Assembly (NCBI RefSeq): GCF_001463885.1
Contig: NZ_BBWQ01000021.1
Location: 1-64,000, forward strand
Direction of reading: 5' to 3'
DNA: 64,000 nucleotides
DNA from: Aureimonas altamirensis
GTDB taxonomy: Bacteria > Pseudomonadota > Alphaproteobacteria > Rhizobiales > Rhizobiaceae
The notes beneath the pieces are model-generated. The model was given only the letters and a program-made list of their open reading frames with translations, had not been told where the DNA came from and searched no databases. Shown here piece by piece: positions 1 to 64,000 of the stretch (position 1 is its first letter; the number at the start of each line of letters is the position of its first letter). The position numbers and the translations under genes were made by a program.

Positions 1-1425
1 GGGGATGAAGTCGCGCCAGCCGCCACTCTTTTCGCGCTGGGGGCGCTCGTCGGCGCGCAGGGGCTGGGTCTCGTCGTCCATATCGAAAGGTGGCGCATCG
101 CCGTAATTGGCCGGCGCGTCGGACATCAGTTCCTCGACCGTCGGCTCGTCGGGTGCGAGGTCCTCGTAACCGTCGAACGCGTCCTCTGCCCGGTCGTCGT
201 GCCCGTCCGCCGCCGCGTAGCCGAGTTCGCCCGTTTCGGGATCGAACGGTTCGTCGTCGCGCTCCCAGCGCTTCTTGCCGAGGCGCGAAGCGGCATAGGA
301 GCCGTTCCAGTCGCTGCGGCCATGGCGCACCGTGGCGCGGCTGGTATCCACGGGCCGCCGCGCGGCTGCGTCCTGATCGGTGGCCGGCTCGGCGAAGACG
401 TCGACATCGTAGGCCTCGTCGAAGGGGGCGGCCTGGGGCGGCTGGGGCCGCTCGGCCGGGTGTGCCCGTGGCTGCGGCGCGGCTGCGACCGTCTGATAGC
501 CATAATCGTCGAAACCATCCATATCGACGGCATCGAACTGCGGCTGCTGCGGCCGCGTGTCCACCACCCGGATCTCGCGCTGGGGGCGGCCCGAAACGGC
601 AGCGGCCGATACCGCCGCCTGCGTCGCTGCCGCCATGGACGGCTCTTCACGCCAGGCCGGGCCGGAACCTGGCTCGCGGCGCTGGATGGGGCGTTGATCG
701 GCCTTCGGCCGGCGGATGCCGGACCATACCGAATAGGCCAGATGGGCGGTTGCGCCCGCCAGAAGCTGCCAGCGGCTTTCGCCGGTATCCTCGTCTTCGA
801 TCTCGTCGGCCGTCCTGGGCGCGCGCGGCGCGGCGGCGGCAACAGCCGCCTTGGGGACTGCGCGGCGCGTACGCCCGATGAATCCCAGGCCGGTCAGGTA
901 CAGCCAGGCCGCCGGCACCGCCAGGACGATGCCGAGGATGCTTCCGGCAAGGCCCGAAGGGTAGGCCCCGGTCACGAGAGCCGGAAACTTCAGGACGATG
1001 TCGCCGGCAATGCCGCCAAGGCCGATCGGCAGCGGCCAGCCGGCGGGTGCGCCGATGCAGCCCAGCGCCGTCGCGGCAAGCAGGGTGCCACCGAGGGCAA
1101 ACCAGCCGCGCCGTCCGGCACCGTCGATCCTGCGTCCGCCGAGCAGCTTGAGCCCCCAGACGAAGGGCAGGACGATCGTCAGCACAGAGGCAAGGCCGAA
1201 GACCTGCATCGCAAGGTCGGCGATGATGGCCCCGGAAGCGCCGGCAAGGTTGCCCACCGGGTTCGAATTGGACTGGCTCAGCGACGGATCGCCCACGTTC
1301 CAGGTGGCGAGCGCGGCAGCAAGATAGATCGAAAGGCCGATGAGGGCGACGCCGCCCACGATCAGCAATCCGCTCCGCTGCCTGCCTTCGAATTCGTCTT
1401 CTGCGTCGATCGTAGCCATGGTCAT
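1..1425 (-). CDS. ftsK: DNA translocase FtsK, N-terminal part (runs off left edge)
   Basis: The minus-strand frame from the ATG at 1425 stays open to base 1 (475 codons), so the gene is cut by the window edge. The first ~190 residues contain four hydrophobic segments (about residues 18-40, 60-88, 96-115 and 140-165), which is the membrane anchor of FtsK that sits at the division septum. After this comes a long linker rich in Asp, Glu, Pro and Gln with no recognisable fold, also typical of FtsK. The RecA-like motor and gamma domain would lie outside the window. A second ATG at 1419 is possible. Inference: chromosome segregation motor; identity rests on topology plus linker because the motor is not visible. 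Confidence 0.8.
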   Translation of the reverse strand, partial: MTMATIDAEDEFEGRQRSGLLIVGGVALIGLSIYLAAALATWNVGDPSLSQSNSNPVGNLAGASGAIIADLAMQVFGLASVLTIVLPFVWGLKLLGGRRIDGAGRRGWFALGGTLLAATALGCIGAPAGWPLPIGLGGIAGDIVLKFPALVTGAYPSGLAGSILGIVLAVPAAWLYLTGLGFIGRTRRAVPKAAVAAAAPRAPRTADEIEDEDTGESRWQLLAGATAHLAYSVWSGIRRPKADQRPIQRREPGSGPAWREEPSMAAATQAAVSAAAVSGRPQREIRVVDTRPQQPQFDAVDMDGFDDYGYQTVAAAPQPRAHPAERPQPPQAAPFDEAYDVDVFAEPATDQDAAARRPVDTSRATVRHGRSDWNGSYAASRLGKKRWERDDEPFDPETGELGYAAADGHDDRAEDAFDGYEDLAPDEPTVEELMSDAPANYGDAPPFDMDDETQPLRADERPQREKSGGWRDFIP

Positions 1426-1672
1426 TCGCGCTTTGTCCTGTTGCCCGCCGACGACCAGCCGGCATGCGTTCAACGAGACCCGAGCCGCTTGTGGGCAGGT
1501 CGGTGTGGTGGGCACGGCCGCGAAACGGCAGCCGGAGGCCCGTCATACCCGACTTTAGGCAAACGAGGTTAAAGGCCCTTTAACCCTGTTCGTAAAGTCG
1601 TGATCAGGTTCTGCGGAACGGCGATCCGGCCGTAAATGTTGGACAGGATTATCGCAACCGGGAAGAACGGGC

Positions 1673-1984
1673 ATGGATATCAGGCATGAGGACATGGGCC
1701 GAGGCGGCCTTTTCGTAACGGGAGACGGCGAGGACAGGGCCGAGTTGACCTATTCGCCCGCGGGCATCCAGGACGCCTGGGTGTTTGACCACACCTACGT
1801 TCCCGAAAAGCTGCGCGGACAGGGCATCGCCGCGAAACTTCTGGATTTCGCCGTCGGCTTCGCGCGGGACAAGGGCATGAAGGTGGTTCCCGCCTGCTCC
1901 TATGTGCGTGCCGAGTTCGAGCGGCATCCCGAGCGTTACGCCGATCTTGCGACCGAAGAGAAAAAGCCTTTCGGCCGCGTTTGA
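1673..1984 (+). CDS. Small GNAT-family N-acetyltransferase (YjdJ type)
   Basis: This is a 103-residue protein of the short single-domain GNAT class. The segment around residues 45-75 (VFDHTYVPEKLRGQGIAAKL) carries the acetyl-CoA binding Q/RxxGxG/A signature as RGQGIA. Residues 75-85 then read KGMKVVPACSYV, followed by a C-terminal helix ending in RHPERYADL, which is the usual end of this family. Such proteins lack an identified substrate. The gene is divergent from ftsK with about 250 bp between them and convergent with amtB, with a terminator hairpin in between. Confidence 0.85.
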   Translation: MDIRHEDMGRGGLFVTGDGEDRAELTYSPAGIQDAWVFDHTYVPEKLRGQGIAAKLLDFAVGFARDKGMKVVPACSYVRAEFERHPERYADLATEEKKPFGRV

Positions 1985-1994
1985 AAACATCGAC

Positions 1995-2030
1995 AAAAAA
2001 GGGGCGGGCGCCCGGCGCCCGCCCCTTTTC
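1995..2030. terminator. Bidirectional intrinsic terminator
   Basis: The arms GGGGCGGGC (2001-2009) and GCCCGCCCC (2017-2025) form a GC-only stem with a 7-nt loop that can extend inward. A run of six A precedes it and four T follow. It lies between two convergent genes (GNAT on plus, amtB on minus), so it can terminate both. Confidence 0.8.
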
Positions 2031-2055
2031 TCATGCGTGTGACAGCGGCGTGCGC

Positions 2056-3426
2056 CTAGCTGTGGTAGGCGGACTCGCCGTGCGAGGTGAGGTCCAGCCC
2101 TTCGCGCTCGGATTCCAGCGTCGGGCGAAGGCCGATCACCAGATCGACGATCTTGTACAGGATCGCCGAGACGATGCCGCAATAGACGATGGTGATGACC
2201 ACGGCGACGATCTGCGAATAGACCTGGCCGCCCATGCTGACGCCGTCGGCATAGCCGATGCCGCCCAGCGACGACGAGACGAAGATGCCGGTGCCGATGG
2301 CGCCGACGATGCCGCCGATGCCGTGGATGCCGAAGACGTCCAGGCTGTCGTCATAGCCGGCAGCCGGCTTCACCACCGCCACGAAGAAGTAGCAGGCGGC
2401 GGAAGCGATCGCACCCAGCACGATGGCGCCGATGGGGCCGATCAGGCCGGCGGCGGGCGTGACGGCGACGAGGCCGGCGATGATGCCGGAGACGGCACCC
2501 AGCATGGATGCCTTGCCGCGCGCGAGGGCCTCGATCAGTATCCACGCCACGGTGGCGCCGGCCGTGGCCGTGAAGGTGTTGATCATGGCGAGGGCCGCGC
2601 CGCTGGTGGCCTCGAGGTTGGAGCCGGCGTTGAAGCCGAACCAGCCCACCCACAGGATGGAGGCGCCAACCATGGTGAGCGTCATCGAGTGCGGAGCCAT
2701 CATGTCCTTGCCGAGGCCGGTGCGCTTGCCAACCAGCAAGGCGCCGACGAGGCCCGCGATACCGGCGTTGATGTGCACCACCGTGCCGCCCGCGAAGTCG
2801 AGCGCCGCGACGCCGCCTGCATGCAGGCCGTTGAAGATGAGGCCGTTGGCGTCCCAGACCATATGGGCGATCGGGAAGTAGACGAGCGTCACCCACAGGA
2901 TGGTGAACAGAACCACCGCACCGAACTTGATGCGTTCGGCGAAGGCGCCGACGATCAGTGCCGGCGTTATGCAGGCGAACGTCATCTGGAAGGCGATGAA
3001 CACGTATTCCGGCAGTTCCACGCCATCGGTGAAGGTGGCGACGGTGCTGTCGACGGTCACGCCGGCCAGGAACAGCTTGCCGAAGCCGCCCCAGTACGGG
3101 CTGGTCGACCCGCCGAAGGCGAGCGAGTATCCGTAGACGACATAGATGATCATCACGACGGCGCAGATCGTCACGCACTGCATGAGGACCGACAGCATGT
3201 TCTTGGCGCGCACCAGGCCGCCATAGAACAGGCTGAGGCCGGGCAGCACCATGAACAGCACCAGCACGGTCGATATGAGCATCCAGGCGACGTCGCCCTT
3301 GTCGATGACGGCCACCGCCGTCTCCACAGGGGCCGGCCCGACGCCGGTATCCTGCGCGAGCGCCATGCCGGCGGTGGCGAGAACGCCCCCGAGCCCGCCG
3401 GCGACAACTGACTTCAAGTATCTCAT
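2056..3426 (-). CDS. amtB: Ammonium transporter AmtB (copy 1)
   Basis: A 456-residue Amt/Rh channel with an N-terminal signal sequence (about residues 1-24, ending ALAQ) and roughly eleven membrane helices. The family signature is present: FYGGLVRAKN near residue 70, and the twin-histidine pore is represented by TVVHINAG and later DVFGIHGIGG. The C-terminal tail ends GLDLTSHGESAY, which is the cytoplasmic part contacted by GlnK. The ATG at 3426 was chosen because it starts the signal peptide; the open frame further upstream overlaps glnK. The gene sits 13 bp downstream of glnK copy 1 and is presumably co-transcribed with it. Role: NH4+/NH3 uptake in the inner membrane under nitrogen limitation. 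Confidence 0.96.
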   Translation of the reverse strand: MRYLKSVVAGGLGGVLATAGMALAQDTGVGPAPVETAVAVIDKGDVAWMLISTVLVLFMVLPGLSLFYGGLVRAKNMLSVLMQCVTICAVVMIIYVVYGYSLAFGGSTSPYWGGFGKLFLAGVTVDSTVATFTDGVELPEYVFIAFQMTFACITPALIVGAFAERIKFGAVVLFTILWVTLVYFPIAHMVWDANGLIFNGLHAGGVAALDFAGGTVVHINAGIAGLVGALLVGKRTGLGKDMMAPHSMTLTMVGASILWVGWFGFNAGSNLEATSGAALAMINTFTATAGATVAWILIEALARGKASMLGAVSGIIAGLVAVTPAAGLIGPIGAIVLGAIASAACYFFVAVVKPAAGYDDSLDVFGIHGIGGIVGAIGTGIFVSSSLGGIGYADGVSMGGQVYSQIVAVVITIVYCGIVSAILYKIVDLVIGLRPTLESEREGLDLTSHGESAYHS

Positions 3427-3439
3427 TTGAACTGTCCCC

Positions 3440-3778
3440 TTACAGCGCGTTGGCGTCAGTTTCGCCCGTGCGGATCCGCAGGGCGCTATCGATGCCATAG
3501 ACAAAAATCTTCCCGTCACCGATCTGGCCGGTCTTGGCTGATGCCGCTATGGCATCGACGGCCGCTGCCACCGCGTCGGACGGCAGGACCACCTCGATCT
3601 TCAGTTTCGGCAGGAAGCTCACGGCATACTCGTTGCCGCGATAGATTTCGGTATGGCCTTTCTGCCGGCCATAGCCTTTCACCTCGGTGACGGTGAGCCC
3701 TTCGATGCCGAGGGCGATGAGCGACTCCCGCACCTCGTCGAGCTTGAATGGTTTGATGATCGCCACGACGATCTTCAT
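3440..3778 (-). CDS. glnK: PII signal protein GlnK (copy 1)
   Basis: 112 residues, the normal length for PII. It begins MKIVVAIIKPFKLDEV and carries the T-loop signature GRQKGHTEIYRG with the uridylylation tyrosine, then the B-loop KTGQIGDGKIFV that binds ATP/2-oxoglutarate. PII proteins of this type reversibly block AmtB and report nitrogen status to GlnE and NtrB. The gene lies directly upstream of amtB copy 1. It closely resembles the second glnK at 5322, differing mainly in the middle strand (VVLPSDAVAA against IAVASDMVPA). Confidence 0.96.
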   Translation of the reverse strand: MKIVVAIIKPFKLDEVRESLIALGIEGLTVTEVKGYGRQKGHTEIYRGNEYAVSFLPKLKIEVVLPSDAVAAAVDAIAASAKTGQIGDGKIFVYGIDSALRIRTGETDANAL

Positions 3779-3854
3779 CTGTCTTGACCTTGAGCGGGGA
3801 AACGCGGCTCCCCGAAACGCCGACGCCGCTGCAGCGGACCTTTAGCCTGGTTTC

Positions 3855-3891
3855 GGGGCAGGCCGCGCCGGTAGCCGGCACGGCCTGCCCC
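3855..3891. terminator. Long GC hairpin between amtB copy 2 and glnK copy 1
   Basis: A 17-bp stem with one internal mismatch (GGGGCAGGCCG...GCCGG paired with CCGGC...CGGCCTGCCCC) and a 3-nt loop. It lies in the 162-bp gap after amtB copy 2 (stop at 3941) and before glnK copy 1. There is no T-tract on the minus strand, so it may be a Rho-associated pause or an mRNA stabiliser and not a classic terminator. Confidence 0.45.
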
Positions 3892-3940
3892 TCGTTTCAT
3901 GGCCGGAGCGCCGACGCGCCCCGACAGCCCCGGACGCGCG

Positions 3941-5260
3941 TCAGACGCGCGCGGCCGAGAATTCCGGATAGGCCTCCACGCCGACTTCGGCGCGGTCCAG
4001 ACCCAGGGCCTCTTCCTCTTCGCTCGGGCGCACGCCGATGGTGGCCTTGATGGCGAACCAGACGATGCCGGTGGCGACGAGGGTGAAGGCGCCAACGGCC
4101 AGAATGCCGATGATCTGCGCCGAAAAGCTCGTGTCCGGGTTGGTGAAGGGGACGGCAAGCGTGCCCCAGATGCCGGCCACGAGATGCACCGGGATGGCGC
4201 CGACGACGTCATCGATCTTCAGTTTGTCGAGCAGCGGCACGGTGACGACCACGAGCGCCGCGCCGATGCCGCCGATGATGGCAGCCGACAGGAACGTCGG
4301 GGTCAGCGGCTCGGCCGTGATGGCCACAAGCCCGCCCAGCGCGCCGTTGAGCGCCATGGTGACATCGACCTTCTTGTACAGGATCTGCATGATGACCATC
4401 GACACGATCACGCCGGCCGCGGCCGCCGTATTGGTGTTGACGACAACCCGGCCCACCGAGGCGGCATCCTCGAGCGTGCCCAGCGCAAGCTGCGAGGCAC
4501 CATTGAAGCCGAACCAGCCGAACCACAGGATGAAGGCGCCCAGCGTCGCCAGCGGGATTGACGATCCCGGCATGGCCACGACCCGGCCGTCGGCACCGTA
4601 GCGGCCCTTGCGCGCACCGATGATGAGCGCACCGGTCAATGCGGCCCAGCCGCCGACCGAATGGACCAGGGTGGAACCGGCGAAGTCCGAGAAACCGATC
4701 TCCGACAGCCAGCCGCCACCCCACTGCCAGGCGCCCGTAACCGGGTAGATCGCGCCGCAGAGGATGACGACGAACAGCAGGAAGGGCCACAGGCGGATGC
4801 GCTCCGCTACCGTGCCCGAGACGATCGAGGCGGCGGTGGCGCAGAACATCGACTGATAGAAGAAATCCGTGGCCAGCGAATAGTCGCCCGTATCGGCGGA
4901 CGGGGCGGGGAAGGTCATCGGTGCGATCTGGCCGAACCAGCCGCCATCGACGCCGGAGTACATGAGATTGTAGCCGACCAGCCAGTAGACGAGCACGCCC
5001 GTCGAGTAGAGCGAGATATTCTTGAGGCACTGCATGGACACGTTCTTCGACCGGACTAGGCCGGCCTCGAGCATGCAGAAACCCGCTGCCATCCACATGA
5101 CGAGGATGCCGCCGAGAAAGAACAGAAGCGTGTTGAAGACGTAGAAATAGGGGTCTGCCGCGGCGGCCGCGGCGTCGGGTGCGGCATCCTGCGCATAGGC
5201 TGCACCGGTGGACAGGGCGCCGATGACGGCGGCGGACATGGCTATCTTTGGTATCTGCAT
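3941..5260 (-). CDS. amtB: Ammonium transporter AmtB (copy 2)
   Basis: A 439-residue Amt protein with a signal peptide (residues 1-24, ending AYAQ), an acidic/Ala-rich stretch and then about eleven helices. Conserved features include AGLVRSKN, GTVAERIR, TLVHSVGGWAAL (first pore His) and IPVHLVAGIWG (second pore His). It is clearly diverged from copy 1 (different spacing and C-terminus, ending in EAYPEFSAARV), so it is an ancient paralogue and not a recent duplication. The ATG at 5260 starts the signal peptide and lies 61 bp after glnK copy 2. Role: ammonium uptake, gated by its GlnK partner. Confidence 0.96.
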   Translation of the reverse strand: MQIPKIAMSAAVIGALSTGAAYAQDAAPDAAAAAADPYFYVFNTLLFFLGGILVMWMAAGFCMLEAGLVRSKNVSMQCLKNISLYSTGVLVYWLVGYNLMYSGVDGGWFGQIAPMTFPAPSADTGDYSLATDFFYQSMFCATAASIVSGTVAERIRLWPFLLFVVILCGAIYPVTGAWQWGGGWLSEIGFSDFAGSTLVHSVGGWAALTGALIIGARKGRYGADGRVVAMPGSSIPLATLGAFILWFGWFGFNGASQLALGTLEDAASVGRVVVNTNTAAAAGVIVSMVIMQILYKKVDVTMALNGALGGLVAITAEPLTPTFLSAAIIGGIGAALVVVTVPLLDKLKIDDVVGAIPVHLVAGIWGTLAVPFTNPDTSFSAQIIGILAVGAFTLVATGIVWFAIKATIGVRPSEEEEALGLDRAEVGVEAYPEFSAARV

Positions 5261-5321
5261 CGTTTGGACGTTCCTTGAAGCGTTCCGAAGATCAGGCGCC
5301 GACCGGCGGCGCCCGCCGGCT

Positions 5322-5660
5322 TTAAAGGGCGTTGACGTCGGTTTCGCCCGTGCGGATGCGCACGGCCTGCTCGATGCCGAAGACGAAGATCTTTCCATCG
5401 CCGATCTGGCCGGTCTTGGCGGCGGCGGCGATGGCATCGACCGCAGCCGGCACCATGTCGCTTGCCACGGCGATCTCGACCTTCAATTTCGGCAGGAAGC
5501 TGACGGCATATTCGGTGCCGCGATAGATTTCCGTATGGCCCTTCTGGCGCCCGTAGCCCTTGACCTCGGTTACGGTCAGGCCCTGGATGCCCACCGCGGT
5601 CAAAGCTTCGCGGACTTCGTCCAGCTTGAATGGCTTGATGATCGCCATCACGATTTTCAT
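5322..5660 (-). CDS. glnK: PII signal protein GlnK (copy 2)
   Basis: 112 residues from the ATG at 5660; an in-frame GTG at 5666 is possible but PII proteins usually start MKIVMAIIKPF as here. T-loop GRQKGHTEIYRG, B-loop KTGQIGDGKIFVF and the C-terminal RIRTGET are all intact. It is the first gene of the four-gene glnK-amtB-glnK-amtB run and stands behind a sigma-54-like promoter. It should bind AmtB copy 2 when nitrogen is plentiful. Confidence 0.96.
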   Translation of the reverse strand: MKIVMAIIKPFKLDEVREALTAVGIQGLTVTEVKGYGRQKGHTEIYRGTEYAVSFLPKLKVEIAVASDMVPAAVDAIAAAAKTGQIGDGKIFVFGIEQAVRIRTGETDVNAL

Positions 5661-5759
5661 GTTCACCTCGACGTATCTGGCGAAAGCCCCGCATTAAGGC
5701 GACGCCCGCGCTTTGCGTTCAGTCCCCCGACACTCGCCGGTTCATGACGCTAAGAGGTG

Positions 5760-5777
5760 AAACAAGACTCGTGCCAA
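5760..5777 (-). promoter_or_regulatory. Sigma-54 (RpoN) type promoter for the glnK-amtB run
   Basis: Read on the minus strand the sequence is TTGGCACGAGTCTTGTTT. This matches the -24/-12 consensus YTGGCACGRNNNTTGCW with a single deviation (T for C in the -12 element). It lies about 100 bp upstream of glnK copy 2, which allows a leader of about 90 nt. NtrC-activated sigma-54 promoters are the established control of glnK-amtB operons in proteobacteria. Confidence 0.65.
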
Positions 5778-5903
5778 CTGCCTTAGGCTTGTGCGAAACA
5801 GCGCTTTTACCGCGATTTCGCCTTATTCAGGCCACTTGAAGCCTGATTTGGCGGCAGCAAGGCACTGGTGGCCTGCCGCCGACTTGGCCAGATTGTGCAA
5901 AGA

Positions 5904-6776
5904 TTATGCAGGTTGCTGCTTTCTTGGCCGGATAAGGCCTTCCTGCGCCACGGATGCCACCAGCACCCCATCCGGCGTGAACAGCGAGCCGCGCGTCAGG
6001 CCGCGCCCGCCGGACGACGACGGGGAATCCTGTGTGTACAGCATCCACTCCGACACACGGACCGGCCGGTGAAACCACATGGCATGGTCCAGGCTGGCAG
6101 CCTGTATGCGCCGGTCGAACACGGAAAGCCCATGGGCGAACAGCGAGGTATCGAGAAGGGTCATGTCCGACAGGTAGGCCAGGACGGCAGCGTTGAGATG
6201 AGGGTCGTCGCCGATGTCGTCCACCAGCCGCACCCAGATATTCTGGTGCGGCGGCAGCTTGTTGTCGGTCAGATAGTGATCGAGCGAGACGGGCCGGAAT
6301 TCCACCGGGCGCGGGCGCTGCCAGTACCGCTTCACCGATTCCGGCGCATCCGAGAGGATAAGCCGGTTCAGTTCCTTGTAAGGCACGTCTTCCGGCCCCG
6401 GCACGGCCGGCATCGGAACCTGGTGCGACAGCCCCTCCTCTGCCCGCTGGAAGGACGCCGACAGGGTAAAGATCGCTTCGCCATGCTGGACGGCGGTCAC
6501 CACGCGGGTCGAGAAGGAGCCGCCATCCCGCAGCCGCGACACCTCGTAGACGATGGGGCGCTTCGGATCGCCCGGGCGGATGAAGTACCCATGCAGCGAG
6601 TGGACCGGACGCCCGGCTTCGACGCTGCGCTGTGCCGCCACCAGCGCCTGCGCAACGACCTGGCCGCCGAATACCCTCTGCCAGCCGATATCGGGACTGC
6701 GGCCCCTGAACAGGTTTTCCTCGAGCGGCTCGAGGTCGAGCGTCGAAAGCAGGGTCGCTACCGAATCGTGCATCAT
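5904..6776 (-). CDS. tesB: Acyl-CoA thioesterase II
   Basis: 290 residues, the normal TesB length, with the two hot-dog domains. The first contains FGGQVVAQAL and SLHGYFIRPGDP (about residues 37-70). The second contains the catalytic region SLDHAMWFHRP (about 235), SRGSLFTPDGVLVASVAQEG-like block near 260-280. It hydrolyses acyl-CoA to free acid and CoA in the cytoplasm. Two adjacent ATGs (6776, 6773) exist. It is divergent from the UbiH-like gene with 58 bp between them. Confidence 0.93.
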   Translation of the reverse strand: MMHDSVATLLSTLDLEPLEENLFRGRSPDIGWQRVFGGQVVAQALVAAQRSVEAGRPVHSLHGYFIRPGDPKRPIVYEVSRLRDGGSFSTRVVTAVQHGEAIFTLSASFQRAEEGLSHQVPMPAVPGPEDVPYKELNRLILSDAPESVKRYWQRPRPVEFRPVSLDHYLTDNKLPPHQNIWVRLVDDIGDDPHLNAAVLAYLSDMTLLDTSLFAHGLSVFDRRIQAASLDHAMWFHRPVRVSEWMLYTQDSPSSSGGRGLTRGSLFTPDGVLVASVAQEGLIRPRKQQPA

Positions 6777-6834
6777 TCCATCCCGTACCGCGATGCTCTA
6801 CATGGACTTGTCCGGAAGGTAAGGTGAATCGCCC

Positions 6835-8064
6835 ATGCAGGATACGCAAGCTTTCGACATCGTCGTGGCCGGAGGCAACTATGTCGGCCTCACCACCGCG
6901 CTCGCCATCCGCACCTATGCGCCCGGTCTGTCGATCCTTCTGGTGGATGCCGCGCCGGAGTCCGCTGGCCTTGGCAACGGGCGTGCCTCGGCCGTGGCGG
7001 CCTCTGCCTCACGGATGCTGGAGCGCCTGGGTGTATGGCAGGAAATGGCGCCGGCAGCGCAGCCGATCAACGACATGATCGTCACCGATTCCCGCCTGTC
7101 CGATCCCGTGCGACCTGTATTCCTGACATTCGACGGGGCTATCGGCGATGGCGAGCCCTTCGCCCATATGGTGCCCAATCCGGCCATGACCGGGCCGCTA
7201 CGCGCCCGGGCGGCGGCACTGGGCGTGGACCTTCGCTACGGTGTCGGCGTTACCGGCATCGGCGAGGCCGCCGGGTTGCGCCGCGTCGAGTTGTCGGACG
7301 GCGCGCTCGTCACGGCGCGGCTTGTCATCGCCGCCGACGGCGTCAATTCGCGGCTGCGCGACATGGCCGGCATCCGCACGATCTTCCACGATTATCGCCA
7401 GACCGGCATCGTCGCGACCATCCACCACGAAAGGCCCCACAACGGCCGCGCGGAAGAGCATTTCCTGCCGTCCGGGCCGTTTGCCATCCTGCCTTTGCCG
7501 GACAACCGGTCGTCGCTGGTATGGACCGAACCCACGCGTGAGGCGGAGCGCCTCCTTGCCGCCAACCCGCTCGTCTTCGAAGCGGAACTGGAGCGCCGCT
7601 TCGGCCTGAAGCTGGGCGCGCTGACGGTCGAGGGAAAGCCCCGCGCCTTCCCGCTGGGCCTGCGCCTGGCGCGCGATTACGTCAGGCCGCGCTTCGCCCT
7701 TGTCGGCGACTCGGCCCATGGCCTGCACCCCATTGCGGGCCAGGGCCTCAATTACGGCTACAAGGATGCCGCCGCCCTGGCCGAGACGGTGGTGGACGCA
7801 TCGCGCCTCGGCCTCGACATCGGCAGCCTGGACGTGCTCGAGCGCTATCAGGTCTGGCGGCGCTTCGACACGCTGCGGATGGGTGTGACCACCGACATCC
7901 TCAACCGCCTGTTCTCGAACGACAATAAGCTGCTGCGCCCGATCCGCGATTTGGGGCTATCGCTTGTCGACCGGGCCCCGGCATTGAAGCGCTATTTCAT
8001 CGGGCAGGCCGCCGGCATCGGCGAGCCGGAGGGCCCGAAGCTTCTGCGCGGTGAGGCGTTGTAA
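6835..8064 (+). CDS. UbiH/COQ6-family FAD-dependent monooxygenase (ubiquinone hydroxylase)
   Basis: 409 residues. The N-terminal FAD-binding Rossmann motif is slightly unusual, reading VAGGNYVGLTTALA. The LVIAADGVNSRLRD motif (about residue 165) and LVGDSAHGLHPIAGQGLNYG motif (about 288) are the DG and GD signatures of class A flavoprotein hydroxylases. The latter (HPIAGQGLN) is specific for the UbiH/UbiF/VisC/COQ6 group that hydroxylates the ubiquinone ring. Which ring position it acts on cannot be told from sequence. Confidence 0.9.
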   Translation: MQDTQAFDIVVAGGNYVGLTTALAIRTYAPGLSILLVDAAPESAGLGNGRASAVAASASRMLERLGVWQEMAPAAQPINDMIVTDSRLSDPVRPVFLTFDGAIGDGEPFAHMVPNPAMTGPLRARAAALGVDLRYGVGVTGIGEAAGLRRVELSDGALVTARLVIAADGVNSRLRDMAGIRTIFHDYRQTGIVATIHHERPHNGRAEEHFLPSGPFAILPLPDNRSSLVWTEPTREAERLLAANPLVFEAELERRFGLKLGALTVEGKPRAFPLGLRLARDYVRPRFALVGDSAHGLHPIAGQGLNYGYKDAAALAETVVDASRLGLDIGSLDVLERYQVWRRFDTLRMGVTTDILNRLFSNDNKLLRPIRDLGLSLVDRAPALKRYFIGQAAGIGEPEGPKLLRGEAL

Positions 8065-8209
8065 GCGGGCTTATCCGAACCAGATTGCGGGGCAGCGCCG
8101 ATCGGCGACAAATTCATTCTCCACGGCGGTGGTGATTGGAACACCCATCGGCGAAGCCTTGCGCCGCATGGCTTAATTAGAACGGAACCAGAAGACGAGG
8201 TTCCGCACA

Positions 8210-8563
8210 ATGGCCGACAAGAAGACAGACGAAAAGTTCAACGGCGTGAAGCTGCCGGTCGTCCTGTCCGCCAACGATCTGCTCGATGGCGAAGTCGTCT
8301 TCCTGACGGACACGGGATGGACCTTCGATCCGGCAAAGGCGCTGGTGGCCGACGAAGCGCAGGCCGCCGAGGCCCTTGTGCTGCGCGGCGCCGAGGCGGC
8401 CAAGGCCAATCTGGTTGTCGATCCCTATCTCGTCGCCATCCAGCGCGACGCGGACGGGTTTCCTGCCGCCAGCCACTTCCGCGAGGCGATCCGCCAGAAG
8501 GGGCCGTCCATCCACCCTGAAATCGGCAAGCAGGCCGATTTTCCTTCAGCGCAGCAGAGGTAG
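8210..8563 (+). CDS. DUF2849 protein of the sulfite reductase operon
   Basis: A 117-residue soluble protein: residues 1-40 read as two short strands (VKLPVVLSANDLLDGEVVFL), followed by TGWTFDPAKALVADEAQAAEAL. This small family (DUF2849) is found directly upstream of cysI-type sulfite reductase in alphaproteobacteria, exactly as here (6 bp gap). No catalytic residues are recognisable. A function in sulfite reductase assembly or electron supply is inferred from conserved position only. It appears to be the first gene of the cys operon; 145 bp precede it without a clear promoter motif. Confidence 0.85.
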   Translation: MADKKTDEKFNGVKLPVVLSANDLLDGEVVFLTDTGWTFDPAKALVADEAQAAEALVLRGAEAAKANLVVDPYLVAIQRDADGFPAASHFREAIRQKGPSIHPEIGKQADFPSAQQR

Positions 8564-8569
8564 GACACG

Positions 8570-10258
8570 ATGTACCGCTACGACGAATTCGATGCCGAGT
8601 TTGTACGCCAGCGCGTTGCGGAGTTTTCCGAACAGGTCGGTCGTCGCCTCGACGGCTCGCTGACGGAAGACGAGTTCAAGCCGCTGCGCCTGAAGAACGG
8701 CCTTTATCTGCAGTTGCATGCCTACATGCTGCGCGTCGCGGTGCCCTACGGCACGCTGAACGGAAGGCAGCTCCGGCAGCTTGCCCTGATCGCGGAGCGG
8801 TTCGACAAGGGCTATGCGCATTTCACCACGCGGCAGAACCTTCAGTTCAACTGGCCCAAGCTGAAGGATGTGCCCGAGATACTCGGCCTCCTGGCCGATG
8901 TGGAGATGCATTGCATCCAGACCAGCGGCAACTGCATCCGCAACGTCACCTCCGACCAGTTCGCCGGCGTCGCCGCCGACGAGGTGGAAGACCCCCGCAT
9001 TACCGCCGAGCTGATCCGCCAATGGTCGAGCCTGCACCCGGAGTTCTCCTGGCTGCCGCGCAAGTTCAAGGTGGCCGTCACCGGGGCCGAGCATGACCGC
9101 GCCGCCATCAAGGTGCACGATCTCGGCATCCGCATCCTGCGCCATCCGCAGACGGGCGAGACGGGCTACGAGATCGTCGTGGGCGGCGGGCTTGGCCGCA
9201 CGCCGATGATCGGCAAGGTGATCCGCGAGTTTCTGCCCAAGGACGAGCTGCTGGCCTATCTGGAAGCGGTCATGCGCGTCTACAATGCCGAAGGCCGGCG
9301 CGACAACAAGTACAAGGCGCGCGTCAAGATCCTGGTGCACGAGATCGGCACGGACGAGTTCCGCGCCCGCGTCGAGGCCGAGTACGCCGAACTCGACGGC
9401 CCCACGGTGAACGCCCCGCGGGAAGAGCTGGAGCGGATTGGCGCCTATTTCGCGCCCCCCGCCTATGAGGTGCTACCCGAACGCTCCGAGCGGCTCGAGG
9501 CGGCGCGCCGCACGGATGCGGGGCTGGACCTTTTCGTGCGGCAGAACAGCTTTCCGCATCGCCAGCCGGGCTACATCGTCCTGACCGTATCGCTGAAGCC
9601 CATCGCCGGCGTGCCGGGCGACATGAGCGACGCGCAGATGCGGACCTTCGCCGACATCGCCGAGCGCTACTCCTTCGATGAACTGCGCGTCAGCCATGCG
9701 CAGAACCTCGTGCTGCCGCATGTGCGCCAGGACGATGTGCCGGAAGTGTATGCCGCATTGGAAAAGGCCGGCCTTGCCACGGCCAATGCCGGGCTGGTGA
9801 CCGACATCATCGCCTGCCCCGGCCTCGATTACTGCGCGCTGGCAACGGCGCGCTCCATTCCCATTGCCCAGGAAATCTCGAAGACGTTTGCCGCACCCGA
9901 GCGCCAGCAGGCGATCGGCCCGCTGCAGATCAAGATTTCGGGCTGCATCAATGCCTGCGGCCACCACCATGTCGGCCATATCGGCATTCTCGGTCTGGAG
10001 AAGTCGGGCAAGGAAAACTACCAGATCACGCTGGGTGGCGACGCCACGGAGAACGCCGCGCTGGGCGAGCGGCTCGGCCCCGGCATCGACGCCGACCAGG
10101 TGCCGGGCGCCATCGAGGCCATCGTGGACGCCTATTTCAATGAGCGCCACGAGGGCGAGGAATTCATCGCCACCGTGAAGCGGACGGGGCTGGACCCGTT
10201 CAAGCGCCGCTTCCAGGCCTATGTGGCCGGCGAAGCGGGCGTGGGAGAAGCGGCATGA
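8570..10258 (+). CDS. cysI: Sulfite reductase, siroheme/[4Fe-4S] subunit (ferredoxin-type)
   Basis: 562 residues with the duplicated ferredoxin-like and siroheme-binding domains of nitrite/sulfite reductases. The cluster-siroheme ligands are seen as CPGLDYC (about residue 420) and GCINACGHH (about 462), i.e. C-x5-C and C-x3-C. FTTRQNLQFNW near residue 85 and SGNCIRNVTSD near 122 are substrate/siroheme-site motifs. It reduces sulfite to sulfide with six electrons. No CysJ flavoprotein is adjacent, so ferredoxin or another donor is likely. Its neighbours DUF2849 and DUF934 mark it as the sulfite and not the nitrite enzyme. Confidence 0.93.
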   Translation: MYRYDEFDAEFVRQRVAEFSEQVGRRLDGSLTEDEFKPLRLKNGLYLQLHAYMLRVAVPYGTLNGRQLRQLALIAERFDKGYAHFTTRQNLQFNWPKLKDVPEILGLLADVEMHCIQTSGNCIRNVTSDQFAGVAADEVEDPRITAELIRQWSSLHPEFSWLPRKFKVAVTGAEHDRAAIKVHDLGIRILRHPQTGETGYEIVVGGGLGRTPMIGKVIREFLPKDELLAYLEAVMRVYNAEGRRDNKYKARVKILVHEIGTDEFRARVEAEYAELDGPTVNAPREELERIGAYFAPPAYEVLPERSERLEAARRTDAGLDLFVRQNSFPHRQPGYIVLTVSLKPIAGVPGDMSDAQMRTFADIAERYSFDELRVSHAQNLVLPHVRQDDVPEVYAALEKAGLATANAGLVTDIIACPGLDYCALATARSIPIAQEISKTFAAPERQQAIGPLQIKISGCINACGHHHVGHIGILGLEKSGKENYQITLGGDATENAALGERLGPGIDADQVPGAIEAIVDAYFNERHEGEEFIATVKRTGLDPFKRRFQAYVAGEAGVGEAA

Positions 10259-10767
10259 GCGTCCTGATCGATGCGGATGGGCGGCGCGACGATCGTTTCG
10301 CCCCTGTCGAGACCGTCGAGGCGCTGTCGCTGGCCGACGGTCCCGTTCTCGTGCCCCTGACGGTGATCGACGCGGCGCTGGCCGATGGCCGCAATGCCGA
10401 AATCGGCCTTCTGGTGGAAAACCACATCGGCATCCAGGCGATCCGTCCGTATCTGGACCGTGTCGCGCTGGTTGCCGTTGCCTTCCCGAGCTTCTCCGAC
10501 GGGCGCGGCCTGTCCATTGCCATGCGCCTGCGCCGGGCCGGTTTCACCGGCACGTTGCGGGCCCGTGGCCCGGTGATCGCCGACCAGTTCCGGGACGTTC
10601 TCGCCTGCGGGTTCGACGAGGTGGAGCTGCCGGATGAGCTGGCCGCGCGCCAGCCGCTGGAGCAGTGGCAGGAGGCGCGCGACATCGTGACCCTGCATTA
10701 CCAGCAGAGCTATGGCCACGACACCAGCATCCTGCAAAGGCGGCTTGCCGCGAAGGCGCGGGGTTGA
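10255..10767 (+). CDS. DUF934 protein of the sulfate assimilation operon
   Basis: 170 residues, start overlapping the cysI stop by 4 bp (ATGA), so translationally coupled. The family hallmark is the block LLVENHIGIQAIRPYLDRVALVAVAFPSF, then FSDGRGLSIAMRLRR and GVIADQFRDVLACGFDEVEL-like sequence (about residues 45-130). DUF934 genes consistently sit between cysI and cysH in alpha- and betaproteobacteria. The biochemical role is unknown. Confidence 0.88.
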   Translation: MSVLIDADGRRDDRFAPVETVEALSLADGPVLVPLTVIDAALADGRNAEIGLLVENHIGIQAIRPYLDRVALVAVAFPSFSDGRGLSIAMRLRRAGFTGTLRARGPVIADQFRDVLACGFDEVELPDELAARQPLEQWQEARDIVTLHYQQSYGHDTSILQRRLAAKARG

Positions 10768-10770
10768 GTT

Positions 10771-11544
10771 ATGGCCATGGCAGCCAATCAGCTGGCGGCG
10801 GACCTCGACACCGGCTTTGCCGGGAAGACGCCGCTCGAGCGCCTTGCGCTTCTGGCCGGGTCGGTCGACGGTCGACGTGTGTTCACAACCAGCCTCGGCC
10901 TGGAAGACCAGATGCTGACGCATCTGATTTTCGAGAACGCCCTCCCCTTCGAGGTGGTGACGCTGGATACGGGGCGGCTGTTTCCTGAAACCTATGCGCT
11001 CTGGCAGAAGACGGAAGAGCGGTATGGTCGCCGCATCAAGGCGAAATATCCGCAGGCCGACGCGCTGGAGGCGCTGGTCGACGACCAGGGGATCGACGGG
11101 TTCTATTTCGGCACCGACATGCGCAAGGCGTGCTGCGGCGTCCGCAAGGTAGAGCCCTTGGGCCGCGCGCTGAACGGGGCGAGCGCCTGGGTCACGGGCC
11201 TGAGGCGCGACCAGTCTCCTAACAGGGAGCGGCTGGACTTCGTGTCCTTCGACGCGGCACGCGGGCTCGTCAAGGCCAATCCGCTCTTCGACTGGACGCG
11301 CGAGGATATCCGCCTGTTCACCGAGCAGCACGATGTGCCCGTCAATGCGCTGCACGCGCAGGGTTTCCTGTCCATCGGCTGCGCGCCCTGCACCCGCGCA
11401 TTGCGGCCGGGCGAGCCGGAGCGTGCCGGCCGTTGGTGGTGGGAAGACGAGACCCGCAAGGAATGCGGCCTGCATGTCGACGATGCCGGCACCCCGCAGC
11501 GGCGGCCCGGCACCGTGGGCGACGCGGCCTTCGAACGCGCCTGA
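10771..11544 (+). CDS. cysH: Assimilatory APS reductase (Fe-S type CysH)
   Basis: 257 residues of the PAPS reductase fold. It has the two cysteine pairs KACCGVRK (about residue 115) and GCAPCTR (about 205) that bind the [4Fe-4S] cluster of APS reductases; PAPS-specific CysH of E. coli lacks them. The Arg-rich substrate loop TGLRRDQSPNR and the preceding FTTSLGLEDQM are intact. It reduces adenylyl sulfate to sulfite with thioredoxin. This explains why no APS kinase (cysC) is present in the operon. Confidence 0.92.
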   Translation: MAMAANQLAADLDTGFAGKTPLERLALLAGSVDGRRVFTTSLGLEDQMLTHLIFENALPFEVVTLDTGRLFPETYALWQKTEERYGRRIKAKYPQADALEALVDDQGIDGFYFGTDMRKACCGVRKVEPLGRALNGASAWVTGLRRDQSPNRERLDFVSFDAARGLVKANPLFDWTREDIRLFTEQHDVPVNALHAQGFLSIGCAPCTRALRPGEPERAGRWWWEDETRKECGLHVDDAGTPQRRPGTVGDAAFERA

Positions 11545-11562
11545 GAAGGGCAAGAGATACAG

Positions 11563-12468
11563 ATGACGGCACCCCTGACCCATTTGCAGAAGCTGGAAGC
11601 GGAATCGATCTTCATCATCCGCGAGACGGTCGCCACGACCGAGAATCCGGTGATGCTCTATTCCATCGGCAAGGATTCGGCGGTGATGCTGCATCTTGCG
11701 CTGAAGGCTTTCGCCCCCGGCAAGCTGCCCTTCCCGCTGCTGCATGTCGACACCACCTGGAAGTTCCGGGAGATGATCGAGTTCCGCGACCGGCGTGCGG
11801 CGGAACTGGGCGTGGACCTGATCGTCCACATCAACCAGGACGGCGTGGCGGCGGGCGTCAATCCGTTCGACAGCGGCTCGCGCGTGCATACCGACGTGAT
11901 GAAGACGGAGGGCCTCAAGCAGGCCCTGGCGAAGCACCGTTTCGACGCGGCCTTCGGCGGCGCACGCCGCGACGAAGAGAAGAGCCGCGCCAAGGAACGC
12001 GTCTTCTCGCTGCGCTCCGCCGAGCATCGCTGGGACGCCAAGAACCAGCGCCCGGAGCCCTGGCGGCTCTACAACACCCGCAAGAGGCAGGGCGAAAGCT
12101 TCCGCGTCTTCCCGCTGTCCAACTGGACCGAGAGCGACGTGTGGGACTACATCGCGCTCGAGAACATTCCCGTGGTTCCGCTCTATTTCGCGGCGAAGCG
12201 GCCCATCGTGCGGCGCGACGGCGCGCTCATCATGCGTGACGACGACCGCATGGCCCTGCAGCCCGGCGAAAGCGTCGAAGAACTGTCCGTCCGCTTCCGC
12301 ACGCTCGGCTGCTACCCGCTGACCGGGGCGGTGGAATCGGAGGCCGGGTCGCTGGACGCCATCATCGCCGAGATGCGCGGCTCCCGCGCATCGGAGCGGC
12401 AGGGCCGCATCATCGATCGCGATGGCGGAGCCTCGATGGAGGAAAAGAAGCAGGAAGGTTATTTTTGA
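11563..12468 (+). CDS. cysD: Sulfate adenylyltransferase subunit 2
   Basis: 301 residues, standard CysD. The PP-loop [13 protein letters not shown] (about residue 30) binds [23 protein letters not shown] (about 128) and the C-terminal end [23 protein letters not shown] are family hallmarks. With CysN it makes APS from sulfate and ATP. It is preceded by an AGAAGGG ribosome binding site and its stop overlaps the cysN start. Confidence 0.96.
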
Positions 12469-14063
12469 TGAGTGCCGTGCGTAGCCTTCCCCTGGCCGAC
12501 ATCGATACCGACGACTCCGCATCCGCCCCGACGCCGGCGGTCGCGCCGGCCGCCTCGCTGCTGCGCTTCATCACCTGCGGCTCGGTCGACGATGGCAAGT
12601 CGACGCTGATCGGCCGCCTGCTCTACGACACCAAATCGGTCTTCGACGACCAGTTGGAGGCGCTGGAGCGCGATTCGCGCAAATTCGGCACGACCGGCGA
12701 GACGCTGGATTTCGCGCTTCTCGTGGACGGCCTTTCCGCCGAGCGCGAGCAGGGCATAACCATCGACGTGGCCTACCGCTACTTCTCGACCGCCCGGCGC
12801 GCCTTCATCATCGCCGATACGCCGGGCCACGAGCAGTACACCCGCAACATGGCGACGGGCGCCAGCCAGGCCGACCTTGCCGTGATCCTGGTGGACGCGC
12901 GCAAGGGCATCCTGCCGCAGACGCGGCGGCATTCCTTCATCACCTCCATGGTGGGCATCCGATCCGTCATCGTCGCCGTCAACAAGATGGATCTCGTCGA
13001 TTTCGACGAGGCGACGTTCCGGCGTATCGAGGCGGATTACCGGGCGCTGCTGCCGGCGTTCGATTTCGTCGATATCAGCTTCATCCCCCTGTCGGCCAAG
13101 AACGGCGACAACATTATCGCGCCGTCGGCCAACACGCCCTGGTATCAGGGCCCGACGCTTCTGGAACGTCTTGAAACGGTCGAGGCCGAGCGGTTGGCCG
13201 AGGGCGATGCGTTTCGCCTGCCCGTCCAGTACGTCAACCGCCCCAACCTCGACTTTCGCGGCTTCTGCGGCCAGATCACCAGCGGCGGCGTGCGGCCCGG
13301 TGAGCGTGTCCTGGCCCTTCCCAGCGGGCGCGAGGCAACTGTCGACACGGTCTACGGCGCAAACGGACCTGTCGAGCGCGCCTCGGCCGGCGAGGCTGTA
13401 ACGCTGACGCTGGATCGCGAGATCGACATATCGCGTGGCGACGTCCTCGTACGACCCGGCGACAGGATCGCCGCCCGCAGCGAATTCTCGGCGCAGATCC
13501 TGTCCCTGACCGACAGGCCCCTGGTCAGCGGCACCCGGCTGGTGGCGCGGCTCGGCACCGCGCAGTCGCCGGCGGCCATACGCCGCCTGGAAGCGGCCGT
13601 CGACATCCACACCTTCCAGACACGGCCGGCCAATGCCCTGTCGATGAACGAAATCGGCAAGGTGGTCATCGGGCTGGACAAGGCGTTGGTGGCGACGCTG
13701 TACAGTGAAAGCCGCGATCTCGGCTCCTTCATCCTGATCGATCCCTTGACCAACGAGACGGTGGCGCTGGGCATCGTCACCGCCCTGCCGACCGAGCATG
13801 CTGCGATGGCCTCGCCCGGCACGACTGGATCGCAGGCCGCGCGTACCTCCTGGTGGAGCGACAAGGTCACGATCTATCGCGCGGTTGCGGCGGTGCTGAT
13901 CGGCATCGCGGCCCTTCTTCTCGGTCTGCCGCTCTGGGCGGCGATCGTGCTGGGTGTGGTGGACTTCCTGATCCGTCCGCTGCTGCGGCATGTGATGGCG
14001 CCGGAAATCCGGCCCGAAAAGCCGGTAGACCCATCGGATGTCGGTGACGGCGCCGGCATCTAG
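12468..14063 (+). CDS. cysN: Sulfate adenylyltransferase subunit 1 with C-terminal membrane extension
   Basis: 531 residues from the ATG at 12468 (a TTG one codon earlier is also possible). GTPase motifs are complete: G1 GSVDDGKST (about residue 40), G3 DTPGHEQY (about 120) and G4 NKMD (about 172), followed by EF-Tu-like beta-barrel domains. GTP hydrolysis drives APS formation by CysD. The normal CysN domain ends near residue 440 (VALGIVTALP). Beyond it are a linker and two hydrophobic segments (YRAVAAVLIGIAALLLG and LWAAIVLGVVDFLIRPLL). This would anchor sulfurylase to the inner membrane, in place of the APS kinase found in CysNC fusions. Confidence 0.94.
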   Translation: MSAVRSLPLADIDTDDSASAPTPAVAPAASLLRFITCGSVDDGKSTLIGRLLYDTKSVFDDQLEALERDSRKFGTTGETLDFALLVDGLSAEREQGITIDVAYRYFSTARRAFIIADTPGHEQYTRNMATGASQADLAVILVDARKGILPQTRRHSFITSMVGIRSVIVAVNKMDLVDFDEATFRRIEADYRALLPAFDFVDISFIPLSAKNGDNIIAPSANTPWYQGPTLLERLETVEAERLAEGDAFRLPVQYVNRPNLDFRGFCGQITSGGVRPGERVLALPSGREATVDTVYGANGPVERASAGEAVTLTLDREIDISRGDVLVRPGDRIAARSEFSAQILSLTDRPLVSGTRLVARLGTAQSPAAIRRLEAAVDIHTFQTRPANALSMNEIGKVVIGLDKALVATLYSESRDLGSFILIDPLTNETVALGIVTALPTEHAAMASPGTTGSQAARTSWWSDKVTIYRAVAAVLIGIAALLLGLPLWAAIVLGVVDFLIRPLLRHVMAPEIRPEKPVDPSDVGDGAGI

Positions 14064-14081
14064 CCGGCGCGCCATGATGCA

Positions 14082-14273
14082 TCAGCGATCCAGGATGCGG
14101 GCTTCGGACGGCAGCATGATGGGGATGCCGTCCCGAATGGGATAGGCGAGCCCAGCTTTGCGGGAGACAAGCTCGTTGCGCTCGCCGTCGTAGATCAACT
14201 GCCCCTTCGTCAATGGACAGACGAGCAGCTCCAGAAGCTTGGGATCGGGGCGCATCGCGGCGTCGTCGTTCAT
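14082..14273 (-). CDS. Trm112-family small protein
   Basis: 63 residues with the family core [17 protein letters not shown], then [26 protein letters not shown]. The bacterial YcaR/Trm112 class is thought to be a partner or zinc-ribbon-like stabiliser of methyltransferases; here only one of the usual cysteines remains. It overlaps the upstream LON-domain gene by 4 bp, so the two are coupled. Confidence 0.85.
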
Positions 14274-14929
14274 TGGAGGATGCCCCCGCCATCTTCGCCG
14301 CCGCCACGCGCCAGTGCGATTTCCGTGATGGCGATCAGCGTCTCAGCGCGCGTCCGAAGATCGGGCGCCTCCAGCAGCGCCTGTTTTTCGGCGGGTCCGT
14401 AGGGCGACATCATGGACAGCGCGTTGACGAGGGTTTCGTTGGAGGCCCGAGTGACGCTTTCCCAATCCGCCTCGAGCTGGTTGGCTTCCAGATAATCGCG
14501 GAACGATTTCAGCAGCCCGTCGCGGTTCACCTCGTCGGCCCCGGCGCTGAGATCGAGATCGGCCACGAAAATCGACACATCGCAGACGCGGTAGGGCTTG
14601 GGGGTCCGCTTCTCATGCACGATCCTGAAGCGGCAGATGCCCTGCAGGGTGATGAGATAGCGCCCGTCGCCCGTCTCCGTCAAAGAAGTGAGGCGCCCGA
14701 GACATCCGATGGCCGACAGCTCCGAATCGCCATTCGGGTTGCGGCTGCCGTCGAGCCGGGGCTGGATCATGCCGATCACGCGGTCGGCGGCCATCACGTC
14801 GTCGATCATGGCAAGGTAACGCGGCTCGAAAATGTTCAGCGGCATCTGGCCGCCGGGAAGCAGCAATGCTCCTTCCAGCGGAAACACGGGGACCGTTTCC
14901 GGCACCATGTCGCCGTTCGTGTAGTTCAC
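14270..14929 (-). CDS. LON peptidase N-terminal (substrate-binding) domain protein
   Basis: About 219 residues consisting only of the LON N-terminal domain: [33 protein letters not shown] and a GCLGRL strand, with no AAA or protease domain. These stand-alone proteins are common in alphaproteobacteria; the role is probably binding of unfolded protein. Start: a GTG at 14929 behind AGGCAGG gives the N-terminal length usual in the family; the ATG at 14908 is the alternative. Confidence 0.88.
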
Positions 14930-15015
14930 GTTGCCTGCCTGTCCCAAGCCCTTGCCTTTCGCTTTCCCTGCAGTGAGGCCGCCGGACCACGGATATGGCG
15001 CGGGCGGCCCGCCGC

Positions 15016-15990
15016 TCAAGAGAACAGGAGCGACGATAGCCGGCGGCGCGCATCGCGTGTCGCCGGATCCTTGCCGCCCCATACATCGAAGAATTCGAGC
15101 AGCTTGCGACGCGCGCCATCATCGTCGAAGGCGCGGTCGCGCTTGATGATATCCAGCAGCAGCGTTGCCGCGGTCTGACGGTCGCCCTTGGCATTGGCGA
15201 TCAGCGCGAGGTCGAAACGCGCCTGATGATCGTTCGGATCGGCGTCCAGCCGCGCCTGCAGCGCCGCATCATCGCCGAGCTGCGCGATCTCGTCGGCCAG
15301 TTTCAGCCGCGTCCGCACCGTTGCGAAGGCAGGATCGTCCAGCGCCTCCGGGGGAAGCTGGTCGAGGATGGCGCGGGCATGCTCGATATCGTCCGCGGCA
15401 AGGTAGCATTCGGCCAGGCCGGCAGCCGCCTTGAGGTTATCGGGGTCGTGCTGCAGCACCGCACCGAAAAGCTGGGCGGCGGCCGAAGCATCGCCGGAGG
15501 CCAGAAGCTCGCCGGCTTTGGCGAGCGCATCGGCAACGGGGTCCTGCGGCTCGCCGCCGAGCTTGTCGATGAAGGCTTTGATCTCCCCTTCCGGCAGGGC
15601 GCCCATGAAGCCGTCGACCGGCTGCCCGTTGACGAAGGCGAAGACGGCGGGAATCGACTGGATGCCGAGCTGGCCGGCAATGGAGGGATGCTCGTCGATA
15701 TTCATCTTCACCAGCTTGACCCGCCCGCCGGCGGCTTTGACCGCGCGCTCCAGGATCGGCGTCAGCTGCTTGCAGGGCCCGCACCAGGGCGCCCAGAAAT
15801 CCACCAGGACGGGCTGGTTGCGCGATTCGCGCACGACATCGGCCGCGAAGGACGCCGTGGTCGTGTCCTTGATCAGGTCGCCGCCTGTGGCGCCTGCCGC
15901 GGAGCTGCCGGCCGAAAGCGAGGGCGATGCTGCCGGCGTCGTCGTCTGCGCGCCATAGCCGAAGGACGTCTCGTACGGATTGTTGCTCAT
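15016..15990 (-). CDS. Thioredoxin-TPR protein (CnoX/YbbN type co-chaperone)
   Basis: 324 residues. After a low-complexity Ser/Ala/Thr N-terminus (1-40) comes a thioredoxin domain with active site WCGPCK (about residue 70) and the cis-Pro loop IQSIPAVFAF (about 113). From about 155 the sequence is helical TPR-like repeats (GDASAAAQLFGAVLQHDPDN, AAAGLAECYLAADDIEHA). This architecture matches YbbN/CnoX, which protects and passes oxidised substrates to DnaK/GroEL. Unlike the E. coli protein it keeps both active-site cysteines, so it may be redox active. It overlaps the prolyl-tRNA editing gene by 4 bp. Confidence 0.9.
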   Translation of the reverse strand: MSNNPYETSFGYGAQTTTPAASPSLSAGSSAAGATGGDLIKDTTTASFAADVVRESRNQPVLVDFWAPWCGPCKQLTPILERAVKAAGGRVKLVKMNIDEHPSIAGQLGIQSIPAVFAFVNGQPVDGFMGALPEGEIKAFIDKLGGEPQDPVADALAKAGELLASGDASAAAQLFGAVLQHDPDNLKAAAGLAECYLAADDIEHARAILDQLPPEALDDPAFATVRTRLKLADEIAQLGDDAALQARLDADPNDHQARFDLALIANAKGDRQTAATLLLDIIKRDRAFDDDGARRKLLEFFDVWGGKDPATRDARRRLSSLLFS

Positions 15991-16562
15991 GGGTTGGACC
16001 CTTCCTCGCTGTCGCCTGTATCGTCCGCGGTGAGATCGACGATCAGGGGATCGTGGCCCGTCGCGGCAAAGAAGCGCATCAAATCGCCTCGGGAAATGCT
16101 GGTCGTTCCGGTATTCGTCAAGGGATGTGCGTTGATGATTTCATGATCTTGCAGGGCGGCATCGACCACCAGCCGCACTTCGCCGCCGGTGTCGTTCATC
16201 ACGCCGAAAGCGGTGACTGCGCCCGGATAGACGCCGAGCAACCGTTCCATCCGCGCCGCATCGGCAAAGGACAGACGGCCCTGCCCGCCGATTCGCTGAT
16301 GCAGGCTTTTCAGTGCAACCTCGGTTTCCTGCAGCGCGACGACCAGGAAGATGCGCCCCTTCTTGTCCTTCAGGAAGAGGTTCTTGGTGTGCGCTCCGGG
16401 GATGGAGCCGGTGACGCCGCTGCTGGCCTCGACGGTGAAGACTGCCGGATGCCAGGTCGTGCGCGTTTGGATGCCCAGCGAATCGAGGTAGCTGAACAGC
16501 GCAGCGGCACGGTTCCGCTCAGCCGCTTCATCCGAGGGATTCGGGGTGTGCGCGTCGTCCAC
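15987..16562 (-). CDS. Prolyl-tRNA editing protein (YbaK/ProX family)
   Basis: 191 residues from a GTG at 16562 behind GAAAGGAAG; the frame is open further upstream but that part reads as non-coding. YbaK-domain features: WHPAVFTVEA (about residue 40), HTKNLFLKDKKGRIFLV (about 62), the catalytic/substrate lysine in this block, GVYPGAVTAFGVMND (about 120) and HPLTNTGTTSIS (about 158). The stand-alone ProX/PrdX type deacylates Ala-tRNA(Pro) made in error. Confidence 0.92.
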   Translation of the reverse strand: MDDAHTPNPSDEAAERNRAAALFSYLDSLGIQTRTTWHPAVFTVEASSGVTGSIPGAHTKNLFLKDKKGRIFLVVALQETEVALKSLHQRIGGQGRLSFADAARMERLLGVYPGAVTAFGVMNDTGGEVRLVVDAALQDHEIINAHPLTNTGTTSISRGDLMRFFAATGHDPLIVDLTADDTGDSEEGSNP

Positions 16563-16763
16563 CTTGGCTTCCTTTCGCGGCAGGACCAGTCGTCGCCATG
16601 ACTTAGAACCTTTGCCACCGCTCCGAAAGGGCCGCAGCGGCCGGGGATGCGGAAAGCCTTCCGGCCTTTCGCGCAACGCCCGAAATTTCCCTGTTGCAAT
16701 CGCATGAAGCTTCGGCCATATAGCGCCCATCCGAGGCGCCGCTGGCGCCGCACGGAGGAGCGG

Positions 16764-16838
16764 GCGGGTGTAGCTCAGGGGTAGAGCACAACCTTGCCAA
16801 GGTTGGGGTCGAGGGTTCGAATCCCTTCGCCCGCTCCA
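16764..16838 (+). tRNA. tRNA-Gly (anticodon GCC)
   Basis: 75 nt including encoded CCA. Acceptor stem GCGGGTG pairs with CGCCCGC; the D-arm GTAGCTCAGGGGTAGAGC, anticodon stem-loop CAACC-TTGCCAA-GGTTG with anticodon GCC, and T-arm GAGGGTTCGAATCCCTT are all regular. It marks the left boundary of a genomic island whose far end repeats its 3' half. Confidence 0.97.
16793..16824 (+). repeat. Attachment-type direct repeat, left copy (inside tRNA-Gly)
   Basis: 32 bp, from the anticodon loop to the T-stem of tRNA-Gly, identical to 27087-27118. tRNA 3' halves are classic attachment sites of tyrosine-recombinase islands. Confidence 0.75.
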
Positions 16839-16940
16839 GTTTTTCCCTATGTGACCGATGATCAGAAACCTGACGGCGAAAGGGTTTTCGGGCTATATGC
16901 GCGGTGAAGTCGCGCAAATTCTCGAATATTATTCTGCCGC

Positions 16941-17240
16941 TCAGACGCACGCGGTTGCCGCGCGGTCACACGCGTGGTGGCGGTAGGCGTTTTGAAGTCG
17001 CGGCGTCGAAGGAGTGTGAGCCGTAGCTGCAACGATGCCTTGAAGGTCGCTATCGGGCCGAAAGCCGTCTGACCGCTCCCAATCGCCAAAAGGTATAAAG
17101 CAGTCGAAACGCGGAAGACCCACATCCAGCCAACTGAGATGGAACGAGCGCTCCCGGAAACCGGCCGATCGTTCCGGCGCGACTATCAGGCTCGTATAGG
17201 CCGCGAGCCCTCCATAGTCGATTATAGGTTTGAGCTTGCA
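16941..17240 (-). pseudogene. Orphan coding-like remnant downstream of the nuclease gene
   Basis: The minus-strand frame from about 17240 to a TGA at 16941 has a protein-like reading: IDYGGLAAYTSLIVAPERSA near the start and LPRFDCFIPFGDWERSDGF in the middle. Upstream the frame is open only to about 17290 with no ATG/GTG/TTG before the GTG near 17126. It may be the 3' part of a decayed gene, or a C-terminal part separated from the nuclease gene by a frameshift. I do not recognise the family. The rest of the 16839-17245 interval shows nothing. Confidence 0.3.
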
Positions 17241-17245
17241 ACGCT

Positions 17246-17998
17246 TTATCGCCGATCGAGATCTTGGCCGACTGCAGATCGCAACAGTTCTACGAGTTCA
17301 ACGCGGTTTGAAGACGCGGACGCTGACCGAAGCAGATTGTTGTAATTTACCAAAAGCGCCGCATTGCGGCGTGGGTTCAGCAGGAGCACGTCTGACCAGA
17401 CCTGACCGTTATCCTCCATGGTCCGGGCGTACTGCAGCAGCCAATACATGAGCACCTGCCGAAAATCTGCCGCGCCAAAGTTTCGCCCGGTATGTTTAAC
17501 CTCAATGAGGGTAGAACCGAGAGAGAAGTCACCATTGCCGGAAGCTACCCATCCGAGACCAGGTATCAGGGGCGCGCGTTCAAGAATCGCTGAAGGCCTC
17601 TGAGCCCGCACGCTGTCCAGCATTGCAACCAAATTTCGTGCGGCATGGTCGGCGAGCGAGATGTCTGTTAGCTCAAGCTTCTCCGGAATCCGAGCGTCGA
17701 AATGGCGACACTGTCGTAGTGACGCAACCTTTAGGCATTCGTCCCACGACGCCGCGAAGCCGCCGCGCAGTTCGCTCTCTGCTCGGGCCATCGAGATTTC
17801 GAAAAGCATCGCCTTCTGCAGGCTACTCGCTTGAATCGCTTCGACCGGAATTGCTTGGATGTTGGGGAAGGCGAACATATCGCTATTCAAGGCATTGACG
17901 AGTCCGCCGGTTAGGCGTGGAAATAGGATGTCGAGAACACCAGGAATGTCACGCGCCACTGTCCTCGGGTCGCGCGCCGGGAGGCGACTAGTCGGCAT
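17246..17998 (-). CDS. PD-(D/E)XK nuclease-like protein partnered with the reverse transcriptase
   Basis: 250 residues from the ATG at 17998, which overlaps the stop of the upstream reverse transcriptase gene by 11 bp, so the two are translationally linked. The C-terminal half carries a full PD-(D/E)XK layout: Asp157 in GNGDF, Glu166-x-Lys168 in STLIEVKHT, and a following helix with Gln181-x3-Tyr185 (DFRQVLMYWLL), as in RecB-like nucleases. The N-terminal half is helical and unassigned. Inference: effector or processing nuclease of an anti-phage RT system. I do not recognise it as a named component of a described RT defence type. Confidence 0.7.
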   Translation of the reverse strand: MPTSRLPARDPRTVARDIPGVLDILFPRLTGGLVNALNSDMFAFPNIQAIPVEAIQASSLQKAMLFEISMARAESELRGGFAASWDECLKVASLRQCRHFDARIPEKLELTDISLADHAARNLVAMLDSVRAQRPSAILERAPLIPGLGWVASGNGDFSLGSTLIEVKHTGRNFGAADFRQVLMYWLLQYARTMEDNGQVWSDVLLLNPRRNAALLVNYNNLLRSASASSNRVELVELLRSAVGQDLDRR

Positions 17999-19670
17999 TG
18001 TGCACCCAATCCTCGTAGAATGATGCGAACTCGCCCTTGGTGATGGTCTCGATCCCAAGTCGCCAGACCTGTGATAGGGTGCCGCGCAACTGCTTTCGCG
18101 ATTTCTCGCCTTCGTCTCCGAATGCGCCTGCCGCTAGCCAAAGCATACGCTGCTCGTCGGCGCCGAGATTCTGCCACTGGTTGCGAAGTCGCGTAAAGCT
18201 GGGCCGGTCGCGCCAATGCCGCCAGCAGTCGATGCAGGCCCGACGGACCGATGTGGATTTCGTTGCATCATAGGTCCGACGGACAAAAGCGCCGCGGTTA
18301 TTAGTGCGAACGAACCGGATCGCTCGGAGATAATGAAGCAAGTTGGCTTCAGGAACGAGAAGATGAGGAGTAGCACCAGGAATATGATCGAGTAAGTTAT
18401 CGATAGCGTCAAAGATCGACGCGAACTCGCCGTTAGCTCGAACTGAATAGACGCCACGCATGATCTTCGACCATGATGCACGAAAGGAATCAAGATTGGT
18501 CGGGTCAAGGAGAGTAGCGCAGAGCTGGACCGCCACTCCGGGTTCTTGGAATTTGAGGGCGCGTCCAATCTGGGCGAGCACGAAGGCGTCCGGCTGTGAT
18601 TTCTCCTGCTCGAGGTCGAGAAGAAAAGATATGTCGATCTTCTTAAAGGATTGTTTAAGTTTCTCGTACTCCGCTGTAGCGCTGTCTGAGTAGGGGTCGA
18701 AATGGAGGTCCAGTTCCCTCAGTGCGAGACTTGCATCCTCGCCATCCCCCAATTGTGCCAAGATGAAGTCGCGATAATGTTTCGCGCTTAGAATTGTTGT
18801 TTTACTTCGGTTGAGAGAAAGACCATAATCGGCGAGCGTATGCGACAAATTCGAGAGCGCTTTGTAGGCCTCCTGGCGGGAAGGACATATCAAAGTATAG
18901 TCATCGACATAGCGATGCCAGACGAGGCCGCCATCGGTTAGCGATTGATCGATCGGTGTCATCATCACCTCGGCCAATATCCGCGCGCACTGACCGCCGA
19001 CCGGCAGACCGAAGGAACGGCCGGCTGCGAGTTGACTCAGGATGCGATCAATTTGCGTTGCCACAGTCGACGCCGGCGCCAGATCTTTGACGACGTTTTC
19101 CAATCGATGGTGATAAATGTGCTCGTAGAAGCTCGAAATATCGGTCTGGATGACGACGGAGCCCTCTTGATCCAAACCGAGCTCGTCTAGAGTTGCAAGC
19201 TTGTAGGTACGCCATGAGCTGCTGCGATCGAAAAAGCCCGGACCTTCGGACGCAAGCCGATAGGAGTGAGCCCGACAGCTTCGTTGGCTTTCATTCGCTT
19301 CGGCAATCGCCAGACCAAGTCCGTTGAGATAGAGATTCCAAAACGGATGAATTTTCGTCGTGATGCGGAAACCGTGTGGCCCAGAGGGCACTAGCAGGCG
19401 TTCCGATGCTATCGCTAGCCCGTTCATAAAGTTAACGGCCTTCCCGACCTTGCCAGTCTCGATGCTCTGGAACAGGTCGAAGCAAAGCGTCGCGAGATTT
19501 TCGGCCTTCTCCTTCACAAACCCGGCATCCAGATCGTAGGGCAGAGTGTCGTTATCACCGCTGTGACCGATTTCGAGCGCAGCCCGCACGAAATGATTTA
19601 TGTCGATCTTGATCATTTCGGAATTACTTTTCGCATGGCCCCTCGAAAGGACAACTTCCTTATGCTCCAT
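17988..19670 (-). CDS. Reverse transcriptase of the defence-associated (UG/Abi-like) kind
   Basis: 560 residues from the ATG at 19670; an ATG at 19616 (MIKIDINHF) is an alternative. RT motifs: motif A with Asp177 (VVIQTDISSFYEHIY), motif B GLPVGGQCARILAE (221-234), motif C YVDD (254-257) and a D/E-like block LSLNRSKTTIL (about 285). There is no group II intron maturase (X) domain or HNH domain. The last ~230 residues are a mainly helical C-terminal extension, the usual plan of AbiA/AbiK/DRT-type enzymes. No msr-msd is obvious beside it. Inference: anti-phage RT acting with the overlapping nuclease gene. Confidence 0.88.
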   Translation of the reverse strand: MEHKEVVLSRGHAKSNSEMIKIDINHFVRAALEIGHSGDNDTLPYDLDAGFVKEKAENLATLCFDLFQSIETGKVGKAVNFMNGLAIASERLLVPSGPHGFRITTKIHPFWNLYLNGLGLAIAEANESQRSCRAHSYRLASEGPGFFDRSSSWRTYKLATLDELGLDQEGSVVIQTDISSFYEHIYHHRLENVVKDLAPASTVATQIDRILSQLAAGRSFGLPVGGQCARILAEVMMTPIDQSLTDGGLVWHRYVDDYTLICPSRQEAYKALSNLSHTLADYGLSLNRSKTTILSAKHYRDFILAQLGDGEDASLALRELDLHFDPYSDSATAEYEKLKQSFKKIDISFLLDLEQEKSQPDAFVLAQIGRALKFQEPGVAVQLCATLLDPTNLDSFRASWSKIMRGVYSVRANGEFASIFDAIDNLLDHIPGATPHLLVPEANLLHYLRAIRFVRTNNRGAFVRRTYDATKSTSVRRACIDCWRHWRDRPSFTRLRNQWQNLGADEQRMLWLAAGAFGDEGEKSRKQLRGTLSQVWRLGIETITKGEFASFYEDWVHNAD

Positions 19671-19741
19671 CCTGCAGAGTGCGAATCACGTATCCAGGCT
19701 GAAGTGATTGGGAGAGGAAACTCTTTTCAGAGTGACAGTAC

Positions 19742-21700
19742 TCATTGGTCGTCCCGTGTCGGCCAATCTAGTGGTATCAGCGCGCGTCCGGACGCTCGGG
19801 TCCAACGCTCCCGCGTCGCCGCCACGTAGCGCAGGTCGTCCGCGAAATAGGAATGCTCAATCAGGACCACCTGTAGGCCTTTGCGGCGCGCAGTCTCGGC
19901 GAAAAGGAAGTCGATATGCCGACGCATCGCCTGCACGTCTTCGTCCTCCGCACCGCCGGAAATTTCCGCCTCATCCTCATCCTCGCCACTCTGCGGGAAG
20001 TAGGGTCGGCTGATCTGGTCGAGGACGAGCAGACCCGGCACTGGCGCGGCCACGGCTTCGAAATAATGTTGGAGAGCGAACGACAGAGCTATGTGGATCG
20101 CCAGGTAGTTCTGGTCGGAGCCGACGTCAGGTAAGCGCAGTACAGCGCCGCTGTCCGCCTCAATCACCGTGACCTCTGGCTGTCGGGATGAGAAGTCGAG
20201 CTCCGACCCTATGCAGGGCGCTACCGTCGGCAAAGCGTCGAAAGCCTCTGAAGCGAACTGTGAGATCTTGGCCTCAGCTCGACGCAGCTTGACCTCCTTA
20301 GCCTCTCGATCGACGCGCGCCTCGAGCTCGGCGATTTCGGAGTTTAGCACGCCAAGGTCCCGCATCGTTTGGCGGGGCTCATCGACGCTGGCCTCTAGGA
20401 AAAAGGAGATTCTACCAAGGAGATGCGCCCGGAGCTGCCCAAGGTCGGCGAGCCTGCGAGTCTCGTCGCTCTGACGTAGCCAGGTTTGGATCTGGTCATC
20501 GATGCGGCGAAGCTCCGCGTTCAAGCCGCCGATCTGCCCCTCAAGGACTCGATCGTGCTCAACCAAGCGGGGCTTAACCCGCTCGACGGCTACGCTCTCG
20601 GCTCTCACCTTGGTGAGGATTTCTAAAAGGTCGGCCACCATCTCGCGGCCGCGTTCGGAGGGCGCCTCGCACACAGGACAAATTGCGGAGCCCTCCTCTA
20701 GGTTCAGGTGCTCCGTGAGCGCTAGTTTGTCTCGCTGTCGCCCGACCGCACTCTGAAAGCCGGTCGCTTCGCTAAGCGCGGTCCGGGTCGCTTGTGACTG
20801 ACGGCGTCGCGCGCCGAGTTCGGTTAGGATCTCCCTTCGCCGCCGATTGAGCGCTCCGAGCTCGCCCTCGTTCGGGTAGGCGCTGGCCTGCAGCCCCGTC
20901 TCGGAGACGGCCTTCAGGTCGACTAGCAACGCGGCCTCTGTCGATCCGGTGGAGGGAGGCGCCGCCAGACCAAGACGGCGCGCCTCTTCCAGGAGGCTCG
21001 CCGCCCGCTCCTTGAGCTGGGTCTCGGCGGCGGCTCGGGAACGCGCTTTCGCTTCCTCTTTCTCAAGCACGCGCTGCAGCTGTCGCAGCTTACGTTCATC
21101 GCTTGCGCTAGCCTCGTCTGTAGCGCGCAGAAAGTACGGCATGGCGGCGACGATGTCCCTCGCCTTGTCCACCTTCTCCAAACCGTGAAGGAGCGTCGAC
21201 TCGCTGTAAATTACTTCCTTGGTGACGAACATATAAGGCGTGACTTGCCGCACGGTGGCCCGTCCCCGCGCGACGGCCGCGCCCGGTTCGCCGCCGAGAT
21301 CTCCAATTCCGAACGCTCGCTCAATGAACGCCTTGGCCGCGTCCAGGGTCGTTGTGCCGTCGAAGGCGTCGACGGTCGCGGGCAGCACGAGATTCCGACC
21401 GGATGTCGCGAACATGTGCGTGCTAGTCGCCTGTCCGACCGGCGGGATGATCCGCCCGACGATCATCTCGGTGTCGCCGGACACCCATTTCACACCGACC
21501 GCGACGCTGCGACGGCGTACATGGGCCGGGAGCTCGCATTTGCTGGACCCTAGGCAGTAGTCAATTGCCTTGATGAGCGTTGACTTGCCTGTGCCAGACG
21601 CCCCCGTAATGATATTGAGGGCATCCGGCTTGAACTCGATGTCGCGCCGCTGACCGGACACGCTCATGAAGAAGATCGTCTCGATGTTCCAGCGCGTCAT
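19742..21700 (-). CDS. DUF3732 ATPase of a three-component ABC (ABC-3C) conflict system
   Basis: 652 residues of SMC/RecN-like plan. Walker A is GASGTGKST (33-41); two long charged helical regions (about 200-335 and 350-480) flank a zinc-hook-like CPVC (341-344); the distal ATPase half has GLLVLDQISRP (Walker B region, about 580) and VVLIEHSYF (H-loop, about 625). This architecture is that of the DUF3732 ATPases known from predicted ABC-3C anti-invader systems. The start overlaps the stop of the middle-component gene by 4 bp. Inference: DNA-bound ATPase that senses or holds invading DNA for the nuclease partner. Confidence 0.85.
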   Translation of the reverse strand: MTRWNIETIFFMSVSGQRRDIEFKPDALNIITGASGTGKSTLIKAIDYCLGSSKCELPAHVRRRSVAVGVKWVSGDTEMIVGRIIPPVGQATSTHMFATSGRNLVLPATVDAFDGTTTLDAAKAFIERAFGIGDLGGEPGAAVARGRATVRQVTPYMFVTKEVIYSESTLLHGLEKVDKARDIVAAMPYFLRATDEASASDERKLRQLQRVLEKEEAKARSRAAAETQLKERAASLLEEARRLGLAAPPSTGSTEAALLVDLKAVSETGLQASAYPNEGELGALNRRRREILTELGARRRQSQATRTALSEATGFQSAVGRQRDKLALTEHLNLEEGSAICPVCEAPSERGREMVADLLEILTKVRAESVAVERVKPRLVEHDRVLEGQIGGLNAELRRIDDQIQTWLRQSDETRRLADLGQLRAHLLGRISFFLEASVDEPRQTMRDLGVLNSEIAELEARVDREAKEVKLRRAEAKISQFASEAFDALPTVAPCIGSELDFSSRQPEVTVIEADSGAVLRLPDVGSDQNYLAIHIALSFALQHYFEAVAAPVPGLLVLDQISRPYFPQSGEDEDEAEISGGAEDEDVQAMRRHIDFLFAETARRKGLQVVLIEHSYFADDLRYVAATRERWTRASGRALIPLDWPTRDDQ

Positions 21701-22182
21701 ACGGTCAGTCCCATGGTGTCGAACACCGACCGGGTCGAGCCCGCAGCGGCGAACCAGTGCCCAAGCCGCCCGGCTCGCTTGATTGCTTGTCCCGGTTCTT
21801 CTCCGATCGCGCTAATCGCACTCGGTTTGAGTTTTTGATCGCCCAATTTCAAGCGAGCGCCATCCCCGATCGCGATCAAGCGCGTGAAGCAGCCGAAGCG
21901 GATCGCGTCACTCACGATGTCGAGCGAGGCGTTGACGCGCTCGGAGAGCCCGAGCTGCACCTGCGGACTGCGCTCTAGCCACTCCAGCAGGCCGGTCTTC
22001 TTGTTGGACTTCTCGAAAGCGGTAGCGAGCTCGCCCGAAAGCGCCACGGGGAGGGCGAGATACGCGAGCGGCGTCACCGGCCCATCCGGACGCTCCGACA
22101 TGTAGGCCTTCGTGAACGCCACAAGCGCCGCAGCGCAAAAGGCCGGGTTGGTCTCAGCGTAGAGGTCATGAGCATCCCTCAC
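21697..22182 (-). CDS. ABC-3C system middle component
   Basis: 161 residues, all-helical with a likely winged-helix core. It starts within the stop of the upstream nuclease gene and ends within the start of the ATPase gene (4-bp overlaps on both sides). Sequence such as NPAFCAAALVAFTKAYM, PLAYLALPVALSGEL and the C-terminal GRLGHWFAAAGSTRSVFDTMGL (Gly-rich turn before the tail) match the small linker proteins found between ATPase and nuclease in ABC-3C modules. Its job is probably to bridge the other two. Confidence 0.78.
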   Translation of the reverse strand: MRDAHDLYAETNPAFCAAALVAFTKAYMSERPDGPVTPLAYLALPVALSGELATAFEKSNKKTGLLEWLERSPQVQLGLSERVNASLDIVSDAIRFGCFTRLIAIGDGARLKLGDQKLKPSAISAIGEEPGQAIKRAGRLGHWFAAAGSTRSVFDTMGLTV

Positions 22183-23398
22183 TCGCCCGCCCCGAGCATC
22201 GTCCGGTAATTTGGGTGCCAGCCGACCTTAAGGTTAATCGCGAGGACCTGGTAGCTTCCGCGAACGTAGTAGGGCGCGCCCCACCCCACCGCGATCGGCT
22301 GCACGGTCTTCGGCGCCTCGTTATGCGTCCAGCGCAGCAGGTCGAGCCCAAATGCGCGTTTTCCATCAGTGTCGAGTTCAACACACGCCTCGACCATCTC
22401 ATCGTGGCGGTCCAACCAGTGCTCGTGGAGCACATGGTCGTAGGCGGTGATCTTCGCTTTCATCGCTGGGTTGCCCGCGGTCCAGCGCCCCCGCTGCTCG
22501 CGCGCCTTCCACTCCTCCCGGATCGCGCGCTTCAGGTCGAATGATTTGCCCTTCACTAGCTCAATCTGGCGGGCAAGCATTCCATCAGGCTGGTAGTCGT
22601 CGGGCGGACCGAGCGTCTCGAACTCGGGCACGAGCTTGTCCTGCTCCAAATCGGCGACGATCGCCATGATCTGGCTCTGCAGTTCGGTCCGCGTGATAAC
22701 CCGGTCGCGCTCGTCGCAAAGCGAGTAGACGACCTGCCGGTCCCACCATTCAACCAGCCGCTTCGCCACCACTGCTCGGTACTCAGGAAGGACGATTTGG
22801 AAGTGCCCGGCGATCTCCGCCTCGATCTCGGCGACGGTCGGACTGTCCGGCTGAATCACCGTGCGGCGAAGGAGGTTGAGACGATCTGTCTCGGGCAGCG
22901 CCAGAAAAGCCCCGCACCCGTCGACCCGGTCCCCGTAGGGCAGCGGCTTTTTTCCCGCCTTCGCCGCAGCGCGGCGCTCTTCAAGCACGCGTTCCGCCTC
23001 GTCGGTCATCGCGGCGACCAAGTCGGCGCGATCGGCCTCGTCGTCGGTCAGCGCCATAAGCGGGCTGTCGGCGGGGATGGGACCGACCACAACGAGGTGC
23101 AGCTTCGTCTCCGCCAAGGTCAGCGCCGGCAAGGCGTCAATCCAAACCTTCATCGTGCGCCACAAGGGCCGCGACTTGAGCGTAATTGCGGGCGGCTTCG
23201 CGCTAATCGAATGCTTCAACTGAAAGAGCAAGGTTTGCCCATCGGCCTTAGTTCAATGTCGTCTAGCCGCTCGACACCTACCGCTGCATCGTCCGTGGTA
23301 AGCAGGACGAGCGTCCGCAGCGCGTAGAAGGACTGATACAGGAAGCCAAGCGCCGATCCTTCAGCGGTGTGCGTTCTGTTTGGCAGGTTCTCGTTCAT
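22179..23398 (-). pseudogene. ABC-3C nuclease component, broken by a one-base frameshift
   Basis: Two adjacent frames make one protein of about 406 residues. The first starts at 23398 (MNENLPNRTHTAEGSALGFL) and reaches VERLDDIEL; after that it runs into a stop at 23216. The next frame continues with KADGQTLLFQLKHSISAKP and runs to 22179. Inserting one base at about 23249/23250 (between CT and AAGG on the minus strand) restores a continuous reading. The break falls between the acidic DDIE and the QLK motif of the predicted PD-(D/E)XK nuclease, so without correction the active site is split. The C-terminal part is helical and typical for the family. It may be a real mutation, a sequencing error or recoding. 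Confidence 0.75.
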
Positions 23399-23793
23399 GT
23401 TGTTATAACACCGGTCCTAGGGCGACCGAACCCTGGTGGGCATGCCCTTAGGTTGCCAGCAAACACCCGTGGCAGATTTAGGCAAGACTAGATAACGTGA
23501 TTTCCCGTCCTTTTCCCAGAGAATAAGTCCTTGCGTTGCTAAAGTGACGTTAGGCCGACTCGATTCGGCTCAATTGAAACGTTGAAGTTTGCCTTAAGCT
23601 GATTTCCTGAACTACCATTCGGTCGTCACTGCACCGCGTTCGAGCCGACGATTCCGATCTGTGAACTAGGTTTCGCAACTGGCGCAATTACGACCGCCAG
23701 CGTAACCGCTTGGAAGGTCTGCCTCCCAAGGAGCTCTGAAGCAATCTCCATGATCGACTGGGCAGTTAGTTGCCCTCGACCTCGTTAACGAGC
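23399..23793. other. Intergenic region upstream of the ABC-3C module; no gene seen
   Basis: About 395 bp with no supportable gene. A minus-strand stretch around 23640-23785 reads for some 45 codons without stop (ITAQ-like, ASELLGRQTFQAVTLAV) but has no start and may be further debris of the pseudogene next to it. The ABC-3C promoter should lie near 23400-23450 (AT-richer ATGTTGTTATAACACC). Confidence 0.4.
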
Positions 23794-24190
23794 TTAACGG
23801 GGTCGATCGGGATCACGCGGCAAATGCGGTTTGGGCCTTCGCTGCTTTATCACCGCGGCAGGAGGCGAGGCAGTGACCGTGGCAGCCACCAACACCGAAT
23901 CGAAGACGTCGATCGTCGCAACTTCCGTGCTCCGTTCGACCACGCCAGCCGTGCGCTTCTTTCTAGGCGCGATCAAAATAGTCGCCTCGTCGAAGTTCTG
24001 AGAGGCAGGGAGAGGCTTGAGGGCGACAGTCCGAGAGACTTGCGCGTCCAGCACCCGGAACCTGGGTAGGGAATATCCGCTTCCGACAAATGGTGGCGAG
24101 GTCGGTACCTGAAATGTCAAATCGCGGCGCGATCTTGCTCAGCGGTTCGGCGCAAACGAGCACGTAGAGCTCTTCACGCGTGATTTGCAT
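23794..24190 (-). pseudogene. Decayed gene of the TREELYELVW-type hypothetical family
   Basis: It starts with ATG at 24190: MQITREELYVLVCAEPLSKI followed by APRFDISGTDLATICRK. This is the N-terminus of an island-associated family that normally goes on with an IPxPGxGYW motif and a K-x-V-x-L-P-P-L-P region. Here the ADIPYPGSG equivalent is in a second frame (one base lost after ICRK) and the VALKPLPASQ equivalent in a third frame. At least two frameshifts therefore disrupt it. The N-terminal part looks like a small helix-turn-helix. Function unknown. Confidence 0.65.
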
Positions 24191-24323
24191 GTCGGTTTTG
24201 GTTCCTCCTTACGTTTACGAGCCACTTGCGTCGCCTGCCGACGATCGCCCAGACTGAGCTTAAGCCCTGATTCCCGTCTCACGGAAAGCGGAGGTTGTGT
24301 CGTTCAATTGGGTATGCCTAAAG

Positions 24324-25574
24324 ATGCCGCTTCTATCGTTCTGGGGCTCGAATCCAGAGGCCGTCGGCCAATTGAGCGTCGAGCAGATCGTGTCCAGTGC
24401 TGGAGACGGCGTTCTAAAAGACGGCTCGGCCTGTTCCTTGGAGTTGCGGGAGTACCTTGGACAAATTCCGACAGCCAAAATCGCCACCTATATCGAGCAC
24501 TGCCTGGAGACGTCCTTCGCTAAGAGTGGTCTGGTGCTTCAGGATCTTATCAACGAACTCGGTCGACGGTTGGAATACCGGGTCGAGAATGGGCGATATC
24601 AGGGCGCCGTAAACTCGGTTGGCTACGATGGCCTTTGGTCGTCTCCCGAACGGCATACGCTCATCACCGAGGTGAAAACGACCGACGCTTTTCGATTGTC
24701 GCTCGGTACGTTGGCTGGGTACCGCACAAAGCTCCTGGCAAGCGGTCAGATCGACGAGAGTTCGTCAATCCTCATCGTTGTCGGGAGACAGGACACCGGC
24801 GAACTCGAAGCGCAGATTAGAGGGTCGCGGCATGCATGGGATGTTCGCCTTATCAGCGCCGAAGCCCTCATCAAGCTCGTGCTGCTCAAAGAGGAATCCG
24901 AAGCCTACGAGACGGGCTTGAAAATACGCAGCTTGTTCATGCCTGTCGAGTACACCCGCCTCGATCGCATGGTGGACGTGATGTTCACCACGGTACGGGA
25001 CGTCGAGGAACCGACTACTGAGATCGCCCCGGAGACCGAGAACTATATTCCGGAAGCCGGCACAAATCCCGAGCGCTCGGAGAGCAAGGACAATTGGGAA
25101 TTCACGGATCGAGAGCTCCTCCAAGCCAAGCGAGATACCGTCATCACAGCGCTCGGCCAGCGCGAAGGCGCTTCGCTGGTGCGCAAAAGTCGCGCTTTAT
25201 ATTGGAACGCAGCACACAGTATTCGCGCCGCCTGCGCCATGTCCAAGCGTTACACCGGGCGCAATCAGGCTCCGTACTGGTACGCCTTCCATCCGCAGTG
25301 GGACGAATTTCTCGAAAAGGTCGAACGTGCCTACTTCGTCTTGGGGTGCATGGACTTGGATTGTGCTTTTGCGATTCCGCATGCGGAACTGAAGACGCTG
25401 CTTCCCTCTCTCCATACAACGAAGCGCGAGAACGGTACGCATTACTGGCATATTCATTTGATAGGAGAGGGTGATGACCTCACTATGGTGGTGCCGAAGC
25501 GGGAGGGCAACCTCGACCTCTCGCCGTTTCGCGTATCTCTCAACCGTCTCGTTCGAAGCAGCGAACGGACTTAG
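24324..25574 (+). CDS. PD-(D/E)XK nuclease-like protein of unknown role
   Basis: 416 residues from the ATG at 24324; a GTG at 24297 is in frame. Residues 75-145 show a restriction-endonuclease-like fold: RRLEYRVENGRYQG, Asp102 in GYDGLW, Glu116-x-Lys118 in TLITEVKTTDA and a following Arg/Tyr helix (LAGYRTKLLASG). A linker with many Glu/Thr (about 240-270) leads to a C-terminal domain of about 150 residues (ALYWNAAHSIRAACAMSKRY, PYWYAFHPQWDEFLE) that might bind nucleic acid. It is alone on the plus strand and convergent with the ImmA gene (10 bp apart). Possibly a stand-alone defence nuclease; no methyltransferase is present. Confidence 0.6.
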   Translation: MPLLSFWGSNPEAVGQLSVEQIVSSAGDGVLKDGSACSLELREYLGQIPTAKIATYIEHCLETSFAKSGLVLQDLINELGRRLEYRVENGRYQGAVNSVGYDGLWSSPERHTLITEVKTTDAFRLSLGTLAGYRTKLLASGQIDESSSILIVVGRQDTGELEAQIRGSRHAWDVRLISAEALIKLVLLKEESEAYETGLKIRSLFMPVEYTRLDRMVDVMFTTVRDVEEPTTEIAPETENYIPEAGTNPERSESKDNWEFTDRELLQAKRDTVITALGQREGASLVRKSRALYWNAAHSIRAACAMSKRYTGRNQAPYWYAFHPQWDEFLEKVERAYFVLGCMDLDCAFAIPHAELKTLLPSLHTTKRENGTHYWHIHLIGEGDDLTMVVPKREGNLDLSPFRVSLNRLVRSSERT

Positions 25575-25584
25575 CAATTGCTGA

Positions 25585-26133
25585 TCACGCAACGCGTCGA
25601 TGGGCGCCGAGAACGTTTAAACGCATCCGAACGACATCAAGGCTCGCTCCATAAATTTCCGAAGCTTGCTCGTTGGTCATCGTTGCGGCGATATGGAGCG
25701 CGGCTTCCTCAGAGATCAGTAAGGCAGGACCCAGCCAACCCGCCTCTTCCTCCAGCATTCTGTCGTAAATCCTCTGACCATGCGCGTTCAGCATTGCGTG
25801 GGCAGGGTGCTGTAAGAGCGCGTGGGCGATCTCATGTGCGAGGTTTGATGCCTGCCTTTTCCGATTGTGCGTGTCGTTGTGGATAATGAAGCGGTGACCG
25901 CAGTCCACGCCTGTAACGGCCGAAAACTCCTTCCGGCCTTTAGGCGTGCCAAGATACGCCACGGCTTCCGACGCATGCTGGCCGAATTCGCTTAAAGCTT
26001 GAACCGGAATGCCTAGATGTTCGCAGAGAGCCCATGGACATATGGGGTCAATAGGCTGCAGCTCCAGTTCTCGGCGCATTTCCCGGGACCACCAGTTCGC
26101 TTCGCTCTTGAACCCTCTACGCAACGCCATCAA
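25585..26133 (-). CDS. ImmA/IrrE-family metallopeptidase
   Basis: 182 residues. The zinc-binding HExxH motif is seen as LAHEIAHALLQHP (about residue 100), with a downstream EEEAGWLGPALL helix supplying the third ligand. These proteases cleave XRE-type repressors after DNA damage or during mobile-element induction. The start overlaps the stop of the upstream XRE gene (ATGA), the usual repressor-antirepressor pair. Confidence 0.88.
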   Translation of the reverse strand: MMALRRGFKSEANWWSREMRRELELQPIDPICPWALCEHLGIPVQALSEFGQHASEAVAYLGTPKGRKEFSAVTGVDCGHRFIIHNDTHNRKRQASNLAHEIAHALLQHPAHAMLNAHGQRIYDRMLEEEAGWLGPALLISEEAALHIAATMTNEQASEIYGASLDVVRMRLNVLGAHRRVA

Positions 26134-26483
26134 TCGACTTGCAGTTTCCTCAACTGCGCGTAAGCAGTCTTCATGATGGCTTCCAAAGCTGTCGCTCCTT
26201 CTCGGCTCAAATTCGGATCAGCCCGGAAAAGCGCTGTCATCTCTGCCAGAGGCTCAGTTCGCTCCTTCCGGTCGGCCATAAAGTTGTCCGCCTTCAAGCC
26301 TGACCAGGTGCACAAGGCTGAAAAGCTGTCCACATCCGGCTTTCGACCTTGCGACATACGGGTCAAAGTGGAGGCAGGCACGCCGGCCTGCTCGGCCACC
26401 TTCTTCCACGTCAGATTTCGGGCCGAACGGACACTGTCGAGAGATGCGAAGAACCGCTCTCCGTCAAATTTGACGATACCCAT
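26130..26483 (-). CDS. XRE-type helix-turn-helix regulator paired with ImmA
   Basis: 117 residues from the ATG at 26483. HTH core in residues 8-62: SLDSVRSARNLTWKKVAEQA, GVPASTLTRMSQGRKPDVDS, then FSALCTWSGLKADNFM. It probably represses its own promoter and is removed by the ImmA protease encoded downstream. The small repeat-protein gene at 26593 is divergent with 109 bp between, so one operator region may serve both. Confidence 0.85.
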   Translation of the reverse strand: MGIVKFDGERFFASLDSVRSARNLTWKKVAEQAGVPASTLTRMSQGRKPDVDSFSALCTWSGLKADNFMADRKERTEPLAEMTALFRADPNLSREGATALEAIMKTAYAQLRKLQVD

Positions 26484-26592
26484 CAGTTGCGCTCTTGCAA
26501 TCGAATTGCTCCCCGGCAATATGAAGCTGTGATTGCGATATAGCAATCGATTCGCGCCAACGCAATCGGCGCTCAACATAGGAGTCTAGAAT

Positions 26593-26811
26593 ATGGCCAA
26601 GGGTAAAGGTGGAGGCGGCAGTTATCGCAGTGCCATCAGTGGGCGATACGTGACCAGTGCGCACGGCCAGCGTAGCCCCAACACGACGGTACGCGAAGCG
26701 CCCGGAAAATCTGGATCAACCGGCGGGAGTTACCGTAGCGCGATCAGCGGGCGCTTCGTGACCACGGCTCATGGGCAGCGCAGTCCGCATACCACCGTTC
26801 GTGAGAAGTGA
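26593..26811 (+). CDS. Small two-repeat protein (SGRYVT/HGQRSPxTTVRE)
   Basis: 72 residues built from two near-identical 28-residue units (8-35 and 44-71). Each reads GGSYRSAISGR-(Y/F)-VT, then AHGQRSP-x-TTVRE. They are joined by a short Gly/Ser/Pro linker. Single-unit proteins with the same SAISGRYVT...HP..TT..E signature occur as small hypotheticals in many bacteria. It is basic and hydrophilic with no membrane segment. Position next to the XRE/ImmA pair is suggestive of control by them. Function unknown. Confidence 0.75.
   Translation: MAKGKGGGGSYRSAISGRYVTSAHGQRSPNTTVREAPGKSGSTGGSYRSAISGRFVTTAHGQRSPHTTVREK
26614..26697 (+). repeat. Internal coding repeat, unit 1
   Basis: 84-bp unit encoding residues 8-35 of the small repeat protein; the second unit is 26722-26805. 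The DNA copies have diverged mostly at third positions, pointing to selection on the protein. Confidence 0.7.
26722..26805 (+). repeat. Internal coding repeat, unit 2
   Basis: 84-bp unit encoding residues 44-71; differs from unit 1 by Y/F, S/T and N/H changes only at the protein level. Confidence 0.7.
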
Positions 26812-27086
26812 GGGGGACGTTCCAGCGTCCGCTCATTTCCTCGTCTCTCGCGGCGGTCTGGTATAGGTCGGACCGCCGCCCCCTTTTTTCAGGGTGGGCG
26901 GTTGATACGGCCATTGGGTTACGGCGGTTACCTCACGGTTGCACTCACACACCTCAATATGAGTTCGCACCACTTGATCGGCGTTCGCTACAGTTCAAAC
27001 GACCCTATGTCATAAAGTCCGTAGCGACGGGCACTGAAGCTCATTTAGATGAACCTCGCTGAATTACCGTAACGCGGCAATTTTTG
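26812..27086. other. Right island end; no gene seen
   Basis: About 275 bp between the small repeat protein and the right attachment repeat. No coding frame with a plausible start, no transposase trace and no structured RNA is evident. Confidence 0.4.
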
Positions 27087-27118
27087 CTTGCCAAGGTTGG
27101 GGTCGAGGGTTCGAATCC
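27087..27118 (+). repeat. Attachment-type direct repeat, right copy
   Basis: 32 bp identical to 16793-16824 of tRNA-Gly. It is followed by TCTCGCTCCGACCA, which also resembles a tRNA 3' end with CCA but does not pair with the tRNA-Gly acceptor. This copy is therefore not simply the displaced 3' end of the same gene. Confidence 0.75.
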
Positions 27119-27213
27119 TCTCGCTCCGACCATCCAAGCACTGTACAGCCCGAAGACATCGATACGACCGTGCATCAGCTTGATCGTGCTGATCAACGCC
27201 ACGACGTTCGCCA

Positions 27214-28200
27214 CTAGATACCGTCGAGGATTTTTCTCGTTTCATGCATACGACTCAGTGACTTCGTTATGTGTTCGCGCCAGCGAGGGCCGACGTCCAT
27301 TGCGGTGACATAGGCTCGGCGCAGGTCGTCGGGCCGGTCTTGCGCCAATGCCTCGATCAGGAACGCGGCCTGCTCGCGGTCCTTCGACGCTTTCAGGCTA
27401 CCCGCACCATCGCGCCGGCGATCAGCGATAATCAGCTTGTGGATCGCGTATCTCTCGGGGCGTGGCACCTGCACCAGAACGCCGGATCTATAGATGGATG
27501 CTGCGTGGATCGGTTCGGCAATCAGGAAGTTGAGGTAGTTCAGTGCCTGCGCACTGACACCCAAGGCAGGCAGATCGCGTATCGTTTCCTCGCCGAATGC
27601 CGGCGTCAGGAACTCCACTAGTTGGCCGCTGCCGCCCTGTGTCCAGCGCCACGTGCGACTTCGATCAACCCCCGGAAGGGGGTCGAATTTCAGCGCGGAG
27701 AACGTTGCTGCCAGGGTCGGGTCGACCTGATCCTCCAGAGCGACGCTGAGTTTTTCAAATTGGGCGATGTCGATGTCGCCGGTGTTTGCCATCCCGCCCA
27801 GGGGCAGGCGCATGCCAAGCTCACCTTCGTACAAGCGGAATGCATTCGTGCCGACAATGGTGCCGCCCAGCCGAAACGTCCCCGCATCCGCCATGGCCGA
27901 CAGGATGGAACCCGTCGCCCGGTCGGTCGGTGTCATGCCCTCCGCCCGCAGCAGGCGCACCAGCCGCGATCGCTCGGATTGCCGCTCTCTCGCTGTCGCA
28001 CGCAGCGCCTCGATCCGGTCGACCCGCGCACGGGTTTCGTCGCCATCTTCACCGATGTAGAAGAAGCGCATCGCCGATCCGACGCGGCGCGCAGCATACC
28101 AATAAGCCTTTTCGCCGCGCTGCTTCAGGCTTGGCTTTCCCTCGACGCCCGACACCGCATCGTCCTTTAGAAGCCGCACCAGATCGGTATAGGCGCTCAT
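27214..28200 (-). CDS. GSU2403-family nucleotidyltransferase-fold protein
   Basis: 328 residues from the ATG at 28200 (open to 28233). The nucleotidyltransferase core lies around residues 100-150: GTIVGTNAFRLYEGELG and MANTGDIDIAQFEKL, where DIDIAQFE supplies the paired acidic residues of the fold. The rest is helical and resembles the family described for Geobacter GSU2403 (NTP_transf_8). It is the first gene outside the right island repeat. Partner and substrate unknown; such proteins occur as toxin-like or stand-alone genes. Confidence 0.75.
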   Translation of the reverse strand: MSAYTDLVRLLKDDAVSGVEGKPSLKQRGEKAYWYAARRVGSAMRFFYIGEDGDETRARVDRIEALRATARERQSERSRLVRLLRAEGMTPTDRATGSILSAMADAGTFRLGGTIVGTNAFRLYEGELGMRLPLGGMANTGDIDIAQFEKLSVALEDQVDPTLAATFSALKFDPLPGVDRSRTWRWTQGGSGQLVEFLTPAFGEETIRDLPALGVSAQALNYLNFLIAEPIHAASIYRSGVLVQVPRPERYAIHKLIIADRRRDGAGSLKASKDREQAAFLIEALAQDRPDDLRRAYVTAMDVGPRWREHITKSLSRMHETRKILDGI

Positions 28201-28246
28201 CGCGATGCTGCTGAGTGGGATCATGACTATCATTTCCAGATTTTGC

Positions 28247-28263
28247 TAGGCACAGTATGCCTA
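28247..28263. promoter_or_regulatory. Operator-like inverted repeat TAGGCA-N5-TGCCTA
   Basis: A perfect 6-bp inverted repeat in the 190-bp gap between the nucleotidyltransferase gene (minus) and the hydrolase gene (plus). A third TAGGCA half-site follows at 28281-28286, giving a direct repeat TTGCTAGGCA at 28243 and 28277. The binding protein is unknown. Confidence 0.4.
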
Positions 28264-28391
28264 TCAAAAATCTAAATTGCTAGGCAGGGCTCGTCCTGAA
28301 CGGCAGTAATGGTCGCAATAATGATCTTATTTCGATGCATGCAGGTGCTTCCGCACACCGTAAGCCAAATAGCAGGAAGGTCGGGGCATCC

Positions 28392-29348
28392 ATGCTTCTC
28401 TATGCTTCAATGCTGGCGCTGGCAGCAGCCTCGATGCCGTCGGAGGACATCTCCATCAACGGGCCCGAGGGCGATCTTCGAGGAACATGGATCAAGGCCG
28501 CCGACGCGAGCGCGCCGGTCGTCCTGATCATCCCCGGCTCTGGCCCTACGGATCGGGATGGCAACAGCCCACTCGGAATTAATGCGGGCACCTACCGTCT
28601 TCTGACCGAGGGTTTGGGGCAGAGGGGCATCTCGACCGTCCGCGTCGACAAGCGCGGCATCGGGGCAAGCGCCGGTGCCGTCAGCGACGCCAATGCCGTC
28701 ACGATCGACGACTATGTCAGCGACACCCGGGCCTGGGTGGACGACATCCGACGCAGGAGCGAAACGAAATGCGTCTGGCTGCTCGGACATAGCGAAGGAG
28801 GGCTCGTCGCCCTTGCGACCGCGCAGGAAAGCCCGGATATCTGCGGGCTTATCCTCGTTGCGACGGCAGGCCGCCCCATGGGTGACGTGGTGAAGGCGCA
28901 GCTTCGCGCCCAGCCTGCCAATGCGCCGCTTTTGCCTGAGGCCGATGCCGCAATCGATGCACTGGCTGCGGGCAAGCGCGTCGATGCAGACGCCGTGCCG
29001 CCCGCGCTGGCGCCGCTGTTTGCGCCAGCCATCCAGGGCTTCCTTATCAGCGCGTTTGCGCTGGACCCCGCAGACCTTGCGGGACGGGTGGAGAAGCCGA
29101 TCCTGATCGTGCAGGGCGACAGGGACATCCAGGTCGGCGTTCCGGATGCGGAGGCCCTGAAGGCGGCGGCGCCAGCGGCCGAACTCGCCGTGATCCCCGA
29201 TGTCAATCACGTGCTGAAGGCAGTCTCGTCCGATGACACTGCCGCAAACATCGCCACCTATGCCGATCCGGCGCTGCCCCTTGCACCGCGCGTCATCGAG
29301 ACGATCGAGGATTTCCTCAAGCGGCAGCCCGCCGCCGATCCGCTCTGA
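28392..29348 (+). CDS. Exported alpha/beta-hydrolase
   Basis: 318 residues from the ATG at 28392 (frame open from 28335). The first 14 residues are hydrophobic (MLLYASMLALAAAS), consistent with a short signal peptide. The fold is shown by VVLIIPGSGPTDRDG (oxyanion region), nucleophile elbow GHSEGG with Ser, an aspartate in VQGDRDIQVG and catalytic His in PDVNHVLK. It resembles periplasmic serine hydrolases of unknown substrate. It is alone on its strand. Confidence 0.85.
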   Translation: MLLYASMLALAAASMPSEDISINGPEGDLRGTWIKAADASAPVVLIIPGSGPTDRDGNSPLGINAGTYRLLTEGLGQRGISTVRVDKRGIGASAGAVSDANAVTIDDYVSDTRAWVDDIRRRSETKCVWLLGHSEGGLVALATAQESPDICGLILVATAGRPMGDVVKAQLRAQPANAPLLPEADAAIDALAAGKRVDADAVPPALAPLFAPAIQGFLISAFALDPADLAGRVEKPILIVQGDRDIQVGVPDAEALKAAAPAAELAVIPDVNHVLKAVSSDDTAANIATYADPALPLAPRVIETIEDFLKRQPAADPL

Positions 29349-29368
29349 TCTCGGGCGTCGCCTCGCAA

Positions 29369-30286
29369 TCAGCGCAGAGCGACGTCGGCGCCCTCCTTTT
29401 CCAGCGCCACTGTCAGCAACCCCGCCCCCGGACCTGCAAGCCAGGTGTCGAATGTTTGTAGACCGGGCATAAGCTCTTGAAGTGCGGCAATGTCGGCGTG
29501 CGACGCCATGCGTCCGGAGTCGAACAGCCTTGCCAGGCCGGCAAGAAACGCATTGCCGGCAAGCACCTCGTCAGGGAACCGCTGGTATTCGATCGCCCGC
29601 CCCGTCGCCTTGCTCAGCTTTGCGGCGAGCTCCGGCCCGGTGACCGTGTCGCCGGCGATCTCGAAAGCCTGCCCGGCGAAGCGACCGGGCTGGGCGAACA
29701 CCGCCGCGACAGTACGGCCGATATCGCCGACGGCGATGAACTGCGTTGGCTGGTCCTCACGCGTGAAGAAGGTCAGCTGCCCCCGATCCAGCCCGAGTCC
29801 CGGCAGCATCACCAACTCCATGAAGGTGCTCGGCCGCACGATCGTAGTTGGCATATCCAGCTTTGCCACATGCGTCTCGATCGCGAGCTTGCTGTCGAAA
29901 TGCCCCATGCCTGTCTGATCGCTCCCGGCCACGGCAACCGAACTGTAGACGAAATGCTGCACGCCTGCGCGCACGGCGAGGTCCGCGATCCGTGTGCCGA
30001 ACGCGACCTCGTCGGCGTCGCTCACGCCATAGACGCCCTGCCCGGAACTCGGCTGCACGCTGAACACGCCGTAGACACCCGCCAATGCCGTCTCGATCGA
30101 CGCCGGATCGCCCATGTCGCCTTGGACAAGCGTGCAACCCTCGGCCTCCAGACCCTGCGCGGCTGCGCTTTCGGGGTTGCGAACGAAGGCTCTGACCGTC
30201 CAGCCTTCCTTCCGCAGCGACCGCGCCACGGCGCCGCCCTGCTGCCCTGTAGCGCCGAAAACCAGCACGGTGCGATCTGACATCAT
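29369..30286 (-). CDS. NmrA/HSCARG-like NAD(P)-binding protein
   Basis: 305 residues from the ATG at 30286 behind AAGGAG. An N-terminal Rossmann motif VFGATGQQGGAVARSL, then RAFVRNPESAAA (NADP-binding Arg) and an extended-SDR-like middle (FVYSSVAVAG). No active-site YxxxK is evident, so it is probably a redox sensor or atypical reductase such as a quinone reductase (QorB-like). It is divergent from an HxlR regulator, the usual pairing for electrophile- or quinone-responsive oxidoreductases. Confidence 0.85.
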   Translation of the reverse strand: MMSDRTVLVFGATGQQGGAVARSLRKEGWTVRAFVRNPESAAAQGLEAEGCTLVQGDMGDPASIETALAGVYGVFSVQPSSGQGVYGVSDADEVAFGTRIADLAVRAGVQHFVYSSVAVAGSDQTGMGHFDSKLAIETHVAKLDMPTTIVRPSTFMELVMLPGLGLDRGQLTFFTREDQPTQFIAVGDIGRTVAAVFAQPGRFAGQAFEIAGDTVTGPELAAKLSKATGRAIEYQRFPDEVLAGNAFLAGLARLFDSGRMASHADIAALQELMPGLQTFDTWLAGPGAGLLTVALEKEGADVALR

Positions 30287-30314
30287 AATCCATATCTCCT
30301 TCTTGCCCGGTACT

Positions 30315-30331
30315 GGTATGCAATCTATACC
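30315..30331. promoter_or_regulatory. Operator-like inverted repeat in the NmrA/HxlR intergenic region
   Basis: Perfect GGTAT-N7-ATACC in the 78-bp space between the divergent genes. HxlR-family regulators bind short palindromes in such positions and repress both genes until they sense electrophiles or disulfide stress. Confidence 0.45.
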
Positions 30332-30364
30332 GTTCGTCAATCAGGCAATCGGATGCGACCAGGT

Positions 30365-30760
30365 ATGGCCGAACAGACCACGGACAGAGCCGTTACCAGC
30401 CGCGTAGTGCTGGATCAGATCGCCGACAAATGGTCGATCCTCGTGCTGGGCGCTCTTTGCCCTGCACCGTTGCGCTTCAACGCGCTGAAGCGCTCGCTGG
30501 ATGGCATCACGCAGGCTGCGCTGACGCAAACCCTCCGCCGGCTCGAACGCAACGGGATCGTGGAACGCACCGTCGTCAGCGCCTCTCCCATTGCGGTCCA
30601 GTATGCCATCAGCCCGCTGGGACGGAGCCTGGAGCCGCTGTTTCAGGCGATCGACGACTGGACGAGAAAGAGCCTTTGGCAGGTCGAGGCGGCACGCCGG
30701 CGCTTCGATGGTCTTGCCCCGGTGGGTGCCGACGACGGTGATCGTTCACGCGGCGAATAA
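30365..30760 (+). CDS. HxlR-family transcriptional regulator
   Basis: 131 residues from the ATG at 30365 (another ATG at 30353). Typical winged helix: LDQIADKWSILVLGALCPAP, LRFNALKRSLDGITQAALTQTLRRLERNGIVER and QYAISPLGRSLEPLFQAI. One cysteine lies in the LGALCPAP block (about residue 34), close to the N-terminal redox cysteine position of thiol-sensing members. It very likely controls the divergent NmrA-like gene. Confidence 0.9.
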   Translation: MAEQTTDRAVTSRVVLDQIADKWSILVLGALCPAPLRFNALKRSLDGITQAALTQTLRRLERNGIVERTVVSASPIAVQYAISPLGRSLEPLFQAIDDWTRKSLWQVEAARRRFDGLAPVGADDGDRSRGE

Positions 30761-30764
30761 GGCG

Positions 30765-31547
30765 TCAGCGGCCGATCTCCGGTGCGACGACGACCGTCCG
30801 GGACCGGCCGTCCCCGGCCAGCCTGACGAAACCATCGCGCGAGCGTCTGCTGTCGTACTGATAGATGTAGGCATAGTCCGGCTCGAAGGCGGCGACGGCT
30901 TGCGCGGCGGACTCGGGGCTTAGCGCATAGGGAGGATAGAGCGGCAGGAACGCCAGATAGATATCCTGGAGCGCGAGCATCTCGGGAACCGCTTCCGTCG
31001 ATCCGGCGACGTAGAGCCGGCGACCGTCGAGGGTGACGACATATCCGTTGCCCCGCCCGGGTGGATGCCAGAGCATGGCCTGGCCGCCAAGACCATGCGA
31101 CGCAATCGCCTCGACCTCGATCGATCCAAGAACCGCTTTCTGCCCGTTCGCCAGCGAGACGGCACGTGCCTTCAGCGGTTCAGGCAGGCGGTCCATCACG
31201 AAGGGCGGAACGACGATGCGCGTGTCCGGCCCCATAAGCGCATCCAGCGTATCAGCATCGTAGTGTTCCCGATGCTCGTGGGAGATCAGCACGATATGGG
31301 GCGCCGGATGAGCGGCATATCGCGCGGCACCTCCTGTCGGATCGGTGTAGAGGACCCCGCTCGGAGCCTCGACGACGACACTCATCTGCTGCACTGGCGT
31401 GACCGCCATCCGGCCTGCATGGGTATCGAACTCCGTTGTGGCAGGGGCCGCTGTCTGCGCGCCGGTTTCGGCATTGCCTGCAAAAGCGGCTCCCAGCAGC
31501 ACCAGGCCGAAGGCGGCAAGGGCGGAACGTGACTTGAATTTGGCCAT
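30765..31547 (-). CDS. Exported metallo-beta-lactamase-fold hydrolase
   Basis: 260 residues from the ATG at 31547. It has a signal peptide (KFKSRSALAAFGLVLLGAAFA, about 3-24). Zinc motif HxHxxH-D is present as ISHEHREHYDAD (about residue 90), with later GHG-like SHGLGGQAML and DGRRLYVAGSTEAVPEML supplying the remaining ligands. The UlaG/L-ascorbate-lactonase-like class has this shape. It follows the AraC gene on the same strand (79 bp) and could be co-transcribed. Substrate unknown. Confidence 0.85.
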   Translation of the reverse strand: MAKFKSRSALAAFGLVLLGAAFAGNAETGAQTAAPATTEFDTHAGRMAVTPVQQMSVVVEAPSGVLYTDPTGGAARYAAHPAPHIVLISHEHREHYDADTLDALMGPDTRIVVPPFVMDRLPEPLKARAVSLANGQKAVLGSIEVEAIASHGLGGQAMLWHPPGRGNGYVVTLDGRRLYVAGSTEAVPEMLALQDIYLAFLPLYPPYALSPESAAQAVAAFEPDYAYIYQYDSRRSRDGFVRLAGDGRSRTVVVAPEIGR

Positions 31548-31626
31548 GGTGCTCCTGCTCCGGACCGCGCGGGATTGCGCCGCTGACGGCGCGCGCTCCG
31601 GCCGATCTTCAGAGGTCGAATGCCGC

Positions 31627-32562
31627 TTATGAGAAGAGGCGCGGGTTGTTGCAGGCGACAGGCGTAGCGGGCGCAAGCGCTCGATTGCTGCCATGACGCA
31701 GCATTGCGGCATCGTCGCTGGGTGTGAGATCGAACAGCCGGCGGTAGTCGCGGTTGAATTGCGACAGGCTTTCATAGCCGACATCGTAAGCGACCGACGA
31801 AATGGTGTCGGCGCTGGACAGACCGCGCCGCGCCTCCTGCAGGCGGACGCGCTTCTGGAACTGAACCGGAGACAAGGACGTCACAGCCTTGAAATGACGG
31901 TGAAAGCTCGGAACGCTCATATTCGCCTTTGCCGCCAGATCCGGGATGCTCATGGGCTCGGCATAATGCTCGCGGATCCAGGCGGTGGTCCGGCCGATCC
32001 GCGCAGCGTGGCCGTTGGCGAAGGCGAGCTGGCTGAGCAGGGGCCCGTGTTCGGTATGCAGCAGGCGCCAGACGATCTCGCGACGGATCAGCGGCGCCAT
32101 GATTGGAATGTCGCGTGGCCGCTCGAGAAGCGAAAGCAGCCGGATTATCGGGTCGAAGAGCTCCGGGTCGAGCCTGTACTTGCCGGCGATCAGAGTGTCG
32201 TCGGCTCTCGGACGCGGGCCCGACTGCTCGCGCAGGAGTTCGGCGACCACCGTCGGATCGATCTCCAGATGGATGGCAAGGTATGGCGCCGCCGCGCTTG
32301 CCTCGGTGACCTGCGACGTCACGGGAACATCGGCGGCACAGACCAGGGATTCACCCGCCGCATAGCGAAAGGCCGTTTCTCCGACCATCAACTCCTTCAC
32401 GCCCCTGGCGACCAGTCCGAAGGAAGGCTGGTAGATCGAATGGCCCACTTCGGACGGCATATCCGTTCGGCCGACCTTCAACCCCTCGATCGGCGTCAGA
32501 TAGTCGTAGCGCGCATGCCGCTCGATGGCGTCGCGGAGATCCGAAAACGATGGGAGAGCCAT
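31627..32562 (-). CDS. AraC-family regulator of the YqhC type
   Basis: 311 residues from the ATG at 32562. The N-terminal half is the AraC_N domain (SIYQPSFGLVARGVKELMVG, then YAAGESLVCAADVPV). The C-terminal DNA-binding domain has both helix-turn-helices: SIPDLAAKANMSVPSFHRHF, KAVTSLSPVQFQKR and VAYDVGYESLSQFNRDYRRL. This is the arrangement of E. coli YqhC, which activates aldehyde reductase genes in response to reactive aldehydes. A divergent aldo/keto reductase and repeated 20-bp sites upstream of four nearby transcription units fit that role. Confidence 0.9.
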   Translation of the reverse strand: MALPSFSDLRDAIERHARYDYLTPIEGLKVGRTDMPSEVGHSIYQPSFGLVARGVKELMVGETAFRYAAGESLVCAADVPVTSQVTEASAAAPYLAIHLEIDPTVVAELLREQSGPRPRADDTLIAGKYRLDPELFDPIIRLLSLLERPRDIPIMAPLIRREIVWRLLHTEHGPLLSQLAFANGHAARIGRTTAWIREHYAEPMSIPDLAAKANMSVPSFHRHFKAVTSLSPVQFQKRVRLQEARRGLSSADTISSVAYDVGYESLSQFNRDYRRLFDLTPSDDAAMLRHGSNRALAPATPVACNNPRLFS

Positions 32563-32676
32563 AGGGCTTGCCTCTTCGAAGTTGTGCCCGGTCTCCAAAG
32601 GCCAGGAAGCGATCGGGACAGTAGCCCGCCGGTGAGACCGTATATCTCCAATTCAGCCCAATCCTCGATCCAGGCA

Positions 32677-32696
32677 CTATGCACATCCTATCAGTA
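32677..32696 (-). promoter_or_regulatory. Putative AraC/YqhC-like box (araC copy)
   Basis: Read with the araC gene: TACTGATAGGATGTGCATAG, near edge 114 bp from its start codon. Shares the pattern YnCTGATnSGATSYGCRYAG with the copies at 32766, 37910 and 39340. Suggests autoregulation. Confidence 0.65.
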
Positions 32697-32765
32697 CCGC
32701 GCCTGATTGCGTCAAACCGCATTCCCGCAAGACCATGCATCGGCCTCTGATCGGCGGGTGCCGAT

Positions 32766-32785
32766 CCCTGATCGGATCCGCATAG
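32766..32785 (+). promoter_or_regulatory. Putative AraC/YqhC-like box (aldo/keto reductase copy)
   Basis: Read with the aldo/keto reductase gene: CCCTGATCGGATCCGCATAG, near edge 130 bp from its start codon. Confidence 0.65.
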
Positions 32786-32915
32786 CTTGCGCCTTCAAGA
32801 TTAAGCTAGCTCGGGGAAACCGGAGCCTGGCCAATGGGAGCGATCCAGTCGCGCCGAATGCCAAGCCTTGCCCGGACGGTCTCGGGATCCTGCCTCATCT
32901 TCGAAAGGAATAGCC

Positions 32916-33932
32916 ATGCGCATGCGAAAGCTCGGCAACAGCGGATTGTTCGTCTCGGAACTGAGTTTCGGCGCCATGACCTTCGGTGGCACCGATGGGC
33001 TCTGGGGCCAGGTCGGCCGACTGGGTCAGGAGGACGCCGATCTTCTGGTGAAGGCCGCATTCGATGCGGGCATCAACCTCTTCGACACCGCGAATGTCTA
33101 TGCCAATGGACGGAGCGAGGAGATCCTTGGCCGAAGCCTCAGGAATCTCGGTATCCCTCGCGACGACATAGTGGTTGCGACGAAGGTCGCATCGGCGATG
33201 GGCGAAGGGCCCAACCGGCGCGGCGCATCCCGTGGCCATATCCTGGCGGAGGCCCGCGCCAGCCTTGGACGTCTCGGCCTCGACCACATCGACCTGTATC
33301 AGATCCACGCCTTCGACCCTGCGACACCGATCGAGGAGACGTTGGAGGCGCTCGACGTGCTCGTGCGCGCCGGTGACGTCCGCTATGTCGGCCTGTCGAA
33401 CTGGGCGGCATGGCAGATCATGAAGGCGATCGGCATCGCGCGCGCCCGAAATCTTGCGCCGATCACCTCATTGCAGGCCTACTACACGCTGGTTGGCCGC
33501 GATCTGGAACGTGAGATCGCGCCGCTTCTCGTTTCGGAAGGCGTCGGCCTGATGGTCTGGAGCCCCCTGGCCGGCGGCTACCTCACCGGAAAATACGCCA
33601 AAGGCAATGCAGGCGACGGTGCACGTCAGACGGAACTCGACTTTCCGCCGATCGATCGGACCCGTGGCGAACCGCTGATCGAGGTGTTGAACACGGTTGC
33701 GGCCAGGCATGGCCGTTCCGCGGCGCAGGTCGCGATCGCGTGGCTGCTTCGGCAGCCGGTCGTCTCCACGGTGATCATCGGCGCCAAGCGTCTGGATCAA
33801 CTGCGCAACAACGTGCAGGCCGTCGATGTCCACCTTGACGACGACGACATGGCCCGTCTTGACGCGGTGAGCCGCCTGCCGATCGAGTATCCCGGATGGT
33901 TGCTGAACGCGTCCGATAAAGCCGGGCGGTAA
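32916..33932 (+). CDS. Aldo/keto reductase (AKR, Tas/YajO-like)
   Basis: 338 residues from the ATG at 32916 behind GAAAGGA. TIM-barrel AKR with the tetrad: Asp/Tyr in LFDTANVYANGRSEEILG (about residue 55), Lys in DIVVATKVAS (about 85) and His in HIDLYQIHAFD (about 130). The NADP-binding block STVIIGAKRLDQLRNN lies at about 285. It probably reduces aldehydes to alcohols. Divergent from the YqhC-type regulator. Confidence 0.93.
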   Translation: MRMRKLGNSGLFVSELSFGAMTFGGTDGLWGQVGRLGQEDADLLVKAAFDAGINLFDTANVYANGRSEEILGRSLRNLGIPRDDIVVATKVASAMGEGPNRRGASRGHILAEARASLGRLGLDHIDLYQIHAFDPATPIEETLEALDVLVRAGDVRYVGLSNWAAWQIMKAIGIARARNLAPITSLQAYYTLVGRDLEREIAPLLVSEGVGLMVWSPLAGGYLTGKYAKGNAGDGARQTELDFPPIDRTRGEPLIEVLNTVAARHGRSAAQVAIAWLLRQPVVSTVIIGAKRLDQLRNNVQAVDVHLDDDDMARLDAVSRLPIEYPGWLLNASDKAGR

Positions 33933-33960
33933 TGCCGGCGGTCGTCGACAAGATATGCAG

Positions 33961-36162
33961 CTACTGCAGATGCTCGATCCGGATCGGCAGATCGCGCAGG
34001 CGCCGGCCCGTGGCATGGAAGATCGCGTTCGATATGGCGGCGGCCATTCCCACCACGCCGACTTCGCCCACCCCCTTGACGCCTGCGCGGTTCACCAACT
34101 CGTCTTCTTCCGGAACCAGGATGGCCTGAACGTCGACGATGTCGGCGTTCACCGGCACGAGATAATCCGCAAGGTTGGCGTTGATGTAGCTCGCGTTTCG
34201 CGGGTCGATCTCGCTGTGCTCATGCAGGGCCGAGCCGATGCCCCAGATCATCCCGCCGACAAGCTGACCATGGGCCGTCCGGGGGTTGATGATGCGCCCG
34301 GCGGCAAAGGCGCCGACTGCCCGCGCAACGCGGATTTCGCTGGTCAGCGCATGGACGCGCACTTCGACAAACTGCGCGCCGAAGGCAAACTGGACGCGGT
34401 CGGCAAGATGCGCGCCGCCGCTCGGAAGTGCCCTGCCCCGATAGAGGCCGTGCATGCTTTCCGGCGGGTTTCCATGCGCCAGCGTCTCTGCGAACTCTTC
34501 GATCACGCCAATGCCGGACGCCTCCATGGCCGGCATGACGCCGGAGCGCGGGGCGTTCTCGACACCAAGTCGCCGGCGGATGGCGTCGCAGGCTGCCATG
34601 ATCGCGGGTGCGACGCTGGCGGTGGAAGCCGACCCGCCGGCCACCACCGCCGGGGGCAGGTCCGTATCGCCGAGCGAAACGGTCACATGAGCGACCGGAA
34701 CACCCAGTTCTTCCGCGGCAACCTGTGCCATCATCGTGTACATGCCCTGGCCGAGCTCGTGTCCCGCGCTCGACACGTGCACCCGGCCGTCCGCAGACAA
34801 CCGGACGCGGGCCGACGAGTTGCCGGCATGAGCCGGATAGAAAGCGCTGGCGCACCCCCATCCGACGCGCCAGTCGCCGTCGCGCATCGAACCCGGCTGC
34901 GATGTCCGGTCAGACCAGCCGAACCTTGCGGCCGCCTCGTCGAAGCATCGCATCAGCGAGCGGCTGGTATAGGGCAGGCCGGCGATCGGCTCGACGCGGG
35001 TATCGTTCAAGCGGCGCAGTTCCACCGGGTTCAGCCCAAGCTCGTGCGCCAGCTCGTCCAGCGCCGATTCCAGCGCGAAGGCGTAGGGCATCTCGCCGGG
35101 CGCGCGCATGAAGCCCGGCGTCGAGCGGTCTGCCGCCACGGCGTTGACGCGGCCGACGATGTTCGGGCAGGCATAAAGCCGGGCCGTCATCGATACCGCG
35201 CCCATCGCGACCTGATCGGCGCGCGACGTCAGTTCCCATCCTTCGTGTCGCATCGCCGTCAGGCGGCCGTCCCGCTCGGCCCCCAGCTGGATATGATGGC
35301 GGGTCTCGGCCCTGTAACCCGAGACGGTGAAACCCTGTGCGCGCGTTGCGACAAGCTTGACCGGGCGCCCGAGACGGCGGGCAGCAACGGCGACAAGGGC
35401 CGTGCGCTGCGTGAGAAACCCTTTGGCGCCGAAGGCTCCGCCGACATAGGTGCTGATGACGCGGATGCGTTCGGCGTCGATGCCGAGTTGCTCGGCGAGG
35501 CCGAACTTGACGTTGTTCACGTACTGGCTCGGCTCGTAGACCGTCAGCCTGTCACCCTCCCAGATGCACTGCGTGGCGAACAGCTCCATCGGATTCTGGT
35601 GCTGGGCCGGCGTCGAGTAACGCGCATCCACGGTAACGGCGGCCGAAGCATAGGCCGCTTCGAAATCGCCGACACCGAACGCCATCGGCTCCAGCGCCTG
35701 CACCACCGACCGCTCGGCATCGATGTCGGCTGCGGCCGGAACGGCATGCCCGGCATAGTCGATCACGATCCGTTGCGAGGCTTCGCGCGCCGCCTCATAG
35801 GTTTCGGCCAGAACGACCGCGACGGGCTGCCCCCAATAGGCGATTTCCGGTGAGCCGAGGGGACGAACCGAGTCGGAGGCATAGCCGCCGCCGAAGATCG
35901 CCGGCACCTGCCGGATCGAGTCCCCGACCGTCTCATGCGTCAGGATGTCGATGACGCCCGCAACCCCGCGCGCGGATGCAAGGTCGAAGGCCCTGATGGT
36001 CCCCCGTGCGACGCGGCTCGTATGGATATAGGCATGTACGGTCCGCGCCAACCGGACGTCGCTCGGATAGTCCGCACCACCCGTCACCTTGGCACGCGCT
36101 TCGTAACGCTGTACCGGCTGCCCCATATTGGCGCGCGGCCGGGGAAACGATGTCTCGGTCAT
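33961..36162 (-). CDS. paoC: Aldehyde oxidoreductase, molybdopterin subunit (PaoC-like)
   Basis: 733 residues of the xanthine oxidase family large subunit. Features: RYEARAKVTGGADYPSD at the N-terminus, cofactor-contact blocks YVGGAFGAKGF (about 245), MRAPGEMPYAFALESALDEL (about 355) and GHELGQGMYTM (about 470), and the C-terminal GVKGVGEVGVVG with the catalytic Glu (about 700). The subunit order and lengths match E. coli PaoABC, a periplasmic aldehyde oxidase that uses the MCD cofactor. Start overlaps the FAD subunit stop (4 bp). The dedicated maturation chaperone PaoD is not visible in the window. Confidence 0.9.
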   Translation of the reverse strand: MTETSFPRPRANMGQPVQRYEARAKVTGGADYPSDVRLARTVHAYIHTSRVARGTIRAFDLASARGVAGVIDILTHETVGDSIRQVPAIFGGGYASDSVRPLGSPEIAYWGQPVAVVLAETYEAAREASQRIVIDYAGHAVPAAADIDAERSVVQALEPMAFGVGDFEAAYASAAVTVDARYSTPAQHQNPMELFATQCIWEGDRLTVYEPSQYVNNVKFGLAEQLGIDAERIRVISTYVGGAFGAKGFLTQRTALVAVAARRLGRPVKLVATRAQGFTVSGYRAETRHHIQLGAERDGRLTAMRHEGWELTSRADQVAMGAVSMTARLYACPNIVGRVNAVAADRSTPGFMRAPGEMPYAFALESALDELAHELGLNPVELRRLNDTRVEPIAGLPYTSRSLMRCFDEAAARFGWSDRTSQPGSMRDGDWRVGWGCASAFYPAHAGNSSARVRLSADGRVHVSSAGHELGQGMYTMMAQVAAEELGVPVAHVTVSLGDTDLPPAVVAGGSASTASVAPAIMAACDAIRRRLGVENAPRSGVMPAMEASGIGVIEEFAETLAHGNPPESMHGLYRGRALPSGGAHLADRVQFAFGAQFVEVRVHALTSEIRVARAVGAFAAGRIINPRTAHGQLVGGMIWGIGSALHEHSEIDPRNASYINANLADYLVPVNADIVDVQAILVPEEDELVNRAGVKGVGEVGVVGMAAAISNAIFHATGRRLRDLPIRIEHLQ

Positions 36163-37178
36163 GGGCGGACCTCCATGGAAGCGGCTTCAAGCAATGCCCG
36201 TTGGAGCGCGGACCGGCCGAGCGTGATCTTGAAGGCGTTGTGGGACTGCGGAACGGCGTCGGCAAAGGCGGCGGTCGCAGCGGCCAGCGCGGTGCCCGGC
36301 GTAATCGTTCGGCCTTCCAGCGCTGCCTCTGCCTCGCGCGCACGCCAGGGGACGCTGGCAAGCCCACCGAGCGCGATGCGGGCCTCGCGGACGACCTCGC
36401 CGTCGAGATCCAGCGCAACGGCGACGGACGCGACCGCAAACTCGTAGGACTGCCGGTCGCGGATCTTCAGATACAGAGACCGTCGCGTCCAGGCGGCAGC
36501 CGGCACGATGAACTCTGCGATGATGTCGCCCGGCGCAAGGTTCGTTTCCCGATGCGGGGTGGTAGCGGGCAGTCGATGCAGCTCCGCAAACGGGATCACG
36601 CGGCTGCCCGAGGGACCGATGATTGTAACGGAGGCATCCAGCGCCAGCAGGGCCTGCGCAAAGTCGCCGGGATAGGTCGCGATGCAGTGCCGGCTCGTGC
36701 CGAGCAGCGCATGCATCCGGTTCGCCCCGCCCACTGCCGCGCACCCGCTGCCGGGCGCGCGCTTGTTGCAGGCGCTCCAGGACGGATCGCGGAAATAGGC
36801 GCAACGCGTCCGCTGCAGGACATTACCGCCGAGGCTGGCCATGTTGCGCAGTTGCGCGCTGGCGGCAAGCGCGAGGCTCTGCGCGATCACCGGATAATTC
36901 TCGGCCACGGCCGGGTCGGCGGCCGCGCGTGCCATCTTCGCGAATGCGCCGAGGCGCAGTGCGGAACCGTCCTGCCGGATGGCGCCGAACTCGTCGGCCA
37001 GGGCGCCAAGGTCGATGACCGTCTCGGGCCGCAGGACATCGAGCTTCATGAGGTCGATAAGCGTCGTGCCGCCGACAAGGAAGGCGGCGGAGGGGGAAGG
37101 TTCGGCAGCCACGGAGCGTCTCGCCTCCAGCAGCGCTTCGGCCATGGACGACGGACGGGAATAGGCAAAGGGCCGCAT
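36159..37178 (-). CDS. paoB: Aldehyde oxidoreductase, FAD/[4Fe-4S] subunit (PaoB-like)
   Basis: 339 residues from the ATG at 37178. FAD-binding PCMH block FLVGGTTLIDLMKLDVLRPE (about 35) and NMASLGGNVLQRTRC (about 112). It then has the extra cysteine insertion CAYFRDPSWSACNKRAPGSGC, which in PaoB binds an additional [4Fe-4S] cluster not found in ordinary xanthine dehydrogenases. This is the best marker that the operon is PaoABC-type. It passes electrons between the molybdenum subunit and the 2Fe-2S subunit or acceptor. Confidence 0.92.
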   Translation of the reverse strand: MRPFAYSRPSSMAEALLEARRSVAAEPSPSAAFLVGGTTLIDLMKLDVLRPETVIDLGALADEFGAIRQDGSALRLGAFAKMARAAADPAVAENYPVIAQSLALAASAQLRNMASLGGNVLQRTRCAYFRDPSWSACNKRAPGSGCAAVGGANRMHALLGTSRHCIATYPGDFAQALLALDASVTIIGPSGSRVIPFAELHRLPATTPHRETNLAPGDIIAEFIVPAAAWTRRSLYLKIRDRQSYEFAVASVAVALDLDGEVVREARIALGGLASVPWRAREAEAALEGRTITPGTALAAATAAFADAVPQSHNAFKITLGRSALQRALLEAASMEVRP

Positions 37179-37180
37179 CG

Positions 37181-37798
37181 TCAGCCCCCCATCGCATCGC
37201 GCGCCTGCGCGACGGCGGCGACGATGTTGGGATAGGCGGCGCAGCGGCAGATATTGCCACTCATATATTCGCGGATTTCGGCGGCCGAACCGGCATGGCC
37301 TTCCTTGACGCAACCGATCGCCGACAGAATCTGGCCGGGTGTGCAATAACCGCACTGGAAGGCGTCGTTGTCGACGAAGGCCTGCTGCATGGGATGCAGT
37401 TCGCCGTTTGGCCCGGCCAGTCCCTCGATCGTTGTAATCTCGCGGGCTCCCGCGGATACTGCGAGCGTCAGGCAGGCAAGCTCGCGTCGCCCGTCGATCA
37501 GCACCGTGCAGGCTCCGCATTGCCCATGGTCGCAGCCCTTCTTGGCTCCGGTCAGCGCGATATGCTCGCGCAGCGTATCGAGGAGGCTGGTGCGCACGTC
37601 GATGGAGACGCGATGGGTCTGTCCATTGACCTGCAACTCGACCGGGATGGGCGCGTGGACATCGGCGGGGACGGCGTCCGTTGCCTGCGCGGCCGCCGCG
37701 CGCGGCAGAAGGGGCGCCGCGCCCGTCAGGGCCGACCCGAGCAGGAACCCGCGCCGGCTCGTTGCGGACCCCACTGCATCACCGGATTTGTCACTCAT
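37181..37798 (-). CDS. paoA: Aldehyde oxidoreductase, 2Fe-2S subunit with Tat signal (PaoA-like)
   Basis: 205 residues from the ATG at 37798. A twin-arginine signal SRRGFLLGSALTGAAPLL (about 14-31) exports the folded complex. Plant-type ferredoxin cluster: CDHGQCGACTVLIDGRRELAC (about 85-105); second 2Fe-2S: CGYCTPGQ (about 138) and CRC (about 180). First gene of paoABC, 111 bp downstream of a 20-bp AraC-type box. Confidence 0.92.
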   Translation of the reverse strand: MSDKSGDAVGSATSRRGFLLGSALTGAAPLLPRAAAAQATDAVPADVHAPIPVELQVNGQTHRVSIDVRTSLLDTLREHIALTGAKKGCDHGQCGACTVLIDGRRELACLTLAVSAGAREITTIEGLAGPNGELHPMQQAFVDNDAFQCGYCTPGQILSAIGCVKEGHAGSAAEIREYMSGNICRCAAYPNIVAAVAQARDAMGG

Positions 37799-38157
37799 GA
37801 TGGATCTGGTCCCCGTTGCGTTGGACGCGCGACCAAGAGCTGGCTCGGGCGGCTCGATCACCGCGGCGTACGGCACCGTCTCAACGAAGCATGCGCCGCT
37901 CCAACGGCACTATGCAGATCCAATCAGAATCCGGCCCCATTCTCTCGCCGTAGCGCCAGAGCGGTGCCAGCCGACCGTCCGGCGTCCCGTCGAGCGGTCC
38001 AGACCAGGGTTCCTGCTTCGTCCAGGACGATCTGTTGATCACCGGGCAGCACCCCGCTTCGTCGGCTGCCACTGCGCACAGGCTCATCGAGATGCTGAAG
38101 GGCGCGGCAAAGGCGGCATCGCCGTCTTCGTGCATGACTTCTGGCGCGGCCCTTTTG
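37799..38157. other. pao upstream region
   Basis: 359 bp between gfo and paoA; apart from the 20-bp box at 37910 nothing supportable was seen. Confidence 0.4.
37910..37929 (-). promoter_or_regulatory. Putative AraC/YqhC-like box (pao copy)
   Basis: Read with paoA: TTCTGATTGGATCTGCATAG, near edge 111 bp from the start codon. Best match to the araC copy (16 of 20). Confidence 0.65.
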
Positions 38158-39261
38158 TCAGTCGGCGACGACCTGGCGTTGGCCGGTCTGCGCCGCACGC
38201 TCGACGGTGGCAACCAGACGGCTGTTGTGGAGCGCATGGGCAAATCCGGGGGTGTCGTATGTCCCCGCCGTCAGGTCGCGTCCGAGCGAGGCATAGACTT
38301 CGCCCACATTGATCGCCGCGCCGGCCCAGAAGGCCGCTGCCGTCGGGCCGACACCTGTCGCAAGCGGAGCATCCGGAGCATCGAAGGGTACGCTGGCCGT
38401 CAACGACAGATCTCCGACCTGAACGCCGGCAAGGTGATTGCCGGTGAGCCTGAGCCATCCCTCCGAACCACGGATCTCGAACGAGAATGCGGCGTCCTGC
38501 GGCGGGATGCCCGCCAGAACCTGGACGGATACGGGAGCGCCGCTTTGGGTCTTGGCAATCAGGTCGATATGGTCGGGCGTATCCCGCACCGAAATCCTGC
38601 CGGTATCGACGATCTCGATCTCGGGCCATAGCAGTTCGGTGCGCGCGTCGACTTCCATGACAGGACCAAGGATCGCCTCGATCACATCCAGCACGTGGCC
38701 GACGGTGATGGTCAGGAAGGTCGCTCCGAAGGCGGACTTGTTGAAGTAGTCGTAGACCTCCGGAGTTTGGGGCCCGTAACCGAAGGTCGTGGCGCCGACC
38801 CGCGCCGACATAAGGCGGCCGAGCTTGCCGGACGCCACCAGCTCCGCAGCGCGCCGAACCGAGGGATTATGCCGTCCCTGCAGGCCAATGGCCGTATGCG
38901 CACCCCTTGCGGCAGTGGCCATCTCTTCGGTTTCGGCAAGCGTCGCGCCAAGAGGCGCCTCGCTGTAGACGGCCTTCCCCTGCCTCAACGCGGCCATCAC
39001 CAGGTCCCGGTGAGCGGGTACCTTGACGGCCACCGTAACGACGTCGATGTCCCTGTCCTCGATCATTGCATAGGGGTCCGCAAACCAGCGCCCCGCGCCG
39101 AAGGCGTCGGCAGCGGCGCGCGCGCTTTCCTCGCGCCGCGTCGCGACTGCCGCCAGTACCAGGGACGGCTGCGCCTGCAACGCCGGGACATGCGAAGCGC
39201 CCGCCCAACTGGCCTGCGTATCGGCACCGATGATACCGACGCGAAATTTCTGTATCGACAT
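38158..39261 (-). CDS. Gfo/Idh/MocA-family NAD(P)-dependent oxidoreductase
   Basis: 367 residues from the ATG at 39261. N-terminal Rossmann domain: VGIIGADTQASWAGASHVPAL, then VAVKVPAHRDLVMAALRQGK, with KAVYSEAPLGATLAETEEM in the place of the usual EKP motif (Lys replaced by Ala-Pro: SEAP). The C-terminal alpha/beta domain has TITVGHVLDVIEAILG with the family His. The missing EKP lysine is not rare in the family but makes the reaction uncertain. A 20-bp AraC-type box lies 78 bp upstream. Confidence 0.88.
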   Translation of the reverse strand: MSIQKFRVGIIGADTQASWAGASHVPALQAQPSLVLAAVATRREESARAAADAFGAGRWFADPYAMIEDRDIDVVTVAVKVPAHRDLVMAALRQGKAVYSEAPLGATLAETEEMATAARGAHTAIGLQGRHNPSVRRAAELVASGKLGRLMSARVGATTFGYGPQTPEVYDYFNKSAFGATFLTITVGHVLDVIEAILGPVMEVDARTELLWPEIEIVDTGRISVRDTPDHIDLIAKTQSGAPVSVQVLAGIPPQDAAFSFEIRGSEGWLRLTGNHLAGVQVGDLSLTASVPFDAPDAPLATGVGPTAAAFWAGAAINVGEVYASLGRDLTAGTYDTPGFAHALHNSRLVATVERAAQTGQRQVVAD

Positions 39262-39339
39262 ATGACAATGCTCCGACCTGTTCAGGGACCGGGATACCGG
39301 GTCCACGATCGGAGCATACGGACGGCCTGGGCGACGCTG

Positions 39340-39359
39340 CTGCGCAGATCGTATCAGGA
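39340..39359 (-). promoter_or_regulatory. Putative AraC/YqhC-like box (gfo copy)
   Basis: Read with gfo: TCCTGATACGATCTGCGCAG, near edge 78 bp from the start codon. The most diverged of the four copies. Confidence 0.55.
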
Positions 39360-39448
39360 ATTTGTCCGTCAGTGCTTAGCTCGATAGAGCCTGGACCGGG
39401 CTGAACGCAGTTGGCTAGGTCACGATTGTCAATTCGGCCGTGGGCTCG

Positions 39449-40351
39449 TCAGTCGAGCCCCTCGATCCGCCGCATATGTTGCGTCAGGAAGTCGGCGAAG
39501 GCGCGAACGGCCGGGCGCATGAACTTTGTGGAGGGGTAGGCGAGAAACAACTCGCTCGGCCGCACCTCCCATTCCGGAAGAATGCGAACCAGCCGCCCTG
39601 CCTCCAGGTCGTCGGCAACCAGCAGATGCTGGACCGGCCCGGCGGCATGGCCGTCGAGCAGCGTCCTGCCGACGACATGGGCGTCGTTGGTCTGCAGGAT
39701 GGGTCGCACGTCCACCTCCTGGGGCGCGCCGTCCGCAACGAGGGCCAGACGATTGCGCGACGTCATGGAGCGTGACGTCGTGACCACCGGGATGCGACCG
39801 AGGTCATCGAGCGTCTCGACCGGGCCGTGCTTCTGCAGGAAGGCCGGGCTTGCCACGAGGATGCGCCGCGCAAGCCCCAGCCGGCGGATGATCATGTCCT
39901 GGCCGCTCGGGCGCCCGTTCATCAACGCTATGTCGATATTCTCGAAGACAAGATCGACAGTCCGGTTTTCCAGCATGAGTTCGAAGGTGACGCCGGGATG
40001 GTCCTGCTGAAACATCATCAGCAATGGATGGATGTGTCGGCCCCCGATGCACGAGGGCGCATGAAGCCGCACCGTTCCTTCGATGGCTCCCGCCATGGCG
40101 TATAGGCCCTCGACCGCCGCATCGATCGAGGCGAGCGCCGACCGGCTCGCGTCGTAGAGCGCCTGCCCTTCGGGCGTCGCACGCACGGTGCGCGCGGACC
40201 GTTCCAGAAGGCGGGCGCGGACGTGTCTTTCGAGGTTTGCGATGTGCTTGGAGATCGCCGGTTGCGACAAGGATAGGTCGCGGGCAGCCGCGGTCAGCGA
40301 CCCGCGCTCGACGGTCCGTGTGAAGGCTCGCAAAGCCGCCGCCAGATCCAT
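39449..40351 (-). CDS. LysR-type transcriptional regulator
   Basis: 300 residues from the ATG at 40351 with GGGAG just upstream; a GTG at 40399 would add 16 residues. N-terminal HTH: AFTRTVERGSLTAAARDLSL, SQPAISKHIANLERHVRARLLERSAR. The substrate domain begins GTVRLHAPSCIGGRHI. It is divergent from the L,D-transpeptidase gene, with a palindrome between, but what it controls is uncertain. Confidence 0.93.
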   Translation of the reverse strand: MDLAAALRAFTRTVERGSLTAAARDLSLSQPAISKHIANLERHVRARLLERSARTVRATPEGQALYDASRSALASIDAAVEGLYAMAGAIEGTVRLHAPSCIGGRHIHPLLMMFQQDHPGVTFELMLENRTVDLVFENIDIALMNGRPSGQDMIIRRLGLARRILVASPAFLQKHGPVETLDDLGRIPVVTTSRSMTSRNRLALVADGAPQEVDVRPILQTNDAHVVGRTLLDGHAAGPVQHLLVADDLEAGRLVRILPEWEVRPSELFLAYPSTKFMRPAVRAFADFLTQHMRRIEGLD

Positions 40352-40428
40352 GCCATCTCCCGAACTGAACTCCGCCTCAGGGGGTCTGACATCTGACACC
40401 GCAGGGTCGGTCCATTATTCCTATCAGC

Positions 40429-40448
40429 TATGGTTACGATAAACCATA
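40429..40448. promoter_or_regulatory. LysR-box-like palindrome TATGGTT-N6-AACCATA
   Basis: 7-bp perfect arms in the lysR/L,D-transpeptidase intergenic region, at the distance expected for autoregulation of a LysR gene. Confidence 0.5.
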
Positions 40449-40515
40449 ACCATCTGTTGGGCATGCCGCTCCTGTTTTAGGTTCATCCGGAACAAGCCCC
40501 TCCCAAGAACAGAGA

Positions 40516-41325
40516 ATGCGGGATGGAGCGATCCCGGAGACTTCAGACCCAAAATCCCTCATGCCGATGCGAGAGTGCCGATTGAAAGCCCTGCCTCTGT
40601 CCCGCCGCGCCTTCGTCCTTGGAGCCGTGGCAACAAATCTTCTGTCCGTGGGATGCGTTGCCCCACGCGGCACCCAGTCCGCGGCGACCGGCCTTGGGCT
40701 GGAACCGCTGACGACCTCCGCGCCTTTGGAGCCAGCCGGTTACGATGCGGTCCGCACGCCTGAACTTGATGCCCGCTATGCCGCGGTCTTCGACGGCGGC
40801 CACGAAATCCCGGCGGTGCCGTATTGGAAGATCGATCCGAAGCTTTATCGACAGCAGGTTGCCGATCCGACAGGAGAAGCGCCGGGCACGGTCGTCGTCG
40901 ATACCCCGAACCGCTTCCTCTATCTGGTGGAGGAAGGGGGTACGGCCATGCGCTACGGCGTCGGCATCGGACGTATCGGCTTTACCTGGGAGGGGCGTGG
41001 CGTTGTGCACTGGCGGCAGCATTGGCCGCGCTGGAAGCCGCCTGCCGATATGATCGCCCGCAAGCCGGAACTGGAAATCTACTCGGTGGCCAACGGCGGC
41101 ATGGATCCCGGGCTGGACAATCCGCTGGGAGCGCGCGCGCTCTACATCCACCGGAACGGCGAAGACACCCTTTACCGCCTCCATGGTTCGCCCGAGTGGT
41201 GGACCATGGGAACGGCGGCATCCTCGGGCTGCGTCCGGCTGACGAACCAGGATGTGATCGATCTTTATGAGCGGGTTCCCTACCATGCGCCCATCATCGT
41301 TCATCAGTCGCCCCTTACAACGTAA
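40516..41325 (+). CDS. L,D-transpeptidase (YkuD), lipoprotein-like
   Basis: 269 residues (alternative ATGs at 40561 and 40567). The N-terminus has a Tat-like SRRAF followed by a hydrophobic stretch and a lipobox-like LLSVGC (about residue 46). The YkuD domain covers about 100-265 with catalytic motif HGSPEWWTMGTAASSGCVRL (His and Cys). It makes 3-3 cross-links or attaches proteins to peptidoglycan in the periplasm. A paralogue is at 62798; both share NPLGARALYIH and DTLYRLHG. Confidence 0.92.
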   Translation: MRDGAIPETSDPKSLMPMRECRLKALPLSRRAFVLGAVATNLLSVGCVAPRGTQSAATGLGLEPLTTSAPLEPAGYDAVRTPELDARYAAVFDGGHEIPAVPYWKIDPKLYRQQVADPTGEAPGTVVVDTPNRFLYLVEEGGTAMRYGVGIGRIGFTWEGRGVVHWRQHWPRWKPPADMIARKPELEIYSVANGGMDPGLDNPLGARALYIHRNGEDTLYRLHGSPEWWTMGTAASSGCVRLTNQDVIDLYERVPYHAPIIVHQSPLTT

Positions 41326-41418
41326 GGCGGCCAAGCCTTCTCAAAGCTGCATCGGCAACGTCCGGTCTAAGATCGGTCTGTTGCTGGATAAACATGGCTT
41401 TGATGGCGATATCGAAGG

Positions 41419-42501
41419 CTAGCGCGTATCGCGCCAGCCGCGTCCAAGCACGAAGCGCGCCATGACGGGCACCAGCACGAGCATCAGCATGAAGCGGCCG
41501 AGTTGGTGGACCGCCACATAGGCGGGGTCGAGATCCAACATGAAGGCCAGCATGACCATCGCCTCGATGCCGCCGGGCGCGAAGGCGATGATCGTCTGTC
41601 CGAGCGGAATGGACAGGAGATGCGAGGCCAGGAGGGCCGTCGCCGCCGCCACGGCCAGCGCAACGACGAAGGCGCCCAGCGACGCTTTCAGGTTACGGGC
41701 AACCTCGCGCGGGTGAATGCCCTGGAAACGCAGAGCGATATAGGTGCCGAGAATGATGAAGCCGGCTTCCATCATCCAGCGGGGTGGGCGTCCGTGCACG
41801 ATATCCGCGCCGTGCAGCGCCGCACTGGCTAGAAAGGCGCCCACCAGCGCGCCGGCCGGCAGCTTGAGCCTGACGCCGATAAAGGCGCCGGCCATGCCAG
41901 CCAGGAACATGAGGGTCAGCTCGCCCGTCGGGGGTCCCTGCACCGGCGGCACCGCCGCATGGCCATGCCCGATCAGCACGACGATGCTGGGAAGAATGGC
42001 GATCAGCAGGAAGACGCGCAGGCTTTGCGACTGCGCTACCCGGGCGACATCGCCACGCGCATCCTGCATGATCGCCAGAACATAGGACAATGCGCCGGGT
42101 ATGGCCGAAAAATACGCCGCTTTGCGCTCCCATTTCATGGCATGGACAAGGTAGGCATAGACGGCCAGCGTCACGGCCACGGTGCCTAGCGCCATCAAGG
42201 CCAGGCTCAAGGGCCAGGTATGCGCCTTGGCAAGCGCGTCGGGCGTGACGCCGGCGCCCATGGACACGCCGAGAAAGGTAAACAGCAGAGTGACGGCGGG
42301 CGTCGGGATGCGGGCTGCGAACCCTCCGAAGAGGATCAGCAGGCCGGCGCCGACCATTGCGCCGGACAGCGATGCCGCCGGCACGCCGATCAGATGCGCG
42401 ACGCCGGCTCCGGACAGGGCCGCCAGGGCGATCAGCATGGCCGCCTGCCAGCCGTCGCGCGGCAGTGCCGCCTTTTCCAATCTGCTCTCCTTGATGGACA
42501 A
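41419..42501 (-). CDS. AbrB/AmoA-family membrane protein
   Basis: About 360 residues in two similar halves, each with several hydrophobic helices and a Gly/Ala-rich motif: first LIGVPAASLSGAMVGAGLLI, second RLKLPAGALVGAFLASAALHG. The final part IAFAPGGIEAMVMLAF is the family signature. These were once misnamed AbrB regulators; they are membrane proteins of unknown or transport function. Start uncertain: TTG at 42501 or ATG at 42438. Divergent from a LysR regulator. Confidence 0.85.
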   Translation of the reverse strand: MSIKESRLEKAALPRDGWQAAMLIALAALSGAGVAHLIGVPAASLSGAMVGAGLLILFGGFAARIPTPAVTLLFTFLGVSMGAGVTPDALAKAHTWPLSLALMALGTVAVTLAVYAYLVHAMKWERKAAYFSAIPGALSYVLAIMQDARGDVARVAQSQSLRVFLLIAILPSIVVLIGHGHAAVPPVQGPPTGELTLMFLAGMAGAFIGVRLKLPAGALVGAFLASAALHGADIVHGRPPRWMMEAGFIILGTYIALRFQGIHPREVARNLKASLGAFVVALAVAAATALLASHLLSIPLGQTIIAFAPGGIEAMVMLAFMLDLDPAYVAVHQLGRFMLMLVLVPVMARFVLGRGWRDTR

Positions 42502-42556
42502 AACCTGTCTCGATTCTCGTCTGCCTCCGCCCCACGAGGCGGGATTGTTGCCTGCT

Positions 42557-42577
42557 GAACAGGCTATATAACTGTTC
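42557..42577. promoter_or_regulatory. LysR-type operator GAACAG-N9-CTGTTC
   Basis: Perfect 6-bp arms around an AT-rich centre (GCTATATAA) in the 133-bp space between the AbrB-like and LysR genes. Confidence 0.55.
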
Positions 42578-42634
42578 CAGTTCCACGGGACTTCTCGTCT
42601 GGAGAAGGCCCCATCGCAAGGAAACAGGCGACTT

Positions 42635-43555
42635 ATGAACCAGGGCTTCGATGCGGTGACGGCGCAACTGGTGCTGGCACTGGCGCGCGACGGCTCCATC
42701 GGGCGCACCGCCGCCCGCGAGAACATCGCGCCCTCTGCCGTCAGCCGGCGCATTTCGGAGCTGGAGGCGCGATTGGGCATCGCCCTGTTCGAACGGCTGC
42801 CGCAGGGCATGGTGCCGACCGCCGCCGGGCGCATCTACGCCGCCGGCTGTCGCCGCATCATGCGCAGGATTTTGGATCTCGACGCCGAGATGCAGGCCAT
42901 ATCGCAAGGACGCTCCGGGATCTTGCGCATCGCCGCGACCACCTCCGCGCTATCCGGCCGCGCGCCCGAAGTGCTGGCCGAGTTTGCCCGGTTGCACCCG
43001 GACATAAGGCTGGAACTGGAAGAGATGCCCGCCGTCACCAACCTTGCCGCGCTGGAGGACGCCCGCGTCGATATCGCCATATTGCCCGATAACCACGACA
43101 TGTCGGCCTTCGATACCGAGCCCTTCGACGACGACAGGGTCTATGTCATCGCGCCGTCGGACCATGCCCTTGCCCCGGCGCTTGTTGCCAGCCGGCCGGT
43201 GGCCTTCTGCGATATGCCTTTGGAAGAGATGGTCGGCTTCCACGAGCACGGAGCCCTCGACAGGCTTTTGACGGAGGCCGCGCGAAAACTCGGCCGACAA
43301 CTTGGAACGCGCATTCGCGCCGAAAGCTTTTCGGCCCTCGTACGGCTGGTCGAGGCCGGGTTCGGCATCGGCTTCGTCCGGGCGACGGCGTTGCATCTTC
43401 TGGCAGGCACGGATGTCGCCGCCGCGCCGCTGTCCGATGCGTGGGCACGCCGCTTCCAGTTGATCGCCTGCCGCCGTGCCAGCCAGCCCAACCCATCCGT
43501 AGAGGCCTTCCGGGAACTGGCGCGGCACGGCGCGCCGGTTCCCGTCACGACTTGA
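42635..43555 (+). CDS. LysR-type transcriptional regulator (controls AbrB-like gene)
   Basis: 306 residues with AAGGAAA 10 bp upstream. HTH: VLALARDGSIGRTAARENIA, PSAVSRRISELEARLGIALFERLPQG; ligand domain from ILRIAATTSALSGRAPEV. Divergent arrangement and the palindrome between suggest it regulates the neighbouring membrane protein gene. Confidence 0.93.
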   Translation: MNQGFDAVTAQLVLALARDGSIGRTAARENIAPSAVSRRISELEARLGIALFERLPQGMVPTAAGRIYAAGCRRIMRRILDLDAEMQAISQGRSGILRIAATTSALSGRAPEVLAEFARLHPDIRLELEEMPAVTNLAALEDARVDIAILPDNHDMSAFDTEPFDDDRVYVIAPSDHALAPALVASRPVAFCDMPLEEMVGFHEHGALDRLLTEAARKLGRQLGTRIRAESFSALVRLVEAGFGIGFVRATALHLLAGTDVAAAPLSDAWARRFQLIACRRASQPNPSVEAFRELARHGAPVPVTT

Positions 43556-43565
43556 GGGTTGAGCC

Positions 43566-44396
43566 CTAGAACTCCGCCGTCATCGGATCCGGCCCGATGC
43601 GCCCGCCGCGATCGTCCAGCCCGGCGATCAACGCCATGTCCTCTTGCGACAACTCGAAGGAGAACAGATCGAAATTCTCGGCAATGCGGCTTGCAGTCAC
43701 CGATTTCGGTATGACGACGAAGCCGTTCTGCACATGCCAGCGCAGGATCACCTGTGCCGGCGTGCGGCCGAGGCGGCTTGCGATCTGCCCTATGGTCGCG
43801 TCATCCAGCATGGCCCCACGTCCGAGAGGGCTCCAGCTTTCGGTCAGGACGCCGCGCTCCGCATTGGCCTTGGCCAGAGCGTGCTGCTGGAAGCGCGGAT
43901 GCAGCTCGATCTGGTTCAGCACGGGCGCCACGCCGGTTTCGGCAATGATCCTGTCCAGATGCTCCGCCGTGAAGTTGGAGACGCCGATGGACTTTACCTT
44001 GCCCTCCTCGCGCAGGCGGATCAAAGCGCGCCACGTATCGACATAGAGGTCGCGGCTGGGCGCGGGCCAATGGATCAGATACAGGTCCACATAGTCGAGC
44101 TGCAGGCGCGAAAGGCTTTCCTCGGCCGCCTTCAACGTAGCGTCGAAACCCTGCGCCTCGTTCCACACCTTGGTGGTGATGAAAATCTCTTCGCGGGCGA
44201 TGCCGCTGTCGCGCAAGCCCTTGCCGACCCCGGTCTCGTTTCCATAGATCGCTGCGGTATCGACATGGCGATAGCCGGTCTCGATGGCGGTGCGAACGGC
44301 AGTGGCGGCGGCATCGTCTTCCGCCTTGAACACGCCGAGGCCAACCTGCGGAATGCGCCGGCCATCGTTGAGTTCGAGATAGGTCTGGGTGGTCAT
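43566..44396 (-). CDS. Aldo/keto reductase (2,5-diketo-D-gluconate reductase type)
   Basis: 276 residues from the ATG at 44396. AKR5-like tetrad: Asp and Tyr in HVDTAAIYGNETGVGKGL (about 45-52), Lys in IFITTKVWN (about 75), His in LDYVDLYLIHWP (about 108); cofactor motif IPKSVTASRIAENFD near 230. It reduces small aldehydes or keto sugars with NADPH. The long open frame upstream is antisense to ku and is not coding. Confidence 0.93.
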   Translation of the reverse strand: MTTQTYLELNDGRRIPQVGLGVFKAEDDAAATAVRTAIETGYRHVDTAAIYGNETGVGKGLRDSGIAREEIFITTKVWNEAQGFDATLKAAEESLSRLQLDYVDLYLIHWPAPSRDLYVDTWRALIRLREEGKVKSIGVSNFTAEHLDRIIAETGVAPVLNQIELHPRFQQHALAKANAERGVLTESWSPLGRGAMLDDATIGQIASRLGRTPAQVILRWHVQNGFVVIPKSVTASRIAENFDLFSFELSQEDMALIAGLDDRGGRIGPDPMTAEF

Positions 44397-44543
44397 GCGA
44401 ATATCCGTTTCATGTCCCGGCCGGACAGGATGCCCCGGCCCCTGCCCCTTAGTTGGTTGCCACGACGGCGATTCCAACCGCTTCGGGAACGCCCCGGCCA
44501 CGATCCCCGTTTCCCTGCAAGTCTGAACATCCGGGGAAACGCC

Positions 44544-45365
44544 GTGTCGCCGCGTGCCAATTGGAAGGGATATCTCAAGATCGACGAGGTGGCCTGCCCG
44601 GTCGCCCTGTACACGGCGGCCTCCACATCCGACCGCATCGCCTTTCACACGATCAACCGGTCCACCGGCAATCGCGTCCGTCGCATCTTCGTGGACAGCG
44701 AGACCGAGAAGCCGGTCGAGCGCGACGAGCAGGTGAAGGGCTACGAAACGGGGCCGGACGACTACATCGTCCTGACGCCGGAGGAAGTGGCGTCCGCCGT
44801 ACCCGAAAGCGACAAGACGCTTGCCATCTCGGCCTTCGTGCCATGTGGCAGCATCGACGATGTTTACCTGGACAAGCCCTATTACATCGCGCCGTCCGAG
44901 CCGCATGCCGCGGAAAGCTTCGTGCTGATCCGCGACGCGCTGGCGAAGCGCAAGGTGGCGGCGCTGGCGGAGGCCGTCCTGTTCCGCCGCGTCCGAACGC
45001 TACTCATCCGCCCGCATGGCGATGGCCTGATCGCCTCGACGCTGAACTTCGACTACGAGGTGCGCTCGGCCGCCGACGCGTTCGACAAGATTCCGTCGAT
45101 GAAGATCAAGGGCGAGATGCTGGATCTTGCCCGCCATATCATCGACTCTAAGGCCGGGCGTTTCGAGCCCGATACATTCGAGGATCGATATGAGCAGGCC
45201 CTGGCGGAGCTGGTGAAAGCCAAGGCGGAAGGGCGCAAGCCCAAAGCCGTCAAACCCCGCAAGAGCGCGAAGGTTGTCGATCTCATGGATGCGTTGCGCC
45301 AGAGCGCGGGCGCAGGAGCCGGAAAGACGAAAGAAAAGCCGGCTAAGGTTAAAAAGGCCAGCTAG
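44544..45365 (+). CDS. ku: Ku-family non-homologous end-joining protein (copy 1)
   Basis: 273 residues from a GTG at 44544; the frame is open much further upstream but antisense to the AKR gene. Ku beta-barrel core: WKGYLKIDEVACPVALYTAA, then FHTINRSTGNRVRR, VKGYETGPDDYIVLTPEE and the C-terminal MLDLARHIIDSKAGRFEPDTFEDRYE. The basic tail (KPRKSAK...KTKEKPAKVKKAS) binds DNA. Bacterial Ku homodimers hold broken ends for LigD. It converges on a second ku gene 4 bp away. Confidence 0.95.
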   Translation: MSPRANWKGYLKIDEVACPVALYTAASTSDRIAFHTINRSTGNRVRRIFVDSETEKPVERDEQVKGYETGPDDYIVLTPEEVASAVPESDKTLAISAFVPCGSIDDVYLDKPYYIAPSEPHAAESFVLIRDALAKRKVAALAEAVLFRRVRTLLIRPHGDGLIASTLNFDYEVRSAADAFDKIPSMKIKGEMLDLARHIIDSKAGRFEPDTFEDRYEQALAELVKAKAEGRKPKAVKPRKSAKVVDLMDALRQSAGAGAGKTKEKPAKVKKAS

Positions 45366-45369
45366 GCGC

Positions 45370-46182
45370 CTAGCGCTTTTTCCCCTTGTCATCGAGGCTC
45401 TTGCGGAGGGCATCCATGATGCTGATCACGTTGCCGGCAGCCTCCGGCGCGGGGCTGGCCTTCTGTTTGCGGCTACCGGGTTTGGACTTGCGCTTCTTGC
45501 GGCGGGATTCGATCAGGTCCTTCAGCTTGTCCTGGACCGGATCTTCCACCATGGCCGGGTCCCAGTCCGTTGTACGGGCGTCCACGAGCTTCAGCATCAT
45601 CTTCGACAGCGCTGCATCCGCTTTCGGCTTCCCGATACCGGTGAAATAGTCCTTGTCTTCGCGGACCTCGTCACCATAGCGCAGGGTCCAGAGCACGATC
45701 CCCTTGTCGCGCGGCTCCAGCAGGACGGGGCGTTCGCGCCTGTACATCACAACACGGGACAGGCCGGCCGTCCCGGTTGCCGCCATGGCCTCGCGAATGA
45801 CGACGAACGCCTCTTCCCCGACGGGATCGCTCGGCATCACGTAATGCGGCCTGTCGAACCAGACCCATCCGACCGTATCGCGTTTGACGAACCGCTCTAT
45901 GTCGATGGTGCGGGTGCTTTCCAGCCCAACGGCGTCGATTTCCTCGTCTTCCACCACGACGAAATCATCTTCACCACGTTGCCAGGCGCGCGCTTCGTCC
46001 TCTTCCTTCACTACCTTGCCCGTCTCCGAGTCGACATAGCGGCTGACGACCCGGTTGCCGGTTTGCGCGTTGAGTGTGTGGAAGCGCACCTTTTCCTGGT
46101 CGGTAAGCGCCGGCATCATGGTGACGGGGCACGTCACCAGCGACAGTTTCAGATAGCCTTTCCAGAACGTACGCGGCGCCAT
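45370..46182 (-). CDS. ku: Ku-family non-homologous end-joining protein (copy 2)
   Basis: 270 residues from the ATG at 46182. Core WKGYLKLSLVTCPVTMMPAL, FHTLNAQTGNRVVSRYVD and WQRGEDDFVVVEDEEIDAV; C-terminal tail RRKKRKSKPGSRKQK is strongly basic, ending LRKSLDDKGKKR. Clearly diverged from copy 1, so the pair may form distinct homo- or heterodimers as in rhizobia with several ku genes. No ligD lies in the window. Confidence 0.95.
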   Translation of the reverse strand: MAPRTFWKGYLKLSLVTCPVTMMPALTDQEKVRFHTLNAQTGNRVVSRYVDSETGKVVKEEDEARAWQRGEDDFVVVEDEEIDAVGLESTRTIDIERFVKRDTVGWVWFDRPHYVMPSDPVGEEAFVVIREAMAATGTAGLSRVVMYRRERPVLLEPRDKGIVLWTLRYGDEVREDKDYFTGIGKPKADAALSKMMLKLVDARTTDWDPAMVEDPVQDKLKDLIESRRKKRKSKPGSRKQKASPAPEAAGNVISIMDALRKSLDDKGKKR

Positions 46183-46249
46183 GATCGACCTTTCGAGAGA
46201 AGGCGAAACGGCTGATGCCGGGCCCCGGTTCCGGGTGTGTTCCCCGAAC

Positions 46250-46711
46250 CTACCCCAAATACAGGCCGGTTGCCGCCACGACGGCAATGTACCGCGCGGC
46301 CTTGGCGATGGTGACAAGCAGGAGGAAACTCCAGAGCGGTTCGCGCATGATGCCGGCGGCCAGCGTCAGCGGATCGCCGATCACCGGCACCCAGCTTGCC
46401 AGCAACGACCAGCGTCCATAGCGCGCATACCAGCCTTTTGCCCGTTCCATTTGCCTTGGCGACGCGGGAAACCAGCGGCGCCCTGCAAAACGCTCCATCT
46501 GCCGGCCGATCGCCCAGTTGACCAGCGATCCCAGCACGTTGCCAAAAGTGGCGACGCTGACCAAAAGCCAGACAGGATGCCCGCCCGACGCAACCAGCGT
46601 AGCCAGCACCGCCTCGGATTGCGCCGGCAGGAGCGTCGCCGCCACGAAGGCCGCAAGAAACAACCCTGCCAAACCTGCCAAAGAGCCACCCCGCGCGGCA
46701 AGCCCGCGCAT
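46250..46711 (-). CDS. YqaA-family (DedA/VTT-like) membrane protein
   Basis: 153 residues from the ATG at 46711. Short YqaA type with about four hydrophobic segments (LAGLAGLFLAAFVAATLLPA, PVWLLVSVATFGNVLGSLVN, WSLLASWVPVIGDPLTLAAG and a last one). The family motif FGNVLGSLVNWAIGR and the G-x-x-x-P-G/D-like WVPVIGDP are visible. A role in membrane lipid homeostasis is assumed for the superfamily. Confidence 0.85.
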   Translation of the reverse strand: MRGLAARGGSLAGLAGLFLAAFVAATLLPAQSEAVLATLVASGGHPVWLLVSVATFGNVLGSLVNWAIGRQMERFAGRRWFPASPRQMERAKGWYARYGRWSLLASWVPVIGDPLTLAAGIMREPLWSFLLLVTIAKAARYIAVVAATGLYLG

Positions 46712-46887
46712 TGCCAAATGTTACACGATAAATTACAGATAAATCGGCCCGATGGGGAGTAGGCGCTCCCGCACCGGGCCTAACCGTAACGCTCATTTAA
46801 CCGGAGGGTTCAGAGCATCATGGCTAATCCAGCCTCTAACATATTTCCTCCACCGTCTGCATCATTCCTTCCGCCCTTGGAAGATTG

Positions 46888-47160
46888 ATGCACGTCCGGT
46901 TCAAGACCGGCGAATGGAGGCTTATCCCCGGACGTCTCATCGAGACGGAAGACGGCTATCTCCTGCCGGTGGATGCATTCACGGGCATTGCCCATAGAAT
47001 CGTTCCCGAAGACCTGCTTTTCGTCGCACGCAAGCTGGTGAAGACCGCAGATCAGCGGCGTTGGCAGCTCCGCCAGTCGCAACTCAACCGGATGCGGCTT
47101 GAGCTCGCAAGGGAGTGCATCCAGCACGCCCTCGCGGATTGGGAAGTGAACTACTATTAG
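46888..47160 (+). CDS. Hypothetical protein
   Basis: 90 residues from the ATG at 46888. Soluble; no recognised motif. The N-terminal part is beta-like (VRFKTGEWRLIPGRLIET), and the C-terminal half helical with many Arg/Gln (RRWQLRQSQLNRMRLELAREC). Codon use fits the surrounding genes, so it is probably real. No clear partner. Confidence 0.55.
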   Translation: MHVRFKTGEWRLIPGRLIETEDGYLLPVDAFTGIAHRIVPEDLLFVARKLVKTADQRRWQLRQSQLNRMRLELARECIQHALADWEVNYY

Positions 47161-47206
47161 AGGTTGGCGGTGGGGCGGTTTCGTCCGCGCTTCCGCCCCC
47201 TCGCCC

Positions 47207-48022
47207 TCAAATATACTGGCCGCGGATTTCGTCCGCCGTGGCGGGCCTTCTGCCAAGGGCCGCGAGTGCCCCGACAAGGCCTGCAACGAGTGCCCTGTTG
47301 TCGGGCGCCAGGGCGCCGTCCGGCATGAACATATTGTTTTCGAAGCCGACGCGGGCATCGCCGCCCAGAAGGGCCGAGGTCAGCACGCAATCCTGCTCGG
47401 CTGCGCCGAAGGCGCACAGGCCGAAGGGTTGGTCGATGGGCTCGCCCATGAAGGGCAGGATATCGCGCGGGCTCGAACGCTGGCCGGGCGTATAGCGGCC
47501 AAGCACGAACAGCAGCGTCTGCCGGCGCGCACCGAACGCCCCGCGCTGCCTGAGTGTGCGATAGCGGGCAAGGTCGTCCGCGTCATACAGGATCACCTGC
47601 ACCATCGTTTCCCGAGCCTCCAGCCGGTCGATGAAGGAGGCTGCCGCCGCTACCCCGTCCTCGTCCGGCACGATCTCCCGCAGCGCAAGCGACACTGCCT
47701 CCGGTTGCGTGCCCTCCACCACATGCATCTGCGCCTGCGGGCCGTAGCGCCCGGCCGCCTCGGAAGTCGGCTGGATGACGAGCCGGGGCCCGACCGCCCC
47801 GCGTATGGCCGCGCTGGCCGCGCGGTAGGCTTCCGCATCGAGAAGGTGGCCGCCCGAGGCATCCCGCACATGCAGGTGGAACATGCCGGCGCCCGCTTCA
47901 TGGCAGGCGACCGCGCACTCCACCAGCTCGGGCAGCGTCAGCGGTACGGAAGGGTGGTCGGCCTTCGTCTTGTAGGAGCCGTTCGGCGCAACGGTGACGG
48001 CAACGGGGCGCACCATGCTCAT
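47207..48022 (-). CDS. Beta-keto acid cleavage enzyme (BKACE family)
   Basis: 271 residues from the ATG at 48022, overlapping the stop of the upstream dehydrogenase by 4 bp. DUF849/BKACE TIM barrel: N-terminal VAVTVAPNGSYKTKADHPSV, zinc motif HLHVRD (about 50), and a GFENNMFMPDGALA C-terminal block. BKACEs condense a beta-keto acid with acetyl-CoA to give acetoacetate plus a new CoA ester. The dehydrogenase directly upstream would supply the beta-keto acid. Confidence 0.88.
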   Translation of the reverse strand: MSMVRPVAVTVAPNGSYKTKADHPSVPLTLPELVECAVACHEAGAGMFHLHVRDASGGHLLDAEAYRAASAAIRGAVGPRLVIQPTSEAAGRYGPQAQMHVVEGTQPEAVSLALREIVPDEDGVAAAASFIDRLEARETMVQVILYDADDLARYRTLRQRGAFGARRQTLLFVLGRYTPGQRSSPRDILPFMGEPIDQPFGLCAFGAAEQDCVLTSALLGGDARVGFENNMFMPDGALAPDNRALVAGLVGALAALGRRPATADEIRGQYI

Positions 48023-48969
48023 GCCGTGCCCTCGCGCCGGCGGATGGGCGGCAGGTCTGCCTTGATGATGCCGAGCGCCTCCGACAACGCCGCGTGATAT
48101 CGGGCCCGCTCGCTTGCAGCCTCGCCATCCGGCCATTCGTAGAAGCCCGCTCCGGCCTTCATGCCAAGGCGGCCTTCGGCGACACGGTCGGCAAGGGCGT
48201 GGGCGGGTTGGTGCGCGGCCGACAGGGATGGGTACATGGTGGCGGCGGCAGCGCAGTGAACGTCGAGCCCGGCATGGTCGCGCTGCAGGGCCGGGCCGGC
48301 CGCGACATACCGGAAGCCGAAGCCGAAGCGCACAGCGGCATCGACATCCTCGGGCGTGGCGATGCCCTCATCGATCAGGGCGAACGCCTCCCGCGCCAGC
48401 GCATGCTGCATGCGGTTGGCCAGGAAGCCCGGCAGGTCGCGCCGCACTTGCACGGGCATGCGGCCGAGATCGCGCATGGTCCGCATCAGTGTTTCCGCCG
48501 TTTCCGGCGCGGTCTCGGCGGACGACACCACTTCCACCAGCGGCACGCGATGCGCCGGCATGAAGAAGTGCAGGTTGGCCATGCGATGTCGCGTGGCAAG
48601 CCCCGCCCCGATGGACGAAATCGGGAAGCTGGACGAGTTCGACGACAGGATCGCCGCGTCCGGCGCGCGGTCCACCAGCGCCGCGAACAGCGCACGCTTG
48701 ATGTCCAACTGCTCCGGGGCGCAATCCACCACCATGGCGACGGCGGGCCAGTCGACATCGTCGAGGCCTTCCACGCAGCCGATTGCGGCAGCGTCGGCCG
48801 CATGGCCGGTCTGTGCAAGCTCGGCCTGCCAATAGGCCGGCAGGCTTGCGCGCCGCGCCGCGCCCGGCTCCACCACCGTGACCGGCCAGCCACCGCGTGC
48901 GAAGACGATGGCGACATCCGCCCCCATCGTGCCGCCGCCGATGACCACCATCCTGTGCGCTTGCGTCAT
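48019..48969 (-). CDS. 3-hydroxyacyl-CoA dehydrogenase-family oxidoreductase
   Basis: 316 residues. NAD site VVIGGGTMGADVAIVFARGG, catalytic region SSNSSSFPISSIG and NLHFFMPAHRVPLVEVV (His), and a C-terminal helical domain GFLANRMQHALAREAFALI. The single-polypeptide, non-fused form and its pairing with BKACE resemble carnitine or L-gulonate 3-dehydrogenases. Substrate is more likely a free 3-hydroxy acid than an acyl-CoA. Confidence 0.88.
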   Translation of the reverse strand: MTQAHRMVVIGGGTMGADVAIVFARGGWPVTVVEPGAARRASLPAYWQAELAQTGHAADAAAIGCVEGLDDVDWPAVAMVVDCAPEQLDIKRALFAALVDRAPDAAILSSNSSSFPISSIGAGLATRHRMANLHFFMPAHRVPLVEVVSSAETAPETAETLMRTMRDLGRMPVQVRRDLPGFLANRMQHALAREAFALIDEGIATPEDVDAAVRFGFGFRYVAAGPALQRDHAGLDVHCAAAATMYPSLSAAHQPAHALADRVAEGRLGMKAGAGFYEWPDGEAASERARYHAALSEALGIIKADLPPIRRREGTA

Positions 48970-48975
48970 TTCCGC

Positions 48976-49938
48976 TTACTCCATCGGGCCGGCCGCCGCG
49001 ATGACGCCGCGCCATTTTTCGATTTCCGCCTGCATGCGCCCGGCCTGGTCCGCCCGCGAGCCCGGCGCGGGCACCACGCCCTGCCGGTTCAGCGCCGCCA
49101 GCACCTCGTCATCCGTCAGGACGGCATTGATTGCGGTGTTGAGGCGGTCGGCCACCGCGTCGGGCGTACCCTTCGGCAGCAGGACGCCGAACCAGGACAC
49201 CACCTCGAACCCCTCGACGCCGCCCGACGCGATGGTGGGCACGCCTTCCAGGAATGGGGACGGTTCCAGCGTCGCGACGCCGAGCACGCGGAGGCCGCCC
49301 CCGGAGACCGATGGCAGGATGGACGGCACCGTGTCGATCATCACGTCGACATGTCCGCCCATCAGGTCGGTGACGGCGGGCGACGAGCCTTGGTAGGGCA
49401 CGTGGACGATGTCGAGCCCGGCCATGTCCTTCAGCATCTCCATGCCCAGATGCTGCGGCGAGCCCGCGCCGGACGAGGCATAGGTCAACTCGCCGGGGGA
49501 AGCCTTCGCCATCTCGATGAGGCCCGCGACATCGTCTGCCTCGAAACCGGGACGCGTGACCAGCGCAAGCGGCACGAAGCCGGCAAGCCCCGCCGTTTCG
49601 AAGTCGGTGGTCAGGTCGAAGCCCGGCGGCGGGGTCAGGTTCATGTTGATGGAATGGCTGGTCAGCGCGCCCATCAGGATGGTGTAGCCGTCCGGCTGCG
49701 TGCGGGACGCCTGCAGGGCGCCGACGCTGCCGCCCGCCCCGGCGACGTTTTCCACGATGACCGATTGGCCGAGCTGGCCGCGCAGCCCCTCGGCGATGAC
49801 GCGGCCGATGATGTCCGTCGCCCCGCCCGGCGTATAGGGCACGATCATGGTGATCGGCCGCGACGGGTAGTCCTGCGCGATGGCCGGCCCGGTCATTACG
49901 GCGCATGCAAGGGCCGCGGCCCCGAACACGTATTTCAT
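48976..49938 (-). CDS. Tripartite tricarboxylate transporter (Bug/TctC) binding protein
   Basis: 320 residues from the ATG at 49938 with a signal peptide (MKYVFGAAALACAVMTGPAIAQ). Bug motifs YPSRPITMIVPYTPGGATD and VENVAGAGGSVGA, then HVPYQGSSPAVTDLMGGHVD. It binds a carboxylic acid in the periplasm. No tctA or tctB is present nearby; it may serve as a sensor or with a permease elsewhere. Confidence 0.9.
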   Translation of the reverse strand: MKYVFGAAALACAVMTGPAIAQDYPSRPITMIVPYTPGGATDIIGRVIAEGLRGQLGQSVIVENVAGAGGSVGALQASRTQPDGYTILMGALTSHSINMNLTPPPGFDLTTDFETAGLAGFVPLALVTRPGFEADDVAGLIEMAKASPGELTYASSGAGSPQHLGMEMLKDMAGLDIVHVPYQGSSPAVTDLMGGHVDVMIDTVPSILPSVSGGGLRVLGVATLEPSPFLEGVPTIASGGVEGFEVVSWFGVLLPKGTPDAVADRLNTAINAVLTDDEVLAALNRQGVVPAPGSRADQAGRMQAEIEKWRGVIAAAGPME

Positions 49939-49987
49939 GCGGTATCCTCCCGATTGTCGTGTCATGCCCTGCGGCATCCGGCCTTCT

Positions 49988-51712
49988 TCAGCGGGCCTTC
50001 GGATGCTGCAGGAAATCGAAGTCGCAGCCCGAAGGGGCCTGCGTGACATGCCGGTCGTAGAGGGCGGCGTAGCCGCGCTCGGCCGGTGGCAATGGCGGCG
50101 GCAGGTCTGCCCTGCGGCGCGCCAGCTCGGCGTCGTCCACCAGCAGGTCTATCCGGTTGCCGGAGGCCGACAGGCGGATGCGGTCGCCGTTGCGCACCAG
50201 CGCCAGCGGACCGCCCGATGCGGCATCGGGCGAGACATGCAGCACGATGGCGCCGAAGGCGGTTCCGCTCATACGCGCGTCGGAGATGCGGATCATGTCC
50301 TTTACGCCGGCCGCCGCCAGCTTGCGCGGGATCGGCAGGTAGCCGGCTTCCGGCATGGCTGCAGGGCTTGTGGGCCCGGCATTCTGCAGCACGAGGGCAT
50401 CGTCGGCGCGCACGTCCAGCGCCGGATCGTCCACCCGGGCGGCCAGATCCTCGAGCGACGAGAAGACCACCACGCGTGCTTCCTTCTCCAGAAGCTCCGG
50501 CGTTGCGGCTGCGCGCTTCAGGATGGCGCCATCCGGGGCGAGATTGCCGAACAGGGCGATCAAGCCGCCCTTCGGCTCGATCGGCTCGTCGAAACGGCGG
50601 ATGACCGAATGGTCGATCATGCCGGGGTCGAAGCCGGAAAGCCTGTCGCCCAGCGTCTCGCCGGTCACGGTCGGGCAGTCGAGGTTCAGCAGATGTCGCA
50701 GCTCCCACATCAGGGCGGGCATGCCGCCCGCTGCATGCAGATCCTCCATGTAGTTCGAGCCGACCGGCTTGAGGTTGACCAGAACGGGCGTCGTCTCGGC
50801 CAGTTCGTTGAGCCGCCGCAAGGACAGGCGAATGCCGGCGCGGCCGGCGATGGCCGCCAGATGCACGAGCGCATTGGTGGAGCCGGAAAGCGCCAGCAAA
50901 ATCCGCATCGCATTGTCGAGCGATCGCTCGGTGACAAGGTCGGTCGGCCGGACCGCTTTCGGATCCGTCGCAAGGCGGGCCGCGATGTGGCCGGTTTCCT
51001 CGGCGATGCGCAGGCGATCGGCATGGACGGCAGGCGCCGTAGCCGAGCCGGCAAGCCCGAAGCCGAGCACTTCCGCAAGGCAGGCCATGGTGCTGGCCGT
51101 GCCCATGACGGCGCAGGTGCCGGCGGTGGTGGCAAGGTTGGACTCCACCTTGGCGATCTCACCGGCATCCACCTCCCCGGCGCGGAAGCGCGCCCAGTAA
51201 CGGCGGCAATCGGTGCACGCGCCGAGCCGCTCGCCCTTGTAGCGGCCCGTCATCATGGGCCCCGTCACCAGCATCACGGCGGGCCGGTCGGTGGACAGCG
51301 CGCCCATGATCTGGGCCGGCACCGTCTTGTCGCACCCGCCGATGAGCACGACGCTGTCCATCGGCTGGGCGCGGACCATTTCTTCCACATCCATCGACAT
51401 CAGGTTGCGGAATTTCAGGCTGGTGGGCGTCAGGTAGGGCTCGCCTAGCGATATGGTGGGAAACTCCACCGGCAGCGCTCCGGCCAGCATCGCGCCCCGG
51501 CGTACCGCCTCTACCAGCTCCGGCATGGTGCGGTGACAGTTGTTGAAGCCGCTCGGCGTCGAGTTGATGCCAACCACCGGCCTGTCCAGCGCCTCGCGCG
51601 AGTAGCCCATCGACAGCGCAAAGGAACGCCGGAGATAGCGTGCGAAATCCCTGTCGCCGTAATTGGTCAGCCCGCGCGCCATGCCGCGCGCGGTCTCTTC
51701 GCCGTCGCTCAT
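49988..51712 (-). CDS. IlvD/Edd-family dehydratase (sugar-acid type)
   Basis: 574 residues behind a GGGAGG site. Iron-sulfur cysteines: GGCDKTVPAQ (about 130) and LGACTDCRRYW (about 195), the CTDCRRYW form being typical of aldonic-acid (arabonate/xylonate/galactonate-type) dehydratases and not of IlvD proper. SGSTNALVHLAAIAGRAG (about 300) is the family signature. It should convert a polyhydroxy acid to its 2-keto-3-deoxy form. First gene of the left arm operon. Confidence 0.9.
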   Translation of the reverse strand: MSDGEETARGMARGLTNYGDRDFARYLRRSFALSMGYSREALDRPVVGINSTPSGFNNCHRTMPELVEAVRRGAMLAGALPVEFPTISLGEPYLTPTSLKFRNLMSMDVEEMVRAQPMDSVVLIGGCDKTVPAQIMGALSTDRPAVMLVTGPMMTGRYKGERLGACTDCRRYWARFRAGEVDAGEIAKVESNLATTAGTCAVMGTASTMACLAEVLGFGLAGSATAPAVHADRLRIAEETGHIAARLATDPKAVRPTDLVTERSLDNAMRILLALSGSTNALVHLAAIAGRAGIRLSLRRLNELAETTPVLVNLKPVGSNYMEDLHAAGGMPALMWELRHLLNLDCPTVTGETLGDRLSGFDPGMIDHSVIRRFDEPIEPKGGLIALFGNLAPDGAILKRAAATPELLEKEARVVVFSSLEDLAARVDDPALDVRADDALVLQNAGPTSPAAMPEAGYLPIPRKLAAAGVKDMIRISDARMSGTAFGAIVLHVSPDAASGGPLALVRNGDRIRLSASGNRIDLLVDDAELARRRADLPPPLPPAERGYAALYDRHVTQAPSGCDFDFLQHPKAR

Positions 51713-51755
51713 ACCGTTCCTCCCTCAAGAAGGCGCAGCATACGACGCTTGAGTT

Positions 51756-51774
51756 TCATATGTTAAATTCATGA
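51756..51774. promoter_or_regulatory. LysR-box-like sequence TCAT-N11-ATGA
   Basis: Dyad around an AT-rich centre in the 88-bp space between the dehydratase and LysR genes, with the T-N11-A geometry of LysR operators. Confidence 0.5.
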
Positions 51775-51800
51775 TTTGCATAAATTGAAACGGATTTGGC

Positions 51801-52724
51801 ATGAATCTCTCGCCCCGGCAGCTCCGCATTCTCGTGTCCCTTTCGGAAACGCTCAGCTTCAGCCGCACGGCCGACCGCTTCCACATGACGCAACCCGCCC
51901 TTAGCCGCATCGTGCGCAGCATGGAGGAAGCGCTCGGCACGCGCCTGTTCCACCGCACGACGCGCAGCGTCCGCATGACCGACGATGCCAGCGCCCTGGT
52001 GCGTATCGCCCAGCGGATGCTGGACGATTACGACACCGGGTTGGACGCCATGGGCGGCGTCATCGAGCGGCGGGGACGCCGCCTGTCGGTCGCCGCCCTG
52101 CCCTCGCTGGCAGCCATGCTGATGCCGCAGGTGGCGCTGTTGGTGCGCGCCACGGTACCCGATGCCCGCATCGAGGTGCGCGACGCATTGTCCGATGCCA
52201 CGCTGGACCTTTTGCGCGGGCGTGCGGTGGATTTTGCGCTGACCTCGGCGGACCCCTCGCAGAGCGAGATCCGCTACGAGGAATTCCTGCGCGACCGCTA
52301 TGTGCTCCTCAGCCGCCGCGACGATCCGCGGCTTGACGCCGGGCAGCCACGCGACCTCGCCTCCGCCATCGATCTCGGCCTCATCTCCATGCCGCGCGGC
52401 ACGGCGGCACGCCTTTATGCCGACAGCGCCTATTTGCAGCTCGACATGCAGTTTCGCCCGGTCATGGAGTTCGAGCATCTGGCGACCATCGGCAAGTTCG
52501 TGGAGGCCGGCTTCGGAGTGGCGCTGTTGCCCTGTCTTGCCGCGATGATGATCCAGGACAGGGATCTTGTGATCCACGATCTCATGGGCGCGCCCGAGCG
52601 GTCTCTCGGCATCGTCTCGCTGCGCGGCGACGAGCCCGGCCACCTCGCCGGTCTGGCCGTGCAGGCCATCCGTGCCTGCGTACAGGAGCTGATCGCGCTG
52701 GAGCCGGAACGGCTCAAGGGTTGA
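51801..52724 (+). CDS. LysR-type regulator of the left catabolic arm
   Basis: 307 residues. HTH: ILVSLSETLSFSRTADRFHM, TQPALSRIVRSMEEALGTRLF; ligand domain from LSVAALPSLAAMLMPQVALL. Divergent from the dehydratase operon (88 bp), so probably its activator. Confidence 0.93.
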   Translation: MNLSPRQLRILVSLSETLSFSRTADRFHMTQPALSRIVRSMEEALGTRLFHRTTRSVRMTDDASALVRIAQRMLDDYDTGLDAMGGVIERRGRRLSVAALPSLAAMLMPQVALLVRATVPDARIEVRDALSDATLDLLRGRAVDFALTSADPSQSEIRYEEFLRDRYVLLSRRDDPRLDAGQPRDLASAIDLGLISMPRGTAARLYADSAYLQLDMQFRPVMEFEHLATIGKFVEAGFGVALLPCLAAMMIQDRDLVIHDLMGAPERSLGIVSLRGDEPGHLAGLAVQAIRACVQELIALEPERLKG

Positions 52725-52765
52725 CGCCCCTGCCAAGCGCGCCTACGATACATCATAATAAACAC

Positions 52766-52781
52766 GTTCAAAATATTGAAC
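52766..52781. promoter_or_regulatory. IclR-type operator GTTCAA-AATA-TTGAAC
   Basis: A perfect palindromic 6-bp dyad just upstream of the IclR start; half-site and spacing resemble known IclR-family operators. Suggests autorepression and control of the downstream transport operon. Confidence 0.6.
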
Positions 52782-52800
52782 GGTCGGGAGGATGTCAAGG

Positions 52801-53550
52801 GTGAGCGGGCGCGGAGCCGAACGGATACTCGATCTGGTCGAGTGGATGGCCGGGCAGGTTGCGCCCTTCGGGCTGGCCGATGCCGCGCAGGCGATGGCGA
52901 CGCCGAAAAGCTCGATGCTGCTGTTGCTGCGCACGCTGGTGGATCGCGGCTACGCCGAGCGGCTGCCCGATGGCCGCTACGCGTTGGCCCGGTTGCCGGG
53001 CGAGATGGGTTCGACGGGCCGGGCCTGGAACACGCTGCTGCGCGTGGCGGAGCCGGCGCTGCGCGCCGCCGTGGACGCCGTCCGCGAAACGGGGTTCGTC
53101 GCCGTGCTCGACGAGGGCAAGGTGCGCTACCTGAACAAGCTCCTGCCCGACCGCGAGATCCGCTACGACCGGGATATAACGGCGCCCCGCGCGCCGCATC
53201 AGGTGGCCAGCGGCATCGTGCTGATGGCATGGATGCCGGCGGACGAGCGCGCAGCCCTCGTCGCCGCGCTCGACACCGACCATGCGGCGCTGGAAGCCGA
53301 CCTGACCGCCTGCCGGGCGAACGGCTTCTTCTACAATGGCAAGGGCGTCGTCGAAGGGGCGGCCGGCGTCGCCGCGCCTGTCTTCGGAGCGGATGGCCGG
53401 GCATTGGCCGCCATCAACATATCGGGCCCCCGCGACAGGGTGGCCGCCCAGATCGACAGCCTGTCGCAACAGACCGTGCAGACCGCGGCGCGCGTGACGG
53501 AGGAGTTGCAGCGCCGCGCCCATAACAAACGCATTCCGGGAGGAAACTGA
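52801..53550 (+). CDS. IclR-family transcriptional regulator
   Basis: About 249 residues. The GTG at 52801 sits 9 nt behind GGGAGG (52786-52791); the ATG at 52792 would be immediately at the end of that site and is less likely. Winged helix: GLADAAQAMATPKSSMLLLLRTLVDRGYAERLPDGRYAL; effector domain with ITAPRAPHQVASGIVLMAWM and AAINISGPRDRV. First gene of the right catabolic arm. Confidence 0.92.
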   Translation: MSGRGAERILDLVEWMAGQVAPFGLADAAQAMATPKSSMLLLLRTLVDRGYAERLPDGRYALARLPGEMGSTGRAWNTLLRVAEPALRAAVDAVRETGFVAVLDEGKVRYLNKLLPDREIRYDRDITAPRAPHQVASGIVLMAWMPADERAALVAALDTDHAALEADLTACRANGFFYNGKGVVEGAAGVAAPVFGADGRALAAINISGPRDRVAAQIDSLSQQTVQTAARVTEELQRRAHNKRIPGGN

Positions 53551-53552
53551 CA

Positions 53553-54653
53553 ATGCGCATCTCCAGCATGATCGGCGGGCTCGCGCTCGTCGCGGCGCTC
53601 AACGGGGCGGCTCTCGCCCAGCCCGCGCTGCCCGATTATTACCCTGATACCTACGGCGAGATCGTCGAGGCATCGCGCGGCGAGCGCGGCCTCGTCATCT
53701 ATTCCAACATGGCCGACAACAACTGGCAGCCGGTCATCGCCGGCTTCCGGGAAGCCTATCCGTGGATCAACGTGGAGACGCTGGACCTCGGCTCCGGCAC
53801 CGTCCATTCGCGTTGGGAGGCCGAGGCCGGCAGCGGATCGCGCACGGCCGACATTCTTGTTTCGGGTGCCAACGACCGCTGGGCCAGCTACGGCAAGGAT
53901 GGCCGCATGATGGCCTATGACAGCCCGGAATTCGCCCACCTGCCCGACTTCGCGAACCCCTATCCGGGAGTCGCCGTGCTTTCGGCCGACCCGCTCGTCA
54001 TCACCTACAATGCGGCGCTCCTGCCGGAAGAGCAGCGTCCGACAGGCTTTGCCGCGCTGTCGGCCGCCGCCGTGGCCGATCCAGGCACGTTCGACGGGCG
54101 CATCACCACCTACGACGCCGCGCGCAACTCGTTCGGCCTTGCCGCCTGGTGGGCCTACATGAACGCCAAGGGCGACGAAGGCTGGCAGAACCTGCGCGCC
54201 ATCGGCCCGATGATCCGGGGCGAGACATCCGGCGGGCCGATGAACGAGAAGATCGCCACCGGCGAGTACGTCATCGGCGTCGCCGTTTCGGGTATCACCA
54301 TCTTCCCCCGGCTGGAGCAGCCGGGTGGCGAAATCCTGGGCTTCGCCTTCCCGGACGACGGCACCATCGTGATGCTGCGCGGGCTCGGCATCCCCAAGGA
54401 GGCCGCAAACCCCAACTCGGCCAAGCTGTTCGCCGATTATGCCCTCAGCAATGCCGGCCAGACGCTGCTCGGCAAGGGCGGGCTGGTGCCCTACCGCGAC
54501 GATGTCGCCGAAGGCGACGTGCGCTACACCTACCAGGGCATCGCGGAACAGATCGGCGCCGACAATGTGATCGAGGCCGGCTTCGACCAGCGCCTGATTA
54601 CCGAGGCGCCCGCCTTTGTCGAAAAATGGAACGCCGCCCTGCAAGGCCGCTAA
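53553..54653 (+). CDS. ABC transporter substrate-binding protein (AfuA/iron-type family)
   Basis: 366 residues with signal peptide (MRISSMIGGLALVAALNGAALAQ) and GGGAGG upstream. Type II periplasmic binding protein fold: GLVIYSNMADNNWQPVIAGF, DILVSGANDRWASYGKDGRM, LGIPKEAANPNSAKLFADYAL. The family is labelled Fe(III)-binding by homology, but the operon partners metabolise organic acids, so a carboxylate is the more probable ligand. Confidence 0.9.
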   Translation: MRISSMIGGLALVAALNGAALAQPALPDYYPDTYGEIVEASRGERGLVIYSNMADNNWQPVIAGFREAYPWINVETLDLGSGTVHSRWEAEAGSGSRTADILVSGANDRWASYGKDGRMMAYDSPEFAHLPDFANPYPGVAVLSADPLVITYNAALLPEEQRPTGFAALSAAAVADPGTFDGRITTYDAARNSFGLAAWWAYMNAKGDEGWQNLRAIGPMIRGETSGGPMNEKIATGEYVIGVAVSGITIFPRLEQPGGEILGFAFPDDGTIVMLRGLGIPKEAANPNSAKLFADYALSNAGQTLLGKGGLVPYRDDVAEGDVRYTYQGIAEQIGADNVIEAGFDQRLITEAPAFVEKWNAALQGR

Positions 54654-54664
54654 CCGCAAGCGCC

Positions 54665-54686
54665 GGCGCCGCCACACGGCGGCGCC
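54665..54686 (+). terminator. GC hairpin after the binding-protein gene
   Basis: 9-bp perfect stem GGCGCCGCC-ACAC-GGCGGCGCC with a 4-nt loop and no T-tract, between the binding-protein and permease genes. Such hairpins stabilise the 5' mRNA and let the binding protein be made in excess of the permease. Confidence 0.5.
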
Positions 54687-54732
54687 CACGGCAGCCTGGG
54701 CGCAACACCGCCCGTAACCCGGTGGAAACACA

Positions 54733-56451
54733 ATGTCCCACAGTGCGCCAGTGGGGGCGAAGGCCCCCGCGACAGACCGCTCGCGTCTGATTTTCTGGGG
54801 TGTATCCCTGCTGACGGCGGTGCTCGTCATCGGGCCGATCGCCCCGATCGCGGTGCAGGCTTTCCTTGCCGAGCCGCTCTACGCCGGCGACAACACCTTC
54901 ACGCTGACAAACTTCGTCCGCCTGCTGGGAGAGGCCGGCATCGGACGGATCTTCCTGAATACGCTGTACTTCGCAATGCTCACCATGGGCGTCGCGCAGG
55001 TGTTCGGGGCCATTGCCGCCGTGGTGGTGGGCCGCACCAACCTGCCGGGCCGCATCTGGATGGGCGAGCTGATGGTCTGGCCGCTCTTCGTCAGCAATCT
55101 CGTCATCGCCTTCGGGTGGTTCACCATGTACGGGCCCTCCGGCTACTTCTCGCTTGCCATGCGAAGCTGGTTCGGCGGCGTACCGTGGAACCTCTATTCG
55201 CTGACCGGCATGGGCATCGTGGCCGGCCTCAGCCAGGCACCGTTGACCTACCTCATGTGCATCGGCGCCGTCACCAAGGCCGACCCGCAACTGGAATCGG
55301 CCGCGCGCTCTGCCGGCGCCGGGCCGTTCCGCGCCCTGTGGTCCGTTACCGTGCCGATGATGCGGCCGGCCATCATCTACTCCGCCGTGCTCAACTTCGT
55401 CATCGGTATCGAGATGCTCGCCATTCCGCTGCTGTTCGGCGGCCCCAGCGGCATCATGACCATCACCACCTTCCTGTACGACAAGGGCATCAACGCCGCC
55501 GTGCAGCCGGATTACGGCATCGTCGGCGCGGCTGCGCTGATCCTGCTGGCGGTCGTTGCCTTCCTGGTGTGGCTGCAGGGCCGGCTGATGAAGGATTCCG
55601 GCCGTTTCGTCACGTTGCGCGGCAAGGCCAGCCGACCCCAGATCCTGGATCTCGGGCTCTGGCGCTGGTTCGCCTTCGCTGTTGTCTTCGCCTATGTCTT
55701 CTTCACCATCATCGCGGTGTTCGGCGGCATCTTCATGCGCGCCAGCGTCACCTTCCTGACGCCGTTGATCCCGTTCTGGAAACTCATCACGACCGCCAAT
55801 TTCGAGCTGATCCTGACGTCAAGCAATTATGTCCGCTCGATCGTCAACACGGTTCTGGTCTCTTTCTTCGGCGCCATCATCGGCACCTTCTTCATCGCCG
55901 TCGTCACGCTGATCGCCCGGCGTTCGGACTTCCGCTACGCAAGGCCGCTGGAGTATCTGGCGCTGTTTCCGCGCTCGCTGCCCGGCATCATCGCCGGCCT
56001 CGGCTTCTTCTACGCCCTGGTGTGGATACCCGGTCTCGACGTCATCCGCGGCACGATCTACGTGCTGATGATCGTCTTCATCCTGCGCTACATCCCGGTG
56101 GGGTTCGGGGCCATCGCGCCGGCTCTCTCACAGATCGGCGACGAGCTCGACAGGGGAGCGCGCATATCCGGCGCGGATTGGTGGACGACCGTCACCCGCA
56201 TCATCCTGCCGATCCTGAAGCCGGCGCTCTTCTCGTGCTTCGCGCTGCTCTTCATCCATTTCTTCAAGGAATACGTCACGGCGGTCTTCCTGTACCAGCC
56301 GGGCTCCGAGATCATCGGCACGACCATGCTGCAGCTCGTGGCGCAGGGCGACAACGGACCCGTTTCCGCCCTCGCAACCATCCAAGTCGTCATCACCGCG
56401 GTCTTCGTGATCCTCGCGCGCCGCGTCCTGGGAGCCCGGATCTATGGCTGA
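54733..56451 (+). CDS. ABC transporter permease, fused two-domain (AfuB/FbpB type)
   Basis: 572 residues with about twelve hydrophobic helices in two homologous halves. Each has an EAA-type loop: QLESAARSAGAGPFRALWSV (about 190) and DELDRGARISGADWWTTVTR (about 475). Forms the transmembrane channel of the importer with the ATPase encoded downstream; stop overlaps its start by 8 bp. Confidence 0.93.
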   Translation: MSHSAPVGAKAPATDRSRLIFWGVSLLTAVLVIGPIAPIAVQAFLAEPLYAGDNTFTLTNFVRLLGEAGIGRIFLNTLYFAMLTMGVAQVFGAIAAVVVGRTNLPGRIWMGELMVWPLFVSNLVIAFGWFTMYGPSGYFSLAMRSWFGGVPWNLYSLTGMGIVAGLSQAPLTYLMCIGAVTKADPQLESAARSAGAGPFRALWSVTVPMMRPAIIYSAVLNFVIGIEMLAIPLLFGGPSGIMTITTFLYDKGINAAVQPDYGIVGAAALILLAVVAFLVWLQGRLMKDSGRFVTLRGKASRPQILDLGLWRWFAFAVVFAYVFFTIIAVFGGIFMRASVTFLTPLIPFWKLITTANFELILTSSNYVRSIVNTVLVSFFGAIIGTFFIAVVTLIARRSDFRYARPLEYLALFPRSLPGIIAGLGFFYALVWIPGLDVIRGTIYVLMIVFILRYIPVGFGAIAPALSQIGDELDRGARISGADWWTTVTRIILPILKPALFSCFALLFIHFFKEYVTAVFLYQPGSEIIGTTMLQLVAQGDNGPVSALATIQVVITAVFVILARRVLGARIYG

Positions 56452-57520
56452 CCTCGTCCTCGACCACCTCACCATCCGCTATGGCGGCGTCACCGCCGTC
56501 AACGACGTCTCGATCACCGTCCCCTCGGGAGAGTTCCTGACGCTGCTTGGCCCTTCTGGCTGCGGAAAATCCACCACGCTGTTCTCCATCGCCGGGCTGA
56601 ACAAGGCCACATCCGGCACGATCCGCATCGGCGACACGGTTCTGTTCGACGGCGAACGCGGCGTGGAGGTTGCACCGGAGCGGCGCAATATCGGCCTCGT
56701 CTTCCAGAGCTACGCCCTGTGGCCGCACAAGACCGTTGCTGAAAACCTGGCCTTTCCGCTGCAATTGCGGCGCATCGGGCGGGCAGAGCGCGACGAGAAG
56801 ATCGCCGAAGCTCTAGGCCTCGTGGAGATGACCCCCTACGCGGATCGCTACCCGTTCGAGCTGTCGGGCGGCCAGCAGCAGCGCGTGGCGCTGGCACGCG
56901 CGCTCGTCTACCGCCCCGGCCTGCTGCTGCTGGACGAGCCCTTGTCCAACCTCGATGCCAAGCTGCGCGAGCGCGCCCGTGTCTGGCTGCGCGAACTGCA
57001 GGAGCGGCTGGGCGTCACCACAATCTACGTCACGCACGATCAGGCCGAGGCCCTGGCGGTCTCCGACCGGATCGCGGTGATGAGCATGGGCCGCATGCGG
57101 CAGCTCGGCACGCCGAATGAAATCTACGAGCGGCCGGCCGACGCCTTCGTCGCCGATTTCATCGGCTCTTCCAACTTTCTGTCGGGGCGCCTGCTGGGCA
57201 AGGATGCGGCCGGCGCCAGAGTGGCGCTGGCGGACGGCACGCAGATCAGCGCCGGGGCGGGCGATGCCCATAGCGACGGCTCGCTCGTGGTGGCCGTGCG
57301 GCCGGAAAACATCGAGATCGTGCCCGGCCTCAGCGAAAACGGTTTTGCGGCCGACGTGCGCTCCGGCACCTATCTCGGCTCGGTGTACCAGTACGAGCTT
57401 GCAGGCGCGGGAGAGATCTTCCGCATCCAGACGACGCGACCGGTGACACAGGACCGTGTCTTCGTGCGCATTCCACAAGCCGCCACCACCGTCTTCGCCG
57501 CCGGGCCGGAGGCTGCCTGA
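56444..57520 (+). CDS. ABC transporter ATPase (FbpC/PotA type)
   Basis: 358 residues. Walker A GPSGCGKST (about 38), Q-loop VFQSYALWPH, signature LSGGQQQR (about 140), Walker B LLLLDEPLSNLDAKL and H-loop TIYVTHDQAEAL. The C-terminal TOBE domain (about 240-350) has VAVRPENIEIV. Energises import through the adjacent permease. Confidence 0.95.
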   Translation: MADLVLDHLTIRYGGVTAVNDVSITVPSGEFLTLLGPSGCGKSTTLFSIAGLNKATSGTIRIGDTVLFDGERGVEVAPERRNIGLVFQSYALWPHKTVAENLAFPLQLRRIGRAERDEKIAEALGLVEMTPYADRYPFELSGGQQQRVALARALVYRPGLLLLDEPLSNLDAKLRERARVWLRELQERLGVTTIYVTHDQAEALAVSDRIAVMSMGRMRQLGTPNEIYERPADAFVADFIGSSNFLSGRLLGKDAAGARVALADGTQISAGAGDAHSDGSLVVAVRPENIEIVPGLSENGFAADVRSGTYLGSVYQYELAGAGEIFRIQTTRPVTQDRVFVRIPQAATTVFAAGPEAA

Positions 57521-57521
57521 C

Positions 57522-58748
57522 ATGCTGGATGCCAAACCGCCCCTCCGCTTCGACCCGGCCCGCACCGGGCCCATGCAGGGGATCCGCGTCGTCGATCTGT
57601 CGCGCCTCGTCGCCGGCAACATGCTGTCGCTGCAGCTTGCCGATTTCGGCGCCGACGTCATCAAGGTGGAACCCCCTGCGGGCGACCCGTTGCGCGATTG
57701 GCGCGATGACGGGCAATCGCTGCACTGGAAGACCTATGGTCGCAACAAGCGTTCCATCATGCTCAACCTGCGCGACGATACGCACAGGCAGGCGCTGCTG
57801 GCCCTTCTGGATACGGCCGACGTCTTCATCGAAAACTTCCGCCCCGGCACGCTGGAACGCATGGGCCTTGCGCCGACGACGCTTCTGGAGCGCAACCCCG
57901 ACCTGATCGTGGTGCGCATCTCCGGCTTCGGCCAGACAGGCCCTTACGCGCAGTATCCCGGCTTCGGCACGCTGGTGGAGGCCATGAGCGGCTTTGCCGC
58001 CCGCACCGGTTTTCCCGACCGGGAGCCGGTTCTGCCGCCGCTGGCGCTGGCCGACATGATCGCCGGGCTGCAGGGCGCCCAGGCGGTTTCCACCGCGCTC
58101 CTGGCACGGCAGCGCGGGCTTGCCCGTGGACAAGTGATCGATCTTTCTCTGCTGGAGCCGATCTTTTCGGTGCTTGGGCCGGAAGCCGCCATCCACCGGG
58201 TGACGGGCAAGGTGAAACAACGTTCGGGCAGCGCGTCCAACACCGTGTCGCCGCGCAATGTCTATCTGTGCGGCGACGGTAAATATGTCGCCCTGTCGGG
58301 CTCCACCCAGGTCGTCGCCTTCCGGATTTTCGAGATCATTGGCCGGCCGGACATGAAGACAGACCCGCGCTTTGCCACCAATGCCGACCGCGTGCGCCAC
58401 CGCGACGAGATTGACACCGCCCTTGGCGCATGGTTCGCCACACGGGACAGGGGCGCGGCACTGACGGAGATGCGCGCCGCCGGCGCAACCGTCGGCCCGG
58501 TCTACGATATCGCCGATATTGCCGAAGACCCGCACTTCCACGCCCGCGAAATCGTCGTGGAAGTGGAAGACGCAGACAATGGCAGCCTGCCCATGCACAA
58601 CATCGTGCCGCGCCTTTCCGAGACGCCCGGCGCATGGCGCCACCCGGCCCCGGCGCTCGGCGAGCATACGGAGGAGATCCTCGCCGAGCTGGGGCTGGAG
58701 CCGCTGCCGGCCGGGCGGGATGCGCGCGTGCGGGAGGACAGGGAATGA
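57522..58748 (+). CDS. Family III CoA-transferase (CaiB/BaiF)
   Basis: 408 residues from the ATG at 57522, one base after the ATPase stop. Motifs: GIRVVDLSRLVAGNMLSLQLADFGADVIKVE, IENFRPGTLERMGL, and LIVVRISGFGQTGPYAQYPGFG. It transfers CoA between carboxylic acids (for example succinyl-CoA to a dicarboxylate). Coupled by overlap (ATGA) to the CitE-like lyase, so its product is probably cleaved by that enzyme. Confidence 0.93.
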   Translation: MLDAKPPLRFDPARTGPMQGIRVVDLSRLVAGNMLSLQLADFGADVIKVEPPAGDPLRDWRDDGQSLHWKTYGRNKRSIMLNLRDDTHRQALLALLDTADVFIENFRPGTLERMGLAPTTLLERNPDLIVVRISGFGQTGPYAQYPGFGTLVEAMSGFAARTGFPDREPVLPPLALADMIAGLQGAQAVSTALLARQRGLARGQVIDLSLLEPIFSVLGPEAAIHRVTGKVKQRSGSASNTVSPRNVYLCGDGKYVALSGSTQVVAFRIFEIIGRPDMKTDPRFATNADRVRHRDEIDTALGAWFATRDRGAALTEMRAAGATVGPVYDIADIAEDPHFHAREIVVEVEDADNGSLPMHNIVPRLSETPGAWRHPAPALGEHTEEILAELGLEPLPAGRDARVREDRE

Positions 58749-59605
58749 TCCGCTCGCTTCTCTATGTGCCGGCATCGAGCGAGCGTTTCATCGCCGGCGC
58801 GCACCGGCGCGGCGCGGATGCAATTATCCTGGACCTCGAGGATGCCGTGGCCCCCAATGCCAAGGAAGCGGCGCGCGCCGGCCTTGCCGAGGCGGTACCG
58901 GAGGTGGCCAAGGGCGGCGCGACGGTTTTCGTGCGCATCAATGCGGAGCGGGAACTGATCTTTGCCGATGCGGAGGCGGCGTGCCGTGCCGGCGCCTATG
59001 CCCTCTATGTATCCAAGGTGGGGAGCGTCGACATTCTGGTCGAGCTGGCAGAAAGGCTGGCGCCGGTGGAAGCCGCGCTGGGCCGTGCGCCGATGCGCTT
59101 CGTGCCGCTGCTGGAAGACCCCGGCGCCGTGCTGGATGCACGCGCCATAGCCCGGGGACCGCGGGTTATGGCCCTGTCGACGGGCGGCGAGGATATCGCC
59201 ACCGAAATGGGGGCCGAGCCCCTGCCGGAGGTGCTGCGCCTGCCCAAGCTTCTGGTGCACATGGCGGCCAAGGCGGAGCGGCTCCTGTCGTTCGGCCTGT
59301 TGCGCAGCGTCGCGGACTATGCCGACGAAGCGGCCATGCAGGCTGCGGCACAGGAAGCGCGGCGCTTCGGCTTCGACGGCGCAAGCTGCATCCACCCGGC
59401 CATCGTCTCCATTCTCAACGCGGCCTTCGCGCCCACGCAGGCCGACATCGCCTGGGCGCGCCGCGTCGTCGAAGCCAGCGAAGAGGCGGCCGGCCGCAAT
59501 GTCGGGGCCTTCACGCTGGATGGGCGCTTCATCGACGCGCCCATCGTAACCCGAGCGCGCGCCGTCCTGGCGCGCATTCCGCAAGACAACGGAGCGCAAG
59601 CATGA
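58745..59605 (+). CDS. HpcH/HpaI aldolase-citrate lyase (CitE-like) family protein
   Basis: 286 residues. N-terminal RSLLYVPASSERFIAGAHRRGADAIILDLEDAVAPNAK contains the acidic metal ligand region (DLEDAV); VFVRINAE and later LPKLLVHMAAKAERLLSFGL and GFDGASCIHPAIVSILNAAF complete the barrel. Stand-alone CitE-like enzymes cleave malyl-CoA, citramalyl-CoA or similar 3-hydroxy acyl-CoAs. Confidence 0.92.
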   Translation: MIRSLLYVPASSERFIAGAHRRGADAIILDLEDAVAPNAKEAARAGLAEAVPEVAKGGATVFVRINAERELIFADAEAACRAGAYALYVSKVGSVDILVELAERLAPVEAALGRAPMRFVPLLEDPGAVLDARAIARGPRVMALSTGGEDIATEMGAEPLPEVLRLPKLLVHMAAKAERLLSFGLLRSVADYADEAAMQAAAQEARRFGFDGASCIHPAIVSILNAAFAPTQADIAWARRVVEASEEAAGRNVGAFTLDGRFIDAPIVTRARAVLARIPQDNGAQA

Positions 59606-60597
59606 CGATGGGCAAACCGCGCACACGGCGCGTGCTGGTGACGCATAACAGCATCGCACCGAGTGCGGTGGCGCTGTTGAACGCGCACGACATCGATGTC
59701 TTCTTCTCGCCACCCTACGATGCGTCCGAGGTCGTCGCCGCGCGCATGGCCGAGCTTCAGCCGGACGCGCTGATGGTGCGGCAGGGGCGCATCGACGCCT
59801 CGGTCATCGGCGCCTCTTCCCGGTTGAAGGTCATCGTCAAGCACGGTGTGGGCGTCGACAATGTAGACCTGGAGGCCGCAGCAGCCCTCGATATTCCGGT
59901 GCTGCGCTCGCTCGGCTCCAACGCGCTGGCGGTGGCCGAACACGCCGTCTCCCTGATGCTCGCGCTGCTGAAGCAGTTTCCGGCGCTCGACACCGCCGTC
60001 AAGGGTGGGCAATGGCCCAAGCCGAGCTTCATCGGCCGGGATATCGCCGGCGCCCGCCTGGGACTGATCGGCTTCGGCGCAATCGGGCGCGAAACGGCCC
60101 GCCTTGCCGTGGCGCTGGGCATGGATGTCACTGTCTACGATCCGCACGCCGCCGGCGAGATCGCGGCTGCCGGGCTTGCCGTCGCCGATAATGTGGAGGC
60201 TCTGGTGTCCGACGTCGATATCGTCAGCCTGCATTGCCCGCTGACGCGCGAAACGCGCAACATCGTCGATGCCGGGCTGATCGAGCGGATGGGCCCGCAG
60301 ACGCTGATCGTCAACACCGCCCGTGGCGGTCTTATCGACGAGGCGGCGCTGGCGGCGGCGCTGGCCGATGGTCGCATCGCCGGCGCCGGGCTCGACAGCT
60401 TCGCGGCAGAGCCGCCCTCCCCGGACGGACCGCTATGGGCCGCACCCAATCTGATCGTCACCCCGCATGTCGGCGGCGTGACGAAGGGATCCGCCATCAC
60501 CATGGCCGAGACGGCCGCACGCCACATCATCAGCGTTCTTGACGGCAATCCGCCGGATGCGCGCAGCCTTGCGCTGCCCGCAACGCTTGCCGCCTGA
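59602..60597 (+). CDS. D-isomer specific 2-hydroxyacid dehydrogenase
   Basis: 331 residues overlapping the CitE-like gene by 4 bp. NAD site LGLIGFGAIGRETARLA (about 155), catalytic Arg in VNTARGGLIDEAALAAAL (about 240), Glu/His in the ITPHVGG-like VTPHVGGVTKGS (about 290). Oxidises or reduces a 2-hydroxy/2-oxo acid pair of the pathway. Confidence 0.92.
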   Translation: MTMGKPRTRRVLVTHNSIAPSAVALLNAHDIDVFFSPPYDASEVVAARMAELQPDALMVRQGRIDASVIGASSRLKVIVKHGVGVDNVDLEAAAALDIPVLRSLGSNALAVAEHAVSLMLALLKQFPALDTAVKGGQWPKPSFIGRDIAGARLGLIGFGAIGRETARLAVALGMDVTVYDPHAAGEIAAAGLAVADNVEALVSDVDIVSLHCPLTRETRNIVDAGLIERMGPQTLIVNTARGGLIDEAALAAALADGRIAGAGLDSFAAEPPSPDGPLWAAPNLIVTPHVGGVTKGSAITMAETAARHIISVLDGNPPDARSLALPATLAA

Positions 60598-60624
60598 CCC
60601 ACCCATCGCAAGGAAAGACACCCT

Positions 60625-61302
60625 ATGCCCTATGGTTTCCGCATCAAGCAGAGCTGGACACGCATCGACGCCAGCTTGGTGGCCGCCTTCCGCGCGCTTC
60701 CGGCCGCCAATGTCAGCGATTCGATGCAGCGGCTGGCTGCGGCCGGCCCCACTTTGCAGCCGATGCACGGGGATGAGGTGCTGTGCGGACCGGCGCTCAC
60801 CGTACGCTGCCGTCCCGGCGACAATCTGATGATCCACAAGGCCATCGACATGGCCGAGCCCGGCGACGTGATCGTCGTCGATGCCGGTGGCGACATGACC
60901 AATTCGCTGATGGGCGAGTTGATGCTGGTGCATGCCATCCAGCGCGGTATCGCCGGCTTCGTGCTGAACGGCGCCATCCGCGATTCCGCCGCGATCGCGG
61001 AGCGCGGACTGCCCGTCTTCGCCTGTGGCGTCACCCACCGTGGCCCCTATCGGACCGGCCCCGGAGAGATCGGCTTCCCCATCGCACTCGATGGCATGCC
61101 CATCGCCCCCGGAGATCTGATCCTTGGCGATGCCGATGGCGTGGTCTGCGTACCGCAGGCCGATGCCGCCACCGTGCTGGCTGCCGCCCAGAAGAAGCAG
61201 GCGGCGGAAGACCGCCAGATGCGCGACACGCTGGCCGGCACGCTGGACCGAAGCTGGGTCGACAAGGCCCTGGAAGCGGCCGGCTGCGAGATGATCGCCT
61301 GA
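60625..61302 (+). CDS. RraA-family protein (HMG/CHA aldolase-like)
   Basis: 225 residues with AAGGAAAG upstream. Family block GDVIVVDAGGDMTNSLMGELM, then IAGFVLNGAIRDSAAIAERGLPVFACGVTHRGP, with the Arg-Asp pair (NGAIRD) that binds metal and substrate in 4-hydroxy-4-methyl-2-oxoglutarate aldolases. In this catabolic context an aldolase or decarboxylase acting on an oxo-diacid is more likely than regulation of RNase E. Confidence 0.9.
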   Translation: MPYGFRIKQSWTRIDASLVAAFRALPAANVSDSMQRLAAAGPTLQPMHGDEVLCGPALTVRCRPGDNLMIHKAIDMAEPGDVIVVDAGGDMTNSLMGELMLVHAIQRGIAGFVLNGAIRDSAAIAERGLPVFACGVTHRGPYRTGPGEIGFPIALDGMPIAPGDLILGDADGVVCVPQADAATVLAAAQKKQAAEDRQMRDTLAGTLDRSWVDKALEAAGCEMIA

Positions 61303-61374
61303 CCGCACGGTTGCATTCCGGCTTCTATCCGGTTGTGCTCGGCGTTCGATTCGACGCGGCATAGGGAGGTGCTC

Positions 61375-62322
61375 GTGCCATCAGATAACCAAGGGTCTCG
61401 ATTGACGGCCGAAGCCAGCGGCGTGTTTCCGATTGCCGCGACCCCCTTCGACGATGCGGGTCGCCTCGACGAAGCCTCGCTGGACCGGCTCACCGACTTC
61501 TATGTCGAATCCGGAGCAACGGGGCTCACCATTCTCGGGATCATGGGCGAGGCGCAGAAGCTGGACGCGGAGGAAGCGCGTCTGGTCGTGCGCCGCATCG
61601 TGGCCCGGGCGCCCATTCCCGTGGTCGTCGGCGTTTCGGCCCCGGGCTTTGCGGCCATGAAGACGCTTGCCCGGGATTCGATGGATTTCGGCGCCGCCGG
61701 GGTGATGATCGCACCCACACCCAACCTTCGCACCGACGATCAGATCGTCGCCTATTTCACCGATGCGGTGGAGGCCATCGGCGACGATATCCCCTTCGTG
61801 CTGCAGGATTATCCGCTGACGCTGTCGGTTATCATGACGCCGGGCGTCATCCGCCGCATCGTCACGGCCCTGCCCTCCTGCGTGATGCTGAAGCACGAGG
61901 ACTGGCCGGGCCTGGAGAAGATCTCCACCTTGCGGCGCTGGCAGGCCGAGGGCAGCCTGCGCCCCCTGTCCATCCTGTGCGGCAATGGCGGGCTGTTCCT
62001 GGATTTCGAGGGCGAACGCGGCGCCGACGGCGCGATGACCGGCTACGCCTTTCCCGACATGCTGGCCGAACTGGCATCCCTGCAGAAAGCCGGCCGCCGC
62101 GATGCGGCGCACGATCTGTTCGACGCGCACCTGCCGCTCATTCGCTACGAGCAGCAGCAGGGTGTCGGGCTTGCGGTCCGCAAATACATATTGAAGCGGC
62201 GGGGCGCCATCGCCTGCGACCGGCAGCGCAAACCGGGCGGGAGCCTTTCCGACACCGCCAGGCAGGAAGTGGACTATCTTCTCGCGCGCCTGGCCCGCAC
62301 CGATCCGCGCGCGGCGCTGTAG
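61375..62322 (+). CDS. Dihydrodipicolinate synthase (DapA/NAL) family aldolase
   Basis: 315 residues from a GTG at 61375, five nt after GGGAGG. TIM barrel with SGVFPIAATPFDDAGRLDEA, GATGLTILGIMGEAQKL, catalytic Tyr in PFVLQDYPLT (about 140) and the Schiff-base Lys in SCVMLKHEDWPGLEK (about 167). Not the housekeeping DapA, as it lies in a catabolic operon; it probably cleaves or dehydrates a 2-oxo acid. Confidence 0.9.
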   Translation: MPSDNQGSRLTAEASGVFPIAATPFDDAGRLDEASLDRLTDFYVESGATGLTILGIMGEAQKLDAEEARLVVRRIVARAPIPVVVGVSAPGFAAMKTLARDSMDFGAAGVMIAPTPNLRTDDQIVAYFTDAVEAIGDDIPFVLQDYPLTLSVIMTPGVIRRIVTALPSCVMLKHEDWPGLEKISTLRRWQAEGSLRPLSILCGNGGLFLDFEGERGADGAMTGYAFPDMLAELASLQKAGRRDAAHDLFDAHLPLIRYEQQQGVGLAVRKYILKRRGAIACDRQRKPGGSLSDTARQEVDYLLARLARTDPRAAL

Positions 62323-62384
62323 GGCCGGTACGCCCAAGTCTCGACACCTTGCTTTTGTAACCAGCGCTGTCTTCATATGCTGAG

Positions 62385-62732
62385 GTGAAGCGACCTTTGG
62401 TTGCCTTGCGTGCTCTTCTGATTGCCGTCGTTACGGCGATGTCGCTTCTCGGCCCGGTCGCCGCGGCCGAGCGGGCGGCCGACCGTGCGGGCAGCCATCA
62501 GCACCACTCCGTTGCCGACGCGGCATCCGACTTCGGCGACACATGGTCGGACGAAGCGCGCCTGTTCTATTGCCAGGTCGCGTCCAGCATCCTGCCGGTT
62601 CATGTCCTGCCGCAGCGCGACGGCGGCAGCGCGCAGAGTTTCCTGCCCTTCACCGAAAGTGCCGTTTCCCGGCATGTACCGCCCGGCGACAGACCACCCA
62701 GAGGCTCGCTTCTTCAGGCCACCCTTTCCTGA
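62385..62732 (+). CDS. Hypothetical small secreted protein
   Basis: 115 residues from a GTG at 62385 behind GAGG. N-terminal signal peptide-like stretch (RPLVALRALLIAVVTAMSLLGPVAAAE, 3-29), then a His-containing segment SHQHHSVADAAS, one cysteine in LFYCQVASSI. It is followed by the L,D-transpeptidase on the same strand. I do not recognise the family; a metal-binding periplasmic role is only a guess. Confidence 0.45.
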   Translation: MKRPLVALRALLIAVVTAMSLLGPVAAAERAADRAGSHQHHSVADAASDFGDTWSDEARLFYCQVASSILPVHVLPQRDGGSAQSFLPFTESAVSRHVPPGDRPPRGSLLQATLS

Positions 62733-62797
62733 ATGAACTGTCGAAGCCCGTGGCGCCGCCCTTGCGACGCGACTTCGATGTTGAAGCGAGACCCATC

Positions 62798-63577
62798 ATG
62801 ACCGATTCATCGACCGACGCCCCGACCGGGCCCGGCAGGCTGACGCGCCGCGGCCTCCTGGCCGGCGGTAGCGCCTTTTTGCTCAGCGGATGCGTTACGG
62901 CCAACCCGGCACCGCCCGTGGCGCCGACACCGCCGGCACCACCGCCGCCGCCTGCAACGCCCCTGATGTACCAGGCGCTGCCCAACGAGCGCTTCCCGGT
63001 AGAGGCCGTCGACGTTTCCCGCATTCCGCAACATCTGTGGCGGCAGGACGTCGCCTTTCCCCATGCGGAAAGACCGGGCACCGTCGTCGTGGATACGCAG
63101 GCCAAGTATCTATACCACGTCGGACAGAACGGCATGGCCACGCGGTACGGTATCGGCGTCGGCCGCGACGGCTTCGCCTGGGATGGCCGCGCCGTCATTG
63201 CCTATAAGCGGGAATGGCCCCGCTGGACGCCGCCGGACTCCATGGTGGCGCGCCAGCCCGAACTGCAGCCCTACAGCATCGCCAATGGCGGAATGGACCC
63301 GGGCCCACGCAACCCGTTGGGCGCGCGGGCTCTGTACATCCACCAGAATGGCGCCGACACGCTGTATCGCCTGCATGGAACATTCCAGCCGTGGTCCATC
63401 GGCAAGGCTGTCTCATCCGGCTGCATCCGGCTTCTGAACCAGGATGTCATCCACCTGTACGACACGGTTCGCGATGGCAGCCCCATCGTGGTCTATCAGG
63501 GCGGCCTGCCGGGCGCACCCGTTGCAGAGAGTTGGTCAGAGGAGGGCTTGGCGCCGCCGCTACCCGGCAACGCCTGA
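62798..63577 (+). CDS. L,D-transpeptidase (YkuD) with Pro-rich stalk
   Basis: 259 residues. Twin-arginine-like LTRRGLLAGGSAFLLSGC with lipobox Cys (about residue 35), then a Pro-rich spacer (APPVAPTPPAPPPPPATP) suited to crossing to the peptidoglycan. YkuD domain with HGTFQPWSIGKAVSSGCIRL carrying the catalytic His and Cys. Paralogue of the gene at 40516; the block SIANGGMDPGPRNPLGARAL is shared. Confidence 0.92.
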   Translation: MTDSSTDAPTGPGRLTRRGLLAGGSAFLLSGCVTANPAPPVAPTPPAPPPPPATPLMYQALPNERFPVEAVDVSRIPQHLWRQDVAFPHAERPGTVVVDTQAKYLYHVGQNGMATRYGIGVGRDGFAWDGRAVIAYKREWPRWTPPDSMVARQPELQPYSIANGGMDPGPRNPLGARALYIHQNGADTLYRLHGTFQPWSIGKAVSSGCIRLLNQDVIHLYDTVRDGSPIVVYQGGLPGAPVAESWSEEGLAPPLPGNA

Positions 63578-63585
63578 GCGTATGC

Positions 63586-64000
63586 CTACATCAGCGACCG
63601 GAGGCGCTGGAGCGCGGCGGAAAATCCGTTGAGCGAGAGGGATAGCGTCACCGGCTGGTTGTTCTCGGCGGCAACGGCGCCAAGTTCCAGCGTCTCTCCG
63701 CCGGCAAGGCGCTCGACATCGCCCGCCGCCAGAGACAGCGGTACGATGCAGCCGGCCGGAAGGCAGGTGCGGAAGGCGCGCTGACCACCCAGCGCGCCTC
63801 CATCCACCTTCAGGCTGACGCCCTCGGCAAGGACAAGGCCGAACGGCATGGCGAGCGCGCCGCCGACGACGCCCTCGCCACCGGGCGCGAGCTCGATGGC
63901 AACGATACGCTGGCGTGACTGCGCGTCGGACTGGCTCTGCGACAGGCTGCACGTCTTGCGACCGCCCGGAAGCGCGCACAGAACCGTCCAGTCGCCAAAA
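63586..64000 (-). CDS. Invasion-associated locus B (IalB) family protein, partial
   Basis: The minus-strand frame is open from the right edge, giving at least 138 residues. The visible part starts inside the domain (FGDWTVLCALPGGRKTCSL, then QSDAQSRQRIVAIELAPGG) and continues to AFRTCLPAGCIVPLSL and the C-terminus FSAALQRLRSL. These paired cysteines and the W-x-V-x-C motif are the IalB family pattern. Usually a periplasmic or outer-surface protein; the signal peptide would lie outside the window. Confidence 0.88.
   Translation of the reverse strand, partial: FGDWTVLCALPGGRKTCSLSQSQSDAQSRQRIVAIELAPGGEGVVGGALAMPFGLVLAEGVSLKVDGGALGGQRAFRTCLPAGCIVPLSLAAGDVERLAGGETLELGAVAAENNQPVTLSLSLNGFSAALQRLRSLM

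What the first reader, a model, noticed from the sequence alone, without database searches (positions are those of the whole stretch)
32677..39359. A four-copy 20-bp motif defines a putative aldehyde-response regulon under a YqhC-type AraC protein
Seen: TACTGATAGGATGTGCATAG (araC), CCCTGATCGGATCCGCATAG (aldo/keto reductase), TTCTGATTGGATCTGCATAG (paoA) and TCCTGATACGATCTGCGCAG (gfo). All four point the same way relative to the gene they precede and lie 78-130 bp before its start codon. I did not find convincing copies at the other intergenic regions nearby. Known: the E. coli YqhC protein (same AraC_N architecture) controls aldehyde reductases, and PaoABC detoxifies aromatic aldehydes in the periplasm. 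Inference: araC, AKR, paoABC and gfo form one regulon, linking a periplasmic oxidase and cytoplasmic reductases.
Basis: partly seen in the sequence, partly recalled or inferred. Interest (0 to 1): 0.78.

Follow-up and report, generated by a model that had tools for sequence, protein, structure and literature searches.

The report
AraC-type detox regulon, tandem operators
Four nearly identical DNA sites in one bacterial gene cluster look like the promoter-side halves of a longer, conserved docking site for the neighbouring AraC-type switch protein, which probably turns on enzymes that dispose of aldehydes or similar compounds.

Summary
In the 4.19-Mb genome, 4 of 5 exact CTGATNNGATNNGCNNAG matches lie here.

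In relatives the site is the promoter-proximal half of a 39-40-bp tandem operator: TTGAGAGGATcGGGC, then TTGATAGGATcTGCATAG 21 bp on, then a weak -10-like box about 21 nt downstream. It precedes araC, gfo and/or paoA in 12 other genomes, also where gene order differs. In 94 more distant AraC_N homologues, upstream repeats peak at a pitch of 21 bp alone.

Best reading: a local regulon (araC, probably with a metallo-hydrolase gene; akr; paoABC; gfo) activated by AraC dimers on tandem half-sites. The aldehyde inducer is plausible, not shown. "YqhC-type" holds only at Pfam-family level (30% identity; no full operator found in E. coli). The window's gfo site lacks the distal half and is the weakest. 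New member of a known kind; the family-wide operator is the more interesting part.

The parts
31627..32562 (-). araC: AraC_N (PF06719) + AraC HTH regulator, 311 aa (P0001)
   Evidence: Pfam PF06719 1.1e-46, PF12833 8.7e-22; AlphaFold2 model mean pLDDT 89.4, closest solved folds CsvR/ToxT/Rns, AraC's own domain lower in the list
32677..32716 (-). operator of araC: distal half TTGACGCAATCAGGC 32701-32715, proximal half CTGATAGGATGTGCATAG 32677-32694, 21-bp pitch
   Evidence: held-out scores distal 12.1, proximal 29.0, full 41.1; coordinates
32746..32785 (+). operator of akr: distal half CTGATCGGCGGGTGC 32747-32761 (weak), proximal half CTGATCGGATCCGCATAG 32768-32785
   Evidence: held-out scores distal 0.5, proximal 27.9, full 29.9; coordinates
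32807..32812 (+). candidate -10 box of akr (TAGCTC), 21 nt after the proximal half-site
   Evidence: position matches the -10-like block seen in relatives
32916..33932 (+). akr: aldo/keto reductase, 338 aa
   Evidence: PF00248 6.3e-80; closest solved sequence 4xk2 1.5e-82, then 8hwn 'DepB'
33961..36162 (-). paoC-like molybdopterin subunit, 733 aa
   Evidence: MoCoBD_1/2, Ald_Xan_dh_C; PaoC model 568.7 bits, cut-off 1180; solved relatives 5y6q and E. coli PaoC 5g5h
36159..37178 (-). paoB-like FAD subunit
   Evidence: FAD_binding_5, CO_deh_flav_C; likely start codon located
37181..37798 (-). paoA-like [2Fe-2S] subunit, 205 aa, with a twin-arginine motif SRRGFLL
   Evidence: Fer2, Fer2_2; PaoA model 224.1 bits, cut-off 322; signal read by eye from the sequence printed
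37910..37949 (-). operator of paoABC: distal half GCGAGAGAATGGGGC 37934-37948, proximal half CTGATTGGATCTGCATAG 37910-37927
   Evidence: held-out scores distal 5.3, proximal 26.9, full 34.2; coordinates
38158..39261 (-). gfo: Gfo/Idh/MocA oxidoreductase with Gal80-like C-terminal domain, 367 aa
   Evidence: PF01408, PF22685; best solved relatives GAL80 and scyllo-inositol dehydrogenase
39340..39357 (-). proximal half-site of gfo CTGATACGATCTGCGCAG; no distal half in register
   Evidence: held-out proximal 19.1, distal -13.4, full 8.8
39313..39318 (-). candidate -10 box of gfo (TATGCT), 21 nt after the half-site
   Evidence: about the same spacing as TATGTT before gfo in several relatives
30765..31547 (-). 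mbl: metallo-hydrolase-like protein with an apparent signal peptide, probably co-transcribed with araC
   Evidence: Lactamase_B_3 1.8e-11; likely start codon; also near araC or paoC in L021, L024, L027, L030

Best explanation
The four sites are promoter-proximal half-sites of operators for the AraC-type protein encoded beside them. In the full form a dimer binds two direct-repeat half-sites one 21-bp pitch (about two helical turns) apart: TTGAGAGGATcGGGC, then TTGATAGGATcTGCATAG. The proximal half-site ends where a -35 element would sit, about 21 nt before a weak -10 box, so the bound protein can recruit RNA polymerase to promoters that lack a good -35 (class II activation, as at araBAD). It thereby co-activates its own operon (araC, probably with mbl), akr, paoABC and gfo. 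The inducer is most likely an aldehyde or another reactive carbonyl compound: PaoABC oxidises it in the periplasm, and the AKR (and perhaps Gfo) convert it in the cytoplasm. Shown here by comparison: the operators, their pitch, their conservation before orthologous genes, and co-occurrence with this AraC. Inferred: binding by AraC, dimer binding, activation rather than repression, and the inducer (about 0.55 for aldehydes).
For: Held-out matrix: window sites rank 1-4. Of 41 gene starts examined (4 window, 37 in relatives), I accepted a site at 30; the 11 without are 5 akr genes inside gfo-akr operons, 2 araC genes inside paoABC-araC operons, 1 paoA paralogue and 3 starts in 53%-identity systems, which fits operon logic. 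The distal half was not used to pick the sites, yet at the fixed 21-bp register 24 of 25 sites in relatives score above 5 in leave-one-locus-out tests, against a 99.9th percentile of 2.7 in background. Gene order differs (gfo-akr divergent from araC in L022, L023, L024, L027, L028, G159, G125; akr divergent in the window; paoABC-araC operon in L021/L025/L026) but the operator stays with the first gene of each operon. Same-genus genome G159 has operators at araC, gfo and paoA. Family sample: perfect matches to TGAGN7GGN8TGATNGNATNNGCATA only in G159 and G125, the only 2 of 198 other genomes with the close orthologue. In 94 distant homologues, 36 have a 21-bp-pitch repeat (11 of 15 or better) in the last 150 bp upstream; pitches 15-20 and 22-30 give 0-3. 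A -10-like hexamer is best at 21 nt: 7 of 29 sites match TATAAT at 4 or more of 6, plus 3 at 20 nt; 0 or 1 at other offsets 10-28. Divergent genes of six distant homologues tested by Pfam: zinc alcohol dehydrogenase, three SDR, AKR, and one ABM protein.
Against: No binding, expression or transcription-start data. Window distal halves are weak at akr (0.5) and absent at gfo (-13.4). The window's gfo full score (8.8) is below the best full scores in stretches around stray pattern hits of other genomes (up to 15.5), and its proximal score (19.1) is not far above the best other place checked in the own genome (16.6). The -10 boxes are weak; paoA's (TTCGTT) is hardly one; a sigma-70 consensus scan found 2 promoter-like places in the cluster (1.4 expected), none at these sites. 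The E. coli yqhC-yqhD spacer does not show the full operator. PaoABC assignment is below NCBIfam equivalog cut-offs. Sites in relatives were first located with a pattern taken from the window, so their proximal scores are not independent of it; one accepted site (gfo of L027) matches that pattern at only 9 of 14, as some rejected starts do, and was kept for its distal half and full score of 31.2.
Confidence: 0.8

Rival explanations
1. The shared motif is a promoter element read by an alternative sigma factor; the genes share a sigma factor, not an activator.
For: All four sites lie upstream at similar distance and in one orientation; no strong sigma-70 promoter is present at them.
Against: In relatives it is a tandem repeat with a 21-bp pitch, typical of AraC-type dimers (recalled); a separate -10-like block lies about 21 nt further on; in 198 family members perfect operator matches occur only with this AraC; distant AraC_N homologues have repeats with the same pitch and mostly a shared AGGATCG core.
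Confidence: 0.07
2. Another regulator nearby, such as the LysR protein at 39449-40399 or the HxlR protein at 30353-30760, owns the sites.
For: Both genes flank the cluster.
Against: The window's LysR has relatives of 28-32% identity in L024, L025, L026 and L027 and 60% in L030, not tied to the operators; HxlR was not searched in relatives. araC is the gene common to the loci with operators, apart from L030 where it is a stub and a 53% paralogue sits nearby. LysR sites are typically inverted repeats (recalled).
Confidence: 0.04
3. The regulon is real but its inducer is not an aldehyde: for example a keto-sugar, a polyol derivative, a quinone or a xenobiotic ketone.
For: The AKR's second-nearest solved sequence is named DepB, which I recall as a reductase of a 3-keto mycotoxin intermediate; Gfo is nearest to GAL80 and scyllo-inositol dehydrogenase; one distant homologue faces an ABM protein.
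Against: PaoC's nearest solved sequences are aldehyde oxidases/oxidoreductases; E. coli YqhC's target promoter is activated by glyoxal and furfural (PMC5297802, passages read).
Confidence: 0.35
4. The protein represses rather than activates these promoters.
For: Not excluded by sequence; autoregulated AraC proteins can do both (recalled).
Against: The proximal half-site abuts the -35 position of promoters with no recognisable -35, the geometry of class II activation (recalled); E. coli YqhC is an activator (PMC5297802, passages).
Confidence: 0.12

Closest known systems
E. coli YqhC - yqhD-dkgA circuit
   Same: AraC-type regulator divergent from a carbonyl reductase gene; activator, target activated by glyoxal and furfural (PMC5297802, passages); aligns over both domains
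   Different: 30.4% protein identity; YqhC has a single target in gSELEX (PMC8249747, passages) against four sites here; no full copy of this operator in the yqhC-yqhD spacer, though an unpaired distal-like half scores 10.3 there
AraC on araI1-araI2 of araBAD
   Same: two direct-repeat half-sites 21 bp apart with the downstream one at the -35 (recalled textbook geometry)
   Different: half-site sequence; different N-terminal Pfam family (recalled); no looping site looked for
PaoABC periplasmic aldehyde oxidoreductase of E. coli
   Same: three subunits in the order A-B-C, twin-arginine motif on PaoA, PaoC among the closest solved relatives
   Different: scores below NCBIfam PaoA and PaoC equivalog cut-offs; no paoD-like gene in the operon (the 3 XdhC_C matches over the cut-off are on other contigs; one below it at window 60064)
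AKR + AraC pairs of Methylobacterium (L031) and Sphingomonas parapaucimobilis (L160)
   Same: 53% identical AraC divergent from an AKR, one tandem operator with 21-bp pitch; in L160 TTTGATAGGATCGGGC/TTTGATCGGATCGACG
   Different: one operator seen in the araC-akr spacer; no paoABC or gfo orthologue found in the 20.9 kb of L031, none listed in the (incomplete) annotation of L160

Membership tests
AraC/XylS regulator with AraC_N domain (PF06719) | AraC_N domain followed by the AraC-type helix-turn-helix domain above gathering scores | tested here: met
   158.6 bits against 24.2; HTH_18 77.7 against 33.6
AraC-type tandem operator | two direct-repeat half-sites about two helical turns apart upstream of a promoter | tested here: met
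   21-bp register: 24 of 25 relatives' sites and 2 of 4 window sites (araC, paoA) above the 99.9th percentile for the distal half; akr weak, gfo not met
AraC-type tandem operator | binding by the cognate protein | not testable with these tools
   needs EMSA or DAP-seq
YqhC orthologue | high identity and yqhD-dkgA partner genes | tested here: not met
   30.4% identity; partner genes are akr, paoABC, gfo
YqhC orthologue | induction by aldehydes | not testable with these tools
   no expression data
PaoABC (NCBIfam equivalog) | score above the curated cut-off for PaoC and PaoA | tested here: not met
   PaoC 568.7 of 1180; PaoA 224.1 of 322: best-scoring model for each, but not equivalog
PaoABC (NCBIfam equivalog) | exported via a twin-arginine signal on PaoA | tested here: inconclusive
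   SRRGFLLGSALTGAAPLLPRAAAAQA near the N-terminus, read by eye from the sequence; no signal-peptide program was run and export was not tested

The most novel reading that the evidence does not exclude
AraC_N (PF06719) regulators share an old operator code: a direct repeat of an (A)GGATcG-type half-site at exactly 21 bp, recognisable from Alphaproteobacteria to Streptomyces, normally one operator aimed at a divergent gene that is often a carbonyl reductase. The clade in this window turned that one-target switch into a four-operator regulon by copying the operator in front of a periplasmic oxidase, a second dehydrogenase and itself, and gained a clade-specific cysteine (C75) that could serve as an electrophile sensor.
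Probability: 0.5. Interest if true: 0.62.

Novelty: new member of a known kind. Interest (0 to 1): 0.45.

Why it matters
AraC_N-type proteins are common in the genomes sampled (79 of 199 family genomes have a match to this one at E <= 1e-40) and my searches listed little on their operators. A readable operator (21-bp-pitch repeat with a GGAT core) would let their targets be predicted from genome sequence and gives parts for aldehyde biosensors. It also shows a case where a probable periplasmic molybdenum oxidase and cytoplasmic oxidoreductases are put under one switch, with the operator following the genes through rearrangements.

Tried and rejected
Sigma-factor element, neighbouring LysR/HxlR, and chance were considered and rejected or ranked low (see rivals). 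Transfer of the operator to E. coli yqhC-yqhD: TTGAGAGCCAGGGC catches the eye, but the GGGC is out of register; the matrix gives at best -7.4 for the proximal half and -19.8 for the full operator on either strand. Against this, a distal-like half (ATTGGCAGAAATGAGC) scores 10.3, above the 99.99th percentile (8.0) of a G+C-rich background that flatters A+T-rich DNA; unpaired, so dropped. A further target in the own genome: 27 other places matched the two loose patterns; in the 3-kb stretches around them, both strands, the best full score is 2.5 and the best proximal score 16.6 (which repeats because that script printed the full score of one strand only), against 8.8-41.1 and 19.1-29.0 for the four sites; none accepted. 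Most lie in long open frames, weak evidence in a G+C-rich genome; a full genome scan with the matrix was not possible. Class sample (385 genomes): pattern hits in 6 other genomes, all with one mismatch, 5 of them one recurring coding-like string, none next to relatives of 9 cluster proteins in the stretches held. AKR as the usual divergent partner in distant homologues: only 8 of 95 by tblastn with three AKR queries, so dropped; partners vary. The distant-homologue set held 95 entries, one of which (L085) was a wrongly cut upstream stretch; one search repeats the main counts on 94 and they hold (36 as before; 42 instead of 43). In those that looked for this operator or a Pao-AraC link (23, 36, 37, 42, 45, 58, 77) no listed paper appeared, by title and start of abstract, to describe it; 23, 37 and 42 returned nothing at all; one search returned mostly ARACNE papers and was useless. 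Papers were seen as passages only, none read whole. Lee 2010 on YqhC is not held, so a published YqhC site cannot be excluded.
Full report
What was claimed. Four copies of a 20-bp motif precede araC, an aldo/keto reductase gene, paoA and gfo, and define an aldehyde regulon under a YqhC-type AraC protein.

Observation. All four copies are at the stated places, each in the orientation of the gene it precedes, with 114, 130, 111 and 78 bp between site and start codon. The pattern CCTGATNGGATCTGCATAG with up to 3 mismatches gives 4 matches in the window against 0.04 expected, but that pattern was written after seeing the sites. The fair test is a matrix built from 25 sites in relatives with the window held out: the four window sites take ranks 1-4 among about 128,000 positions for the proximal half (29.0, 27.9, 26.9, 19.1; next 7.8) and for the full 40 bp (41.1, 34.2, 29.9, 8.8; next 1.5). 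In the whole genome (4,187,548 bases) 4 of 5 exact matches to CTGATNNGATNNGCNNAG lie here. Around the 27 other loosely matching places the best full score is 2.5 and the best proximal score 16.6.

Relatives. The AraC protein has orthologues with 77-84% identity in 10 loci of a genome collection (Rhizobium sp. NFR07 twice, two Aurantimonas species, Aureimonas, Oceanibaculum, Ancylobacter, Kaistia, Skermanella, a Rhizobiales bacterium; the call kept the best 80 of 113) and in 2 of 198 other genomes of its family sample (G159, same genus, and G125). None of 384 other genomes in a class sample has one at E <= 1e-100. The module thus looks rare and scattered, which suggests horizontal transfer (inference; no tree was made).

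The operator is twice as long as reported. Upstream sequences of these orthologues show a second half-site 21 bp before the first: TTGAGAGGATcGGGC then TTGATAGGATcTGCATAG. Information content forms three blocks: about -22 to -7, 1 to 17, and a -10-like block at 38 to 44 counted from the start of the proximal site. The distal half was not used to choose the sites (except gfo of L027, below), so it is a fair check: in leave-one-locus-out scoring 24 of 25 distal halves score above 5 in register (one, araC of L023, -4.1), against a 99.9th percentile of 2.7 over 2.4 million background positions. In the window the distal half is good at araC (12.1), fair at paoA (5.3), weak at akr (0.5; there it repeats the proximal TGATCGG) and missing at gfo (-13.4). 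Taken alone, distal scores of this size also occur elsewhere in the window (top 14.9); they count only in register. A -10-like hexamer is best 21 nt after the proximal half: 7 of 29 sites match TATAAT at 4 or more of 6, and 3 more at 20 nt; other offsets from 10 to 28 give 0 or 1. A 17-nt spacer would put the -35 position over the last two bases of the half-site. Promoters of this shape, with no sigma-70 consensus match at them, are what a class II AraC activator works on (recalled geometry of araBAD).

The operator follows the genes. In seven relatives (L022, L023, L024, L027, L028, G159, G125) gfo-akr is divergent from araC, with one operator per direction; paoABC, where held, has its own; in L021, L025 and L026 the order is paoABC-araC and only paoA has an operator. 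In the window akr itself faces araC and gfo stands apart, each with a site. Of 41 gene starts examined, I accepted a site at 30 (one of them, in L026, a near-copy of L025 and left out of the matrix; one, gfo of L027, matches the pattern at only 9 of 14 and was kept on the strength of its distal half). The 11 without: 5 akr genes inside gfo-akr operons, 2 araC genes inside paoABC-araC operons, 1 paoA paralogue, 3 starts in systems with a 53% identical AraC. The 30 sites come from the window and 12 other genomes. G159, of the window's genus, has operators at araC and gfo (53.9 and 43.6; both were in the training set) and at paoA, about 9 kb away (19.8, not in the training set). In the family sample, perfect matches to a 37-bp operator pattern occur only in G159 and G125; the window's own two hits have one mismatch each, and three other genomes have one single-mismatch hit each, with no relative of 9 cluster proteins in the stretches held. 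Best full scores in the stretches around stray hits of both samples reach 15.5, above the window's gfo (8.8): the gfo site rests on its proximal half, its -10 spacing and the conserved operators before gfo elsewhere.

A family-wide feature. In 94 distant AraC_N homologues (38.7-53.6% identical, 92 of them below 46%, many from Streptomyces), I asked only whether the last 150 bp upstream hold a direct repeat of any sequence. At pitch 21, 36 of 94 have a repeat of 11 or more matches in 15; at pitches 15-20 and 22-30, 0 to 3 do. Over 320 bp upstream it is 42 of 94, against 3.75 in shuffles of the earlier set of 95. Of 58 with 10 or more matches in the last 200 bp, 45 match GAGGATCGTGCAAG at 11 or more of 14 in their better orientation, and 55 of the 58 then point away from araC, to the divergent side (the consensus was chosen after seeing them). 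Divergent genes tested with Pfam (6 chosen of 14 extracted; the others were look-alikes of these or doubtful frames) were a zinc alcohol dehydrogenase, three short-chain dehydrogenases, an aldo/keto reductase and an ABM protein. At 53% identity, Methylobacterium L031 and Sphingomonas parapaucimobilis L160 have clear tandem repeats between AKR and araC. Homologues share ancestry, so these counts are not independent events; the pitch comparison is the control for that.

Proteins. AraC_N plus HTH; AlphaFold2 model with mean pLDDT 89.4; nearest solved folds CsvR, ToxT and Rns, with AraC's own domain further down. Cysteine 75 is present in all 11 clade members aligned and absent at that place from the two 53% relatives, YqhC, four Streptomyces proteins and the paralogue: a possible sensor, untested. 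PaoC's nearest solved relatives are aldehyde oxidases/oxidoreductases, but PaoA and PaoC miss NCBIfam's equivalog cut-offs. The akr product is nearest to 4xk2 and DepB, gfo to GAL80 and inositol dehydrogenases. Aldehydes are therefore the likeliest, not the only, signal.

Comparison with known systems. E. coli YqhC is an activator of yqhD-dkgA, with glyoxal and furfural as activating conditions (PMC5297802, passages), and has a single target by gSELEX (PMC8249747, passages). Identity to it is 30.4% and its spacer lacks the full operator, though one unpaired distal-like half scores 10.3 there. So the protein may work like YqhC in broad terms and belongs to the same wider family, but is not shown to be its orthologue. 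My searches listed no paper that, by title and abstract start, treats this operator or an AraC regulator of PaoABC; the library is open-access only and Lee 2010 is not held.

Verdict. New member of a known kind, with a useful family-wide operator.

Noticed in passing
window 30765-31547 (-): A metallo-hydrolase-like gene with an apparent signal peptide just after araC; relatives lie near araC or paoC in L021, L024, L027 and L030, so it may be part of the regulon.
   Followed up: partly
L030 19357-19512 and 10001-10849: In Ancylobacter gelatini the clade araC matches only over its first 52 residues, yet operators remain before this stub, gfo and paoA; a 53% identical paralogue sits beside mbl-paoCBA and may have taken over.
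   Followed up: partly
L029 747-1648: The araC of Aurantimonas sp. 22II-16-19i aligns in two different reading frames that meet at 1028, so it is broken there or the sequence has an error.
   Followed up: no
own genome G000:C18:357308-358099: A second AraC_N protein (39.5% identical) lies beside another AKR gene (32% identical to akr); no full operator of this kind scores above 0 in the 5 kb held.
   Followed up: partly
P0001 residue 75: A cysteine conserved in all 11 clade members aligned and missing at that place in the 8 other AraC_N proteins aligned, at the end of a strand of the N-terminal domain.
   Followed up: no
L045 divergent gene: A Streptomyces AraC_N homologue faces an ABM-domain gene; a paper on glyoxal signalling in P. 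aeruginosa deals with the ABM-fold protein ArqI (PMC12274486, search listing and passages).
   Followed up: no
L028 11171-11953: A second AraC_N gene (40% identical) lies tail to tail with the clade araC in Kaistia dalseonensis.
   Followed up: no
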